From the IMG/VR virus record IMGVR_UViG_3300028423_000326, positions 1 through 49,889 of that record: DNA of 49,889 nt; one strand, 5' to 3'. The notes beneath the pieces were generated by a model. That model searched no databases, was not told where the DNA came from, and worked only from the letters and a program-made list of their open reading frames with translations. A program made the position numbers and the translations under genes. Of this stretch, positions 1 to 49,889 are shown in pieces (the first letter of the stretch is position 1; every line of letters begins with the position of its first letter). Source of the stretch: a virus.

Positions 1-1984
1 AGGGTCTTTAGGCAAAGGTGGCATAACCTTGATTAAGCTACCACCATCATTAGCAATATAATAACGTGTGATATTTTGCTGTAATTCTTCACGCATTAAA
101 TCTCCGTCAGAATCGTGATAGCGTAACACCAGACGAGAACTACGTGGTACTTTTGTTCGTAACATAAAGTCATAAGGGTCACGACAATCACGTATAGTTT
201 TCTCTAGTGGGGTTCCGTCTATCATCTCTAACACAGCAGCACGTTTGATTACTAATGCACTTTGATTTTGATGCCAACCTAATCCCTCATATTCATAAGC
301 ACCTTTACGTTTAACTTTACCGTCAGTGAATACGCCAACATAGTTATTGACGTTTGCTATGAATAGCTTTTCATATTCTTCACCCTCAAGTTGTAGCTTA
401 GTCGCCTTTTCCCACTCTTGGCATATTTGTGTGGACTTCTCAACTTCGTCAGGGTGAACAGTAAACTCAAGTCCGTCTGTATTAACCATGATTATATTCA
501 AAGTTTCACAACCTTCAACTAGCCATTCACCAAGCATAGCAAGTGATAATTGTCCAGCTAACGTAATCTTCATGGTAAATTTAGGATCTAACATTACCGA
601 GTATTTATCGTTAGAAGCACCGTAGGTCGCGTTAAGTGCAAGCTTCATTGAGAGATTTTCAGGCGTACCTTTAGGGTATTTCTTACGTCTCTCAAATAGT
701 TCCTCGTATACGTCACAAAACATCTCACCTAAATGATCAGGGTAAATACGATTACGAATGGACAAGTTCGGATAATAACTCGTTACGTCCCACGACATGA
801 TTCGTTGTGATTCATCTTTGACGTAACTCTTACCAGCAGTAGCACCATGTACACCACCTACGCCGAAATCCCATACAAACCCATCAACAACGGTGTTGAG
901 GTTGGGTGCTATACGCCAGTTAAAATTGAAGCTAGTTTTACCTGACTTTAGGCGAGTACGTTCAACCCAACCTTTAGGGTGTAATTCTAGTAGCTCATCA
1001 ATTTCAGCTTGATTTGGTACGCCATAAATAGAATCCTCAAGTTTCTCAATTTCACTCTCGTCCAAATCTTCTTCACGAATACGTTTACGCACTTGCTTAT
1101 ACAAATCACGGTCTTTAGTTTCCTTAGTCTTGAGTTTCTTAGACTTAGTTTCCATGTGAGCATATTTAGCAAGTTCACCTAACTCATGCTCTTCAATGTC
1201 AGTGAATACACCTTTAGTTTCCGTAATAACTTGCTTAGCTACCCATTCCTTCACAGCTTGGAACTCAGGACGCTTGAACTTAATATATGGTAAAATAGTT
1301 TCGCTTAAATCAATACTGTCACGTTTAGTTTGACGCTTAACCTTACGTCCACCGACATTCCTATAACAAGCCTCTGGGTCATTCTTCTCAAGCTCATTAA
1401 TAAAGAACTGCTTACCAATCTTAGTATCGTCAAAGTTTGTTACGTCCATTCCTAGTTGCTCAGAGAGAACATCACGGAATTTAACTGCACCTAAGCATTC
1501 CTTATAGAACTTTAGCGTTTCAAGTACGTCGTGCTTATTATACTCAACGATTTTCTGGATCTGCTCATCTGTTAAATCATCAGTCGGGTTATAAGGCAAG
1601 TCCTCAATCATTTCACTACGCATATTAAATTCAATCATCTTCAAGCTAGTAGCTCTAGCCTTATTATTGAAGTGATTAATTAGGTACAAATCAATGCAAC
1701 GAATCCACTGCCTCGTGTAAATCAACACAAGTAATACCTTTGTTCTCTAAGAAATGAACAATGACAGGATAGTCGAATCCGACAAAGTTAAACCCAACAA
1801 GTGTTTCCTTGTTCTTGTATAATTGTCCTAAGAATTTACGCAAGCGTTGAGAATCGTCTTTCCTTGACGAAATCTCGAACACATACATTTTCTTCTTAGA
1901 CTCATTAGCCGCAACTAGGGTGAAGCAATCCTTGAAAGTTTCTACGTCACAAACCCATACGTCTAAGTAATCCTTATCAGTCAT
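1..1984 (-). CDS. Family B-like DNA polymerase with 3'-5' exonuclease (partial, frame broken)
   Basis: This is the replicative DNA polymerase. The amino-terminal part (1984 down to a TGA at 1691) has the proofreading motifs DVETF (exo I) and GFNFVGFDYP (exo II). The reading frame then moves by +1 and continues to the window edge without a stop. That part carries exo III (YNKHDVLE), polymerase motif A (WDVTSYYPNLS), motif B (KLALNATYG) and motif C in the phage form VNTDG. The two frames overlap only between about 1746 and 1691, so the shift lies there, just before IDLYLINHFNNKA. The ATG at 1984 overlaps the primase-helicase stop and has GGGAGG upstream. Motif order is that of family B polymerases as seen in many phages. 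The carboxyl end lies outside the window. The shift may be a sequencing error, a mutation or recoding. Confidence 0.85.
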
Positions 1985-3854
1985 CAACAACCTCCCAATC
2001 TTGGCTAGAATCTTGTTCTTCAACTTTGTCGTAGTCTTGTAATATTGACTGGTCACTTTCTACATAAGGAAAGTCATCGTCAAGGGTTTCATCATCTGGC
2101 TCAACTTCAGACCAGTCATTTTCGTCAGAATTATAGTAAGAATAATACTCACAATACTCACCATATTCTCGGTCAAATAACATTGTAACCCTTGCTGTAT
2201 TACGCTTAATCGGGTCTTTTTCTGTACGGTCTCGCTGAATACCCCAACCATAGTGACTCCATTTCTCCATTGCTCGTGAGCCAGTAAATTGTGAAGATAA
2301 TACATCACCACCTTGGTCATGTGGTAAACCACTTTTAACTGGGTTTACATGAGAGTACATGAAAAACGTAACACTCAACTCCATGCACAAAGAAGCACAC
2401 TTGGACATAAATTTATTCAATATGTCATTAGCTTCCGCTGTACTATGCTCAGCAACTAAAGCGGTAAGCGGGTCGATAATAAATAACCAAATACCACGAC
2501 TATGCCAGTAACGTACAGTTTCGATTACTTCTTGCCAATCACGAACACCGTCACTTGAATAGAACTCCATTTTACCACGTAGTAAGTCCATAGATGAACG
2601 TAAATCTTCTTGGGTGTAACCTGCCACTTCAGGTGGCTTAGTAAATTGTTTCTTAGCGTATTTACCAGCAATCTTTTTCAATGTCTTAACAGGGTTCTCC
2701 TCAAGCGACATTACGCCTACTTTTTCACCATGAATATCTGTCAAGTGCTTAATGAGTTGGTGCTGATGTTCGGTCTTACCAATCTTAGGCGCTGCTCCAA
2801 CAACATGAATCTCACCCTGACGTATACCAAGAGTAGCTTTTGTAGCACTAGGCCACGGGAAGCTGATACCCATTTCTGGTACTTTTAATGCTTTCTCGAA
2901 TATGTCGTCCACAGTTAATACTTGTGATGGTCGTTTAGGTACTGCTTGCCAGAAAGCATCACGGATCATTTGTAACCCATTTTGCTTAACATTAGCGTCA
3001 CAAGGGTCTTTAGCATTTAGGTTGGCAACTAAAACTTTACCTGTACCAAATAGCCGAGTAACGTCTGTGGCAAATTTCTCACCAGCTTCATCTTTATCAG
3101 CGAAAACAATAATGTTCTCAAAAGAATTAAGGAACTCATAATTTCGCTTGTATGAGATTTGTGGGATAGCACCTCGACTACCTACTGTTGGGCTAACACA
3201 AGGGGTTTCATAGGATTTACCATCACCCTCTTTCTTCAACGCTTGGAATACAGCTAAAGCGTCCTCTTCTCCCTCAGTAAGAACGACAAATCGACCACCT
3301 CTACTAAATTGTGACATACCAAATAAGTCACACTCAACAGATACTTTACCAATAGGAAAGAACGGGTATTTTTTAATGGTCTTATCTTTTTTACGTGCTT
3401 GTTTAACAGGGTCATTACGAACATGGTAGCCGATTAATTCACCATTTTCAGTTGATGGGTAAAAACGTAATTCTACCTCATGGTTGTTGCGAGCTTGTTC
3501 ACCTAACATCTTAGTACGAACACCATATTTCTCACAAACAGCAGGTTTGATCTTACGGTCTTTCCATCCACGAAACTCAGGGTAATCCTGTGCTACAGAA
3601 TCAATGCGTTTTCTCATATCGTCTGTCATAATAAAAGATTTACCGTTAGCCTTTACTGCATAGTCAACTAGAACCTGATTCTCACCATCAGTAACATCAA
3701 GCTCCTTCAACTCGTCCTTGTTAATGTACCCACATTCACTCCAACAGTAGCCGTCCACATGACTCTCTTTCTGGTAAAGAGCTAGTGAATCCGTTGAACC
3801 ATGTTTAGGGCAAGCAACATGACCTAATAATTTACCTTGTTCTTCTTTACTCAT
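1977..3854 (-). CDS. Toprim primase / DnaB-type replicative helicase
   Basis: This is a bifunctional primase-helicase of 625 aa resembling T7 gp4. An amino-terminal zinc ribbon is formed by C15, H18, C37 and C41. A toprim fold follows, with EGEEDAL near residue 195 (catalytic Glu) and FADKDEAG near 251 (metal-binding Asp pair). A RecA-like helicase domain has Walker A GAAPKIGKTE at 353-362 and a hydrophobic Walker B strand ending in IIDP. The protein should unwind DNA and lay down RNA primers for the polymerase, whose start overlaps its stop by 8 nt, so the two are probably translationally coupled. An HNH gene sits directly upstream, with its stop touching this ATG. The last 60 residues are very acidic, which often marks a partner-binding tail. 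Confidence 0.93.
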   Translation of the reverse strand: MSKEEQGKLLGHVACPKHGSTDSLALYQKESHVDGYCWSECGYINKDELKELDVTDGENQVLVDYAVKANGKSFIMTDDMRKRIDSVAQDYPEFRGWKDRKIKPAVCEKYGVRTKMLGEQARNNHEVELRFYPSTENGELIGYHVRNDPVKQARKKDKTIKKYPFFPIGKVSVECDLFGMSQFSRGGRFVVLTEGEEDALAVFQALKKEGDGKSYETPCVSPTVGSRGAIPQISYKRNYEFLNSFENIIVFADKDEAGEKFATDVTRLFGTGKVLVANLNAKDPCDANVKQNGLQMIRDAFWQAVPKRPSQVLTVDDIFEKALKVPEMGISFPWPSATKATLGIRQGEIHVVGAAPKIGKTEHQHQLIKHLTDIHGEKVGVMSLEENPVKTLKKIAGKYAKKQFTKPPEVAGYTQEDLRSSMDLLRGKMEFYSSDGVRDWQEVIETVRYWHSRGIWLFIIDPLTALVAEHSTAEANDILNKFMSKCASLCMELSVTFFMYSHVNPVKSGLPHDQGGDVLSSQFTGSRAMEKWSHYGWGIQRDRTEKDPIKRNTARVTMLFDREYGEYCEYYSYYNSDENDWSEVEPDDETLDDDFPYVESDQSILQDYDKVEEQDSSQDWEVVDD

Positions 3855-4741
3855 TAATTATCCTCCAATTTTAAGCCGTGTGTTTCTGTGTAGCCTTCAT
3901 CGCCATATATCTCGTTCAAATACTCTATCTTTTCCTTACGATATTGACAAGCCATTTCGAACGCTTTATCTGAACCATGTCGTTTAATCGAAAACTTCTT
4001 AGTTCTCCTTTTGCCATCTGTGTCGTTATACCTAGCTGTCCAATACCCATCCTTAGAATAATGAACACCTGTCACACCAGATGTGTTTGTCTTATTCATT
4101 GTTCTATTTCTACTATTACTGTGTCTTGTAGCTAAGCGTAGATTAGAAGGGTCACAGTTTAACTTATTCCTATCAATGTGGTCAACTTCACTATCTCCAG
4201 TGGACATACCATTTGCCGCTTCCCACATAATTTTATGATAGAAATGGTTTTTGCCACCACTTGTGGTTATACTACAAACAACATAACCGTGTTGGTTAGT
4301 TCTATACCTCAATGGTTCTCCTATATCCATTCTAATACGACCACCACGTTCTATGGTGTCGAAGTTTGTTATCTTCCAGTAAAGTTTGCCGTCCTCTATA
4401 TAAAATACATTCCACCACTCTTTATTCATGCGGCTTTTTCGACAATAGTCGATATAATCTTTCTTGTATAAAATGAAATTTTCTTTGCTGAAGTCCTTAT
4501 AGTCTCCAATTCTCCTGAGTATATCCCCATCCTCAATCCCTCCATGCTTGAATTGGTACATCAGATAGTCTATGGGTATCTTTTCACCATCCACCATCGC
4601 CTTGAACTTATTATCCTTCGGATACCAAGAACCAACAGGTCTACCATTCACACTTTTAACCTTGTGACCCTTCCACCGCAAACAACTAGGACTAGACTCA
4701 TCATACTCAAATAATTCCCGTAACTCATCTCTGCTCAACAT
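3854..4741 (-). CDS. HNH homing endonuclease with AP2-like DNA-binding domain
   Basis: This is a putative free-standing homing endonuclease of about 295 aa. The HNH core is visible as EVDHIDRNKLNCDPSNLRLAT followed by HSNSRNR, giving the metal-binding His and the Asn-Leu-Arg segment. An AP2-like DNA-binding unit follows (SGVTGVHYSKDGYWTARY). The carboxyl end GYTETHGLKLE is shared with the HNH gene at 28026-28778. I chose the ATG at 4741; a GTG at 4753 in the same frame is also possible. The gene opens the primase-helicase/polymerase operon, and its stop overlaps the next start. Insertion beside replication genes is typical of this class of mobile gene. Confidence 0.88.
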   Translation of the reverse strand: MLSRDELRELFEYDESSPSCLRWKGHKVKSVNGRPVGSWYPKDNKFKAMVDGEKIPIDYLMYQFKHGGIEDGDILRRIGDYKDFSKENFILYKKDYIDYCRKSRMNKEWWNVFYIEDGKLYWKITNFDTIERGGRIRMDIGEPLRYRTNQHGYVVCSITTSGGKNHFYHKIMWEAANGMSTGDSEVDHIDRNKLNCDPSNLRLATRHSNSRNRTMNKTNTSGVTGVHYSKDGYWTARYNDTDGKRRTKKFSIKRHGSDKAFEMACQYRKEKIEYLNEIYGDEGYTETHGLKLEDN

Positions 4742-4781
4742 ACTTACCCCCACTCCTATCTAAATGTGTCTAACTCAATCA

Positions 4782-4817
4782 TAGTAATATTCTACATTAA
4801 CCTGATCCATAAATCAA
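4782..4817 (-). promoter_or_regulatory. Candidate sigma70 promoter for the HNH/primase/polymerase operon
   Basis: On the minus strand TTGATT (4817-4812) is followed after exactly 17 nt by TAGAAT (4794-4789), giving a start near 4782, about 40 nt before the HNH start codon. The -10 matches five of six consensus bases and the -35 matches the strong TTGA half. It is the only good pair I found in this gap. Confidence 0.55.
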
Positions 4818-4911
4818 TAGCGAATTTAATTATGACAAAAGAAGTAGACAAAACTCCCGCCAAAGAACTGTATACAAAATAGCAGAGAAAGATGCTTATT
4901 TCAAGGAGGCA

Positions 4912-5259
4912 TTGGAAATTGCTAAGGCGAGGTATTTAGGTAAACTTGAGGACGCAGCATATCAACGTGCAGTAGATGGCGTAGAGGAAGATGTCTGGTT
5001 TCAGGGGCAAAAGGTAGGGACACAGAAGAAGTATTCGGATAAGCTGCTCGAAACTATGCTCAAAGCGTCTGACCCGAATCGTTACAGCACAAAAGTACAG
5101 AACCAGACTAACAATACCTTAATTGTTGATAATGGGGAATCTACGGTAGCGGCATTATCCAAGTTCTTAGGGCTAGAGGATAGCAAAGGAGAGTCTGAGA
5201 AGGCCGTAGAGGGCGAAGTTTATGAGAATGAATACGAAAGTGAAAAGGACGAGGAATAA
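4912..5259 (+). CDS. Terminase small subunit-like protein, amino-terminally truncated
   Basis: This 116-residue frame resembles the carboxyl part of one family of phage terminase small subunits. It has the hallmark AYQRAVDGVEEDVWFQG, then QKVGTQKKYSDKLLETMLKA and a Pro-x-Arg-Tyr motif, and ends in an acidic tail. The usual amino-terminal helix-turn-helix that binds pac/cos DNA is missing. The frame is open only from 4813 and has no ATG. A nearby ATG at 4832 is one base out of phase and stops after 16 codons. I list the TTG at 4912, with AAGGAGG just upstream. It stands alone on the plus strand between minus-strand modules and 32 kb from the large subunit gene, which is unusual. It may be a remnant, or functional if a shift joins the two frames. 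Confidence 0.6.
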   Translation: MEIAKARYLGKLEDAAYQRAVDGVEEDVWFQGQKVGTQKKYSDKLLETMLKASDPNRYSTKVQNQTNNTLIVDNGESTVAALSKFLGLEDSKGESEKAVEGEVYENEYESEKDEE

Positions 5260-5275
5260 TCCCCTGTGCGCTTTG

Positions 5276-5458
5276 CTAGAGTAAATCCTGCACAGCCTTA
5301 ATCCTGTCAACCTCACGCCTAGTGAATTGTAGCTCAGTTCCATCCCTCATAGCTCGCTCATAAGCATCGACAAAACTCCTTGTCGCATATCTTAGCTTAA
5401 TGTTCTCTAGGCGTAACTTTTCATATTCAATATCTATATCTTGTAGCTTATCACTCAT
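5276..5458 (-). CDS. Small helical protein downstream of the spanins, unknown function
   Basis: I do not recognise this 60-aa protein. It is mostly charged and helical (EYEKLRLENIKLRYATRS), suggesting a short coiled coil, and has no membrane segment. The ATG at 5458 overlaps the Rz1 stop and follows AAAGGTG, so it appears to be the last gene of the lysis operon. It ends 17 nt from the convergent terminase fragment. Confidence 0.6.
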   Translation of the reverse strand: MSDKLQDIDIEYEKLRLENIKLRYATRSFVDAYERAMRDGTELQFTRREVDRIKAVQDLL

Positions 5459-5774
5459 CACCTTTACCATCTTCTGTTATAGCTTGGTTAAAATCTCTTA
5501 CAACGTCAGATAAAGCACTATGTTTATCCGCACATTTCCACCCCCACTTAGCTGTAGCAACATGGTTGTCGAGCAATTCCCCGATCGTATTCCCAGAGGG
5601 CATAGGTGGTTTACCACACTTTTGCAACAAGGATTCAGGGACAGGAACAGGCTTATTGATTATCTCTGTTTGCGTTGGCTGAACGCCAGATGAGCATGAA
5701 ATCATCATCAACGCTGCAACTGGAATCATTATCGGCCCCAATATAGCGGATAACTTCTTTTTCAATAGTTTCAT
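5451..5774 (-). CDS. Outer-membrane spanin lipoprotein (Rz1-like)
   Basis: This is the o-spanin that, with Rz, fuses inner and outer membranes at the last step of lysis in Gram-negative hosts. The start at 5774 gives a signal peptide with basic residues, a hydrophobic stretch and a lipobox ending MMIS before the lipidated Cys. A proline-rich stretch follows (NKPVPVPESLLQKCGKPPMP), as in other Rz1 proteins. About 120 nt of the gene lie inside the 3' end of Rz in another frame, the classic overlapping Rz/Rz1 arrangement. At about 107 aa it is longer than lambda Rz1, with a helical carboxyl extension. Confidence 0.8.
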   Translation of the reverse strand: MKLLKKKLSAILGPIMIPVAALMMISCSSGVQPTQTEIINKPVPVPESLLQKCGKPPMPSGNTIGELLDNHVATAKWGWKCADKHSALSDVVRDFNQAITEDGKGDE

Positions 5775-6036
5775 AACGAACCTCTGTTTCCTGATTGTTC
5801 TTCCAATATTCCCGCTCACTTTCTACGGCTTCATTTTTTATACGCTCATACACTTCAGCATTGGTAGCTAGAGCTTTATCACGTAAGGCTTTAGTTTCAG
5901 TTATAGTTTGTTGACATTCTACTGAGCGTTTATCATAGCCAGCATCATAGCCCATATCATATAGCCACCAATACAAGGCTAAGGCTATAAGGGCTATAAG
6001 TCCATAAGGAAGAATTTTGGTGAATAATTTACTCAC
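5653..6036 (-). CDS. Inner-membrane spanin (Rz-like)
   Basis: This 127-aa protein has one amino-terminal membrane anchor (about residues 9-27, ending ALYWWLYDMG) followed by a long charged helical periplasmic part, the layout of i-spanins. It is expected to span the periplasm and bind Rz1. Its 3' end contains the start of Rz1. Its start overlaps the holin stop by a few bases, so the lysis genes are probably translated in series. Confidence 0.8.
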   Translation of the reverse strand: MSKLFTKILPYGLIALIALALYWWLYDMGYDAGYDKRSVECQQTITETKALRDKALATNAEVYERIKNEAVESEREYWKNNQETEVRYETIEKEVIRYIGADNDSSCSVDDDFMLIWRSANANRDNQ

Positions 6037-6238
6037 GATTATCTCCTGATTTTACGTATAATCCAAACCAAGCAGCCGCCGCACCAAATATTGTTGATGC
6101 AAAAGCGGCTTGAGTGGAGGTTGGGTCTGGGAGTGACATAAACCACATGGCTACGTTATAGCAAAGAACACCGTATAGTGTGACGAGTATTCTAGGTACT
6201 ATGCGCCAATTATCTAATGCCTTATACCACTTGTTCAT
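6029..6238 (-). CDS. Putative holin
   Basis: This 69-aa protein has two hydrophobic segments (about 17-33 and 43-60: LVTLYGVLCYNVAMWF and FASTIFGAAAAWFGLYV) with a charged carboxyl tail, as in small class II-like holins. A holin would form inner-membrane lesions that release or activate the endolysin. Position between a second membrane gene and Rz supports the role. The sequence alone cannot separate holin from antiholin. Confidence 0.7.
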   Translation of the reverse strand: MNKWYKALDNWRIVPRILVTLYGVLCYNVAMWFMSLPDPTSTQAAFASTIFGAAAAWFGLYVKSGDNRE

Positions 6239-6488
6239 TTTTCTTATCTATTTTCATATTGTGCCAAACCACCCAAGCGTATAACACTACGCCACCAACT
6301 AATAGCCACCATGCATTGTGATATGCTACCAACGACATACAAATGAAAGATGGTAATTTAATTAATGCCCACCATCGACCTAGTTTATCCATTAGGAATC
6401 GAACAATAGGGTTGGCTTCGGTGTGACCCTCGCGTATAAGTTTGTTCGTGAGGTTTATGTCTTTAATATTCAGGGCAAAATATACCAC
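6222..6488 (-). CDS. Small membrane protein in lysis module (DUF5658-like), possibly amino-terminally truncated
   Basis: This 88-aa protein contains the pattern DINLTNKLIREGHTEANPIVRF followed by two hydrophobic stretches. The Asp-x(2)-Thr-Asn ... Glu-x-Asn-Pro signature resembles DUF5658-type membrane proteins. The start shown is a GTG at 6488 overlapping the endolysin TAG. The same frame stays open upstream and encodes a hydrophobic run (FSFILLVVYFALN) that looks like the real first membrane segment but has no ATG. This suggests a deletion fused the front of this gene to the endolysin. It may be a second holin or pinholin. Confidence 0.6.
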   Translation of the reverse strand: MVYFALNIKDINLTNKLIREGHTEANPIVRFLMDKLGRWWALIKLPSFICMSLVAYHNAWWLLVGGVVLYAWVVWHNMKIDKKNEQVV

Positions 6489-6706
6489 TAAAAGTATAAA
6501 TGAAAATTGACGTTCTTCTCAGCTTCAATTGGGTGAGCTGTATGACGATAACCACTGGATATAATCATTGGCTTATTGTAGGATAATCGTAGAGCATGAA
6601 GTTTGTCCATGAACTCTTTGGTCATATTGTTTAGACCAGTGTGTTTACAGTCAAACTCATGCTTCTGAAACTCAGGATAGTAATCTTGCCAGTTTACTTG
6701 TGTCAT
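6488..6706 (-). pseudogene. Truncated M15A-type peptidase endolysin
   Basis: The 72 residues from the ATG at 6706 match the front half of phage M15A peptidases (YPEFQKHEFDCKHTG ... FMDKLHALR ... ISSGYRHTAHPIEAEK). The frame then ends in NVNFHLYF and a TAG. The family's zinc-binding parts, the His-x(2)-Gly-x-Ala-x-Asp motif and the final His, are absent in all frames downstream. A deletion rather than a single-base shift is therefore likely. Full-length relatives are near twice this length. As written the product should not cleave peptidoglycan. The initiator ATG overlaps the stop of an upstream gene remnant. Confidence 0.7.
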
Positions 6707-6792
6707 TATTCCACACTCCATATACTTGCCATATTCTGAACGGCTAACTTATGAGCTTCCCGTATTTCAGCTTGTGTTGGGTTAAGTCTCGA
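6706..6792 (-). pseudogene. Carboxyl-terminal gene remnant between tail fibre and endolysin
   Basis: A frame of 28 codons (LNPTQAEIREAHKLAVQN then MASIWSVE) lies just after the tail fibre and ends in a TAA that overlaps the endolysin ATG. It has no start codon before an internal Met. The protein-like composition and the tight stop/start overlap suggest the tail end of a deleted gene. I cannot assign its family. Confidence 0.35.
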
Positions 6793-6804
6793 TCAAGGCA
6801 AAGG

Positions 6805-9800
6805 TTAAATTTCCGCATTTAATTTAGCTCTCAAATATGCGCACTCCAAAGCCAGAGCTTCTTCGTAACGGATACCATATGCTGACCCAGCAGGTTTTAT
6901 AAGTACCTGTTTCGCCGGCTCCACTTCGTTTCCTTCATCGTCAAGAATTGCTTTATGTGTCTCATAAATATCAGACCATTCATCATAGCATAATAAGCCA
7001 TAAGCGAATGGGTCTAAATCCTCAGACTCAAAAGCCTCTTTGACTTCTTGAGCAATAACACCGAAATGCCAACGGGCACCATCCACCCCTTTTCTTGAAA
7101 CGGCATCGTTAAATTTATATTGCTTGAAGTCAACTTTGCTCCATGCCTGCAAAACTGCCAGCTCAATATCTTGAACCTGTTGCTTCTGCCTCGCATCGGA
7201 TGTATTTATAGTCCCTGTGCCTGCATAAACTTCTGACCATCTCCTTGATGCATTCCCTAAAGAAAAACTGTTGTCGTTAACAGGTTTTACTGTAGAGCCT
7301 GCATATATATCTCCATCGTCATTTCCATCGGAGGTGCCTAACCCGACCGTTCCCCCTGAAGCGTTGATATTTAAACGAGCAACAGCATTAGTGGATTTAA
7401 CTCTGCCTTGCAAGGATGGGGCGGAAAAATCGTTAATCGCTTCAACGTTAAGCTGCCTCGTCCCACCTTCTCCGTCATTCCAAGCTGCTTCTGTAATGCC
7501 ACAAATATAGTTAGCGCCATCATTAGCACCTTGTGCTGCATCAAACCTAGAGCGCGAATGAGTGACTGCCAAGGGCTCTAATTTCCCAAAACCCGCTTTT
7601 CCCTCATGGAGAACCAAAGCAGATTTAGGCTCTTTGTTACTGGGTAAAGGGTCGTTTATGTTCTCTGCTGTTTCAAATCGCAGTCGTGATGGGCGGCCTA
7701 TTCCATCAGGAGTAAAGCCTACTCTATGCAAGTACTCATCGGGGCGAGCGGCAATACTGTAAGTTTCTTCTGTACCCTGCCCTAACAGCCTTTGCCATCT
7801 AAGAACCTCCACGAATTTTTCATCAGATAACCACCGGAATACCGCAGCCTTTCCGGTCGCATCACCCGGCGCGGTGGAAAGCGTTAAGTTGTCCTTGTCG
7901 ATAACGCTCGCCGTGTAATAAGTACCGTCGATTAGTATGTTGTGTTCACCGCCCCATCCTTGGAAAGCCTCCCCACCAACGCGCGTCACTGTCGTTCCTG
8001 AAATATTTACTACCGTATCGACCGTAAAATACAAATGATGCGACGAGTAATCGCCAGATGGTATTGATGCCGCGCCCCCGCCAGGCTCGTTAATAAGATC
8101 AACGGTTGTTGAGTTTACTTTTGCAGCTACGCGGTATTCAGTGCCGTTCACCCACAAGAGATCGTTCACAAAGACGTTTGACAGACTACCGTTAAACCCT
8201 TTTAAGAATACGACTCTGCCTGACCCATCGGTAGTAACCACACCGGATGAAGCGTTAGGGTAAAGCTGAAACTCCAAGGGGTTGCCCTCCCTAGAGGAGA
8301 TTGCATCCATACTTGCTACATATTGACTTTTAAGCATAGGTCCATGTTCTGTAGGCCCTTCACCACCAACAATCAATCCACCATGCTTATCCAGCGGGTA
8401 AGTGTTTCCAATTTTAACACCTGCCTTTTTTAATCCACCGTACTGCTCAGTCTGAAATTCGTTAGAAGGAATTATCTTGCCATCACCGTAAAAAGTTAAT
8501 TTGTAATCATAGCTTAAAGACGTGACAGAGTAATTTCCTGACGGCACAAAAATGCACAGTGCACCATAGTCAATACAAGCTTGTATCGCATTTGTGTTTT
8601 CTGATTCTGAACCTTGAGGCGATGCGCCAAATTGACGAATATTCACTACCCCATCAGGAAACACCCCTTTTAACTGATTCCCGTTCGCCATATCAATAAA
8701 CGAACCACCATCATCTGTGCCAGTGCCACCAGCCACGGTGATATAAGTGTTGCCCCCACCGTCGCCTTCTTCGTGATAACCGCTGGTAACAACCTTAACG
8801 CCTACGGGTACTTTTAGCGCTTTCGCGTCCGCTAAAGTGTCCGGCGTTAGTGCTTTTAGCTCATCAATATCAGTCTGAACATTCCCGCCTGTACTACTTA
8901 CATCAGAAGCCTGCCCACTTGTTGCGACAGTAGCTAGACTTTGCGTGACAGAATAAGCCGCATCCCAATTCGTAGCATTCCAACTAGGGTCTGCCTGAAT
9001 AGCTGATACCGCACGATTGTCAGTGAAGTAGAGGTTAGTCGTACCTTCGGGTAAATCATCCGTCGTGCTTGCACTTGTTAGAGATAGCCAATCAGTATTG
9101 CCTGTACTAGGCTCACTAGCTGCAACGTCCGCAAGGTCAACAAGTAACTGCCATATTACACCATTATGCTCTACTGCCGCAGGAATATTTAGCGTACCTG
9201 TTAGGCTCGACCATTGACCAATGAAATTTGCGTAACTCGCGGCTGTATCACGATAAGCTAATGCTTGGTCGCGGTATTGCTCAGCGAGTGGTAGTTGTAC
9301 CGTGACAAAGCTGGCGTAGTCTGTTGCAAACTGTGAATAGTTTGCAGAGAATGTACCAAAGTCCGTGACAAATTGTGAGTAGTCCGTAGTGAATGTTCCG
9401 TAGTCTGTGACAAACTGAGCATAGTTAGTTTCAAACGTAGAGAAGTCTGTGCTAAATGTACCAAAATTCGTGACGAAGGTTGAGTAATCAGTTTGAAACT
9501 GTCCGTAATCTGTGACAAAGCTGGCGTAGTCTGTTGCAAACTGTGAATAGTTTGCAGAGAATGTACCAAAGTCCGTGACAAATTGTGAGTAGTCAGTCTC
9601 AAACGTAGAGAAGTCTGTGCTGAATGTTCCGTAGTCAATTACAAACTGGTCATATTGCCCTTGAAACGTAGTTAAGTCAGCTTCAGCTTCGTCAGCAGCA
9701 GTTCTTGCGTCAATTGCAGCCTGTGTAGCATCCTCAATAGCTTCTGCGCTGGATAATCGGCTAATCTCTGTTGCTGTACCACTGTCATTACGGTACAGTA

Positions 9801-10215
9801 TCGAGAAAATATCAGGGTCATTACCACTGACTGAGAAGTAGTCACCATTGATTGTATCAGCTAGTCCGTCTGCAACACTTGGGTAAATAGAGCCTACAGC
9901 AGCTATGATAGCATTAGCTTCGTCCAACTGGTCGCTTGATGTGCGTAGCGCCTGAACCGCAGAGTTGATGCCCTCAGACGTCATTGTTGCGTTAAAATTA
10001 TATAGACCTGTCGCGTAAGGCCAGTTTTCAGCAAGTGTGATTGTAGTGTCACCTGCGCTTGTAGCCTCGACAACAGCCATGAGTGGATCGCTGCCAACCT
10101 CCACCCTAGTTCCTGTGTCGAAGAATGCAAGCGTACCTCTTGAGAGATTAACACCTGTTACACTTTTACTGCCCTGCATAAATGTGGCGCTACCCTTTGT
10201 AAATGAACCTGCCAT
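6805..10215 (-). CDS. Tail fibre/tailspike with pectin lyase-like region and S74 auto-chaperone
   Basis: This 1136-aa receptor-binding protein has several parts. A conserved amino-terminal anchor (about 1-110) should attach to the tail tip. Residues about 190-305 are heptad repeats of the type F-x-TDY/F. A linker follows, then a right-handed beta-helix (pectate lyase 3-like) starting at VNIRQFGASPQG, then beta-rich repeats. The carboxyl end (from about residue 1003, TSDARQKQQV) is a Peptidase_S74 intramolecular chaperone; Ser and Lys of SDARQK are the expected self-cleavage dyad. Such proteins form trimers and lose the chaperone after folding. Specificity for capsular or other surface sugar is an inference from the beta-helix. 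It ends the tail operon. Confidence 0.88.
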   Translation of the reverse strand: MAGSFTKGSATFMQGSKSVTGVNLSRGTLAFFDTGTRVEVGSDPLMAVVEATSAGDTTITLAENWPYATGLYNFNATMTSEGINSAVQALRTSSDQLDEANAIIAAVGSIYPSVADGLADTINGDYFSVSGNDPDIFSILYRNDSGTATEISRLSSAEAIEDATQAAIDARTAADEAEADLTTFQGQYDQFVIDYGTFSTDFSTFETDYSQFVTDFGTFSANYSQFATDYASFVTDYGQFQTDYSTFVTNFGTFSTDFSTFETNYAQFVTDYGTFTTDYSQFVTDFGTFSANYSQFATDYASFVTVQLPLAEQYRDQALAYRDTAASYANFIGQWSSLTGTLNIPAAVEHNGVIWQLLVDLADVAASEPSTGNTDWLSLTSASTTDDLPEGTTNLYFTDNRAVSAIQADPSWNATNWDAAYSVTQSLATVATSGQASDVSSTGGNVQTDIDELKALTPDTLADAKALKVPVGVKVVTSGYHEEGDGGGNTYITVAGGTGTDDGGSFIDMANGNQLKGVFPDGVVNIRQFGASPQGSESENTNAIQACIDYGALCIFVPSGNYSVTSLSYDYKLTFYGDGKIIPSNEFQTEQYGGLKKAGVKIGNTYPLDKHGGLIVGGEGPTEHGPMLKSQYVASMDAISSREGNPLEFQLYPNASSGVVTTDGSGRVVFLKGFNGSLSNVFVNDLLWVNGTEYRVAAKVNSTTVDLINEPGGGAASIPSGDYSSHHLYFTVDTVVNISGTTVTRVGGEAFQGWGGEHNILIDGTYYTASVIDKDNLTLSTAPGDATGKAAVFRWLSDEKFVEVLRWQRLLGQGTEETYSIAARPDEYLHRVGFTPDGIGRPSRLRFETAENINDPLPSNKEPKSALVLHEGKAGFGKLEPLAVTHSRSRFDAAQGANDGANYICGITEAAWNDGEGGTRQLNVEAINDFSAPSLQGRVKSTNAVARLNINASGGTVGLGTSDGNDDGDIYAGSTVKPVNDNSFSLGNASRRWSEVYAGTGTINTSDARQKQQVQDIELAVLQAWSKVDFKQYKFNDAVSRKGVDGARWHFGVIAQEVKEAFESEDLDPFAYGLLCYDEWSDIYETHKAILDDEGNEVEPAKQVLIKPAGSAYGIRYEEALALECAYLRAKLNAEI
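9302..9594 (-). repeat. Internal heptad repeat tract of the tail fibre with an 83-bp direct repeat
   Basis: An 83-bp block at 9302-9384 is repeated at 9512-9594, exactly 210 bp away (70 codons, ten heptads). The coded protein repeats F-x-TDY-S-x-F-V-TDF every seven residues. This looks like in-frame duplication inside a coiled-coil or beta shaft and would change fibre length. Confidence 0.85.
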
Positions 10216-10255
10216 ATTTTATGACTCCGTTTGTGTTTTGTTAAATTTTAGCATA

Positions 10256-13200
10256 TCAACCTAATTTATTCTCGAATGTAGAAATAAAAACTGATTTTTC
10301 CACTGATGAAAAAGAAGCTCCAGCAGGGAAAGATTCTGAATAACTTACTGAGTAATCATAATCAACGCCATTAGAGGTGTTGTCATCTATGGTGAAAGCA
10401 CTCCCTGAAACATTAACTTCTGTTCTATCATTAAGTGAATCATATAGCCCGCCAGAGCCAGAAAAAACTCTTTTAGCTATCTGTGAGCCATATCTTTTAA
10501 TTGTTAATGTTATTTGAAAGTTTACACCTTCCCAATTACCGTTAGCTGTACCATTAAAGTCTCCACTTAAATCAATTTTTACTGGATTTCCCGCACTTGA
10601 ATGGTTAACTGCGGTAGCAGAAGGTGATCCAGAACCAATAACTGTATCGCTAGCTGTTTTTGTTTCTATTATCTCACCCTGAAAGAACTCACCGCTAATA
10701 AAACCTGTGCCGTCTGGTTTTATCCAGAATAAACCATTATCACTAGGAGAATATGGGCCAATCCAAATGTTGTAGTCGGCGTCTGGTCTAGGGTCTATGA
10801 TAACCCTGTTCTTAGCCTCAGATACAGAGTATTCCCCTACAATAAGTCTACCATCTGGTAATATACGGGTAAGGTTGTCATTCGACCCACCTATGCCAAG
10901 CGACCCACCGTTAATTGACGAACCATTCACCTGAGAGCTATTTATCGTTCCTGTGAATGTACCATCTTGAGCTATTATTTCTCCGTCAAAAACATACCGA
11001 CCATTGACATTATCAAAGTAAATCATTGGCTGACTAGACGCATCTAGGAATGTTACACTGTCGGACTGAAACTCAATCGTTTGTGCTGAACCGCTATCAT
11101 TGACAATAATACCTGTGACTCTATCATTAATGTCTGTACCCAAGAATGCTCTAGCGCCTAACCCGCCGTCTGTGTAGTACGCCTGTAATTTTAGCAAAGC
11201 ATCAGCTTCACCCGCTTCACCAGTTACACCATTAAGAATAGTAGTTACAGATTCGGCATTCCCATCTGCTGTTGTCTGTGCACCTTGTGCTATTTGGTAT
11301 AAAGCAGAGGTGTTATTATCAGGGTCATTAACCTTACCTTCTAAGATACTAATTGCTGTAGCATTTCCGCCGGCTGTAACTTCAACTTGGTTTAGGTCAT
11401 TAATAGTTGCGTTTAAACCAGTTTCTAAATTACCGACATCTAATTGTAAGCCACTAATTGCTGTAGCATTGCCGTCAGCGTCGGCTTGAACTTCGTCTAT
11501 GCGTAAGTTAGTCGCAGTTGATACGTCATCAATAGTTACGCTTAATTCGTTGAACTTCTGAACACGACGCTCAGACTCAGTGTTAATATCTTTACGACGA
11601 GTAAATATCTCGTTGATGTCTTGTGATATACCCTCAATAGCGTAATCAATACCGAGTTTCCAGCTATTAGCGGGGTCGAAGTTTTCAAACTCAGTTTCTA
11701 GGTTATCAAGTTCATCACGAATATTGTCAGAACCTATGTCCGCAATCTGCTCTAAAGTAACATAGTTTGATACATTACCCGCAATATCAACAGCACGAAT
11801 ATAATAGGTGTAAGTTCCTGCAATACCAATACTGTGCAGGAAAGTTAGACCATCAGTAGAGCCAAGTAGTTCACTATTAGCTAATGTTCTATTAGTTTCG
11901 TCCCAATTGTTAAAACGAACCTCGAAGTAATCAATGGTATATCCACCTGTAGCCTTACTCCAACTCAAACGTACTGTCAACCCTTCTAATTTAGAGGTAA
12001 CACCAGCAGGTTCGTTAGGTTCATTGACTGGGACAGCTATAGCAACTTCTTGTCCATAATCACCGTAATTGTTCTTAGCCGCAACATAATAAGTTTCAGG
12101 TGTTGTTCTCAACCCTACAAAGAAACTATTGTCTTTGGTTACGCCTACGAAGTTAGCATCTTCTACGCCAAAATTATCGTCGGTTCTTATTTCATATCCC
12201 GCAAACTCAATATCTTTAACTTGAGTATAGAGCAAATAAGTACCTTCTAAAGTATGACTATAATCAATTTCGGTAATAATTAAAGGTACGTCACCTAGAG
12301 GTAAGAATAATTCCTCAATGTTTGACCAAACACTCGGCGTATTAGATTGTCCTCTGAACTGCGCCCGTACTTGATAGTTAACACCGCGACTAAGGTTTTG
12401 CAAGGTAAATAAGGACTGACTGTTTTCGCCCTGAGCTTCGTAGTTCCAACCTTCATTGTCATCTTCAAAGTAATCTTCTGGTGCAATTCCTACAGGATAT
12501 TCTCTCACCTGAATGAATACGCGATAACTGTTGTAGTATGCTTCGTTTGGTGAATTGACTACAACGCGAATATCACCACGACTAGCATTAGCACTAATGA
12601 TTGGTGCAGATGGTTGTGTCGTATCTGTTGGTAAAGATATTGACGGGTCATACGTCGGAATAGGATTACCGTCGAACGTGTATATTTCATTAGCTGCATT
12701 AACGAGAGTAAGACTTGCACCTAAATCTTCATTGTATTTTACGCTACGGATAATACAGTCAATAGCTTCTTTACCAGCTTCGCCGTACATAGCTAAGTCA
12801 CCAACAGATACGCCAGCGTCAAGTGCGCTACAATCCCATTGTCCATCACCTAAGTAGGAAGCTGTGGTTGTAGTTATTACACCGACGTCATCACGGAATT
12901 GTAAGCCTGTATTTTGTGGCAAATTATCAGTGTTAATTGTTTCGTCTAACGTTACGACAGAACCATCTATTGCTTTAACTCGACCAGCACCAAGTCCAAC
13001 ATTAATTATGTCGTTCTGTACACGCACAAGGTCGCCACGGTTACTTGCTAATACTTCTGCGTCTAAGTCTAGGGTATAAATTTCACGCTGTAAGAATCGC
13101 TCGTAATATTCAAAACGAGTTAAGCGGTAGGCTTGGTCGAAGTTATCAATACCCCACAGTTCATTTGTGGTATAACGACCTTTGAGTAAACTTGCGTCCC

Positions 13201-15094
13201 CACCATTATCAGGGTCTTTAGCAGGGTCTAGGAATATACCCTCATCTTTCTCGTAATCAACAGCAGCAGATTCAAATTGGAATTTAACTCCGTCAACAAC
13301 TTCTGGGTACACACGCTTGCTCTGAAAATTAGCAGAGTTCTTAGGTGTGAATATCTGACGAGGTACTGTACGCTCAATCTTCTCTACAACACCAAACTTA
13401 CCCTCATTGAATTGGAACTCAGCACGTCCTGTATAAGCTACGTTCTGTAACTCAGCTAAAAGTGTTGACTCATAATCCAGCAATGCGGATATAGACCAGT
13501 TTTCAGATACACAACGGCTACGCCAATCTGACAGCTTACTATTGTCAATTTTGTCATTAGGGATTGGGCTGTAATTCATTGGTCCTTGCATTAGCCATTT
13601 ATAAGCGTCAGCAGGGTTTGAACTAGGCTCTAACGTAAGGTCAGGCCAATTCCTCCAGTCAACGTCTTTACTCTTTGGTACGACCATACTAGCGTCGCAG
13701 AAGAAGTTGTCCAAGTTACCGTTAAGTTGACCTGTTGCTCGCATACGTACAGCAATAAGAGTAGGACGGAAATTACGTATAGGGTTCCCGTTCACTCTTA
13801 GTCTGGGTCTATTGTAACCAATTGCTTCCTTGAAACCTTCATCAGTTAATGGACGAATTGTTTGTAGGTTCTCCCACTGGACATTAGCAGCACCACGGTT
13901 CTCTTCTACTGTCTCTTGACTAGGATAAACTTTACGTGAGCGAATATTAACAGCTTCATTATTAGGCCACAGTTCAGGAACATCCGTAGATAATCTAATG
14001 CTCTTTAACTTAGGTTTACGGGTAGAGTCTGTGTACCAAAGGCTTGCAATTTCACTTGTTTCTGGGACATCCTTTAGGTAAACTATATTTTCAGTAGTTA
14101 TTTCTACCTCATCTGTATACCCAATAAACGTGCTTTCATTAATCACATCATTGATGTAACCAGTATATGTCCACACCCTCCATGAACCATTATACTTAAA
14201 TACCTGACCACGATGCCCGAAGTTAGTGAACTGATCAACTTTAGCGACTGTCCACCAGTCACCAGCTTCGTCCTGAACATCTTGGCGAACAATCGCAATC
14301 TCACCTTCGTTATTACCTTCTTTATCCGTAGCAAATAAGCCAGATGGAAATAAGAAGTTACTAACGATAGTTGCAGGATTAGTTTCGGTACTACGATTCG
14401 TCCAACCTTCTTCTTCGCGTAATTCAATTTGAACAAGCTGTTGTGAAATATCCTGTTGCCATACTTCACGGATCGCATTCTCATCGGTGTTTTCGTAATG
14501 GTCTAGGACAGTAATTTCTACGTCGTCAAAACTGCTGATAGCTGTTTCGCCAATACGAAAGTTCTCTAATTTAAGAGGCCCGTATCCTGCTGACATTAAA
14601 GCATGAAAATATTCCTTATCACCTTCGACAGTGGTGTATGGGCGTGAAATATAGACAGGTGCAACTTTACGCTTACCTAAGATAGCTTGGTAAGGTTCAT
14701 ATAAAGGGGTTTTATTCTTTAGGCCAGATATACGTTCAAATTTATTCTCGTCACCCAAGCCTTGCTGTTGACCACCAATGTCAGGCATAAGGGCGTAGGA
14801 GATAGCAGCAGAAGCTACAAATATGGCAGCTATAGCCCACCAAGAAAGCTCCACACCCGGCACTAACGTCACATAAACTATGTCATCTTCTTTTGGCTTA
14901 TAGTTACCGTGAGCTTTCTCACCATTAACTAGGACTTGAGGCTCTGCGCCAGAATGCTTAGGGGCATTTTTGAGGATATCTGATATGCGAATACCTACGG
15001 CAATATTATGTACCGTAGGTTCCGATAGAGGGTGTTCTTGAATTAAGAGAGGAAATGTGGGTGTCTGTATATTGCCCTTACTCTGCTTTTCCAC
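10256..15094 (-). CDS. Tail tip / central hub protein (lambda J-like)
   Basis: This 1612-aa protein is the tail-tip attachment protein. The first 100 residues hold a small domain resembling lambda gpI and a hydrophobic segment (SWWAIAAIFVASAAISYALM), so it looks like an I-J fusion. The J core follows (GLGDENKFERISGLKNKTPLYEPY..., ILGKRKVAPVYISRPY). After about residue 790 come fibronectin III-like domains, then a helical stretch with repeated GNATAIS units and a beta-rich tip. The start is a GTG at 15094 with AGGAG 7 nt upstream, overlapping the NlpC/P60 gene by 52 nt. It probably contacts the host surface and organises the tail tip for DNA ejection. Confidence 0.92.
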   Translation of the reverse strand: MEKQSKGNIQTPTFPLLIQEHPLSEPTVHNIAVGIRISDILKNAPKHSGAEPQVLVNGEKAHGNYKPKEDDIVYVTLVPGVELSWWAIAAIFVASAAISYALMPDIGGQQQGLGDENKFERISGLKNKTPLYEPYQAILGKRKVAPVYISRPYTTVEGDKEYFHALMSAGYGPLKLENFRIGETAISSFDDVEITVLDHYENTDENAIREVWQQDISQQLVQIELREEEGWTNRSTETNPATIVSNFLFPSGLFATDKEGNNEGEIAIVRQDVQDEAGDWWTVAKVDQFTNFGHRGQVFKYNGSWRVWTYTGYINDVINESTFIGYTDEVEITTENIVYLKDVPETSEIASLWYTDSTRKPKLKSIRLSTDVPELWPNNEAVNIRSRKVYPSQETVEENRGAANVQWENLQTIRPLTDEGFKEAIGYNRPRLRVNGNPIRNFRPTLIAVRMRATGQLNGNLDNFFCDASMVVPKSKDVDWRNWPDLTLEPSSNPADAYKWLMQGPMNYSPIPNDKIDNSKLSDWRSRCVSENWSISALLDYESTLLAELQNVAYTGRAEFQFNEGKFGVVEKIERTVPRQIFTPKNSANFQSKRVYPEVVDGVKFQFESAAVDYEKDEGIFLDPAKDPDNGGDASLLKGRYTTNELWGIDNFDQAYRLTRFEYYERFLQREIYTLDLDAEVLASNRGDLVRVQNDIINVGLGAGRVKAIDGSVVTLDETINTDNLPQNTGLQFRDDVGVITTTTASYLGDGQWDCSALDAGVSVGDLAMYGEAGKEAIDCIIRSVKYNEDLGASLTLVNAANEIYTFDGNPIPTYDPSISLPTDTTQPSAPIISANASRGDIRVVVNSPNEAYYNSYRVFIQVREYPVGIAPEDYFEDDNEGWNYEAQGENSQSLFTLQNLSRGVNYQVRAQFRGQSNTPSVWSNIEELFLPLGDVPLIITEIDYSHTLEGTYLLYTQVKDIEFAGYEIRTDDNFGVEDANFVGVTKDNSFFVGLRTTPETYYVAAKNNYGDYGQEVAIAVPVNEPNEPAGVTSKLEGLTVRLSWSKATGGYTIDYFEVRFNNWDETNRTLANSELLGSTDGLTFLHSIGIAGTYTYYIRAVDIAGNVSNYVTLEQIADIGSDNIRDELDNLETEFENFDPANSWKLGIDYAIEGISQDINEIFTRRKDINTESERRVQKFNELSVTIDDVSTATNLRIDEVQADADGNATAISGLQLDVGNLETGLNATINDLNQVEVTAGGNATAISILEGKVNDPDNNTSALYQIAQGAQTTADGNAESVTTILNGVTGEAGEADALLKLQAYYTDGGLGARAFLGTDINDRVTGIIVNDSGSAQTIEFQSDSVTFLDASSQPMIYFDNVNGRYVFDGEIIAQDGTFTGTINSSQVNGSSINGGSLGIGGSNDNLTRILPDGRLIVGEYSVSEAKNRVIIDPRPDADYNIWIGPYSPSDNGLFWIKPDGTGFISGEFFQGEIIETKTASDTVIGSGSPSATAVNHSSAGNPVKIDLSGDFNGTANGNWEGVNFQITLTIKRYGSQIAKRVFSGSGGLYDSLNDRTEVNVSGSAFTIDDNTSNGVDYDYSVSYSESFPAGASFSSVEKSVFISTFENKLG

Positions 15095-15459
15095 TTATTA
15101 CTCCTGAATGATTCTATGACGCTACCAGCTTTGTCAAAGGCGTGTATCATGTGGTCTTTGTCCACAACCATGCCTATATGAGTAGGTTGACCTGCGTTCG
15201 TTAGGAGGATTAAATCACCCTCTTTAGGTTCTTCTTCGATACTCAATTTTTGACACTTGCTGTAGAGGTCAGTACCAGATATAAACTGGGCTGTGCCTGA
15301 CATACCATTGTTTGCGTATGAACATTCAGAGAACTTAGGTAAGTCGATTTCGTAAAGGTCTTTATATAAAGTTACGATTAATCCCCAACAATCTACTGTA
15401 CTATGCTCTCTTGCACTAGGTTTATACGTGAGTCCAATGTAAGGTATAAACTTTTCCAT
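15043..15459 (-). CDS. NlpC/P60 peptidoglycan peptidase, tail assembly protein (lambda K-like)
   Basis: This 138-aa NlpC/P60 cysteine peptidase has Cys24 in VDCWGL, His94 in PTHIGMVV and His106 as the third catalytic residue. In lambda-like phages this tail-tip enzyme probably opens peptidoglycan during DNA entry. It lies in the expected L-K-J order. Because the lysis M15 gene is broken, this is one of the few intact muralytic domains in the window. Confidence 0.9.
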   Translation of the reverse strand: MEKFIPYIGLTYKPSAREHSTVDCWGLIVTLYKDLYEIDLPKFSECSYANNGMSGTAQFISGTDLYSKCQKLSIEEEPKEGDLILLTNAGQPTHIGMVVDKDHMIHAFDKAGSVIESFRSNKWKSRVRAIYRHPHFLS

Positions 15460-15462
15460 GAT

Positions 15463-15966
15463 TTATTGCCCACTCACTGTTACATTTTCCCATAATAGAG
15501 GGAATAATTGTGGCGTAACAATATCACCAACAATAGGTTCATTAAGTACAGGTTCAGACTCTAGGTTAATAGTTACAGCACTGTCCTTAACAGTCCAGTC
15601 CTTAGCCTGAAACTCTATCTCTGGAAGCTCTACCTCATTAGGACGCTCAGCAACGATGACTGATAAGTATATCTTAGGTGCGTCATCAAATTGACGTAGT
15701 TCATTAATTACTTGTCTGTCGCCACTATCAAATGTCAATGTCACTGCTGGCATATTATCAGACTCATCAGAACCTAGCGCCATTTTAAATGCAGAAGCTT
15801 GATACACTTGTCCGTTGCTGGTAATGTTTTCCCAGTTGTTCACGTAGAATCGCTCAACAACATTACCATTATTATCTACTCCACTATAACGAATCAGTGG
15901 CAATAAAGTCGTCGGCATATATTGAGCAAATACTTCTTCTAAAGTTTCAGGGCTAAGATCAGGCAT
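15463..15966 (-). CDS. Minor tail protein (DUF1833/lambda L-like)
   Basis: This 167-aa beta-rich protein fits DUF1833-type minor tail proteins, with the pattern WENITSNGQVYQASAFKM and a duplicated beta core. Its place between the M-like protein and the NlpC/P60 gene matches lambda L. The lambda L iron-sulphur cysteines are not present. It is expected in the tail tip complex. Confidence 0.75.
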   Translation of the reverse strand: MPDLSPETLEEVFAQYMPTTLLPLIRYSGVDNNGNVVERFYVNNWENITSNGQVYQASAFKMALGSDESDNMPAVTLTFDSGDRQVINELRQFDDAPKIYLSVIVAERPNEVELPEIEFQAKDWTVKDSAVTINLESEPVLNEPIVGDIVTPQLFPLLWENVTVSGQ

Positions 15967-15975
15967 GATTATTCC

Positions 15976-16323
15976 TTATGGTAAAAGTTCTAATTTACAG
16001 GTTACTTTATATAATGTACCTTGCTTATCAAATTTAGGTGGGCTACGGAATCGGTATTCTTTAGTGAGTCCAGTTTCTGGCTCAATCTTAAAGAACGGTA
16101 TAGTTCCTCGTCCTGCCTCAATTTTGAAGAAGCTATCTAGTACAGAATATAAGTTATCTTCTATGACATAACTTTCGGTGATTTGTTCAGGCATAGCTGT
16201 AGCGCGATTACGTTCTTTAGCTCGCCCTGTGTCAGTATTAAATTGTAATAAACTAGACTGAGGAGTACGACTGTACCCCTCGACTAATGGATATTGTGGT
16301 AATTCACTAGGCCATGTAGCCAT
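15976..16323 (-). CDS. Minor tail protein (lambda M-like)
   Basis: This 115-aa protein (MATWPSELPQYPLVEGYSRT at the start, carboxyl FDKQGTLYKVTCKLELLP) resembles phage minor tail proteins that follow the tape measure. It is 3 nt from the tape measure stop and 10 nt from the L-like gene. Role by position: tail tip assembly. Confidence 0.72.
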   Translation of the reverse strand: MATWPSELPQYPLVEGYSRTPQSSLLQFNTDTGRAKERNRATAMPEQITESYVIEDNLYSVLDSFFKIEAGRGTIPFFKIEPETGLTKEYRFRSPPKFDKQGTLYKVTCKLELLP

Positions 16324-16325
16324 TG

Positions 16326-19300
16326 TTATCTCCTTGTAGGCTTACGGGTAGTACCAAAGTTACGAGCCATTGAACCGTCCATACGTCCTGCATCCATCTC
16401 TTCCTGAACAACTTGACGAACGAATACGCGCATTTGCATTTGTCCATTTTCGTCATAACCTTGCTCAGTGCGAGTAGCTTCCATTTGCCCGTTACCCTCG
16501 TTTATTACTTGGACACTTAAATCACCCCAACCTTGATTAGAGCCAGACGATTGTACTGAAGGAACACGCCCAACGCTACCGCCTGTGTTCATACGAGGCA
16601 CACGTCCACTGTTGAGTTGGTCTAAGTAGTCTTTACCAAGCATACGTGTAGCAGCAGCATTAACTACATATTCACCATCAGATAATCTCGCCTGAATACT
16701 GTCTGAGGTTCCTGTACCAGCACCAGAGACATAACCACCTGTAGCAAATGATTGAGATTTTATCTGTTTAATCTGTGCGGCAACCTGAGCCCCAGCCATT
16801 GCTGCTGTACCTATTTTCGCCCAAGTAGGTACTTCAGGGTCATCCCATGCCTGAGCAACAGCTAACGATTGAGATATAGCAGCTTGTACTAAAGCCATCT
16901 GTTGATACTCTTTGGTCTGTTGCTTACCCAGACTAGACATAGCTGACATCGCGCCACCTAGCACGTCTGTTGCTGCCGTTGCATGATTAGCGAAACTCGT
17001 CATAAATTTCGCGTTATTGTAATCAGCTTTAAGATCTGCTAGGAAACCTTCATGTTCTGCTCTTTCTTGTCCAAGTTTATCAATGATAACCTGTCTACGT
17101 TCATCATAGTCTTGTTTTAATTTCTCTAGGTCTGATATAGGACTTAGCTGAGATGCTTCTTCTGCACTTTGCATAGCTTCGTTTAAAGCTGTTTGCTTTT
17201 GCTTCTCAAGTTCAGTCATACTTTTAACATAGAGACTGACAGCTTCTTCTCTTTGTGCATCGGTTAAGGTTGAGTCAATCATTGCTTTTTGATAAGCAGC
17301 GTCTACACCTTGACCTTTCTCATCAAACTGAGCTTTTATTCCTTGTATTGAGTCAGAGTCAGAGCTTAACTCACTTGCTTTCTGTCGTAAGTTGAAAAGA
17401 CCTTGTGCTGACTTCTGAGCATTAGATAACGCCTGTGCTTGTTCTCTGTACTTACTGGTTAGCTCAGAAACAACTTGTGCCTCTGTCATACCCGCAGTAT
17501 TGATACCAAGTTTAGCTGCTGTAGCTAATTTAGTCTGAGTAGTCATGTCAGAGATAGCAGAGACATTCTTACGTATTTCTTTCTCACGTTCAGCAGCAGC
17601 AAGTCTAGCTTCTAAATCAGACTTAGTTGTAGCCTGTGTATAGATATTAGCTCTAGCTTGCATAGCAGAAAGCTCAGAAAGCATTTCAGCAGACATTCTA
17701 TTTTGAGCAGCCTGTTCCCTAGCAGCTTTTGTAGATTCACGCTGAACAGTCAGGTACTTATTAGCGGCAACTATTTCTTGCTCAAGTGCTTTCACCTGTT
17801 CTTCACTGATACCTTTAGTCTGCTTGGCTACTTCTAACTGATTCTCCAAGTTCTTGATATTAGCTTTAGCTTTCTCTACGCGCTGATTTTCAGACGTAGT
17901 TAATTCTTGAGAAGAACTTAGTTGTTCATTTATGGCGTTTCTTACGTCAAGACGTTTCTTCTCTTCTTCTGAAAGATTCTTAACTCCGTTTTTTATGGTT
18001 GACCTTAGTTGCTCACCAGACTCAAGAAGGTTCTCCTGTTCTGTAGCTAACTGACTAGATCTGTTCTTAGCCTTCTGTAACTGGGCGGAGTAGTTATTCA
18101 TTTCCTTTTTAGCTTCAGCAAACTGTTGTTTCGCCTTTTCAAACTCTTCTAAACCCGCTGAAGGATTAAGTCTTTGGAAAGTTGCTAAATTAGCATTTGC
18201 TCCAGAAGATGCAAGTTCAGAAACCCTATCGCTAGCATCAGACAATTTACCCTCTAGGCTACCAACTACAGTTTCAGTATCTCTAAAAGCTCTAGTAGTA
18301 TTAGAAAGAACCTTTTGATTTTCCCGTAATTCTTTCAACTCGTCGGAGAAGAAGGCTTTAGCGGTGCTATCCATTTGACTTTCTAGTAAAGAGGATTCAG
18401 AACCCAACCTATTTATGGCGTCATCTAACCTGCTCACTTCTGAAGTAGTTTCTGACATAGCGTCATTGAAGAGGTATATTGAACCTACAGCAAATGCAGC
18501 CTGTATAACTAAAGCTATTGGCCCAAGTGCAGCCTTAAAGCCGTTCACTGCTCTGGATAACAACGTGACTGAACCCGCCGCTGTTTTGCTGGTTACTGAC
18601 GCTGCTGTAGCGGCTTTACTGTAGGGTATTAGTGCAGCGGTGGAAGCCTTTGTTGCAGCATGGGATGTTGTAACAGCACCACCCAATATTCTGAAACTAT
18701 TAGCAGCGGCTACGTTTTTGGCAGATGCTCTTGTTATTACATCGCCAAATAAAGTTAAAGCACCAGTAGCGCCAACGGTTCTAGCGGTTAAAGCAGTAAT
18801 ACTGATAATACCTTTAGCTAATGCACTACCAGCTAAAGCAGCTATCCCTGTCGATATAGCACCTAGATTATCAACTAAAAATTCACCAGCAATGGTTAAC
18901 TTTCTAACAGCAGCAGCAAAGGCATTGGCTAATTTAACAGCTTCATCTGATTCGGAGAATGCTAATACTCTGTCAGCTAGGCCACTAACAGCTTCAGCAG
19001 CTAAATCACCAGCACCGCCCATCTTGTACAGCTTCTCAAAGGTTATATCTGCGTTTCCAGCTAATGTGTCCAAAGAGCCAGCTAAGCCACCTGTTGCCCC
19101 AGTTGCACCTTCCATAATGCCTTCAAAACGCTTCATTACAACATTTTGTGCTTCTGTAATTCGTCCTGTTTCTTGAAGCAGGGTAATACGTTCACGTTCT
19201 TGTTTGTTGAAGGTTATACCACGTCTATTTAGAGCGTCAAAGTTACTGATAGGGTCATCAAGCAAACGACCTAAGCGTTGGAGGTTAGATTGTAATGAAC

Positions 19301-20483
19301 CACCAAATGCTACAGATAAACCCTGTGCTGCTAATAGTGTATCTTCAAAAGAATCTACGCCAATATTACGGAATGATAATAATGACTGTTGTGCTTCTCG
19401 TACAGCTTGTGCCGACGTTAATGTAGACGCAGCTATACGGTGAGCCATTTCATTCAGTTCAGCAGACGTAACTTGTGTAGATAACCCTAGCGCATTTATC
19501 TGTGCGTCTAAACTAAGTATTTGACGTTCCGCTTCTTTACCCACAGTTAATGTACGACTTAACGCTACAGTGAAACCAGTGGTAGTTGCAAGTACAGCAG
19601 CGATAGAAGCGGCGTTACGGTTAAATAGTCCAGCAAGTGCTGTCATACGTGAAGCAACACCTGATAATGGACCTAGAGCAACCTGAACGGAGCCTGTGAG
19701 GTCACGAAACTTACTATTGAATGATGTTATCTCTTTACCACGAAACTCTCTGTTAGCCTTTCTCACGGCTTCCTGAGTTTGGGTAGTAGAATTACGGAAA
19801 GTATTTTGCGCCTTAACAGCGTTAACCGTACCCGCCTGATACTTACGTAAGGACGCTTGTGTTTGCCCGTACTCGCGTTGTAATCTATTTAACGCAGCAG
19901 CTTTCTCTGTGTCACTCAAGGCAGAGTTATTGACAGCAGATACGGCGCGTTGATATTGTGCATTAAGTTGCCCCAAAGCTCGCTCAGTAGCTACAGCAGA
20001 CTTTTGTGTATTCTGTTGGGTTGTATTCTGCTGCTTGAGTGTACGGTCAACACTACCTGTTGCTGTAGCTAGTTGAGCCTTAGCATTAGCTAACTTAACA
20101 CTGTCACCTTCCGCACGTTTAACAGCAGCGGAATATTGAGTGAAGGCATTATTAACACGCGCTAATAAACTTGCCTGTTCTTGTTCGCTGCGATTAGACT
20201 GTTGGATCTTCTGTGAATAATTCGCACGAGTATTTGCCGCACGCTCTAACAAGGTTAGGTTCTTCATCATAACCTTTTCTTGTGCTTGCTGTGCGCTAGT
20301 GCTTCTTTTAGTTGCTGCTGCTGTATCTTGTTCAGACTTAGCCCTACGACCTTGAGTTTTCTCAAGTGCCTTAGTAACTGAATCTAAACTCTTTAGCTTA
20401 TCATGGAGTTCATTAATACGGTCTAAGGCTGTCTTGATGCTCTTAGTCTGTATATTAACGCTACCTTGTAATGATGCTGTCAT
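16326..20483 (-). CDS. Tape measure protein
   Basis: This 1385-aa tail length ruler has an amino-terminal coiled coil rich in Ala, Gln and Lys, then a hydrophobic middle (about residues 540-690) with several candidate membrane segments. A second coiled-coil part and a short tail end (SFATGGYVSGAGTG, SDGEYVVNAAATRMLG) typical of tape measure proteins follow. At about 0.15 nm per residue the tail should be near 200 nm long. The start at 20483 has GAGAGG upstream. A strong terminator lies between the chaperone genes and this start. Confidence 0.93.
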   Translation of the reverse strand: MTASLQGSVNIQTKSIKTALDRINELHDKLKSLDSVTKALEKTQGRRAKSEQDTAAATKRSTSAQQAQEKVMMKNLTLLERAANTRANYSQKIQQSNRSEQEQASLLARVNNAFTQYSAAVKRAEGDSVKLANAKAQLATATGSVDRTLKQQNTTQQNTQKSAVATERALGQLNAQYQRAVSAVNNSALSDTEKAAALNRLQREYGQTQASLRKYQAGTVNAVKAQNTFRNSTTQTQEAVRKANREFRGKEITSFNSKFRDLTGSVQVALGPLSGVASRMTALAGLFNRNAASIAAVLATTTGFTVALSRTLTVGKEAERQILSLDAQINALGLSTQVTSAELNEMAHRIAASTLTSAQAVREAQQSLLSFRNIGVDSFEDTLLAAQGLSVAFGGSLQSNLQRLGRLLDDPISNFDALNRRGITFNKQERERITLLQETGRITEAQNVVMKRFEGIMEGATGATGGLAGSLDTLAGNADITFEKLYKMGGAGDLAAEAVSGLADRVLAFSESDEAVKLANAFAAAVRKLTIAGEFLVDNLGAISTGIAALAGSALAKGIISITALTARTVGATGALTLFGDVITRASAKNVAAANSFRILGGAVTTSHAATKASTAALIPYSKAATAASVTSKTAAGSVTLLSRAVNGFKAALGPIALVIQAAFAVGSIYLFNDAMSETTSEVSRLDDAINRLGSESSLLESQMDSTAKAFFSDELKELRENQKVLSNTTRAFRDTETVVGSLEGKLSDASDRVSELASSGANANLATFQRLNPSAGLEEFEKAKQQFAEAKKEMNNYSAQLQKAKNRSSQLATEQENLLESGEQLRSTIKNGVKNLSEEEKKRLDVRNAINEQLSSSQELTTSENQRVEKAKANIKNLENQLEVAKQTKGISEEQVKALEQEIVAANKYLTVQRESTKAAREQAAQNRMSAEMLSELSAMQARANIYTQATTKSDLEARLAAAEREKEIRKNVSAISDMTTQTKLATAAKLGINTAGMTEAQVVSELTSKYREQAQALSNAQKSAQGLFNLRQKASELSSDSDSIQGIKAQFDEKGQGVDAAYQKAMIDSTLTDAQREEAVSLYVKSMTELEKQKQTALNEAMQSAEEASQLSPISDLEKLKQDYDERRQVIIDKLGQERAEHEGFLADLKADYNNAKFMTSFANHATAATDVLGGAMSAMSSLGKQQTKEYQQMALVQAAISQSLAVAQAWDDPEVPTWAKIGTAAMAGAQVAAQIKQIKSQSFATGGYVSGAGTGTSDSIQARLSDGEYVVNAAATRMLGKDYLDQLNSGRVPRMNTGGSVGRVPSVQSSGSNQGWGDLSVQVINEGNGQMEATRTEQGYDENGQMQMRVFVRQVVQEEMDAGRMDGSMARNFGTTRKPTRR

Positions 20484-20502
20484 GCTATCCTCTCACACAA
20501 AC

Positions 20503-20532
20503 AAAAAAGGGGACTCCTTGTTAGAAGCCCCC
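20503..20532 (-). terminator. Intrinsic terminator between tail chaperones and tape measure
   Basis: On the minus strand a 10-bp stem (20532-20523 with 20518-20509, two G-U pairs) closes a four-base loop and is followed by six Ts (20508-20503). The G-T stop codon overlaps its apex. It should lower tape measure transcription relative to upstream tail genes. Confidence 0.85.
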
Positions 20533-21080
20533 TGAACGCTTACCCTTGTTCTTATTCTTACCAGCCTTTTTAGCCTCTTTCTTGGCTTCCTCAGCTTTTA
20601 GCGTCAGATAGCCCATCCAAAGATTATATTCTGATTCAGGCATATCCAATATCTCATAATGAAATTTACCTAAATGTTCGGCTAGTTGAAGTTCGTTATA
20701 AGTCTCAGGGTCGCTTTTTAATTTTGCGGCAATTCCTTTGGGTCATTTTCTTCACCTAGTAAAGCCATTAATGCTTCCGTACAGACCTCATCGAATACGC
20801 CACCCATTTCTAGGTTCTCAATCGCTTCAAAATCATCTTCACTGAATACTGGTTCTTTAGTTTCAGCAACAAGAGTTAGCTTAATAGCAGACCAAGTTTC
20901 AAACAGTGCGTGATTAACTACGCCTTTATCATCAGTAGATAAGGCCATAATTTCACGCTTATCTTTACGGGTAGGAAACTTGAAGAACAGTTCCATACCA
21001 TCATGTTCAAACTTACGTCCACCTTTGCTCTTGCTCGCTAGGATCTTATCGCGATAGGTTTTCTTAATATTTTGGCTCAT
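20521..21080 (-). CDS. Tail assembly chaperone G-T fusion made by -1 frameshift
   Basis: Slipping -1 at CCCAAAG (20742-20736) joins residues 1-115 of G to 71 more residues ending at the TAA at 20523-20521, giving about 186 aa. The extension includes HYEILDMPESEYNLWMGYL and a Lys-rich end. In lambda the G-T product carries tape measure to major tail protein, and the frameshift ratio is conserved across siphoviruses. The extension has no start codon of its own, which supports expression by frameshift. Confidence 0.85.
20718..21080 (-). CDS. Tail assembly chaperone G
   Basis: This 120-aa, acidic, helical protein lies between the major tail protein and the tape measure, the place of lambda G. 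It ends in the normal frame at a TAA 12 bases after the slippery heptamer. It should bind the tape measure during tail assembly and be absent from the virion. Confidence 0.85.
   Translation of the reverse strand: MSQNIKKTYRDKILASKSKGGRKFEHDGMELFFKFPTRKDKREIMALSTDDKGVVNHALFETWSAIKLTLVAETKEPVFSEDDFEAIENLEMGGVFDEVCTEALMALLGEENDPKELPQN
20736..20742 (-). promoter_or_regulatory. -1 programmed frameshift heptamer CCCAAAG
   Basis: On the minus strand the heptamer is read C CCA AAG in the G frame and fits X-XXY-YYZ. The -1 frame opens after a TGA only a few bases upstream, so the shift must occur in a short window of which this is the only good slippery site. Confidence 0.82.
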
Positions 21081-21137
21081 TTAACACTCCTACTTGTCTA
21101 CGAATAGACGGTTAGTTGTTTACAATTGGACGATTGA

Positions 21138-22178
21138 TTATGGTGTATCATTTAAGATAGTGAATACACCAGTACCTTGTCCAGATACACTTGCTTCTGC
21201 TAAGGCATCGACAGCAGTTGAAATTGAGCAATCAGTTACGACAGACTCAGCTTCAAAACCTTTGTTATCACGTCCTTCTGGGAAGTAGCGATAATGTAGA
21301 TTTGTTTTATTTTCCCATGCTTCAATAGTCCAGATAAGACCTTGTGGTGCTTTAGTGTTAGCACCGAAACGCCATGAGAAAGGTTTAATTCCTTCTGGTA
21401 CGGACAATGAGAAACTTACTGATTCGGTTTCGTCACCACCGGGTCCACCTGAATATCCATCGGAACCAATACGGAAGTAACCACGTGCTAAGTTTTCACC
21501 GTCACCTTCTACGTCAATCTCGATGATGAAACGATCACGGTTCTGTAATGTTGCAGCAAAGTCAGAGCTAGTTTGGTAGAAACCTTCAGCGTCAATAGAT
21601 ACGTCACGCAGAGTAGGCTTATAAGTTTGATAACCACCGTTAGCACCAACAGTTTCAAAACAACCTGTTTCAATAGTTTCAGACGATTGAGTTAGGTCAA
21701 TACTATTAAAGCAACCGAATGTATTAACTGGTAAATAATCACCAGAAATAGTTACAGGGTTAGTAACAGTGTAACCATCAACAAACTTAACACGACCGTG
21801 TAAGTAATCAATTTCTTCAATATCTGCGTCATTAACAACACTTGCACCATCTTCTACAATGACTTCTGTAGTGTGGTCGAACAATGATTTGGTGCGGTCC
21901 GAAATTTCATACCAGTCACCATTAGCAGTAGTAGCTTCGTCAGTAAACGCAACAGGATCGCCTGTCTTACGAATACGGGCATTATAACCTGCTGTTTCAC
22001 GGAACATAGCATTACCACTAAATGAGTGGTTGATGATACCAGTGATACTTGAACTAAAATCAGAACCGAATACAGTTGTATCCAAGTCCTCGCCCTCTAA
22101 GTCAACAGAAGCGTCATTACCCGGCATTAATGCCCATGTAACGCCATCTGGTGAGACTTCAAAAATCTTGGCTGACAT
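21138..22178 (-). CDS. Major tail (tube) protein
   Basis: This 346-aa beta-rich protein with a Gly-rich loop (RIGSDGYSGGPGGDE) begins MSAKIFEVSPDGVTW. It sits just upstream of the G/G-T pair and after the tail terminator, the standard place of the tail tube gene. It should polymerise into hexameric rings. It is larger than lambda V and may carry an extra surface domain. Confidence 0.85.
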   Translation of the reverse strand: MSAKIFEVSPDGVTWALMPGNDASVDLEGEDLDTTVFGSDFSSSITGIINHSFSGNAMFRETAGYNARIRKTGDPVAFTDEATTANGDWYEISDRTKSLFDHTTEVIVEDGASVVNDADIEEIDYLHGRVKFVDGYTVTNPVTISGDYLPVNTFGCFNSIDLTQSSETIETGCFETVGANGGYQTYKPTLRDVSIDAEGFYQTSSDFAATLQNRDRFIIEIDVEGDGENLARGYFRIGSDGYSGGPGGDETESVSFSLSVPEGIKPFSWRFGANTKAPQGLIWTIEAWENKTNLHYRYFPEGRDNKGFEAESVVTDCSISTAVDALAEASVSGQGTGVFTILNDTP

Positions 22179-22197
22179 TTATTTTCTCTCCTTAATT

Positions 22198-22635
22198 CTA
22201 AGAAATTACGTCGCGATTGCCTTCTTTTGTTTGAGCCTCACGCACAAAACTTAATGACGATGTGTATAGAGAGGTTTCGCTATCTATACTTACAAGGTTA
22301 GGCATTTCCTGACTTGTAAATTGGAAGTACGTATACCCATTTAATTCAATGTTGTACGCACCTAATAGTTTGTTATAGACACCCCAAAGGTAGTCTCGTG
22401 CTTGAGTTAGTGTGCTACGTTTATAGTTAATAACCTGCAAAGATACAGTAATATCATCACGTAACCACCGAGGGTTTGGTACACCTGTTAACATTCTTAC
22501 AACCAGAATATAATCAGGATTGCTTTTCAATTCTTTTTTAGATGGGATATTATCAACAAATATCTCACCCGTTATTGCGTCACCTTCATTAATAAGGTAT
22601 TGTACAATTTCTTGTGATGGGTGATTATAAGTCAT
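22198..22635 (-). CDS. Tail terminator protein (lambda U-like)
   Basis: This 145-aa alpha/beta protein has VSLQVINYKRSTLTQARDYLWGVYNKLLG and then beta strands, the fold pattern of tail terminators that cap the tube. It overlaps the upstream tail-completion gene by 11 nt and precedes the tube gene, as in HK97/lambda order. Assignment rests on order and pattern. Confidence 0.65.
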   Translation of the reverse strand: MTYNHPSQEIVQYLINEGDAITGEIFVDNIPSKKELKSNPDYILVVRMLTGVPNPRWLRDDITVSLQVINYKRSTLTQARDYLWGVYNKLLGAYNIELNGYTYFQFTSQEMPNLVSIDSETSLYTSSLSFVREAQTKEGNRDVIS

Positions 22636-23059
22636 CTAATATCCCCTTGAGCAACTTATCTAGTTTAGGCTTATTCTCGTCAAAACCTCGTTGTAAGAAA
22701 TGAGAGCGAGGTGTCTGTTGCTTATCTGTTTTGTACTCAATCTCGGTACTATTCAAATGGCTAAGGTTCTCAGGCCAAAAGTCAGCAGGCCAAACACCAG
22801 CGTGCATAATTTTAGCGTAATGCTCTAATGCACCTGTTTTGTCATAACCAGCTATACCTACAATGTTACCTCGTTCTATCTTTATTTCGACAAAGAATGA
22901 ATCTCTTAAATCACCTGAATCAATAGGTACATAACCTTGTGATGTTTGCTCAACTAATTTAAGATATTCTTCTACAGCCTTAACAGCATTAGTTTCTATT
23001 TGTTCAACACTTGCTTCTAATTCATTTATAAAAGCATCTATATCTGACTTGTTGAACAT
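22625..23059 (-). CDS. Tail completion / neck protein (HK97 gp10-like)
   Basis: This 144-aa protein has an amino-terminal helix and VPIDSGDLRDSFFVEI, the Pro-x-Asp-[ST]-Gly-x-Leu motif of HK97 gp10-like proteins, then HAGVWPADFWPEN and a carboxyl helix (TPRSHFLQRGFDENK). It should sit in the neck between head-closure ring and tail. Confidence 0.75.
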   Translation of the reverse strand: MFNKSDIDAFINELEASVEQIETNAVKAVEEYLKLVEQTSQGYVPIDSGDLRDSFFVEIKIERGNIVGIAGYDKTGALEHYAKIMHAGVWPADFWPENLSHLNSTEIEYKTDKQQTPRSHFLQRGFDENKPKLDKLLKGILDDL

Positions 23060-23142
23060 AAATACCTCTGATTAAAGTGAAAGGAACACCCGTATACCCT
23101 GAGCCTGATCCGAGTGAGATAAACAGGCATCCCCTTCAACAA

Positions 23143-23460
23143 CTATATCATTGCCCGGTATTCATACTCTGTACCAGACAAATTTGAGATAGACCTTACG
23201 TTCTGTATCTCATAAGAATTACTTGGTGGCTCAGCATCAGGAACCTCACCCTTAGTAATGTAATATCCCACTTCAAATACTTTGTCAGGGAAGTAGATTG
23301 TACCGTTACCTAACACTTCACGACCGTCGCTATTGACAATCATACGGGATTCTTCTTCCCAACGAACATTGAATGAACCTAAGTTAATGAAGGTGGGAAC
23401 GTTATTGATGTCCACACCATCATATTTCCACAAGGTTGCTGTCTGAGGATGCTTGTTCAT
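23143..23460 (-). CDS. Head closure / minor capsid protein
   Basis: This 105-aa beta-rich protein (MNKHPQTATLWKYDG, carboxyl VRSISNLSGTEYEYRAMI) lies between the adaptor and tail completion genes. Size and order match head-closure (stopper) proteins. An 83-bp gap with no gene follows it. Confidence 0.65.
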   Translation of the reverse strand: MNKHPQTATLWKYDGVDINNVPTFINLGSFNVRWEEESRMIVNSDGREVLGNGTIYFPDKVFEVGYYITKGEVPDAEPPSNSYEIQNVRSISNLSGTEYEYRAMI

Positions 23461-23463
23461 ACC

Positions 23464-23979
23464 TTACCCTAGTATCAATGTAACTTGTTTAAGCGTCTTA
23501 CCACCGTAACCAAATCGTTTAAGTCGAGCAGCTATCTTCTGAAATGCAGCAACGAAAGGTGTGACATTCTCTTGCCAACTACCAGAATAAGTTTCGCTAG
23601 AATCACCGTAGCTTTGACTTACTAATGATTTAACTCTGTCTAAATCTTCTGGGTTATGATCCTCAAGTAATATGGCAATCTCAGCAGTAGCTTCAATTAG
23701 GTCTTGAGGTACGCCTGTAATTCTACGGTTCTCACTATCGACAAAAGGAACGCGAGGGAATAGTAGTCCCTGATCTTTTGTTAGTATTTGACTACGCCAT
23801 TTAAACTGTTCATCTAACAAGCGTGAAGAACGTATGAGTAATTTTTCTTTATTCTCTACGCCTAAAAGCGCCCAGTCGGGATATTCCCAAAAGGACGCAA
23901 AGCTATCTGCTTGGGCGATAGTGGCGTAGCTAGTTGCCCCAACTACACCTGTACCATCTTCAACTAGGAAGTCATACAT
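23464..23979 (-). CDS. Head-tail adaptor (DnaT-like family)
   Basis: This 171-aa protein has TGVVGATSYATIAQADSFAS at its start and LIRSSRLLDEQFKWRSQI, followed by GVPQDLIEATAEIAILL, the pattern of the phage 'DnaT-like' family now seen as head-tail adaptors docking on the portal. The start codon is 3 nt from the stop of the gene at 23982. Confidence 0.8.
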   Translation of the reverse strand: MYDFLVEDGTGVVGATSYATIAQADSFASFWEYPDWALLGVENKEKLLIRSSRLLDEQFKWRSQILTKDQGLLFPRVPFVDSENRRITGVPQDLIEATAEIAILLEDHNPEDLDRVKSLVSQSYGDSSETYSGSWQENVTPFVAAFQKIAARLKRFGYGGKTLKQVTLILG

Positions 23980-23981
23980 AA

Positions 23982-24452
23982 TTACTCACCCTTAGCTTCG
24001 GCTAGGATTTCTAATGCACGTTCCTTGTTGATACCTTTTTCGTCAGTGAATTGTGAAGCTAGAGAGCGTAGTTTAGGCCAACTAAGGTCATTGTAGTCGT
24101 CAGGGATTTCAGGCTTACTCTCGGACTCTACAGACTCACTTACTTCTTCTTTTGGCTCTTCTTCAGCACTAGACTTTTCATTGAGTGCTTCTTCTACTTT
24201 AGTTTCAATAGCATTAGACTCACGCTTAGGTTTCTCGCCAGAATCTAGCTTAAACTCTTTAGTGGTAGAATTTTGAATATTATACACTTCACGAATTGCA
24301 TCTGATTCTGTATAGAAATAATCGTAACGACCTTCTGGGGTCGCGTTCTGGAAGAATGTCGGGTTAGAGAATGTGACACGGAATTGGTCAAACTCTGGAT
24401 AACCTTTAGTCTTAGTTGTGTATGCAATTAAAGTTGGGCGCACATTACTCAT
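23982..24452 (-). CDS. Structural-module protein of unknown function with SAP/HeH-like end
   Basis: This 156-aa protein has a folded front part (about 1-70), a long Glu/Ser/Lys-rich linker (about 72-118) and a short carboxyl helical unit (LSWPKLRSLASQF then ERALEILAEA) resembling SAP/HeH motifs found in head-completion or head-fibre proteins. It follows the major capsid gene. Confidence 0.6.
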   Translation of the reverse strand: MSNVRPTLIAYTTKTKGYPEFDQFRVTFSNPTFFQNATPEGRYDYFYTESDAIREVYNIQNSTTKEFKLDSGEKPKRESNAIETKVEEALNEKSSAEEEPKEEVSESVESESKPEIPDDYNDLSWPKLRSLASQFTDEKGINKERALEILAEAKGE

Positions 24453-24520
24453 TATTATCTCTCCGTCGTTGGATCAAGGCTCTCATTAAAGTACAAATAC
24501 TTTAGTCAAAACCCTAAGCT

Positions 24521-24544
24521 AAAAGGGAGGGGCAAAACCCCTCC
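24521..24544 (-). terminator. Intrinsic terminator after the major capsid gene
   Basis: On the minus strand GGAGGGG (24544-24538) pairs with CCCCTCC (24532-24526) around a five-base loop and is followed by CTTTTAG. It lies 18 nt after the capsid stop and should end or weaken transcription into the connector genes, giving high capsid dosage. Confidence 0.75.
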
Positions 24545-24561
24545 GCTTAATTTAGTGTTGC

Positions 24562-25596
24562 TTATGCAGCAGGTTCGTCATCAACAATCAGCATAACACC
24601 CGGTCCTGACTTAACAGAGCTAAATACATAGTTCCAGTTAGTGTCAGTAGCAAGTTCGCCGTCAGTTGGTGATTCAGTACCAGTCCAGCTAAAGCCTTTA
24701 ACGCGAACTAGGTAAGAACCTTCACCTTGATAGGTTACTAACAGGTTTTGTTTACCAGTTTTACGTTCAACTTCTAAGTCGAAGTAAGGTTGTTGTTGGA
24801 TAACCAACGCTTGCTCAGTCAGACCTAAGATACGGTGACGAGAAATTTCCTCAGAACCGTCTTGAGCCGCTGATACGTCTTGGGTGAAAGTCAGCGCAGG
24901 GCTGTCAGTCACGTATGCTGGCAAACCGTATGTGCCGGGGTTTCCGCCATAAACAACTGCGCCAGATACTTCGCCAAGTTTTTCGGTGATTTGATTATCA
25001 ACCAACTCAGTGAAAGGTGCAGAAGGCATTACCCACATACGAGTACGTGCGCGTTTGTCGCCCATTAAGCCAAGTACACGGTTCAAGTTACGCAGGGTAA
25101 TTGAAGTCGAGTTAGCTTTAGGGTTAAGTGCATCAGCAGCACCACGAGTATCGAACACCATACCTGCTTCAGTAGACATGGCTGCAACAAGTGCGCCCAG
25201 ACCACCGTTCAGGAATTTCTCTGCTAACTGTTGACCAGCCGCTTCACCTAACAACATAGACATTACGTCTGGGCTTTCGGCGATTTTACGGAAACCGTCA
25301 ATAGTGTTAGAGTTAGGACCAACACGATAGTTAACAAGAATATCTTTAACATTCTGTTGGTTCAGTTTAGTTTCTGGTGCGTCAGCAACTGAAGTAGTAT
25401 CACGATCAGATACCAAGCCATCAACATTCTGGAAGAATGCAGACTCAAGGTACTCACCACGAGTTGCTTCAGTTACTACTACGATACCACGAGGACCAGC
25501 GTTTAGTACGCTAACTTCCTGCTCTAAAGCCTCCAACATACCAGTTTGGAAGCCGTCTTGATAGATGACAAAGTCATTTTTATTACCGATAGGCAT
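24562..25596 (-). CDS. Major capsid protein
   Basis: This 344-aa protein follows the scaffold gene and has features of HK97-fold shells without an obvious cleaved delta domain. It has a helical amino arm (FQTGMLEALEQEVSVLNAG), a middle with VMSMLLGEAAGQQLAEKF (spine helix-like) and a beta-rich end. GGAGAG sits just before the ATG. Gene order portal-scaffold-capsid and flanking terminator support the call. Confidence 0.88.
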   Translation of the reverse strand: MPIGNKNDFVIYQDGFQTGMLEALEQEVSVLNAGPRGIVVVTEATRGEYLESAFFQNVDGLVSDRDTTSVADAPETKLNQQNVKDILVNYRVGPNSNTIDGFRKIAESPDVMSMLLGEAAGQQLAEKFLNGGLGALVAAMSTEAGMVFDTRGAADALNPKANSTSITLRNLNRVLGLMGDKRARTRMWVMPSAPFTELVDNQITEKLGEVSGAVVYGGNPGTYGLPAYVTDSPALTFTQDVSAAQDGSEEISRHRILGLTEQALVIQQQPYFDLEVERKTGKQNLLVTYQGEGSYLVRVKGFSWTGTESPTDGELATDTNWNYVFSSVKSGPGVMLIVDDEPAA

Positions 25597-25671
25597 TATA
25601 ATCTCTCCTTAGTAGAGTTTTCTATTATTGTAGAAACCCTCACGGCTTCCAACGTGAAGTTGTATTCACAG

Positions 25672-26466
25672 TTATTCTGGTAATTCGTTATATGCGGAAA
25701 TACCATTTTTAGCGATGAATTCCATTTTAGCTTTACGATCAGATTTAAGCTGTGACTTAGTAACGTCGGTGCGAGGCTTACGATTACCTTGCTGACCTTG
25801 AATACCTGCACCTTTCTTAACTTCTGTCTCAAATGCACGACCAAATACTTCGTGATTTTTAAGCTGTTTAATGTGGTCGTTAATGGTCATGTACTCGCCA
25901 CGATCATTAAATTCTAATTCACCATTCTCATCAACGATTCGTACATCGTAACCACCACGGTCATTCTGTACAATTCTTGAGGTCTTGGTAACTTGGTCTA
26001 AAAGAAGTTCAGGAACACCCTTCTCTGAACGAATAGCGTCACGGGCAGCAGACTCAATCAACGTAGTTTCAAGACGCTTTTGCATCTCGGACTTTTCAGA
26101 TTCATATTGCTGGATCTGTTGTTGATATTTTTGTTCTAAGCTCTTACGCTGTTTGTCTAATTCCTTGCGGTCTACACGATTCTCATCTTGTTCTTGAGGA
26201 TTCTGGTCTTGGTTTTCACGCAAACTAATCAGTTCCTCAATTTCGTCAGGCTCTAACCCATAACCTTTATAACGCTCTAATTCTTCACGGCGTTGTTTGG
26301 CTTCTTGATTAGCCGACTTTAATTGCTTCTTGATTTGAGCAAAGTCCTTTTTAGGGATCTTAACTAAATCTTCATCAATTTGGTCTTGCTCTCGTGTGTC
26401 AAGGTTCTCTTGATCTTCTTCTACTTGTTGGTCACGCTCACCGTGTTGTACTTCTTGTTCACTCAT
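25672..26466 (-). CDS. Scaffolding protein
   Basis: This 264-aa highly charged protein is predicted to be almost wholly helical, with a long coiled coil (about 45-140: KKQLKSANQEAKQRREELER). It lies between portal and capsid. It should guide prohead assembly and be released. No protease motif is visible. Confidence 0.88.
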   Translation of the reverse strand: MSEQEVQHGERDQQVEEDQENLDTREQDQIDEDLVKIPKKDFAQIKKQLKSANQEAKQRREELERYKGYGLEPDEIEELISLRENQDQNPQEQDENRVDRKELDKQRKSLEQKYQQQIQQYESEKSEMQKRLETTLIESAARDAIRSEKGVPELLLDQVTKTSRIVQNDRGGYDVRIVDENGELEFNDRGEYMTINDHIKQLKNHEVFGRAFETEVKKGAGIQGQQGNRKPRTDVTKSQLKSDRKAKMEFIAKNGISAYNELPE

Positions 26467-26475
26467 ATTTCGTCC

Positions 26476-27966
26476 TCACGACTCTTGTTCAGGCTCGTTT
26501 GTATTATTGTCCTCATCATTTGAATCAGACGGTGTGTTGTCAAATAAAGGCTCTTGCTGTTTACGTTCCATTATTTCTATGTCCTTAATGGTAACGTGTG
26601 GAGCAATAAGACCTCTACGTTTAGCTTCTGACAGGGCAGTTTCAGGGTCAAAGCCTAATGCTTCGTGTAGGCTAATAAATCCTTGAACTGGGTTAGGGTC
26701 ATCGGCTAAGTTCAGATCAGCGCCGATACTAACAATAGGCTCAAAATCATTGTCAATATCTAACCAATCCGCTGCCACCTTGTAGTTTTGCTCAAGCATT
26801 TGCTCAATAGAACGTAAGCTAATTTGTGCTACGCTAAGGGCTTCTGCTTGGTCAATCTTACGAGATGTTGCAGTTTGTCGAGATACAGACTTGGCAAATA
26901 GGATCTCAGCACCACTTTGCTTCATCTGTTCTTCTAAATCTTTACCATGTTGACGACCAGCTTGCATTGACGTACCAGTATGCTCAACGTATCCTATGCT
27001 GGCGTCTTTGTTGCCAGATATGACCATGTTGTTTGCAGCGATAGTGATGTTGTCAACTTCTTCTTCCTCAAACCCTGTACCTAATAAGAATGGTACGCGA
27101 GTAATGTGAAGAATATTGTTCTGGTCGCTAGAACTTTGGAAATGTTGAAGGTTAAGCCAAGCCAAATCCTCTAGAGTTGGGTCAGCTACGAAAGTACCAC
27201 GTTTATTAGCGTAACCACTTTGAATAGGTACATAGCCTAATTCGTTTGGTGTTTCGCTAACTAATTCAAAGTCACCTTCGCCAGCGCGATCTACTACAGA
27301 TAGTTTCGCACCGTATGGGCGTGGTTGCATACCACTTACGCCAGAGTATTCACGCGCATAAACCTGAATAGACTCAGGACGAATGATACGCACAATCTCA
27401 CGCTCTTCTTCTAGGAACTCTTCATTGACACGGAAATCAGAATCTAGGATACGAATATGCTCTACATTCTCAAAGCCGTTGTTGTATGATAATTCCCAAC
27501 CAATTAAATTGATGGGTGAGATACGCGCTAAGTATGGACGTAATCCCATGCGACTGTATTCAACTAAATTAACGCGCTCAATTTCCGTGTTAGGGAAATC
27601 AACGTAGTTATGGCACTTACCAAATATAAGAGCATCTTCAAATAACTCAGCAGCGTGTTCCGTTAAACTCTGTCCTTGCCCATTAGCGTTGTACTCAAGG
27701 TACTCTAACTCTTTGGGTACACCACTCACGGTGATATTATCATTGAAAGCATTGCCTACCATTGACAGGATTGTACGGCGATACACGTTGAATAAGAATG
27801 AACGTTCTACACGAATTTGGTAAAGGTCATCACTCTCATTAGGGAGTTGTGGCAGCCAATCCTTTGATTCTTTACGCATACGCGCTGTACCGCCCATTAA
27901 GGCAAGAGGTAGTTCCCACTTAGAAGCCATCTCTCTGTACGCACGTAAAGGTGTATTAACTGCCAT
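26476..27966 (-). CDS. Portal protein (DUF4055-like)
   Basis: This 496-aa protein has the DUF4055 portal pattern: amino-terminal YRRTILSMVGNAFNDNITV, LFEDALIFGKCHNYVDFP, the wing/stem segment LQHFQSSSDQNNILHITRVP, and a helical crown with QTATSRKIDQAEALSVAQ. The portal forms the DNA entry ring. The terminase large subunit that should dock on it is encoded about 10 kb away on the other strand. Confidence 0.9.
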   Translation of the reverse strand: MAVNTPLRAYREMASKWELPLALMGGTARMRKESKDWLPQLPNESDDLYQIRVERSFLFNVYRRTILSMVGNAFNDNITVSGVPKELEYLEYNANGQGQSLTEHAAELFEDALIFGKCHNYVDFPNTEIERVNLVEYSRMGLRPYLARISPINLIGWELSYNNGFENVEHIRILDSDFRVNEEFLEEEREIVRIIRPESIQVYAREYSGVSGMQPRPYGAKLSVVDRAGEGDFELVSETPNELGYVPIQSGYANKRGTFVADPTLEDLAWLNLQHFQSSSDQNNILHITRVPFLLGTGFEEEEVDNITIAANNMVISGNKDASIGYVEHTGTSMQAGRQHGKDLEEQMKQSGAEILFAKSVSRQTATSRKIDQAEALSVAQISLRSIEQMLEQNYKVAADWLDIDNDFEPIVSIGADLNLADDPNPVQGFISLHEALGFDPETALSEAKRRGLIAPHVTIKDIEIMERKQQEPLFDNTPSDSNDEDNNTNEPEQES

Positions 27967-28025
27967 TCTATGCTCCTATATCTCAATACTAGGCGTTAGA
28001 CACGAGGGATTTTTAATTGGTGTCA

Positions 28026-28778
28026 TTATGAACTTATTTCTTCTAGACTAAGACCATGTCGTTCTGTATAGCCTGCTCCGTTATTGTTTAGATATTCAAT
28101 AGCTAAGCTCCTAGTTTCTTCCGCAAGAAATCTGGCTAACTCATCTCCATATTTCCTAGTAGAAAACTGCTTGCTCTTACACTTACCATTGAGGTCTCTC
28201 CATGCAGCAACAAAAGACTTTATACCATTATCAACCCTAGTTGACACTCCTGATTTGCCTGTATTGTTCTTTGTGTTTTTCGATAGGTTTCGGCATTGAT
28301 ATTTTTGTTCAACCCATCTTACATTGTTTGGTTCATAGTCCCCATAAGTATTAATCCTGTCAAGTGTATACTTTTTACCGTCTTTAGGAATTGGTCCTAT
28401 ATGTTCATAGAAACTGACGAAGTCATCTACCCACTGGTCGAAAACTTTTATTCCTCTTGCTCCGTAGTGTGCATAGTTTTTATTATTTTCATTATAACAC
28501 CTAGCCTTCATTGACTTCCAACATTCGTGTTCTTTAGTTCTTGACATACCATGTGTCTTAAGTCCTTTTCTGCAACCACATGAAGAATAATGCGATTCAT
28601 ACATGGCATCAGATGGGAGTTCCAATTTATTACCGCATTCACAAGAACATAACCAATAAAGATGTCTCTTAACCTTGAGGTAAGGTTTTACCGTTGTCGG
28701 GTGCAAAACTGTTAAAATCCCTAGTTTTTCACCACATCTATTACGTCTACCGTGGGTTAGCAGGTGTTCATTCTTCAC
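28026..28778 (-). CDS. HNH homing endonuclease with amino-terminal zinc finger
   Basis: This 250-aa protein has a Cys-rich finger near residues 44-73 (CSCECG ... CGCRKG), then WKSMKARCYNENNKNYAHYG and the HNH-family segment YTLDRINTYGDYEPNNVRWV, then an AP2-like unit. It ends GYTERHGLSLEE, matching the end of the HNH gene at 3854-4741. The start overlaps the PhoH stop by 4 nt and the portal start lies 60 nt past its end, so it appears to have inserted between these genes. Confidence 0.9.
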   Translation of the reverse strand: MKNEHLLTHGRRNRCGEKLGILTVLHPTTVKPYLKVKRHLYWLCSCECGNKLELPSDAMYESHYSSCGCRKGLKTHGMSRTKEHECWKSMKARCYNENNKNYAHYGARGIKVFDQWVDDFVSFYEHIGPIPKDGKKYTLDRINTYGDYEPNNVRWVEQKYQCRNLSKNTKNNTGKSGVSTRVDNGIKSFVAAWRDLNGKCKSKQFSTRKYGDELARFLAEETRSLAIEYLNNNGAGYTERHGLSLEEISS

Positions 28779-29545
28779 TCTGCATCCTCCCAGTTACCCA
28801 TTTCTTCAAATGCACTTACTAAGTACCCAGCAAGACCACCACGGACAACATCATTTTTGGTGAAACTGATTACTTCGGCATAATCGGTAGGGTAGGTGTC
28901 AAGAACATCCTCTAAGAAGTCTAACCCATTCTGTTCTTGTAATGCAGTTTGGTAAGGGTCGCCTGTGCAGATTATTTGACAGCCTTCTTCTGCCCTTGTT
29001 GTTAGTGATTTAACTTGGCTGATTGTAGCATTTTGTAGCTCGTCGGCTATGATAATTGTATCTTCACTAAATGACATCCCTTGTATTTTTTCAATAGGTA
29101 CAATTTGAATGCCGTCAGCTTCGATGAAAAGCGTGTCTAGTGTGTCCATCTTAAAGTTGTTTTTTAGAACACCTACCCCGAGGTACTTTTTCAACTTCAT
29201 TAGGATTGACATGCAGAAAGGAAGGAGTTTTTGAGAGTCGTCGCCTTTTACTGCCCCGTAGTCAGCACCAAGATGTTTATAGGGGCGGGTGATGACAATA
29301 TTGGAAATATCACCTCTTAGCCACTTATAACAAGCCCACCAGCAGGCTAACTCTGTTTTACCTGTTCCAGCAGAACCAGAGAGGACTATCAGTTGTCTAT
29401 TAGGGAAAGCGCAAAGGGCTTGTTTTTGTCGGTCGTTCTTTGCTTGTAACGGCTCTATTGTTTTCCTGCGATTACAGCCGTTCATTTGCATATCCTCAGT
29501 TTTATTACGTTTAGTTCGCTTACGATTGTTAGCGCCTTTAGCCAT
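28775..29545 (-). CDS. PhoH-like ATPase
   Basis: This 256-aa P-loop ATPase has Walker A GSAGTGKT at 57-64, ITRPYKHLGADYGAVKGD, and Walker B DTIIIADELQNATISQ with CTGDPYQT as sensor region, the PhoH/RNA helicase-related signature. PhoH-like genes are common in phages; the role is thought to involve RNA or phosphate-related metabolism but is not settled. The Lys/Arg-rich first 30 residues may bind nucleic acid. Confidence 0.9.
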   Translation of the reverse strand: MAKGANNRKRTKRNKTEDMQMNGCNRRKTIEPLQAKNDRQKQALCAFPNRQLIVLSGSAGTGKTELACWWACYKWLRGDISNIVITRPYKHLGADYGAVKGDDSQKLLPFCMSILMKLKKYLGVGVLKNNFKMDTLDTLFIEADGIQIVPIEKIQGMSFSEDTIIIADELQNATISQVKSLTTRAEEGCQIICTGDPYQTALQEQNGLDFLEDVLDTYPTDYAEVISFTKNDVVRGGLAGYLVSAFEEMGNWEDAE

Positions 29546-29577
29546 AATTAACTTTACTCTCTTTGTTGGATGAACTG

Positions 29578-29928
29578 TTACTTTAGAATACTATTTCCTG
29601 ACATTCTTACTCTAGCTTTCAATTTAGGACATTCGCTTATTTCACTCTTAGGTCTACACGCTAATAACGCGACAATCTGTACGAGTAATAAGAAACTAGA
29701 GTTTAATGCCAGATAAAATATAATTGTGTATTCTAGGTCAAGACCTTTTGTATATTGTAATGCGGCGTGAGCTATTGCTAGTAGTACAGCAACAACTTGT
29801 ACGGCTATAATGGCTGGTTTAATTCGCTTGACTTTACACTTAGCTACGGTTATTAGTCCAAGTATACCAATGAATATAGACAGGCAACTAAGTATTAGAA
29901 CAAATAACTCTAAGATTGTGTTAGCCAT
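29578..29928 (-). CDS. Membrane protein with about four transmembrane segments
   Basis: This 116-aa unknown protein has hydrophobic stretches near 4-26, 35-55 (IIAVQVVAVLLAIAHAAL), 67-90, and a cationic end. It overlaps the upstream coiled-coil membrane gene by 19 nt. No family recognised; a second holin-like or superinfection protein is possible but unproven. Confidence 0.6.
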   Translation of the reverse strand: MANTILELFVLILSCLSIFIGILGLITVAKCKVKRIKPAIIAVQVVAVLLAIAHAALQYTKGLDLEYTIIFYLALNSSFLLLVQIVALLACRPKSEISECPKLKARVRMSGNSILK

Positions 29929-30272
29929 TGGAATGCTACCTTAAATACAAGTCCTATCAATCCTGTTGCGATAACACCTGCGATAAATATTACTGCACGA
30001 TTCACCAGCTTAGATTCAGAGACACCTTTCAATTTCTCCGTATGATTAGCTGAAGCCGCTTCTGTTAAAGTAAGACGTAAATTAATGTCCTGAATGCTCT
30101 TACCTTGTTCGGCCTGTGTTTCGTGCAGACGTTTAATCTCTTTCTGATTCTCAGTTAAGATGAGAATGTTATCGCGCATATCACTTTGCACAGACACCAT
30201 CTCATCTACCTTTGCTTCTAATTTCTTTAAATCGTTATGTACCTGATCTGGGGAGGGGCTTCTGTTGCTCAT
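29910..30272 (-). CDS. Coiled-coil protein with carboxyl-terminal membrane anchor (XhlA-like shape)
   Basis: From the ATG at 30272 the product is about 120 aa. It has a long amphipathic helix with heptads (LKKLEAKVDEMVSVQSDMRDN) and one membrane segment at the end (AVIFIAGVIATGLIGLVF). The shape resembles haemolysin XhlA-like phage proteins. It overlaps the 3' end of the HslV-like gene by about 38 nt. Confidence 0.6.
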   Translation of the reverse strand: MSNRSPSPDQVHNDLKKLEAKVDEMVSVQSDMRDNILILTENQKEIKRLHETQAEQGKSIQDINLRLTLTEAASANHTEKLKGVSESKLVNRAVIFIAGVIATGLIGLVFKVAFQWLTQS

Positions 30273-30816
30273 CGTTTTTACCAAATATCTCGTCTAGGAT
30301 TTCACGTTTAGGTTTCTTCTCCCAATCCTCTCGACTAGGTACTTGCTCAGGCTCAGGGATTGATGCAACCTGGACTTCTCCTCCAGAATATACATCAAAT
30401 TTAATTGCAACTTCTACGGCTTCAATCGCGTTCTTACCACATTCCATAGCTGCTAGGGCAAAATCTTCACCACTACCAATTGCTATAGGTGCTTTCACTG
30501 GTACTGCAAAACGGCTACCTTCATATTCTAATACCTCACCCTCTGGTGTGATCATTAAAGCACGAAAGTTTTCCATATCTTCCATAACACCCTGTTCAAT
30601 AGGAATGTATGTAGATTCTTGTAGTTTAGCTCGCTCTAACGCATCTTCCAGTGCTTCGATAAAAGCTAATGCCTCAGAGTATCGACCAGCAACACCAATG
30701 GTATAACCGTTTGTTTGGAATATCTTCGTAATAGTTTCTTGGACTCGACGTGAACAAACTGTTGCTTGTGAGTCTGCTGCCATTGTGAGGGATTGGTCGA
30801 TAGCGATTGTTGTCAT
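30235..30816 (-). CDS. HslV/proteasome-like Ntn hydrolase
   Basis: The ATG at 30816 follows AAGGAG and gives MTTIAIDQSL; Thr2 would be exposed as the catalytic nucleophile after Met removal. MAADSQAT matches the HslV Gly/Ala-Asp-x-Gln-Ala-Thr segment, ITKIF gives the Lys, and IGVAGRYSEAL and AIGSGEDFAL match further family blocks. About 193 aa. In bacteria HslV works with the HslU unfoldase. Here there is no unfoldase gene, so the target is unknown. The acidic carboxyl extension is phage-specific. Confidence 0.8.
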   Translation of the reverse strand: MTTIAIDQSLTMAADSQATVCSRRVQETITKIFQTNGYTIGVAGRYSEALAFIEALEDALERAKLQESTYIPIEQGVMEDMENFRALMITPEGEVLEYEGSRFAVPVKAPIAIGSGEDFALAAMECGKNAIEAVEVAIKFDVYSGGEVQVASIPEPEQVPSREDWEKKPKREILDEIFGKNDEQQKPLPRSGT

Positions 30817-30945
30817 AGAAGTGATCTCCTTGTGCTTGGTTTTTGACACGTAATGGAGATTAGAGTGGCAAGACTCAGGATAGTTCAATGAGAGGGAGTA
30901 TTTTGTCCTAAATCTTGCCTGGAAGGGTTGTCGTTTAATTGTCTA

Positions 30946-31185
30946 TTATGATTCCGTCTGATTAACTATTTCATCGTAGTCTACACCAGATTCTTCGATG
31001 ATTTCAATAGCTTGTGATAATTCACGCTCTAGTTCATTGACTCTTTTGTGTGCCAACGATAATTCAGAAACTAAGTAGTCATATTTCTTAGCTACTTCGT
31101 CTAGCCAAACCTTTATGGACGTCTGTGGTACACTCTCGGTATCAACTTTTACCAATTCTCGTATATTTTCAATAGCTTCTTTCAT
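30946..31185 (-). CDS. Small coiled-coil protein, unknown
   Basis: This 79-aa acidic helical protein (VSELSLAHKRVNELERELSQAIEI) looks like a short coiled coil. It starts 3 nt after the upstream stop. No family recognised. Confidence 0.6.
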   Translation of the reverse strand: MKEAIENIRELVKVDTESVPQTSIKVWLDEVAKKYDYLVSELSLAHKRVNELERELSQAIEIIEESGVDYDEIVNQTES

Positions 31186-31188
31186 AAT

Positions 31189-31428
31189 TTATTCCTCCAT
31201 CATTTCATCAATATATTCCTGCATAGGTTCTCCACCCTTAATTCTGTAACGATACTGGTAAATAAAACCCTCCACAATATCTAGTCGTTTCTTAGCCCAC
31301 TCTAACTCCGCAATAGCGCGTAGAGCGTATTGTTCTGGTATTGTAACCATAGGCTTACCTGTTTGCATTCCACCTTTAGATCGCTCCTCTACTGCTCGTT
31401 TAAGTTGCTCTAGTCCTGTACTAATCAT
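31189..31428 (-). CDS. Small helical protein, unknown
   Basis: This 79-aa helical protein contains TIPEQYALRAIAELEWAKKRLDIVEGF. It overlaps the upstream Cys-rich gene by 8 nt. Part of a run of small minus-strand genes between the polymerase-palm gene and the Ntn hydrolase. Function unknown. Confidence 0.6.
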   Translation of the reverse strand: MISTGLEQLKRAVEERSKGGMQTGKPMVTIPEQYALRAIAELEWAKKRLDIVEGFIYQYRYRIKGGEPMQEYIDEMMEE

Positions 31429-31708
31429 TATCGCGTTCCTCCACTAATCGTTTCTGTTCAATCCTTGCTTCAATACCACCAATCCAACTATTACCCCATC
31501 CGTCATCTTCGCCAATACCCACGTCACCGTTATATTGAATATAGGCTTGGTTGTCATTACCATGACCACAGCAAGAATTTTTAATGTTTCCTTGCAAAGC
31601 ACCTAAGCAACCATCATGTCCTTCTGGTGTTGGTGGTAATCCACAATGGACGCAAGGGTATTGCTGTCCTCCGCTGGCGAGTTCTGGTGTCCAGAGTTTA
31701 GCCGTCAT
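31421..31708 (-). CDS. Cys/His-rich probable zinc-binding phage protein
   Basis: From the ATG at 31708 the product is 95 aa. It contains PCVHCGLPPTPEGHDGCLGAL and CCGHGNDNQAYIQ, a Cys-x(2)-Cys ... Cys ... Cys-Cys-x-His pattern that I know from many unannotated phage proteins. It probably binds zinc. The ATG overlaps the upstream stop by 11 nt. Starts further upstream (31744, 31738) are possible. Confidence 0.65.
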   Translation of the reverse strand: MTAKLWTPELASGGQQYPCVHCGLPPTPEGHDGCLGALQGNIKNSCCGHGNDNQAYIQYNGDVGIGEDDGWGNSWIGGIEARIEQKRLVEERDND

Positions 31709-31883
31709 TGGTTTTGTCCAGTTTACGCAAAAGTTCATCTGCATATTCTATCGCAGAGTCAGCGACAGCACAAGGAGTATATTCACCCCATTCATTCCAA
31801 TAAGGGTTACTTAAAATGCCCTGTATTGCCGCCATTGCGAATTGCTCTCTTTTTGTTAAATTAAATTTTTCTTGAGTATTCAC
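31698..31883 (-). CDS. Small conserved phage protein, unknown
   Basis: A GTG at 31883 with AGGAG upstream gives a 61-aa protein (NTQEKFNLTKREQFAMAAIQ ... ADSAIEYADELLRKL). This pattern recurs in small phage proteins of unknown role. The gene start lies inside the 3' end of the broken HNH gene. Confidence 0.65.
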   Translation of the reverse strand: MNTQEKFNLTKREQFAMAAIQGILSNPYWNEWGEYTPCAVADSAIEYADELLRKLDKTNDG

Positions 31884-32351
31884 CGTGCATCTCCTTTTCA
31901 GCATTAACCCTAGCCTGAATTGCGTCATCAATATTTTCAAATAATCCTAAGTATATCTTCACTCCGTTTTTGTGTATTTGAGCTCTCCACTTACCATCTC
32001 TTTTCATGAAGTCAACACCTTTATACCCTGATTTATTATTTTTTGATGTTTTCTGTTTATCATATTCTGGGAGTGTGTTGCAGCCCTTAAATTATTAGGA
32101 TTATTGTCGCTCGGGTCTCCGTCAATATGATCGACCTGCTCGGGCAAAAATCCGTTCACTAGGAAAAATATAATTCTATGAACAAGGTATCTTTTGCCTT
32201 TATACTTCAGTTGACGATAACCTCTTCCTATTTCGGAACCAGCTTCACAACCAGCTTTCGCTGTTCCTATATCAATAGACCATCTGAGAATGTAGCCATC
32301 TGGATCTAAATAAACCGGGATTGCTGGTGTATCTGCATTGTTAATTTTCAT
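31861..32351 (-). pseudogene. HNH endonuclease with AP2 domain, broken by a one-base frameshift
   Basis: The first frame (ATG at 32351) encodes an HNH domain (KRYLVHRIIFFLVNG, QVDHIDGDPSDNNPNNLRAA) and stops at 32004 after an unrelated tail. The other frame continues with SGYKGVDFMKRDGKWRAQIH and YLGLFENIDDAIQAR, a clear AP2-like half, to the TAA at 31861. Adding one A in the AAAA run near 32055 restores a continuous 163-residue protein; the span is one base short of a multiple of three. Inactive copy, or sequencing error. Confidence 0.75.
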
Positions 32352-33216
32352 AAAGTTTCTCCCATCCATTTTCCTCAAAGAATTTAATCACTTCTTTTGC
32401 CATAAATTCATGACCTTCTACGGCAAAGCTAACCGAATTACCAACGTCCTTGATGTGCTCTGCTAGATTATTGGTGAATTTATTTTGCTCGGATTGGATT
32501 GGGCGGATGTATTCAAGTCTAGTAACCAATCTTTCATTGGAATTTACAGTCTTTAGCCACAAGGCATCTTCGTCGGCAGACAAAACCTTGCACTTAACCC
32601 ATCTATCTCCAGTTACCAGACACTCTACAGTCGACCCAACTAGTTTCGGCTCAAGGTTAGTTGGCTTTATTGGTGTAAACTCACAATCGTTAGTAACAAC
32701 AAAATTCTTTTTATTGAAATGATTTTCCCCATCTATAGTTTTACACCAAACCTCATGCCCGTTATAACCTCGTATAATACAGTTACCTTTGTATTCTTTG
32801 CCTCGGCAATACCAGTAATCCACAACCTCCCCAACAGGCGGCAAATCCCCACGCTCAAACCAGTCTGATTTTCTCGTATCTTTAACCACGCTAACGTCGA
32901 TTATTTCATTACCTGTCTGCGTAACCGATAGCTCAAAGTCGCTAACATCAGTGCCGCAACGCTCCCAATCTTCTCTATCTTTACAGGCACGAATTCCGCA
33001 AGTATTGGTGTAAACATCTTCTGATTTTGGCTTGTAGCGTTCATCGACTATGCGGAATTTATCCCATTCTCTCCAGCTAGGAATTGAGCCTCTGACTTTT
33101 ACTTTTGATGGATACCACTCGTCATCAAGTCGGCAATAGAGCTCTATTAGCGTCCCGTTTGGCAGGTTCGGCTCCTCTCCGTTGCATGAGTATTCTTTCA
33201 TATATTCATATTTCAT
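32341..33216 (-). CDS. Unknown protein with repeated small beta domains
   Basis: This protein of about 291 aa has at least two related units of the type Pro-x-Gly ... Trp/Cys-x-Val (LPNGTLIELYCRLDDEWYPSKV, LPPVGEVVDYWYCRGKEYKG, PKLVGSTVECLVTGDRWVKC). Each looks like a small beta barrel. The ATG at 33216 has GGAGG seven bases upstream. I do not know the function. Its 3' end overlaps the broken HNH start by 11 nt. Confidence 0.65.
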   Translation of the reverse strand: MKYEYMKEYSCNGEEPNLPNGTLIELYCRLDDEWYPSKVKVRGSIPSWREWDKFRIVDERYKPKSEDVYTNTCGIRACKDREDWERCGTDVSDFELSVTQTGNEIIDVSVVKDTRKSDWFERGDLPPVGEVVDYWYCRGKEYKGNCIIRGYNGHEVWCKTIDGENHFNKKNFVVTNDCEFTPIKPTNLEPKLVGSTVECLVTGDRWVKCKVLSADEDALWLKTVNSNERLVTRLEYIRPIQSEQNKFTNNLAEHIKDVGNSVSFAVEGHEFMAKEVIKFFEENGWEKLYEN

Positions 33217-33218
33217 AA

Positions 33219-33416
33219 TCATTCCTCCATATTTTCAAAAGTTGCATGCCCAACCATACCACCTACTACAGCAAATATCAAGCCGAATATGAAAATAAAC
33301 ACTCTGTCATAAACTTGTAGAGAACCTAAGTCTGGTGGCATTTGCCAGAATATGAAGCATACCACTAAGAAGCAAATGACTATACCTGAGATTACGCCTA
33401 AGATTATTTGTGTCAT
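33219..33416 (-). CDS. Small two-segment membrane protein
   Basis: This 65-aa protein has two hydrophobic stretches (IILGVISGIVICFLVVCFIFW and FIFIFGLIFAVVGGMVGHA). The ATG at 33416 has GAGG upstream. Inner-membrane location expected, function unknown. Confidence 0.6.
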   Translation of the reverse strand: MTQIILGVISGIVICFLVVCFIFWQMPPDLGSLQVYDRVFIFIFGLIFAVVGGMVGHATFENMEE

Positions 33417-33427
33417 GTTATTTGTCC

Positions 33428-33679
33428 TCATTTCTTAATAATAACATCACCATACGCTTGCTTAATTGTATGGTATTCTCTGTCTTGCTCATAACCCTTT
33501 TCGTCAATAAGCTCCATCTCAAGTTGGAACAACAGTTCTTCTGCCCAAGCTAATTCACAAGCAAGGTCATACATCTTTTGCCCATCACCACATGCTTCTT
33601 CAATATGATCTAGTTGTTCACAGGCGCAAGAATAACGATCAATGATTAAGTCCATATCATAGCCTGAAAAATCTATCAT
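33428..33679 (-). CDS. Small acidic protein, unknown
   Basis: This 83-aa acidic helical protein (CEQLDHIEEACGDGQKMYDL, ELAWAEELLFQLEMELIDEK) has AAGGAGG before its ATG. Its stop overlaps the next gene. No family recognised. Confidence 0.6.
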   Translation of the reverse strand: MIDFSGYDMDLIIDRYSCACEQLDHIEEACGDGQKMYDLACELAWAEELLFQLEMELIDEKGYEQDREYHTIKQAYGDVIIKK

Positions 33680-33691
33680 AATGTTTCCTCC

Positions 33692-35038
33692 TTAATATTC
33701 CTTAACAACTTTGCAGTTAAAATTACTGCCAACTACAGCTTTGTACGCCTCAAACATAATCTCACGCAAACTATCTTCTTGACTGCGCTTGATAATAAAA
33801 CTGTCGTGCATGGACAACACAACCTCATTATTCCGAGAGAAATATTCGATAATATATGATGCGATACTTGAATCAATATTTTGTAAACTCAACCCAATTT
33901 GGTCATAGAAGTGATTCTTGATTGATTCATGTTTATACTCTAATTCGTTGAATATTGCAACCACAGATAGTAGATTTTCAATACCATAATATTTCAGAGT
34001 ATCTCGTTCACTGTTTATCCACTTGTTCCATAACTTGTTCTTCTCATCGTTATAGTCACCATAAACAGCCATTGTCGCTTCACGCTTATCACGAGTGTTT
34101 AGCATAACCAGTACGCATTTCTTTAGCAGATTGCGAACAGGGTCGAACTTATAATCACCAGTAGCTTTTCTATATTCTTCAATAGCATCATAATCTAATT
34201 CAACAACTTGGTCAATAGCTTCTTGGTCGATACCGTACAGGTCAAAACCATCTGGCAGATTTACGCCCTTAATGTCATAAAGAATCGAAGGGTGTAGTTG
34301 CGAATAGTCTAACTCACATACAGGCTCACCATCAATTTCAATTGTCTTGCGCATCTTGACAGGCATGGTGGACATAAACCCTGTAATATCATAATAACGA
34401 CCACCGTGGTCTAAGTCATTAGTGAATGAACGCTTATATACCAAACTTGCAACTCCAACTCTTTCTCCGTCAACTTCTACTGTAAAATTCTTATCTGATA
34501 AGAAATCGTTATACTCCATTAATGAATCCTCCAACTCTCGTTTCAATTTAACATCAATCTTACTTGCGTCAGTATTTTTATTTACAACTATCAATCCAGT
34601 TTTTACTGGCTTAACTACGTCAGACTTATTTGGCTTAATCATGTCAATAAGTTTAGGTAGTAAGATTATAAATGATGGTTCATATTCTGTCAAGACCTTT
34701 AGATATTTATCATAGTAAGCATAACCAATACTCAAGTCAATATAACCATCCTCTTGCATCATATTAAGTAAGTCAATAAACCTCTTGTATGAAACTTTCT
34801 TTTTGTCGAAACTATGTCTGCTTCTACTGTGTAATAGGGTGTTGCTGTTCTTGTCAATGGCAGTGGCAGAGTAGCTAAGTAGTAACTTCACTTCTGTTAC
34901 GTATTTATACTTGTACCTATCGAGTAGTTCACTCTCCACTTTACGTAAGTCTTTGCTAAACTTTGTCAGGAATCTACTGTAGTCCATTCTAATACACTTA
35001 GCATATAACTTGTTAATACTGTACTTCCTATCCTCCAT
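33692..35038 (-). CDS. Polymerase palm-like protein (family A-related), function unknown
   Basis: This 448-aa protein has three motifs in the order of single-subunit polymerases. A motif A-like ELDYSQLHPSILY lies at 242-254 (compare DYSQIELR in PolA), a basic helix RNLLKKCVLVMLN at 302-314 sits in the motif B place, and LSMHDSF is at 408-414 (compare VHDE in PolA and HDSF in T7 RNA polymerase). GGRYYDITGFMSTMPVKMRK precedes motif A, as in a group of uncharacterised bacterial proteins I recall. No exonuclease domain is visible. It is the first minus-strand gene beside the divergent control region. It could be a primase, repair polymerase or RNA polymerase; I cannot decide. Confidence 0.65.
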   Translation of the reverse strand: MEDRKYSINKLYAKCIRMDYSRFLTKFSKDLRKVESELLDRYKYKYVTEVKLLLSYSATAIDKNSNTLLHSRSRHSFDKKKVSYKRFIDLLNMMQEDGYIDLSIGYAYYDKYLKVLTEYEPSFIILLPKLIDMIKPNKSDVVKPVKTGLIVVNKNTDASKIDVKLKRELEDSLMEYNDFLSDKNFTVEVDGERVGVASLVYKRSFTNDLDHGGRYYDITGFMSTMPVKMRKTIEIDGEPVCELDYSQLHPSILYDIKGVNLPDGFDLYGIDQEAIDQVVELDYDAIEEYRKATGDYKFDPVRNLLKKCVLVMLNTRDKREATMAVYGDYNDEKNKLWNKWINSERDTLKYYGIENLLSVVAIFNELEYKHESIKNHFYDQIGLSLQNIDSSIASYIIEYFSRNNEVVLSMHDSFIIKRSQEDSLREIMFEAYKAVVGSNFNCKVVKEY

Positions 35039-35315
35039 TACTCTGTTACTCCTATTTGGTTAATGTAATTAGGTCATAGTATTGTAGTAAATATTAGGAC
35101 ATAGATCAAGGTAAATAGATCATGTCAAATAGATAGGGATAGAGGTATAGGTATAGGGTATAGTCCTGTTTTTGATACTAAACCCAGTAACGGCGAGGGA
35201 TAGAGAGGAGAAAATGAACCCTGTTTTGTTACATTATAACACTACTAATTTTGAACTATATCTATACCTAATTGTCATAGTAAGCATAGCCAATTAGAAC
35301 AGGATAGAATATGAA
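35039..35315. promoter_or_regulatory. Divergent control region between the two genome arms
   Basis: This 277-bp gap separates the leftward operon from the sigma factor gene. On the minus strand TTGACA (35128-35123) is 17 nt from TCTATG (35105-35100), a moderate sigma70-like pair. The centre is packed with short repeats of GATAG/TATAG (about 35100-35165) and AAATAGAT occurs twice. On the plus side GTTACATTATAAC is nearly palindromic. It probably holds promoters and factor-binding sites; an origin is possible. Confidence 0.55.
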
Positions 35316-35981
35316 ATGAATTACACTAAGATGACAGCCAATGAGCTTTGTCAAGCCTACAAGGACGGACATGAACAAGCCTTCAGCGCATTGTACAAAC
35401 GATACAACCCGATGGTGATGGCTCGGCTTAATAAGCTCGTAAAGCACGATAAGGACGAAATAGAGGATATATCACAGGAAGTATGGTCAACAGCAGCACG
35501 ATACATTAAGCAATCATTTGAGTTCAAAGCGTCATTCACAACGTATCTCTACACGATTGTTCGGACAAGATATATCAACCAGTTTCGTTATCGTAAGCCT
35601 AACTACATTACAGATAATGACAAAGACGATTTCCATTTTCTATTTTACAGTATTACCGAACACGATGACGACCAAGATTTCAGCATTAAGCAATCACTGA
35701 AGGATGTACTCACAGACGATTTCCAGAGTATTGACATAGCAGAGGTAGCAGATTTATTCCTAAAAATTGAGGAAGATATTGTTAGCCAATACCCTGAGAG
35801 AGAACAATTAATCTATATGTCGAGGGATGCACATGACACAAGTTTAGGTGAAGCAGCTAAGGTAGTAGGATTGAGCTACTGGACTGTAAAACGCATTTCC
35901 TCAAAAATCGGGCAAGAAATTGACAAACAAGTAACGGAGCAATTTAATGAGCAATTCAGAAATTATTATCAAAATTACTAA
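35316..35981 (+). CDS. ECF-like RNA polymerase sigma factor
   Basis: This 221-aa protein has a sigma region 2 (FSALYKRYNPMVMARLNKLV, IEDISQEVWSTAARY, FTTYLYTIVRTRYINQFRYR) and a carboxyl region 4-like helix-turn-helix (SLGEAAKVVGLSYWTVKRIS). There is no region 1 or 3, as in ECF factors. It should recruit host RNA polymerase to phage promoters. It is the first gene of the rightward arm, opposite the polymerase-palm gene. Which promoters it reads is not known. Confidence 0.82.
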   Translation: MNYTKMTANELCQAYKDGHEQAFSALYKRYNPMVMARLNKLVKHDKDEIEDISQEVWSTAARYIKQSFEFKASFTTYLYTIVRTRYINQFRYRKPNYITDNDKDDFHFLFYSITEHDDDQDFSIKQSLKDVLTDDFQSIDIAEVADLFLKIEEDIVSQYPEREQLIYMSRDAHDTSLGEAAKVVGLSYWTVKRISSKIGQEIDKQVTEQFNEQFRNYYQNY

Positions 35982-36174
35982 GCAAGACGATGACAACATC
36001 AAAACTGTCGTAGAGAATAATGCGGGTGATGATCGTGCCATGCACATTATGTCAGGCGCTATTAAACTATTCCTCTCGGACGAAGATGCCATGATGATGT
36101 ACGCACAGCTAGTTCGGTCATATTTGGAGAGTGAATCTAAGGCTAAAGAAGATGGAGGTGAAGATAGTGAGTAG
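35947..36174 (+). CDS. Small acidic protein after the sigma gene, unknown
   Basis: This 75-aa protein overlaps the sigma gene by 35 nt. It has a beta-like start (SEIIIKITKQDDDNI), a helical middle (AMHIMSGAIKLFL) and a charged end. The tight overlap would suit a sigma partner or anti-sigma factor, but there is no family evidence. Confidence 0.6.
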   Translation: MSNSEIIIKITKQDDDNIKTVVENNAGDDRAMHIMSGAIKLFLSDEDAMMMYAQLVRSYLESESKAKEDGGEDSE

Positions 36175-36652
36175 GTATAGAATTGGAGATAGTTTAAAAG
36201 TCAAGGATAAGTGGTACAGTTTTCAACAAGTAGTAACAGGGTATGACAATCTTAGATTATTACTAACTGACTCAGACGGCTTTATCACGGAGACTGTTTA
36301 TTCTCAAGTAGAGGATGTGCAAAAACGCACAGAGATACCAGAGTCAGAACTTTATGCTGCTTACTTTGAGAAGCATTTAAACGAAAGTTACAAGCAATAC
36401 TTTGTATCCGATAATAAATACAAATCAAGGTGGTTATGGTCATACAGCTTCGAGGTAGGTGAAGATTCTAAGGCAAATCTATCTGATCTAATTAAACTTG
36501 AAGAAGAAGTTAGCAAAACATTCGGAAATTTAATTAACGAAGGGTATAAGCCTCGTGAATTTTTAACTTTTGCTGAAAACAGTAGAAGTTTTGTCACACA
36601 AGCTACTTTTATACTATCTGATGATAAGAAGGATGAAACTAATGCAGAATAA
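36167..36652 (+). CDS. Unknown protein
   Basis: A GTG at 36167 with GGAGGT nine bases upstream gives 161 aa. The start SRYRIGDSLKVKDKWYSFQQ looks like a small beta barrel; the rest is mixed, with Asp/Lys-rich end. It overlaps both neighbours by about 8-11 nt. Confidence 0.6.
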   Translation: MSRYRIGDSLKVKDKWYSFQQVVTGYDNLRLLLTDSDGFITETVYSQVEDVQKRTEIPESELYAAYFEKHLNESYKQYFVSDNKYKSRWLWSYSFEVGEDSKANLSDLIKLEEEVSKTFGNLINEGYKPREFLTFAENSRSFVTQATFILSDDKKDETNAE

Positions 36653-36971
36653 TAGCGATAAACAAGCCTCAGCAATCCGTGAGAGCCTTAAACTTGCTTG
36701 GGGTGACTGTTACCACCACCTTATCCCAAAAGACGCTACAAATCCACTTGAGGAGCTTGAAGTATACAAGGCTTGGCTCGAATGGTTTGAGGCAGGACAA
36801 ATGGCTACGAATCCCCTCACCTATTTCGTCTTAGGCTATACCATTCGGGACGGAGTGATTGAAGAAGATATTAGCGAGAAGATGGAACAATATCAGCAGC
36901 TATATTCTGAGCAAGGTTATTTGGCTGTGAAGGAATTGGTCGAAGAATTGGAGCGAGATGATGACGAATAA
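36642..36971 (+). CDS. Unknown helical protein
   Basis: From the ATG at 36642 the product is 109 aa (MQNNSDKQASAIRESLKLAW, EVYKAWLEWFEAGQMATNPL). It is helical and acidic, ending ELERDDDE. AAGGA lies upstream. No family recognised. Confidence 0.6.
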   Translation: MQNNSDKQASAIRESLKLAWGDCYHHLIPKDATNPLEELEVYKAWLEWFEAGQMATNPLTYFVLGYTIRDGVIEEDISEKMEQYQQLYSEQGYLAVKELVEELERDDDE

Positions 36972-37185
36972 AGAGCGCAATATGTGGGTGCTGAAACACG
37001 TTGGCGGGATATTAGGACTATTCATCCTGCTGCTAACCTATTTGGTCGGAGTATCCATAGCAACATTCGGCTGGTGGGCTGTCGTAACAGTTCCAGCGGT
37101 AATTTATCTAGGACATATTTCCAATAAACTAGGCGAAGAATATAAAGACAGTTATGAACACATCTTTGATGACAATAACGAGTGA
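36958..37185 (+). CDS. Small two-segment membrane protein
   Basis: This 75-aa protein has two hydrophobic stretches (ILGLFILLLTYLVGVSIATF and WWAVVTVPAVIYLGHI) and an acidic tail. Overlaps both neighbours. Function unknown. Confidence 0.6.
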   Translation: MMTNKERNMWVLKHVGGILGLFILLLTYLVGVSIATFGWWAVVTVPAVIYLGHISNKLGEEYKDSYEHIFDDNNE

Positions 37186-37381
37186 TGAAACTACGGACGA
37201 AATTGAAGGCGTAGAATTTAGCTTTGACGATACGGACGGATTATCTGGTGCTAATCTATTGCTAATGGCTGTGCAAGAATTTCTTATGGACAAGGAGTCT
37301 GTCGAGAAAATGATGACGAGAGTTAATGCGAAAATTGATATGGCTGTGTCTAATGCGGACGAGGAAGCCCCTTTACATTAG
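37154..37381 (+). CDS. Small acidic protein upstream of terminase, unknown
   Basis: This 75-aa acidic protein contains GANLLLMAVQEFLMDKESVE. Neither candidate start (37154, 37169) has a strong ribosome site; coupling to the upstream gene is likely. A GCCCCT/AGGGGC hairpin covers the stop codon but has no T run. Confidence 0.5.
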   Translation: MNTSLMTITSDETTDEIEGVEFSFDDTDGLSGANLLLMAVQEFLMDKESVEKMMTRVNAKIDMAVSNADEEAPLH

Positions 37382-37421
37382 GGGCAGAACATTTACGCAT
37401 AAAAATACGGCGAGGTAAATT

Positions 37422-37638
37422 ATGCAAAAACTATCGGATTTATCACCTGAGCAGAGGTTGGACTTGGGTGATCGGCTCAGAGCTATGCCGGACGATGAGA
37501 AGCGAGAGTTTCTGGAATCGCTTAATGAGCAACAAAGGCTAGATATTCTATACGACCCTATATTGCATATGAGAAAAAAGCAATGGGTAGCTCCAGACGA
37601 AAAAAAGAACATAACGCTTTTACTCTGTGGTCGTGGCT
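37422..37638 (+). CDS. terL: Terminase large subunit, exon 1
   Basis: The ATG follows GAGGT at 7 nt. The 72 codons encode an amino-terminal helix and end in ITLLLCGRG plus the first base of the next codon. Splicing to 37882 restores GRGFGKT, the terminase ATPase Walker A loop (residues about 70-76). Without splicing, translation stops at a TAA at 37644-37646, just inside the intron. The spliced gene is exactly 457 codons. Confidence 0.88.
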
Positions 37639-37881
37639 GGTATTAACAGGGTCACGTAAAACTCCTCTAATTCGGTGGACACCCTTTTTACTAAAGGACA
37701 ATACCGAGCAAGGCTTAACAGCCGTGTGTAACGACTAGGGCGTAAGTCCGTACACTCAAGTGAGTGGAAACGGGGAGCTTGGAATAATATTCCTTGAAGA
37801 TATAGTCTGAACTTCTATGGTAACATAGAGATGCGAGTAATGTCGCTGGCGTAGATTAACGACCTGCGTTGAACATATTTG
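37639..37881 (+). ncRNA. Group I self-splicing intron in terL (243 nt, no internal ORF)
   Basis: The flanking exon bases CGTGGCT (37632-37638) pair with the internal guide GGTCACG (37650-37656), ending in the required U-G pair at the splice site. The intron ends in a G (37881). Core signs are ACGACTA (37731-37737) pairing with TAGTC (37803-37807) as P7, the phrase AAGATATAGTCTG typical of group I introns, a P8-like hairpin around 37751-37766, and a P9-like hairpin CTATG/CATAG with GTAA tetraloop (37815-37828). Removal joins GGC-T and TT-GGT in frame. Intron in the Walker A codons follows the known habit of these elements to sit in invariant sequence. Confidence 0.9.
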
Positions 37882-39035
37882 TTGGTAAAACCTTCACTCT
37901 TTCACGTATGCTAAAGTGGTATCATAGTGAAATGGGTGTAAAGAATATTACAATCGCAGCACCCAGTTCTTTTGACCTAGTTCAAACAATGGTGAAAGGA
38001 AATTCGGGCGTGTTAGAGTGCTATGGTCCACACGAAAAAGCACCTAAGTATTCACCCCATTATAATACACTAGAATGGGATGATGGTGCCACTGCAAGGC
38101 TTATATCTAGTGAGTCTAGTGAAAGATCGCGCGGGGCCAATAGCGAACTATTGCTTGCGGACGAGCTCGGATCATTTGTGGGCGACCCTGTAGACTTTTG
38201 GCATAACCTTGAGTATGGTTTACGTCTAGGTGTTTCACAGGCAATTATTGCAACAACACCACGAGCCACACCGTTAATGATTGAGTTAGTGGAGCGAGCT
38301 AAAGACCCTAATAGTAACGTGCGAATAATACAAGGTACAACTTTGGAGAATGATAACCTCTCCCCTCAGATGCTTGAAAATGCTAGGCGCACAATGAACA
38401 CTAGGCTCGGTCGCAGAGAGGTGATGGGTGAGCTACAACTTAGCAATGAGAAAGCCTGTTGGCAACCTGAATTACTAGACAAGTGTAGAGCTACAGCTAC
38501 AGGGGAGTTTCACCCTAGTAAATGGCGGCGAGCAATTATTGGCGTTGACCCTGCTGGCGGATCTACGAGCAAAGACAGTGACAAAACTGGTATTGTTGCA
38601 GGAATTTTAACCGAATCTGGTAAAGTTCTTATAATTAAAGATTTGACCGACAGGATGACAGGTGAACAAGCTGTTTCTACGATTGCTAAACTTTACTATG
38701 AACTTAAAAATGTCTGCCCAGTTAAGGTCAGAGTCGAATCCAACGGGGTTGGGCAATATTTTAAGAGCATGATTGTTCGCGACCATCCATTTATTCCAGT
38801 TGAGTCATTCCCTAGTACAACGAAGAAATACTCTAGGGCTGTTGCTGCGGCACACCTTTATGAAACTGGCGTAGTGTTTCACGATAAAGATGCAGACCTT
38901 AATGATTTAGAGTCGGAACAGGTGTCATGGGAAGGTTTCAAGAAGAGTCCTGACCATGTTGATGCACTGGGTTTTTGCATAGAAGGGTTAACAGGGAATA
39001 AAAACTTCACAACCCGTAAACAATTTATTTTATAA
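37882..39035 (+). CDS. terL: Terminase large subunit, exon 2
   Basis: Exon 2 completes the DNA-packaging motor. It has GKTFTLSRML after the splice, Walker B LLLADELG, a coupling region with ATTPRAT, and an RNase H-like nuclease with VDPAGG, RVESNG and DHVDALGF providing the metal-binding acidic residues. Spliced length 456 aa is usual for TerL. It binds the portal, cuts concatemers and pumps DNA. It lies on the opposite strand from portal and capsid genes. Confidence 0.9.
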
Positions 39036-39041
39036 AAATTG

Positions 39042-39098
39042 TTGACAAAGACAAGCTCCTTAGATTATATTGGTAGAGATACTTTTATAACTAAGGAG
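39042..39098 (+). promoter_or_regulatory. Sigma70 promoter nested in an SD-masking hairpin before the HNH gene
   Basis: TTGACA (39042-39047) and TATATT (39066-39071) are 18 nt apart, start near 39078. CTCCTTAG (39056-39063), in the promoter spacer, is perfectly complementary to CTAAGGAG (39091-39098), which holds the ribosome binding site of the ATG at 39107. Read-through transcripts from terL can fold and hide the site; transcripts from this promoter lack the first arm. Confidence 0.72.
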
Positions 39099-39106
39099 TT
39101 TTTATT

Positions 39107-39925
39107 ATGGACTTTAGAGAGAAACTAAGGTTAAAGCAGAAGGCAGAACGTGAAGGGCTGGTTGTAGAATCCCATAACGGTTCTGTTGCTAAACTAATTG
39201 AATATGTTGACAGCATGAATTGTTTAATAGAGGTTGGTAGCGGTTATCGTTACTGGACAAGATGGCTGAATTTTCGGGATGGTTCATTCCGTGACCCTTA
39301 TGTAAGAACTAAGATCAGGTCTTATGAAGGTAGAGATAAATTATATGGGGTTGGTGTCTATGACACAGAAGAACAGCTTCATTACTATCACAACGGAAAA
39401 ATCCAAACTTGCGAGTTTTATGAAAGATGGCGTGGAATGATTAGACGTTGTTACTCTGAAGCTGCACTTAGAAAAAAACCTAGCTACAAGGGCGTTACAG
39501 TTTGCGATGAATGGTTGTACTTCACAAAATTTAGAGATTGGATGGAAAAACAACAATGGGAGGGTATGCACTTAGATAAAGACATCATCAAACGTGGGAA
39601 TCGAACCTATTGTCCAGATTACTGTAGTTTTGTTGATGCTGTGACTAATTCTTTCGTAGCACACACCTTCCCTAAAGACAGTGACTACCCTGTTGGTGTT
39701 ACTTATAATAAAAGAAATGACAAATACACCAGTAGATGTAATAACCCCTTCAGCGGTAAACGTGAATGGTTAGGGTTTTTCGACGACCCAATGGAAGCAC
39801 ACAAAGCATGGCAAACCCGTAAGCACGAATTAGCGTGTCAACTTGCTGAGGAACAATCAGACGGACGTGTTGCTAAAGCATTACGAGAACGATATGCGCC
39901 AAATAAGGATTGGACTAAAGCATAA
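39107..39925 (+). CDS. Free-standing HNH-family homing endonuclease with AP2-like domain
   Basis: This 272-aa protein has YERWRGMIRRCYSEAALRK, YKGVTVCDEWLYFTKFRDWM and HLDKDIIKRGNRTYCPDYC, a variant HNH family common in phages, then an AP2-like unit (YPVGVTYNKRNDKYTSRC, EWLGFFDDPMEAHKAW). It starts 71 bp after the intron-bearing terL gene and has its own promoter. It may cut the intronless terL site and so spread the ORF-less intron, as known for some phage intron/endonuclease pairs; that is inference. Confidence 0.85.
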   Translation: MDFREKLRLKQKAEREGLVVESHNGSVAKLIEYVDSMNCLIEVGSGYRYWTRWLNFRDGSFRDPYVRTKIRSYEGRDKLYGVGVYDTEEQLHYYHNGKIQTCEFYERWRGMIRRCYSEAALRKKPSYKGVTVCDEWLYFTKFRDWMEKQQWEGMHLDKDIIKRGNRTYCPDYCSFVDAVTNSFVAHTFPKDSDYPVGVTYNKRNDKYTSRCNNPFSGKREWLGFFDDPMEAHKAWQTRKHELACQLAEEQSDGRVAKALRERYAPNKDWTKA

Positions 39926-39937
39926 CGTACCCCAAAC

Positions 39938-39972
39938 AGCACATTAACCAGCATTTCGCCCAATAATGTGCT
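39938..39972 (+). promoter_or_regulatory. Stem-loop after the HNH gene
   Basis: AGCACATTA (39938-39946) and TAATGTGCT (39964-39972) form a perfect 9-bp stem with a 17-nt loop. No T run follows, so it is not a standard terminator. It may stabilise the mRNA 3' end or act as an operator beside the promoter at 40000. Confidence 0.5.
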
Positions 39973-39999
39973 ATAAATGTATCATTAAAGATGTTAGTG

Positions 40000-40008
40000 T
40001 GTTATACT
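40000..40008 (+). promoter_or_regulatory. Candidate extended -10 promoter
   Basis: TGTTATACT fits the extended -10 form (TGn plus TATACT). No good -35 lies upstream. Start would be near 40015, 22 nt before the small gene at 40037. Confidence 0.4.
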
Positions 40009-40036
40009 TAAAACAAATACTATGGAGGAATAAATT

Positions 40037-40213
40037 ATGATTAAACGATTACGCAAACACTTTGCCGAGAATAATCCAGCAAGTGCTTTTTCACTAGGCA
40101 TCTGGACAATGATATATCTAGTGGGAGCTATCTTGTTATTAGTGTTTGGCGACAGTCCTGCACAAGATGAACGCCGTAAGGCTTATGAGCACGTTTTCGT
40201 CAATCAAGTATAG
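40037..40213 (+). CDS. Small single-pass membrane protein
   Basis: This 58-aa gene has GGAGGA eight bases before its ATG. The product has a basic start (IKRLRKHFAENN), one membrane segment (GIWTMIYLVGAILLLVFG) and a charged end (AQDERRKAYEHVFVNQV). Function unknown. Confidence 0.65.
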   Translation: MIKRLRKHFAENNPASAFSLGIWTMIYLVGAILLLVFGDSPAQDERRKAYEHVFVNQV

Positions 40214-40794
40214 GGTAATCGTGCTAATGCTGGGACAAAGTATAAGCGCCCATACAATAAGACGAAACGTAAAGAGGACTAATATCAATCACGGTTGCAT
40301 CGCCGTTGTCTCCTCCGCAGTAATGATGCCGCAGCCTACAGTGCGTAATCTGTAGGACTAATTTTGTAAAAGTTTAAGTTGGTGACAGGTCAACAGCGGA
40401 TACGTCCCTGTTTCATCACGAGGTTCGAGTCCTCGCACCAACATCGAGTACTAAGCATATCTCATCAATATGTTTGGCGGCAGGAAATTACGGATTAAAT
40501 TCCTACACCCGTTCCTGTCGTGAGCCTTTGAGCCGCTAGTGTAGGGAGGTCTTGATGCTGACTCCACTTAGAGAGTCCCCGTATAGGAGTAAGCGGGAAT
40601 TTAAAATAACAGAGTAGTCCCAATTTATTGGTTGTTATCCTTACCTGTAACAAGGTTTAGCCTGAGAGCATGAAAAGGTTTAATTCTACGAATACTCTTA
40701 AACCACTTCCGCAAGGATAATGGGGGATAAGGATTGAGCGTACACTCGGTCGAGTGTCCCTACTTTAATTAACTCAGACAGAAAGGTAGATAGA
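40214..40794 (+). other. 581-bp non-coding stretch with several RNA stem-loops
   Basis: No convincing gene is present. Stems I see: CCTACAG/CTGTAGG with 8-nt loop (about 40335-40356); a tRNA-like element (40378-40442); CGGCAGGAA/TTCCTGTCG (40478-40486 with 40512-40520); TTATCCTT/AAGGATAA (40635-40642 with 40713-40720) enclosing GGTTTAA/TTAAACC (40677-40683 with 40698-40704); and ACACTC/GAGTGT (40742-40747 with 40752-40757). The density and nesting suggest structured RNA. I could not place it in a known family. Confidence 0.5.
40378..40442 (+). tRNA. Degenerate tRNA / tRNA-like element, anticodon not assignable
   Basis: A 7-bp acceptor stem (GTTGGTG with CACCAAC) and a canonical T-arm (CGAGG-TTCGAGT-CCTCG) are perfect. 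A D-loop-like GCGGATA is present. Only 34 nt lie between acceptor and T-arm, about 5-8 too few, and no standard 5-bp/7-nt anticodon arm forms; ACAGG/CCTGT gives a 5-bp stem with a 17-nt loop instead. Probably a decayed tRNA or a tRNA mimic. CCA is not encoded. Confidence 0.4.
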
Positions 40795-41082
40795 ATGTTA
40801 ATACTTAAATTTGTACGAACCGAAGATGAAGGCACAGTGTTTGATACTGTAACCTGTTCTCATTATAGTCTTTATGACAAGAACAACGGCTTAAAACTCA
40901 TCACAACTTATGATGACCACACTAATACCAAAGGTGTTGAGCGTTGTATTGGTGAAAAATTAAAGTACATTAGCAACTCAACAGTTACTTACAATGCAGG
41001 TTATGACGCTTGTTTTGTGATGGATTCCTCTGGTAAAACTATTGACACAATCCGTAAGAGCAAGGAGGTTGGTTATGACTGA
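40795..41082 (+). CDS. Unknown protein
   Basis: This 95-aa protein has a beta-rich look (MLILKFVRTEDEGTVFDTVT, CFVMDSSGKTIDTIRKS). GAAAGGTAG lies before the ATG. It ends within a tiny overlapping frame and is followed by a terminator. No family recognised. Confidence 0.6.
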   Translation: MLILKFVRTEDEGTVFDTVTCSHYSLYDKNNGLKLITTYDDHTNTKGVERCIGEKLKYISNSTVTYNAGYDACFVMDSSGKTIDTIRKSKEVGYD

Positions 41083-41101
41083 TGGTTGGCAAGACATCTA
41101 G
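41075..41101 (+). CDS. Eight-residue micro-ORF MTDGWQDI
   Basis: A strong AAGGAGG is seven bases before the ATG, followed by only eight codons. The WQDI end resembles the beginning of DUF551-type phage proteins, so it may be a gene remnant or a leader peptide. It lies just before a terminator. Confidence 0.3.
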   Translation: MTDGWQDI

Positions 41102-41116
41102 CACAATTCCCCAGTT

Positions 41117-41146
41117 AGCCCTGACGCAATGTTGGGGCTTTTCTTT
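41117..41146 (+). terminator. Intrinsic terminator
   Basis: AGCCCT (41117-41122) pairs with GGGGCT (41134-41139) around an 11-nt loop; TTTTCTTT follows. It closes the unit containing the gene at 40795. Confidence 0.7.
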
Positions 41147-41422
41147 ATAACCGTACTATCAGTACCAAGGTTTACTATATCCTAAACTCTCGCCAATTAT
41201 TACCGCATGTTTGCCCATTAGCGAACTCGCCTAAATATCCCGTAATTGTTACAATCGTGGTGATTATATCCCATTATATGCCTTAATCGTTACTACTGTA
41301 ACATTTTGGTCTACGTTAAGTTACTAAATTTATGCACCTTTTGTAGACTAATGTCCTTGACACATCATTCTACGTACATTATACTCTAGGCTCTGTTGAA
41401 ATGAATCTGGAGGGAATAATTT
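41147..41422 (+). promoter_or_regulatory. AT-rich intergenic region with promoter and two palindromes
   Basis: No gene is visible. It holds ATTGTTACAAT (41245-41255), the palindrome GTTAC-TACT-GTAAC (41289-41302) and the promoter at 41357. The palindromes are plausible operators upstream of the nucleotide-metabolism genes. Confidence 0.5.
41357..41385 (+). promoter_or_regulatory. Strong sigma70 promoter for the exonuclease/kinase operon
   Basis: TTGACA (41357-41362) and TATACT (41380-41385) are separated by exactly 17 nt. Start near 41392, 31 nt before the exonuclease ATG. This is read by host RNA polymerase, so the genes may be early. Confidence 0.85.
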
Positions 41423-41968
41423 ATGAAGAATTACCTTATGGTAGATATTGAAAGCCTAAATAATACACCTGACGCTGTTATCCTAAGTATTGGTGCAGTG
41501 TTATTTAATGAAAAGGGTGTGGCTAAGGATAAGTATTATGCTGCTGTTGACATCCAATCTTGCCTAGACGCTGGACTCACTATTGGTGGAGATACTTTAC
41601 TCTGGTGGCATAAGCAAAGCGATGAAGCCCGAAAGGTATTCTTAGAGAAAACTGTGCCACTTAAGAAGGCATTACAAGGCCTTAAGAATTACACCTATAA
41701 ACATTGTCATACTTATGATATTCCTGTTGTAGCTAATTCTCCGTCATTTGATTGCGTCATATTGCGTAATGCTTATCGTGCTGTTGGTGAAGATGCGTTC
41801 TGGAAGTTCTGGCGTGAATTGGATTATCGCACAATGAAGAGTTTGAAAGGCGCACCTAAGATTGAACGTGGTGAAGATAACGTAGCGCACAATGCCTTAG
41901 CTGATGCTTATGCTCAAGCCAATCACACCATTGCTATTAACAAACACTTTGACGGGATTATTCTGTAA
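41423..41968 (+). CDS. DEDDh 3'-5' exonuclease (T4 DexA-like)
   Basis: This 181-aa DnaQ-fold exonuclease has MVDIES (D8, E10), SPSFDC (D110), and HNALADA (H156, D161), the four acidic residues and His of DEDDh enzymes. The WWHKQSDEAR segment is typical of DexA/RNase T-like phage proteins. It probably degrades single-stranded ends or host DNA and recycles nucleotides for the kinase and ThyX downstream. Confidence 0.88.
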   Translation: MKNYLMVDIESLNNTPDAVILSIGAVLFNEKGVAKDKYYAAVDIQSCLDAGLTIGGDTLLWWHKQSDEARKVFLEKTVPLKKALQGLKNYTYKHCHTYDIPVVANSPSFDCVILRNAYRAVGEDAFWKFWRELDYRTMKSLKGAPKIERGEDNVAHNALADAYAQANHTIAINKHFDGIIL

Positions 41969-41980
41969 GGAGGACTTGAC

Positions 41981-42145
41981 TTGAAAGAATTATTGAATTA
42001 TGCTTTAGTGAGTGTCACCGCCGCTGTCTTTGCGCTAGGATTAGAATGGAGCTATCACCAGATTACTGATGTAAAAGTTGAGCCTAAACAAGTGACACAG
42101 TGTTATGAAAGTAATCAACAGCTATATGCTGAGTATAAATTTTAA
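41981..42145 (+). CDS. Small membrane-anchored protein
   Basis: A TTG at 41981 follows AAGGAGG. The 54-aa product has one hydrophobic segment (LVSVTAAVFALGLEW) and a short outer part with one Cys. Function unknown. Confidence 0.6.
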   Translation: MKELLNYALVSVTAAVFALGLEWSYHQITDVKVEPKQVTQCYESNQQLYAEYKF

Positions 42146-42161
42146 TTGGGAGGAGTGAATT

Positions 42162-42953
42162 ATGCAATACCGTAACATTAAGGTGAAAGTGCCTACGCCA
42201 GAAATTAGTCGAATGGTTCAGGAGAAATTGTTTGAGAAGGGTGTTCGGTGGTTAGCATTTGGTAACAATGCAACGTTCACTGATTCTAAATTCTTATTTA
42301 TTGACTCTGATGGAGTTCTAACTGTAGAAGATAGTAACCAAGATTATTTTGAACGACATTATTGTAAACAAGTTCATTACCTGCAAATTCTTACTGGTGA
42401 TGATAATGGGAGTCTTTACAGAAACCAATCTGAAGATGTAATTTATTATCACCTAAATGGTGAGAGTTATTGGTGCGGGAATAGTATTATAGTGGAATCA
42501 GTAGAATTTGAGACAGAGTTCAATCTTGGGCTAAAATCAGGTCGAGTAAAACTAATCAACGTAAACGAGGAGGAAATTACTATGCGATCAAATGAAATGC
42601 CTAAGTTAGAGGCGGGGAAGCATTTTGTTAAAATGAAAGATGGTCGAGAAGCGCTTGTTTTAACAGGTGGAGCATTGTTGTACTTGGATGTGCGTGCCGC
42701 AAATACAGGTGAATTCGGTGGATGGGATAGTTTTTCAAATGTATCTGACAGAATTGAGGCTATTTATGAGATCGAAAACCCTGCATTTACCGGCGGTTTG
42801 AATTTAGAAACAGAAGATGACGACAACCAGTATCTAACATTAATCTGGAAGCGTGATTCTGAAGCAGATAAACGCCGAGAAGAGTATGAACAATTACAGC
42901 GTCAAATTGCTGACCTACAATCTCAGGCAAATAAACTCGGAGAAAGTCTATGA
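42162..42953 (+). CDS. Two-domain unknown protein, possibly a fusion
   Basis: This 263-aa protein has a front half (MQYRNIKVKVPTPEISRMVQ, LFEKGVRWLAFG) seen in small phage proteins. The second half starts MRSNEMPKLEAGKHFVKMKD and ends in a coiled coil. A strong AGGAGG lies eight bases before the in-frame ATG at 42582, so the second half may also be made alone. It looks like two once-separate genes joined in frame. Confidence 0.65.
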   Translation: MQYRNIKVKVPTPEISRMVQEKLFEKGVRWLAFGNNATFTDSKFLFIDSDGVLTVEDSNQDYFERHYCKQVHYLQILTGDDNGSLYRNQSEDVIYYHLNGESYWCGNSIIVESVEFETEFNLGLKSGRVKLINVNEEEITMRSNEMPKLEAGKHFVKMKDGREALVLTGGALLYLDVRAANTGEFGGWDSFSNVSDRIEAIYEIENPAFTGGLNLETEDDDNQYLTLIWKRDSEADKRREEYEQLQRQIADLQSQANKLGESL

Positions 42954-43618
42954 CACAACAACCACGCCTAATCCTCTTGTCTGCTCCTATTGGGGCAGGT
43001 AAGACGGAGCTAGTTAATGCGATTAAGCCTAAATATGGCCTAATTGAATCACGCTGTAAAGACCATTTGTTCACATTGACGCAGAACTTGTTCAATGTCC
43101 CTGAGCAAGAGTTCTTTGAGCTATACAATAACCGAGATATTAAGGAAACACCTTTGTCCGTATTCTCTGTACCGAATGAAGAAGCGTATAAGTTGGGCAA
43201 ATTACTCGGTAAAGAAACCTTGCTTATATCTGTTGCTCATAATCAGCGTAACGGGAGTCCACGGACAGCGTTATCAGTCAGAGAGGTAATGATATTTGTT
43301 TCTGAGCTAATCTGTAAGCCATTATTCGGCAAGGATTACTTCGGCAAATGTCGTGCAGCAACACTTAATGGTAATAATATCTACATTGATGATAGCTGCT
43401 TTGGTACTGCCGATGAAATTAAGCCAGCAGTTGCTCGGATTGGTATGGACAATATTCTCCTTATCCGAATCAAAGGTAGAGGTGATTTTGATGGAGATTC
43501 ACGCCAATATGTTCCAGATGGAGTTGTCAAGAATACCGTTGACGTGTATAATGACGGGACACTTGAGGAATTTATTGCTAAGTGTGATGACATTATTAGT
43601 GGATTTGTAGGAGGATAA
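42950..43618 (+). CDS. Deoxynucleoside monophosphate kinase (T4 gp1-like)
   Basis: This 222-aa P-loop kinase has Walker A GAGKT at 15-19 (LSAPIGAGKTELV) and TALSVREVMIFVSE followed by FGKDYFGK, matching T4 gene 1-type dNMP kinases. It would phosphorylate dNMPs to dNDPs for phage DNA. It overlaps the upstream gene by 4 nt and fits with ThyX 1.2 kb downstream. Confidence 0.82.
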   Translation: MTQQPRLILLSAPIGAGKTELVNAIKPKYGLIESRCKDHLFTLTQNLFNVPEQEFFELYNNRDIKETPLSVFSVPNEEAYKLGKLLGKETLLISVAHNQRNGSPRTALSVREVMIFVSELICKPLFGKDYFGKCRAATLNGNNIYIDDSCFGTADEIKPAVARIGMDNILLIRIKGRGDFDGDSRQYVPDGVVKNTVDVYNDGTLEEFIAKCDDIISGFVGG

Positions 43619-43621
43619 AAT

Positions 43622-43834
43622 ATGGATGGTTTTACACCACTTATTGCTACCATAATGTTTGCCCTATTTGCTGGTGGAATTTATGCGGAATATAACAGGA
43701 ATGTTGAACCAATCGAACACAAAATTAAACACTACTGCACAGATATTGGTTCAGAATTACAGTCGTATGACCGTGACGATGAATTAGTTTCTGAAAATGG
43801 GGCAACATTTACGTATAAATTGGAGGATGAATAA
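43622..43834 (+). CDS. Small single-pass membrane protein
   Basis: This 70-aa protein has one amino-terminal membrane segment (LIATIMFALFAGGIYAEY) and an acidic cytoplasmic or periplasmic tail. Function unknown. Confidence 0.6.
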   Translation: MDGFTPLIATIMFALFAGGIYAEYNRNVEPIEHKIKHYCTDIGSELQSYDRDDELVSENGATFTYKLEDE

Positions 43835-43835
43835 T

Positions 43836-44066
43836 ATGAATGAATTACAGGAACTACAAAATTTAGCAAAGGAATATAATGACCTGTTTGGGTTTAAACT
43901 CTCAGATATATTTTTAAGTGATGAAGAAACCTTGATGTGGGCAGCAACTTATTGTGCTTATTGCGCTGGTAAATTAGGCTATGATGTATTTCAATCTAAA
44001 AAGACTGAAGCATTTGGTGACAATATCATGGTTGGTGATTTTGCACAGCAATTATTAGGAGGATAA
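43836..44066 (+). CDS. Small unknown protein
   Basis: The ATG at 43836 follows GGAGG at nine bases. The 76-aa product is helical and acidic (LWWA-like core absent; LMWAATYCAYCAGKLGYDVF). No family recognised. Directly abuts the HAD phosphatase gene. Confidence 0.6.
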   Translation: MNELQELQNLAKEYNDLFGFKLSDIFLSDEETLMWAATYCAYCAGKLGYDVFQSKKTEAFGDNIMVGDFAQQLLGG

Positions 44067-44624
44067 ATGAGTAAAAGAATATTAGCACTAGATTGTGACG
44101 GCGTATTATTTAACTGGCATTCTGGATTTATTAAATTTTGCCTAAATAATGGCTACCAATTAGACGTTACCAGTAAATTTGACCAATATAATATGTCCAG
44201 TTGGTTTGTGAATATGCTTGACAGTGAATTTTATGACCTAGTTGTTGAGTATAATCGCACAGAGCATCCACCACTGTTTGATTATTTGCGTAATTGCTTG
44301 CCACAGCTACAGAGAAAGTATGAAGTTGTGATTGTGTCGAGCTATTCTGACGATGAACAGGCTAATCTGCGCCGCAAGAATGCTTTGTTAGCACTAATGT
44401 TCAATAATGTATTCCTGCTGAATTTAGGCGAGAGTAAGCAAGAGATATTGGAGGAAATTAAGCCTGATATTTTTGTTGATGATAGTCCTAAGCATTTACA
44501 GGAAGCATTAGGCGCAGGAATTGAGCGTGTAATTGCGATTGAATATCCTTACAACGTAAGATTTGTTGAGAATGTTACGCATGGACAAGTTGAAATGATT
44601 AAGACATTAGAGGAGTTGTTGTAA
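44067..44624 (+). CDS. HAD-family 5'(3')-deoxyribonucleotidase-like phosphatase
   Basis: This 185-aa protein has HAD motif I DCDGVL (D9, D11), a motif II-like VSSYSDD and motif IV DIFVDDSPKH. The family includes 5'-nucleotidases and phage deoxyribonucleotidases. In this cluster it may adjust dNMP pools, but the substrate cannot be read from sequence. Confidence 0.8.
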   Translation: MSKRILALDCDGVLFNWHSGFIKFCLNNGYQLDVTSKFDQYNMSSWFVNMLDSEFYDLVVEYNRTEHPPLFDYLRNCLPQLQRKYEVVIVSSYSDDEQANLRRKNALLALMFNNVFLLNLGESKQEILEEIKPDIFVDDSPKHLQEALGAGIERVIAIEYPYNVRFVENVTHGQVEMIKTLEELL

Positions 44625-44791
44625 TGCAGAGTATCTTATCAAAAGTATATGACCTAGAATCTGTCAACGATGTTGAACGTGATGTTTACGAAGCTATTAC
44701 TGACGCAGATATTCGATCAGAGAATGGTAGCTTCAAAGTTGAAATCGTTTTTGATTATGATCGAGAAACAGAAGAAGATTGGGAGGAATAA
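44624..44791 (+). CDS. Small acidic protein upstream of thyX, unknown
   Basis: The ATG overlaps the phosphatase TAA. The 55-aa product (SILSKVYDLESVNDVERDVY, ending EEDWEE) is strongly acidic. Its stop lies 3 nt before thyX, so it is translated in series. Confidence 0.6.
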   Translation: MQSILSKVYDLESVNDVERDVYEAITDADIRSENGSFKVEIVFDYDRETEEDWEE

Positions 44792-44794
44792 TTA

Positions 44795-45445
44795 GTGAAA
44801 GTAGAATATATTGACCACATGGGTGACGACCTACGTATTGCTAATGTAGCACGAGTAAGTTTTGCTAACTGGAATGACAAATTTACTACACGAGAAGATA
44901 AGGCTAAAGGTTCGGACGAAGGTTTGCTTAGCTTTTTAGCACGAGAAAACCACTGGAGTCCCTACGCTCACGCTGTTGTGCAATTACGAATGAAAGCACC
45001 TGTACCAATTCGTACACAATGTTTTAAGAGCAAGCAAGGGTTCGTTGAGAATGAGGAAAGTAGGCGCTATATCTCCTCTGAGCCAGAGTTATTTATACCT
45101 AAACATTTCCGCAGTAAACCTGACGGAAGTATTAAGCAGGGTAGTGGCGGAAAACATGAGCGTAGTGAATTTTGGATGGATAAATACATCAACAAGTGTG
45201 ACGAAGCGATTGAACTTTATTCAGGCATGATTGAAGATGGAGTTGCGCCAGAACAGGCACGATTTATCTTACCACAAGGTACTTACGTCAACTGGATTTG
45301 GACAGGAAGTTTAGCTGCGTTCGCTCGTTTCTATAAATTACGCCAGCATTCTACGGCTCAGGGTGAGGTTCAGGACTTAGCAGATGAAGTCGGAAAGGTT
45401 ATTCAGCCATTATTCCCTTACGCTTGGAAAGAATTAACTAAATAA
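44795..45445 (+). CDS. thyX: Flavin-dependent thymidylate synthase
   Basis: This 216-aa ThyX makes dTMP from dUMP using FAD and methylene-folate. It has VSFANWND, the signature region RTQCFKSKQGFVENEESRRY (from residue 73; a phage variant of RHRxxSxNExSxRY), and FILPQGTYVNWIWTGSL and RQHSTAQGEVQDLA near the end. The start is a GTG with GGGAGG upstream. Followed directly by the terminator/promoter element. Confidence 0.92.
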   Translation: MKVEYIDHMGDDLRIANVARVSFANWNDKFTTREDKAKGSDEGLLSFLARENHWSPYAHAVVQLRMKAPVPIRTQCFKSKQGFVENEESRRYISSEPELFIPKHFRSKPDGSIKQGSGGKHERSEFWMDKYINKCDEAIELYSGMIEDGVAPEQARFILPQGTYVNWIWTGSLAAFARFYKLRQHSTAQGEVQDLADEVGKVIQPLFPYAWKELTK

Positions 45446-45449
45446 TAGC

Positions 45450-45509
45450 TTGACACACCCTTAATCATAAATTATAATCAAAGGCATGGGACTATTCCTG
45501 TGCCTTTTT
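45450..45509 (+). promoter_or_regulatory. Consensus promoter overlapping the thyX terminator
   Basis: TTGACA (45450-45455) and TATAAT (45473-45478), both perfect and 17 nt apart, give a start near 45485. A terminator hairpin AAAGGCA (45480-45486)/TGCCTTT (45501-45507), with Ts to 45509, uses bases upstream of that start. ThyX transcripts can form it; transcripts from this promoter lack most of the first arm and should read through. Confidence 0.82.
45480..45509 (+). terminator. Intrinsic terminator after thyX
   Basis: Seven-base-pair stem AAAGGCA/TGCCTTT with a 14-nt loop, which holds GGGA/TTCC as possible inner pairs, then a run of five Ts. Ends the exonuclease-to-thyX unit. Confidence 0.75.
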
Positions 45510-45547
45510 CGTATATGCAAGCCTCACAGAGTCGTGAGCTAGGCTAA

Positions 45548-45561
45548 ATTACTTTAGTAAT
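45548..45561. promoter_or_regulatory. Palindrome ATTAC-TTTA-GTAAT
   Basis: Perfect inverted repeat of the same form (RTTAC-N4-GTAAY) as the one at 41289-41302. Both lie in gaps beside strong promoters. Candidate operator; binding factor unknown. Confidence 0.35.
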
Positions 45562-45627
45562 ACGATGGCATAGGTTATAGGACATAAATAAGCTGACGGT
45601 TGATTTAGGCATGAAATAGGAGGAATT

Positions 45628-45966
45628 ATGAGTGAATATTATCCAGATAAATATGTTATTGTAAGAATTACTGATATAAAGACTGGCGAAGTACACCACC
45701 GAGTATTAGGTTCGTGGTTTGGTGGATACTTGAGTGGTGATAGTTATCGCCTGAATAGTGGCATTGAGAAATATGAACGAACTGGTGACGGTAGGATTCG
45801 GTTCTACGGTGGTAGCGGGAGTCTGTACGAAGTAGATGAGAAGATATATGGTATGAGTATTCACGCACAAAGTTGGCTTGCGGGGATTGCTGAGCATAAT
45901 AAGGACGACGTTACTGTTGAAGTGATTACACTGGAAGAATTTGAGGAGGAGTTTAATGCTAAATAA
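45628..45966 (+). CDS. Conserved phage protein of unknown function
   Basis: This 112-aa protein (MSEYYPDKYVIVRITD, VLGSWFGGYLSGDSYRLNSG) belongs to a pattern frequent in phages, with the Trp-x-Gly-Gly-Tyr core followed by Asp-Ser-x-Arg-Leu-Asn-Ser-Gly. Function unknown. GGAGGA precedes the ATG. First gene after the consensus promoter. Confidence 0.7.
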   Translation: MSEYYPDKYVIVRITDIKTGEVHHRVLGSWFGGYLSGDSYRLNSGIEKYERTGDGRIRFYGGSGSLYEVDEKIYGMSIHAQSWLAGIAEHNKDDVTVEVITLEEFEEEFNAK

Positions 45967-46276
45967 AAACTTAGTAGAGAAGCAGGGGTTATCTGAACGC
46001 AGAGTAATTGCCCTAGAAGAAGCACATGGTATATTGAAGCAACTGTTATCTCGTCCTGATATCCATTTCAAAGATGCTGAGCATTGTAATGATGTAATTG
46101 AGGGCGTAGAATACGTGCTGCAATTATTGTGGGGATTCCCTCTGGACAGGAATTATCATACACATTGGTTGAATGTTGATGGATGTAAATGTCCTAAACT
46201 TGATAATATGGATACTATGGGGTTAGAGATCCGTTTTATTAATGCTGAATGTCCGTGGCATGGTAATAAGGAGTAA
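45956..46276 (+). CDS. Unknown protein with carboxyl Cys/His residues
   Basis: The ATG at 45956 follows GAGGAGG and overlaps the previous stop. The 106-aa product has a helical front (RVIALEEAHGILKQLLSRP) and an end with CKCPKL and CPWHGN that could bind zinc. No family recognised. Confidence 0.62.
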   Translation: MLNKNLVEKQGLSERRVIALEEAHGILKQLLSRPDIHFKDAEHCNDVIEGVEYVLQLLWGFPLDRNYHTHWLNVDGCKCPKLDNMDTMGLEIRFINAECPWHGNKE

Positions 46277-46279
46277 TTT

Positions 46280-46474
46280 ATGACAGATAAACCTAAGAGT
46301 ATCAGTAGCGTATTAGCAGAAGCACACAATTATATCCAAAAACATCACGGCGTATCACTTGACAGCGTGTATTATTCTGATAAAATTACGACAAGTACAG
46401 TGGATAAACAGTCATATGTACCAAATATAATATCATTTGACGCAACAGCATTAGGAGGATATAACAATGATTAA
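46280..46474 (+). CDS. Small unknown protein
   Basis: This 64-aa protein (KSISSVLAEAHNYIQKHHGV) has AAGGAG before the ATG and overlaps the next start by 8 nt. No family recognised. Confidence 0.58.
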   Translation: MTDKPKSISSVLAEAHNYIQKHHGVSLDSVYYSDKITTSTVDKQSYVPNIISFDATALGGYNND

Positions 46475-46838
46475 GATTACAGTGAATGAGTATGTAGGGG
46501 ATTCTTCGCAGGATTTCAACTTAGAATGTGGTAGTTTAACTGAGGCTCTGACAATTATGGCGCAGTATTATGAGAACAGGTATGGTGCAGAAAAGTGCGA
46601 AGATTCTGAAAATATGGCGCAGGAAAGTGTGGAAACAAGTAATATTGATGGGATTGATTGGTCACAAGCACCAGAGTGGGCTACTATGTATGGTAAGACA
46701 GAAGATGATCATTTTATTTATTACGATTATGACAAATATACTTATGCTTCTAACTGGAATACAGCTGACTATTTTACATTTGATGAAGGTGTTCATAACT
46801 TAGAGGAAATAACCCCAACAGGGATGAGGGAGCTATAA
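46467..46838 (+). CDS. Unknown acidic protein
   Basis: This 123-aa protein has a short beta/helix front (KITVNEYVGDSSQDFNLECG) and a Trp/Tyr/Asp-rich second half (IDWSQAPEWATMYGKTEDDH), a pattern met in phage proteins that describe 'WSxAPxWA' repeats. Function unknown. Confidence 0.6.
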   Translation: MIKITVNEYVGDSSQDFNLECGSLTEALTIMAQYYENRYGAEKCEDSENMAQESVETSNIDGIDWSQAPEWATMYGKTEDDHFIYYDYDKYTYASNWNTADYFTFDEGVHNLEEITPTGMREL

Positions 46839-46840
46839 TT

Positions 46841-47128
46841 ATGATCACAATCAACGACAAATGGCGCATACGCAAAGACCCTCTCAACTACATTCCTGAG
46901 CGGTATTTTGGGGAAGAGATATTACAGAGTGGTAAGCACAAAGGTAAGGTCAGAGAAGCAGGTTACAGAAGCGTAGATCGCTATTACGGTACACTGAGGC
47001 AAGCATTAATAGGAATATTGCATTATGAAATTGGTGATGCAGCTACACAAGACCATGATGTAAAGTCATTCCTAGAGGCATTGGAAAAGATTACGGCTGA
47101 GTTTCCTAACAAAATGGAGGATAAATAA
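46841..47128 (+). CDS. DUF5405-like phage protein
   Basis: This 95-aa protein (INDKWRIRKDPLNYIPERYF, GYRSVDRYYGTLRQALIGIL) resembles small phage proteins grouped as DUF5405. Function unknown. Spaced 2 nt from both neighbours. Confidence 0.62.
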   Translation: MITINDKWRIRKDPLNYIPERYFGEEILQSGKHKGKVREAGYRSVDRYYGTLRQALIGILHYEIGDAATQDHDVKSFLEALEKITAEFPNKMEDK

Positions 47129-47129
47129 T

Positions 47130-47315
47130 ATGAGTAAATTTATTAAGTTGACGTTACGTAGCGATGGCTCTACCATAATTCGAGTAGATGATATTGAGGA
47201 AGTGGTGCAATATGAAGATTATAGTAGAATTAGCTTTTATGGGTGTGGTCGTGAGGACGCCGCTGTTGAAGAAACTACTTCTGAAATCTATCGGATGCTG
47301 GAAACTAAGCAATGA
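47130..47315 (+). CDS. Small unknown protein
   Basis: This 61-aa protein (FIKLTLRSDGSTIIRVDDIE) looks like a small beta fold, possibly a host-factor mimic or inhibitor; nothing specific can be said. GGAG precedes the ATG. Confidence 0.58.
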   Translation: MSKFIKLTLRSDGSTIIRVDDIEEVVQYEDYSRISFYGCGREDAAVEETTSEIYRMLETKQ

Positions 47316-47575
47316 GATACTTGACCCTAGCCCTTAGCCTATTCGCTTTGGGTTTTATTTCTGCTCTAATACTTGTGCATAATATGATTGTTCCGAGTAT
47401 CCATGCTAATGTTACGTTAACAGACTTTGATGAGGGTAGTATCAGCATATCTTATAGCGACTTACTGGGGTACAATCAGACGCTTGACATTCCTGCTACA
47501 GTTGGTCTACAATTACCAGATGAGGCTAATTACTACGGCAAGCGGAGGAACACATGCAAGAATACACACCTGTAG
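47312..47575 (+). CDS. Secreted or membrane-anchored small protein
   Basis: This 87-aa protein starts with a hydrophobic signal-anchor (LTLALSLFALGFISALILVH) and has a beta-rich outer part. The ATG overlaps the preceding TGA. Periplasmic location likely, function unknown. Confidence 0.58.
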   Translation: MRYLTLALSLFALGFISALILVHNMIVPSIHANVTLTDFDEGSISISYSDLLGYNQTLDIPATVGLQLPDEANYYGKRRNTCKNTHL

Positions 47576-47589
47576 CTACGCTACTGTAA
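47554..47589 (+). CDS. Eleven-residue micro-ORF MQEYTPVATLL
   Basis: CGGAGG lies six bases before an ATG followed by 11 codons and TAA. It overlaps the previous gene end and precedes a palindrome (CTCCCAATTGGGAG). It may be a leader peptide or remnant. Confidence 0.25.
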   Translation: MQEYTPVATLL

Positions 47590-47605
47590 AACTCCCAATT
47601 GGGAG

Positions 47606-47794
47606 ATGAATGGGCATACAGTAGTTGTAGATAATGGTCAGATAATTGGACATCTTACGTATGAACAATTAGAGTTATTACGTAGGTATGACGAAGTGGC
47701 TAAGTTATCACGCAAGAATATGCTTATGCGATTTGCTAATGAAAATAAGTTGGAGGAGGTTAAAGATGGAAATTATGACAGCAAGACAGGCTGA
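47606..47794 (+). CDS. Small unknown protein
   Basis: This 62-aa protein (GHTVVVDNGQIIGHLTYEQL) is mixed alpha/beta. The only purine-rich site, GGGAG, is inside a palindrome and touches the ATG, so translation may depend on coupling. Function unknown. Confidence 0.5.
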   Translation: MNGHTVVVDNGQIIGHLTYEQLELLRRYDEVAKLSRKNMLMRFANENKLEEVKDGNYDSKTG

Positions 47795-48041
47795 GATTGA
47801 GTCTGAAAAAGGAGTTGTCGAAGCAGCTAACAAAGAGATATTATCTGTTCAAAATAAAGTAGCAGAGAGTATTAAAGATGCTTGCCAAAAAGGAGAGAGG
47901 GAAACTTTCGTATCGGCAGAGCATGAGTTTGCCCTTGATGTTGTAAAAGAAAAACTAGAAGATAAAGGCTATAAAGCTGTTATTGATAAAAGCTATTTAG
48001 GTATAGTCGATCAGATAATTATGAGAATATATTGGGGGTAA
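47766..48041 (+). CDS. Small helical protein, unknown
   Basis: The ATG at 47766 follows GGAGG. The 91-aa product (MEIMTARQAEIESEKGVVEA, HEFALDVVKEKLEDKGYKAV) has a helix then an alpha/beta end. No family recognised. Confidence 0.6.
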   Translation: MEIMTARQAEIESEKGVVEAANKEILSVQNKVAESIKDACQKGERETFVSAEHEFALDVVKEKLEDKGYKAVIDKSYLGIVDQIIMRIYWG

Positions 48042-48044
48042 CAC

Positions 48045-48257
48045 ATGAAATTAATATATCGAAGGATATACGCTATAACCACAGGTGCAATGGTAGGCAT
48101 GATATTAGGTGGGTTATTTGTGGCTATTACACTTGACATAAAACAGTGGAGTGCTACTGGACTAACATTAGGCTTTATTGTGCTAGGAGGATTATGGGCA
48201 ATAGTTGGTGGCCTATGTGGTTGGGCAATAGACGTTAGTATGAATGATGAGGGGTAG
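48045..48257 (+). CDS. Small two-segment membrane protein
   Basis: This 70-aa protein has two hydrophobic segments rich in Gly (ITTGAMVGMILGGLFVAITL and LGFIVLGGLWAIVGGLCGWA). Resembles other small phage membrane proteins; function unknown. Confidence 0.6.
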   Translation: MKLIYRRIYAITTGAMVGMILGGLFVAITLDIKQWSATGLTLGFIVLGGLWAIVGGLCGWAIDVSMNDEG

Positions 48258-48260
48258 GTT

Positions 48261-48407
48261 ATGGAATACAGATTCAGAGATGTTGATGACCTAACCTTTG
48301 CATTAGGAGATTTTATTCAGGATATTAGGAAAGAATATGAGGATAAGATTTCTGAGCTAGAAGATAAGGTTGAAGAATTAGAAGCAGAAATAGAGGAGAT
48401 GGAATAA
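48261..48407 (+). CDS. Small coiled-coil protein
   Basis: This 48-aa gene has GGGTAGG before the ATG. The product ends in a clear Glu/Leu heptad helix (KISELEDKVEELEAEIEEME). Its TAA overlaps the next ATG (TAATG), showing translational coupling with the membrane gene at 48407. Confidence 0.6.
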   Translation: MEYRFRDVDDLTFALGDFIQDIRKEYEDKISELEDKVEELEAEIEEME

Positions 48408-48853
48408 TGTTAGAGATGATATTTGGAAGTAGAGATGTATTCGCAACATTTATTGGTGTAACACTTGGATTAATTGTAATAACACCATTAGTTGTGGCAA
48501 TATTGAGTCGTAGTATTACTGGCTTTGTTACTCGTGGTGAGAACACTAAGATATATTTATCTGACTATACTGTTATAGCCTTTCTTGCCTCATCACGTAA
48601 GAATGTTGATGGTGCTGATTGGGCGTTTGGTATATTCGCCCATATTTGTCTTTCATTAATAGCAGGATTATTAGGAATATTATTAGGCGCAACCATCTGG
48701 CACACACCAGTTTGGGTATATATCCTGACAGCAGTTATCGCTGTGGTATTATTAACAGCACGTTTTGCCTATACACTTAAGAGTAAATTCGATAAGCACT
48801 TAGAGAAGTTGCATGAGGGTGCTGACAAAGATGATTATGACATTAAGTGGTGA
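48407..48853 (+). CDS. Membrane protein, unknown
   Basis: This 148-aa protein has about four hydrophobic segments (FATFIGVTLGLIVITPLVVA; ICLSLIAGLLGILLGATIW; VWVYILTAVIAVVLLTARFA) and a charged tail. The tail RFAYTLKSKFDKHLEKLHE is similar to the end of the protein at 48914, so the two are probably related. Confidence 0.62.
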   Translation: MLEMIFGSRDVFATFIGVTLGLIVITPLVVAILSRSITGFVTRGENTKIYLSDYTVIAFLASSRKNVDGADWAFGIFAHICLSLIAGLLGILLGATIWHTPVWVYILTAVIAVVLLTARFAYTLKSKFDKHLEKLHEGADKDDYDIKW

Positions 48854-48913
48854 ACCTTGCGGTTGAGCAATACAAACGGGGCTGAAATATGCCCCAAGAT
48901 AAGGAGGTAAGAA

Positions 48914-49516
48914 ATGTATGAAGTGGATAATTTATTTGCGTGGATTATGCAACACTCTACTCAAGAGGTCATCGGTATTTTGGTTGGCGCTATTGCTGTT
49001 GCTATTCCTATCGCGTGTATTATTCTGGCCTTTATTGATACTGTCATTGATTATGCTTTACGTTACGTTAATGAGGACAAAGAACAAAGGCGAGTGATTA
49101 AGGATAAACTATCTTATGAAAAGCAAATTGATGTTGGTAAGAAACTGAGTAAGATTCTAGGGTGGCATGATTCATGGAGAAGTTGGGTTCGTAAAGATGA
49201 TTATTTTATATATGGTTCAATCCATAGGCTAATCGGAGACAAAGGTAAAGACTGGGAGGGTGATTACACAGTTAGTGAACTTCACCAATTAATAAAAGAT
49301 TTGGATGGTGAGACAAAGATAGTACGTTGCAGTTTACTATCTCTACTATTATGCCTTAAGTTATTTGCAATTCTTATAATTACATCCTTAGCAGTATTCT
49401 TCCTGCCATTATGGTTGATATTATCTGTAGGAATATGCTACGCTATATTACGTACAGCAAGATTTATTACACGGTATTCTAAGAAATTTAATAAGCACAT
49501 TAAGAAGGAGCATTAA
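48914..49516 (+). CDS. Membrane protein related to the upstream gene
   Basis: This 200-aa protein has an amino-terminal membrane segment (IGILVGAIAVAIPIACIILA), a soluble middle, and two carboxyl segments (LLCLKLFAILIITSLAVFFL). It ends RFITRYSKKFNKHIKKEH, matching the end pattern of the protein at 48407. AAGGAGG precedes the ATG. Function unknown. Confidence 0.62.
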   Translation: MYEVDNLFAWIMQHSTQEVIGILVGAIAVAIPIACIILAFIDTVIDYALRYVNEDKEQRRVIKDKLSYEKQIDVGKKLSKILGWHDSWRSWVRKDDYFIYGSIHRLIGDKGKDWEGDYTVSELHQLIKDLDGETKIVRCSLLSLLLCLKLFAILIITSLAVFFLPLWLILSVGICYAILRTARFITRYSKKFNKHIKKEH

Positions 49517-49518
49517 TT

Positions 49519-49889
49519 ATGAATAAATATGACGCAGAGAGCTTGGTTAAGAAATATGGTAAGGGGTTCTTAGTGAAAGGAACTATGTTCGATTTCTATT
49601 GCTATAACAACGATAAAAACCTAGTTCGTATTAACACAAGCGAAGGGGAAGATGAAGACATTCGTTATTCAACAGATTGGGTTGATGAATTCGACTCAGA
49701 ATACGGGTGGGTGTATGTTGACAAAGATGGTAACGAAAGTATTGTACCCACTTATTATGATGAAAGCATACTTCAAAATAGTGATGATTTAGGACTGAAC
49801 AAGATTGAAGAGGCGGTGATGGATACGGGTGGTGATTGGGATAGTATTCGTAAGACAGGTGAGGGAGAACCCTTGCATCTTTTCAAAGC
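49519..49889 (+). CDS. Unknown protein, partial at window edge
   Basis: The ATG at 49519 follows AAGGAG. At least 123 residues (NKYDAESLVKKYGKGFLVKG, WGWVYVDK-like beta strands) run to the window end without a stop. It is acidic. No family recognised. Confidence 0.6.
   Translation, partial: MNKYDAESLVKKYGKGFLVKGTMFDFYCYNNDKNLVRINTSEGEDEDIRYSTDWVDEFDSEYGWVYVDKDGNESIVPTYYDESILQNSDDLGLNKIEEAVMDTGGDWDSIRKTGEGEPLHLFK

Follow-up and report, generated by a model that had tools for sequence, protein, structure and literature searches.

An ORF-less group I intron within the Walker A codons of a viral terminase gene, and an adjacent HNH gene as its candidate mobility partner

INTRODUCTION

Tailed phages require the terminase large subunit, TerL. 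How, then, could a virus make this protein when the gene is broken within the codons of the ATP-binding motif? The sequence analysed here, referred to as the window, comes from an uncultivated virus and spans the whole of its IMG/VR record (IMGVR_UViG_3300028423_000326), 49,889 bases long and classed as linear; all features lie on the plus strand unless stated. Without splicing, its terL is two open reading frames, one of 74 codons (37422–37646) that ends in CGRGWY and a stop, and one of 388 codons (37869–39035). A first-pass annotation had read the interruption as a group I intron that splits the Walker A codons, had noted that terL introns are known from a few phages, and had placed the novelty in host range and exact site.

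RESULTS

Removal of 243 nucleotides restores a complete terminase

The two fragments were recovered as described, and the first of them runs into the putative intron, where the stop codon TAA (37644–37646) lies just inside the boundary. Deletion of the 243 nucleotides from 37639 to 37881 yields, as had been proposed, a single frame of 457 codons (456 amino acids and the stop) that includes LLLCGRGFGKTFTLSRML and the Walker A motif GRGFGKT. Full-length TerL depends on splicing. Exon 1 (37422–37638), defined by the ORF call and the spliced translation, carries codons 1–72 and the first base of codon 73, and its N-terminus, MQKLSDL, is kept in the two relatives described below. Exon 2 (37882–39035), assigned from Pfam and T4 gp17 homology, encodes the remaining Walker A residues (FGKT), Walker B and the nuclease domain. 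The spliced protein matches Terminase_6N (PF03237, 6.6e-13) and Terminase_6C (PF17289, 2.7e-8) and, by profile, T4 gp17 (8e-7), combining Walker A, Walker B and an RNase H-like nuclease domain as expected of a terminase large subunit.

Searching viral contigs with the spliced TerL alone returned no close relatives, and among prophages with named hosts only distant TerLs were found, in Sinomicrobium and Sphingomonadaceae MAGs. Novelty in host range cannot be claimed for this uncultivated IMG/VR record.

Two further genes on the minus strand deserve mention in their own right. A DNA polymerase-like gene (1–2056) consists of two overlapping frames, with the exonuclease part at 1691–2056 and the rest at 1–1728, which may reflect a frameshift, a programmed shift or an assembly error. 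A 448-amino-acid protein encoded at 33692–35038 belongs to PHROG 4756 (function unknown) and, though Pfam gives no match, has motifs like those of family A polymerases (DYSQ..., HDSF); the sister virus G001, introduced below, has a comparable ORF that is also placed divergently.

The exon junction is placed by protein alignment and splice-site bases

A profile made from 87 TerLs that lack an intron served to score 1,197 joins of the two halves, all in frame and free of stops. Two joins came out on top with nearly equal values, 37640/37884 (GRGWGKT) with 296.7 bits and 37638/37882 (GRGFGKT) with 296.2 bits; exon 2 by itself reached 249 bits. The protein score cannot tell these two joins apart, and only 37638/37882 has a U before the intron and a G at the intron end, being the best-scoring of the 1,197 joins with the U required at the 5′ site and the G required at the 3′ end. 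All intronless TerLs of the profile show GR[GA]xGK[ST] at the junction, where the residue of the split codon is most commonly F (41/87), followed by W in 28/87. The spliced TerL aligns with these proteins free of gaps, and G70, R71, G72, G74, K75 and T76 are invariant. Intronless relatives that fail to match the proposed junction had been named as evidence that would overturn the intron reading; the 87 TerLs match it, and the boundaries 37639–37881 within the Walker A codons are exact.

The insert is an ORF-less group I intron

Covariance-model search, the check suggested at the outset, returned RF00028 at 37611–37830 with 59.1 bits (curated cut-off 50, E 1.5e-12) over the full model (positions 1–253), and no other Rfam match anywhere in the window. 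Our own covariance model, R1, gave 234 bits for the intron, a score from a model built on a set that includes this intron. In P1, the 5′ exon half CGTGGCT (37632–37638) forms 7 bp with the internal guide sequence GGTCACG (37650–37656), ending in U38·G50 at the splice site (numbered by the last two digits of the position). This pairing, which had been proposed by inspection, was recovered by folding as the minimum-energy structure of 37626–37660 (−8.7 kcal/mol, z −2.1). The P1 aligned by Rfam, starting at 37615, lies too far upstream, on the exon, and was rejected in favour of the folded register.

The catalytic core contains P3, P7 and P8 in order, with pairing strands for the P3–P7 pseudoknot. 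The 5′ strand of P3, CTCCTC (37662–37667), was placed by folding with its partner GGGGAG (37772–37777); in G001 the 3′ strand is GAGGAG and the pairing is kept. P7, the guanosine-binding helix, follows from core assignment as GACTA (37733–37737) with TAGTC (37803–37807), and it carries no covariation evidence because it is nearly invariant among nine aligned introns. Folding further places a P6-region hairpin GGCTTAACAGCC at 37712–37723, P7.1 and P7.2 at 37738–37749 and 37754–37765 (together 37738–37765), the P8 hairpin at 37781–37793 and P9.1/P9.2-like hairpins at 37833–37868 ahead of the 3′ splice site. P9, with its GUAA tetraloop, occupies 37812–37830 according to both RF00028 and the core assignment, in agreement with the P7 and GTAA-capped P9 first seen by inspection. 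The intron ends, as had been stated, in G: its tail TTGAACATATTTG terminates with the omega G at 37881, the same tail closes the G001 intron with G, and the tail of the Vibrio phage D181 intron is similar.

The P7.1/P7.2 insert is a hallmark of IA introns, and both elements are found here between the P7 5′ strand and the P3 3′ strand, as in subgroup IA2. A P2 helix between P1 and P3 is absent, with the guide adjoining P3 directly in the window and in G001, and we therefore use the label IA2-like only. Some of the other introns aligned likewise show no P2. The minimum-energy fold of the whole intron is mildly better than that of shuffled sequences (z −1.6), in a fold model that leaves out the P3–P7 pseudoknot. 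The 243-nt insert has stops in all three frames and encodes no ORF, consistent with the initial description; hence this intron has no homing endonuclease of its own.

Four other explanations of the gap in terL, a group II intron, an intein, a frameshift and an assembly error, were considered and rejected. Rfam matches nothing there but group I, the insert has stops in every frame, which speaks against an intein, and an independent contig contains the insert as well.

A sister virus carries the same intron at the same codon

That contig is IMGVR_UViG_3300048444_000173 (G001), an 82,362-base IMG/VR record whose terL locus, L010, was found by a DNA pattern of the intron core. A further pattern scan gave 48 loci, among which the model search placed this intron behind the exon motif only in L010; in 80 more distant intact TerL loci no intron was found. 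The G001 TerL is 59% identical to that of the window and is interrupted at the same codon by an intron of 232 nt, which has the same tail and is 88% identical; there too, terL is followed by an HNH gene, and the leader of that gene is shared. The G001 intron differs from the window intron in its length, a shorter P1 loop, one shorter hairpin and a compensatory pair in P1: the exon reads CGTGGGT and the guide GCTCACG, turning the window pair C37–G51 into G–C. In the exon, GGC becomes GGG, and both encode Gly. Together with the RF00028 score, an intron that two viruses share at one codon, with this compensatory change, is more than chance would give.

P1 was the only helix for which covariation was counted. 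Taking in the first terL intron of Shewanella phage KASIA (see below), all 21 pair cells (21/21) are standard in the three introns and 2/7 pairs are changed on both sides, and slid P1 registers of the three introns show no compensatory pairs. A shuffle control for the covariation gave 48/500, which is weak with three sequences, and we take the P1 compensation as supportive rather than statistical evidence for the pairing.

These comparisons bear on the reading that the intron no longer splices and that terL is simply broken in the record. The virus is known from metagenome assembly alone and P2 is missing, as might be expected of a remnant, but P2 cannot be seen in some of the other aligned introns either. 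Moreover, the core is intact, both exons are open and conserved, and guide and exon have co-varied in G001, where the same intron is kept; a tailed phage, in addition, needs TerL. We consider a splicing-defective remnant very improbable.

At the DNA level, the window and G001 are 83% identical ahead of terL, 61–63% within its exons, 88% over the intron, 94% over the leader of the HNH gene (39036–39106) and 68% in that gene itself. The rise at the intron begins and ends abruptly at the splice sites, and the exon sequence beside it (53–63% identity) shows no co-conversion. An intron far less diverged than its gene suggests, on these comparisons, that the intron came in later or was exchanged; constraint on the RNA could contribute to its high conservation.

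Related and unrelated elements interrupt terminase motifs elsewhere

Group I introns in terL had been said to be known already, and they have in fact been reported in LL-H, Moonbeam, Silence, Shewanella phages 1/4 and 1/40, KASIA, phiAGATE and SIOphi (PMC4299906, PMC4599081, PMC8541194, PMC11878797); in the course of infection, splicing was observed for two of them, those of phiAGATE and SIOphi (PMC11878797). Self-splicing started by guanosine is reported for phage terL introns other than this one, and some phage introns splice in cells alone (PMC11878797). LL-H, Moonbeam, Silence, SIOphi and phiAGATE resemble the window in having group I introns in terL (PMC11878797, PMC4299906, PMC4599081). 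Those of Moonbeam and Silence differ by carrying an endonuclease gene, and the intron of Bacillus phage Silence sits after the SFNP motif.

The closest precedent for the site is Shewanella phage vB_SspS_KASIA (MZ568826), the terL of which is annotated in three pieces. Its intron 1 (L158:7823–8152), of group I and with no annotated ORF, falls between GR[GA] and GKT at the same codon as here and in the same phase (GRA(Y)GKT); the 7-bp P1 of this intron, CGTGCGT/GCGCACG, ends in U·G and supplies the second compensatory pair. It differs from the window intron in its length of 330 nt and in having little similarity outside the core; the TerL of KASIA is only distantly related, and its terL has a second, HNH-bearing intron further on. 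The KASIA authors reported its terL introns to be absent from cDNA of infected cells, and the text of their paper says nothing of Walker A or the P-loop (PMC8541194). Colwellia phage 9A, an intronless relative of KASIA, has an uninterrupted GRAYGKT. No paper in the library searched brought Walker A together with a group I intron in a terminase. Judged from the KASIA sequence, however, the Walker A site is not new, and the claim of novelty for the exact site was overstated.

Another member of the lineage occurs in terL of Aeromonas phage phiA009 (OM033134). Its intron (L003:2376–2652) is 75% identical to the window intron over 150 nt and lies in the same gene, but the codons it interrupts are those of Walker B, and Walker A is intact; the join GGCTT|TGATGAG restores FDE (FV-G-F|DE). 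The phiA009 record lists the two parts of this terminase as genes of their own.

A different element occupies the motif in a second relative, IMGVR_UViG_3300030100_000755 (G002), an 83,986-base IMG/VR record whose locus, L029, was found by a two-sequence profile. The terL frame (L029:2945–5191) encodes 748 amino acids, and its TerL is syntenic with, and 54% identical to, that of the window. The same Walker A motif is interrupted at GRAWGK^T, in frame and 8 nt downstream of the window intron site, by a protein intein, the end of which matches the NCBIfam intein C-terminal motif. L029 has no group I intron in terL and no HNH gene behind terL; a diverged HNH gene (31% over 195 amino acids) lies ahead of it (L029:2165–2881). 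Separately, in both G001 (L169, around 1561–1792) and G002 (L170) a ribonucleotide reductase gene is interrupted near KQSNLC by an additional group I intron, and that of G002 is 77% identical to the window intron over 83 bases of the 3′ part.

A free-standing HNH gene adjoins terL in both intron carriers

Directly behind the intron-bearing terL, in the window as in G001, lies a free-standing HNH endonuclease gene (39107–39925; phrog_953, E 4e-78), with syntenic copies 63% identical. An ORF-less intron with a free-standing endonuclease gene next to its host gene is the arrangement expected for collaborative homing, and the gene is a candidate mobility partner. No solved structure is related to the HNH protein by sequence. 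Three more HNH-type homing endonuclease genes lie in the window (3854–4753, 28026–28778 and, on the minus strand, 32004–32378), one of which adjoins the portal gene.

The leader of the HNH gene contains a promoter-like element, TTGACA-18-TATATT (39042–39071), that matches 11/12 consensus positions and is conserved in G001, and a hairpin, CTCCTTAG/CTAAGGAG, predicted by folding over the AAGGAG ribosome-binding site (39056–39098). The hairpin has −20.8 kcal/mol (z −5.4), and −2.6 kcal/mol without its 5′ arm. AAGGAG is the 3′ arm, and the 5′ arm lies between the promoter hexamers, upstream of the predicted transcription start; transcripts from this promoter would thus lack the 5′ arm and fold weakly. 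On this fold model, the hairpin would hide the HNH ribosome-binding site only in transcripts that read through from terL.

These features suggest that the HNH enzyme might cut terL genes lacking the intron, in the P-loop region or close to it, and that repair would then copy the intron and the HNH gene together. By analogy with T4 I-TevI and Aeh1 mobE, the hairpin would block HNH translation in read-through terL mRNA, and the gene's own promoter would allow it; a comparable hairpin/promoter arrangement has been reported for both (PMC2988022), and the precedent extends to PMC3984707. The position of the gene in both carriers argues for such a partnership, as do the identities of intron and leader, far above those of the terL exons and the HNH body, and the L029 locus, where the intron and an HNH gene behind terL are missing together and the diverged HNH gene stands in front. 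Against it, only two carriers were found, and a scan for HNH relatives added none beyond G001; no exon co-conversion is seen beside the intron, and RNA constraint could account for the high conservation. We regard collaborative homing as a serious possibility that falls somewhat short of probable. It adds to the intron explanation and does not replace it.

DISCUSSION

We are highly confident that terL of this virus contains an ORF-less, IA2-like group I intron in phase 1 of codon 73, which splits GRG-F-GKT and splices to give full TerL. That splicing occurs in the window virus itself we infer from its sequence and its relatives. The intron would fold in the transcript and align the 5′ exon CGUGGCU on the guide sequence; guanosine bound in P7 would cut after U37638, and U37638 would then be joined to U37882 after G37881. 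The spliced RNA alone would encode an ATPase-competent TerL, the unspliced product ending in GRGWY at the intron stop. The intron would be retained at the P-loop site because only its exact loss leaves a working motor.

Splicing might also have a regulatory role, in that it would wait for high GTP or heavy ribosome traffic and thereby time packaging. A molecular-switch function has been suggested for introns in core genes of Bastillevirinae, and terL splicing in phiAGATE is late (PMC11878797). In the window intron, however, we saw no sensor domain or regulatory conservation, and the KASIA relative 9A manages without an intron. We consider such timing improbable.

The intron may have moved by homing, in which the free-standing HNH nuclease encoded next to terL perhaps took part. 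In a wider and more tentative proposal, which as a whole we think rather unlikely, the P-loop codons would be, throughout this clade of terminases, a shared landing site over which three kinds of parasite compete, an ORF-less group I intron, an intein and a free-standing HNH nuclease, the intron being moved in trans by an HNH enzyme whose translation is switched by a hairpin formed only in read-through terL transcripts.

Terminase is a marker gene often used for the classification of tailed phages, and automated annotation of genomes such as this one would report a broken terminase. With the window intron, a second lineage joins that of KASIA at this codon. Counting the intein of L029, no more than eight bases separate unrelated splicing elements in the ATP-binding site of the packaging motor, which fits the rule that introns and inteins prefer, or persist in, the most conserved motifs (PMC2814812). 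With the intron, its target gene and the HNH gene within 2.5 kb, the locus is a compact candidate for collaborative homing.
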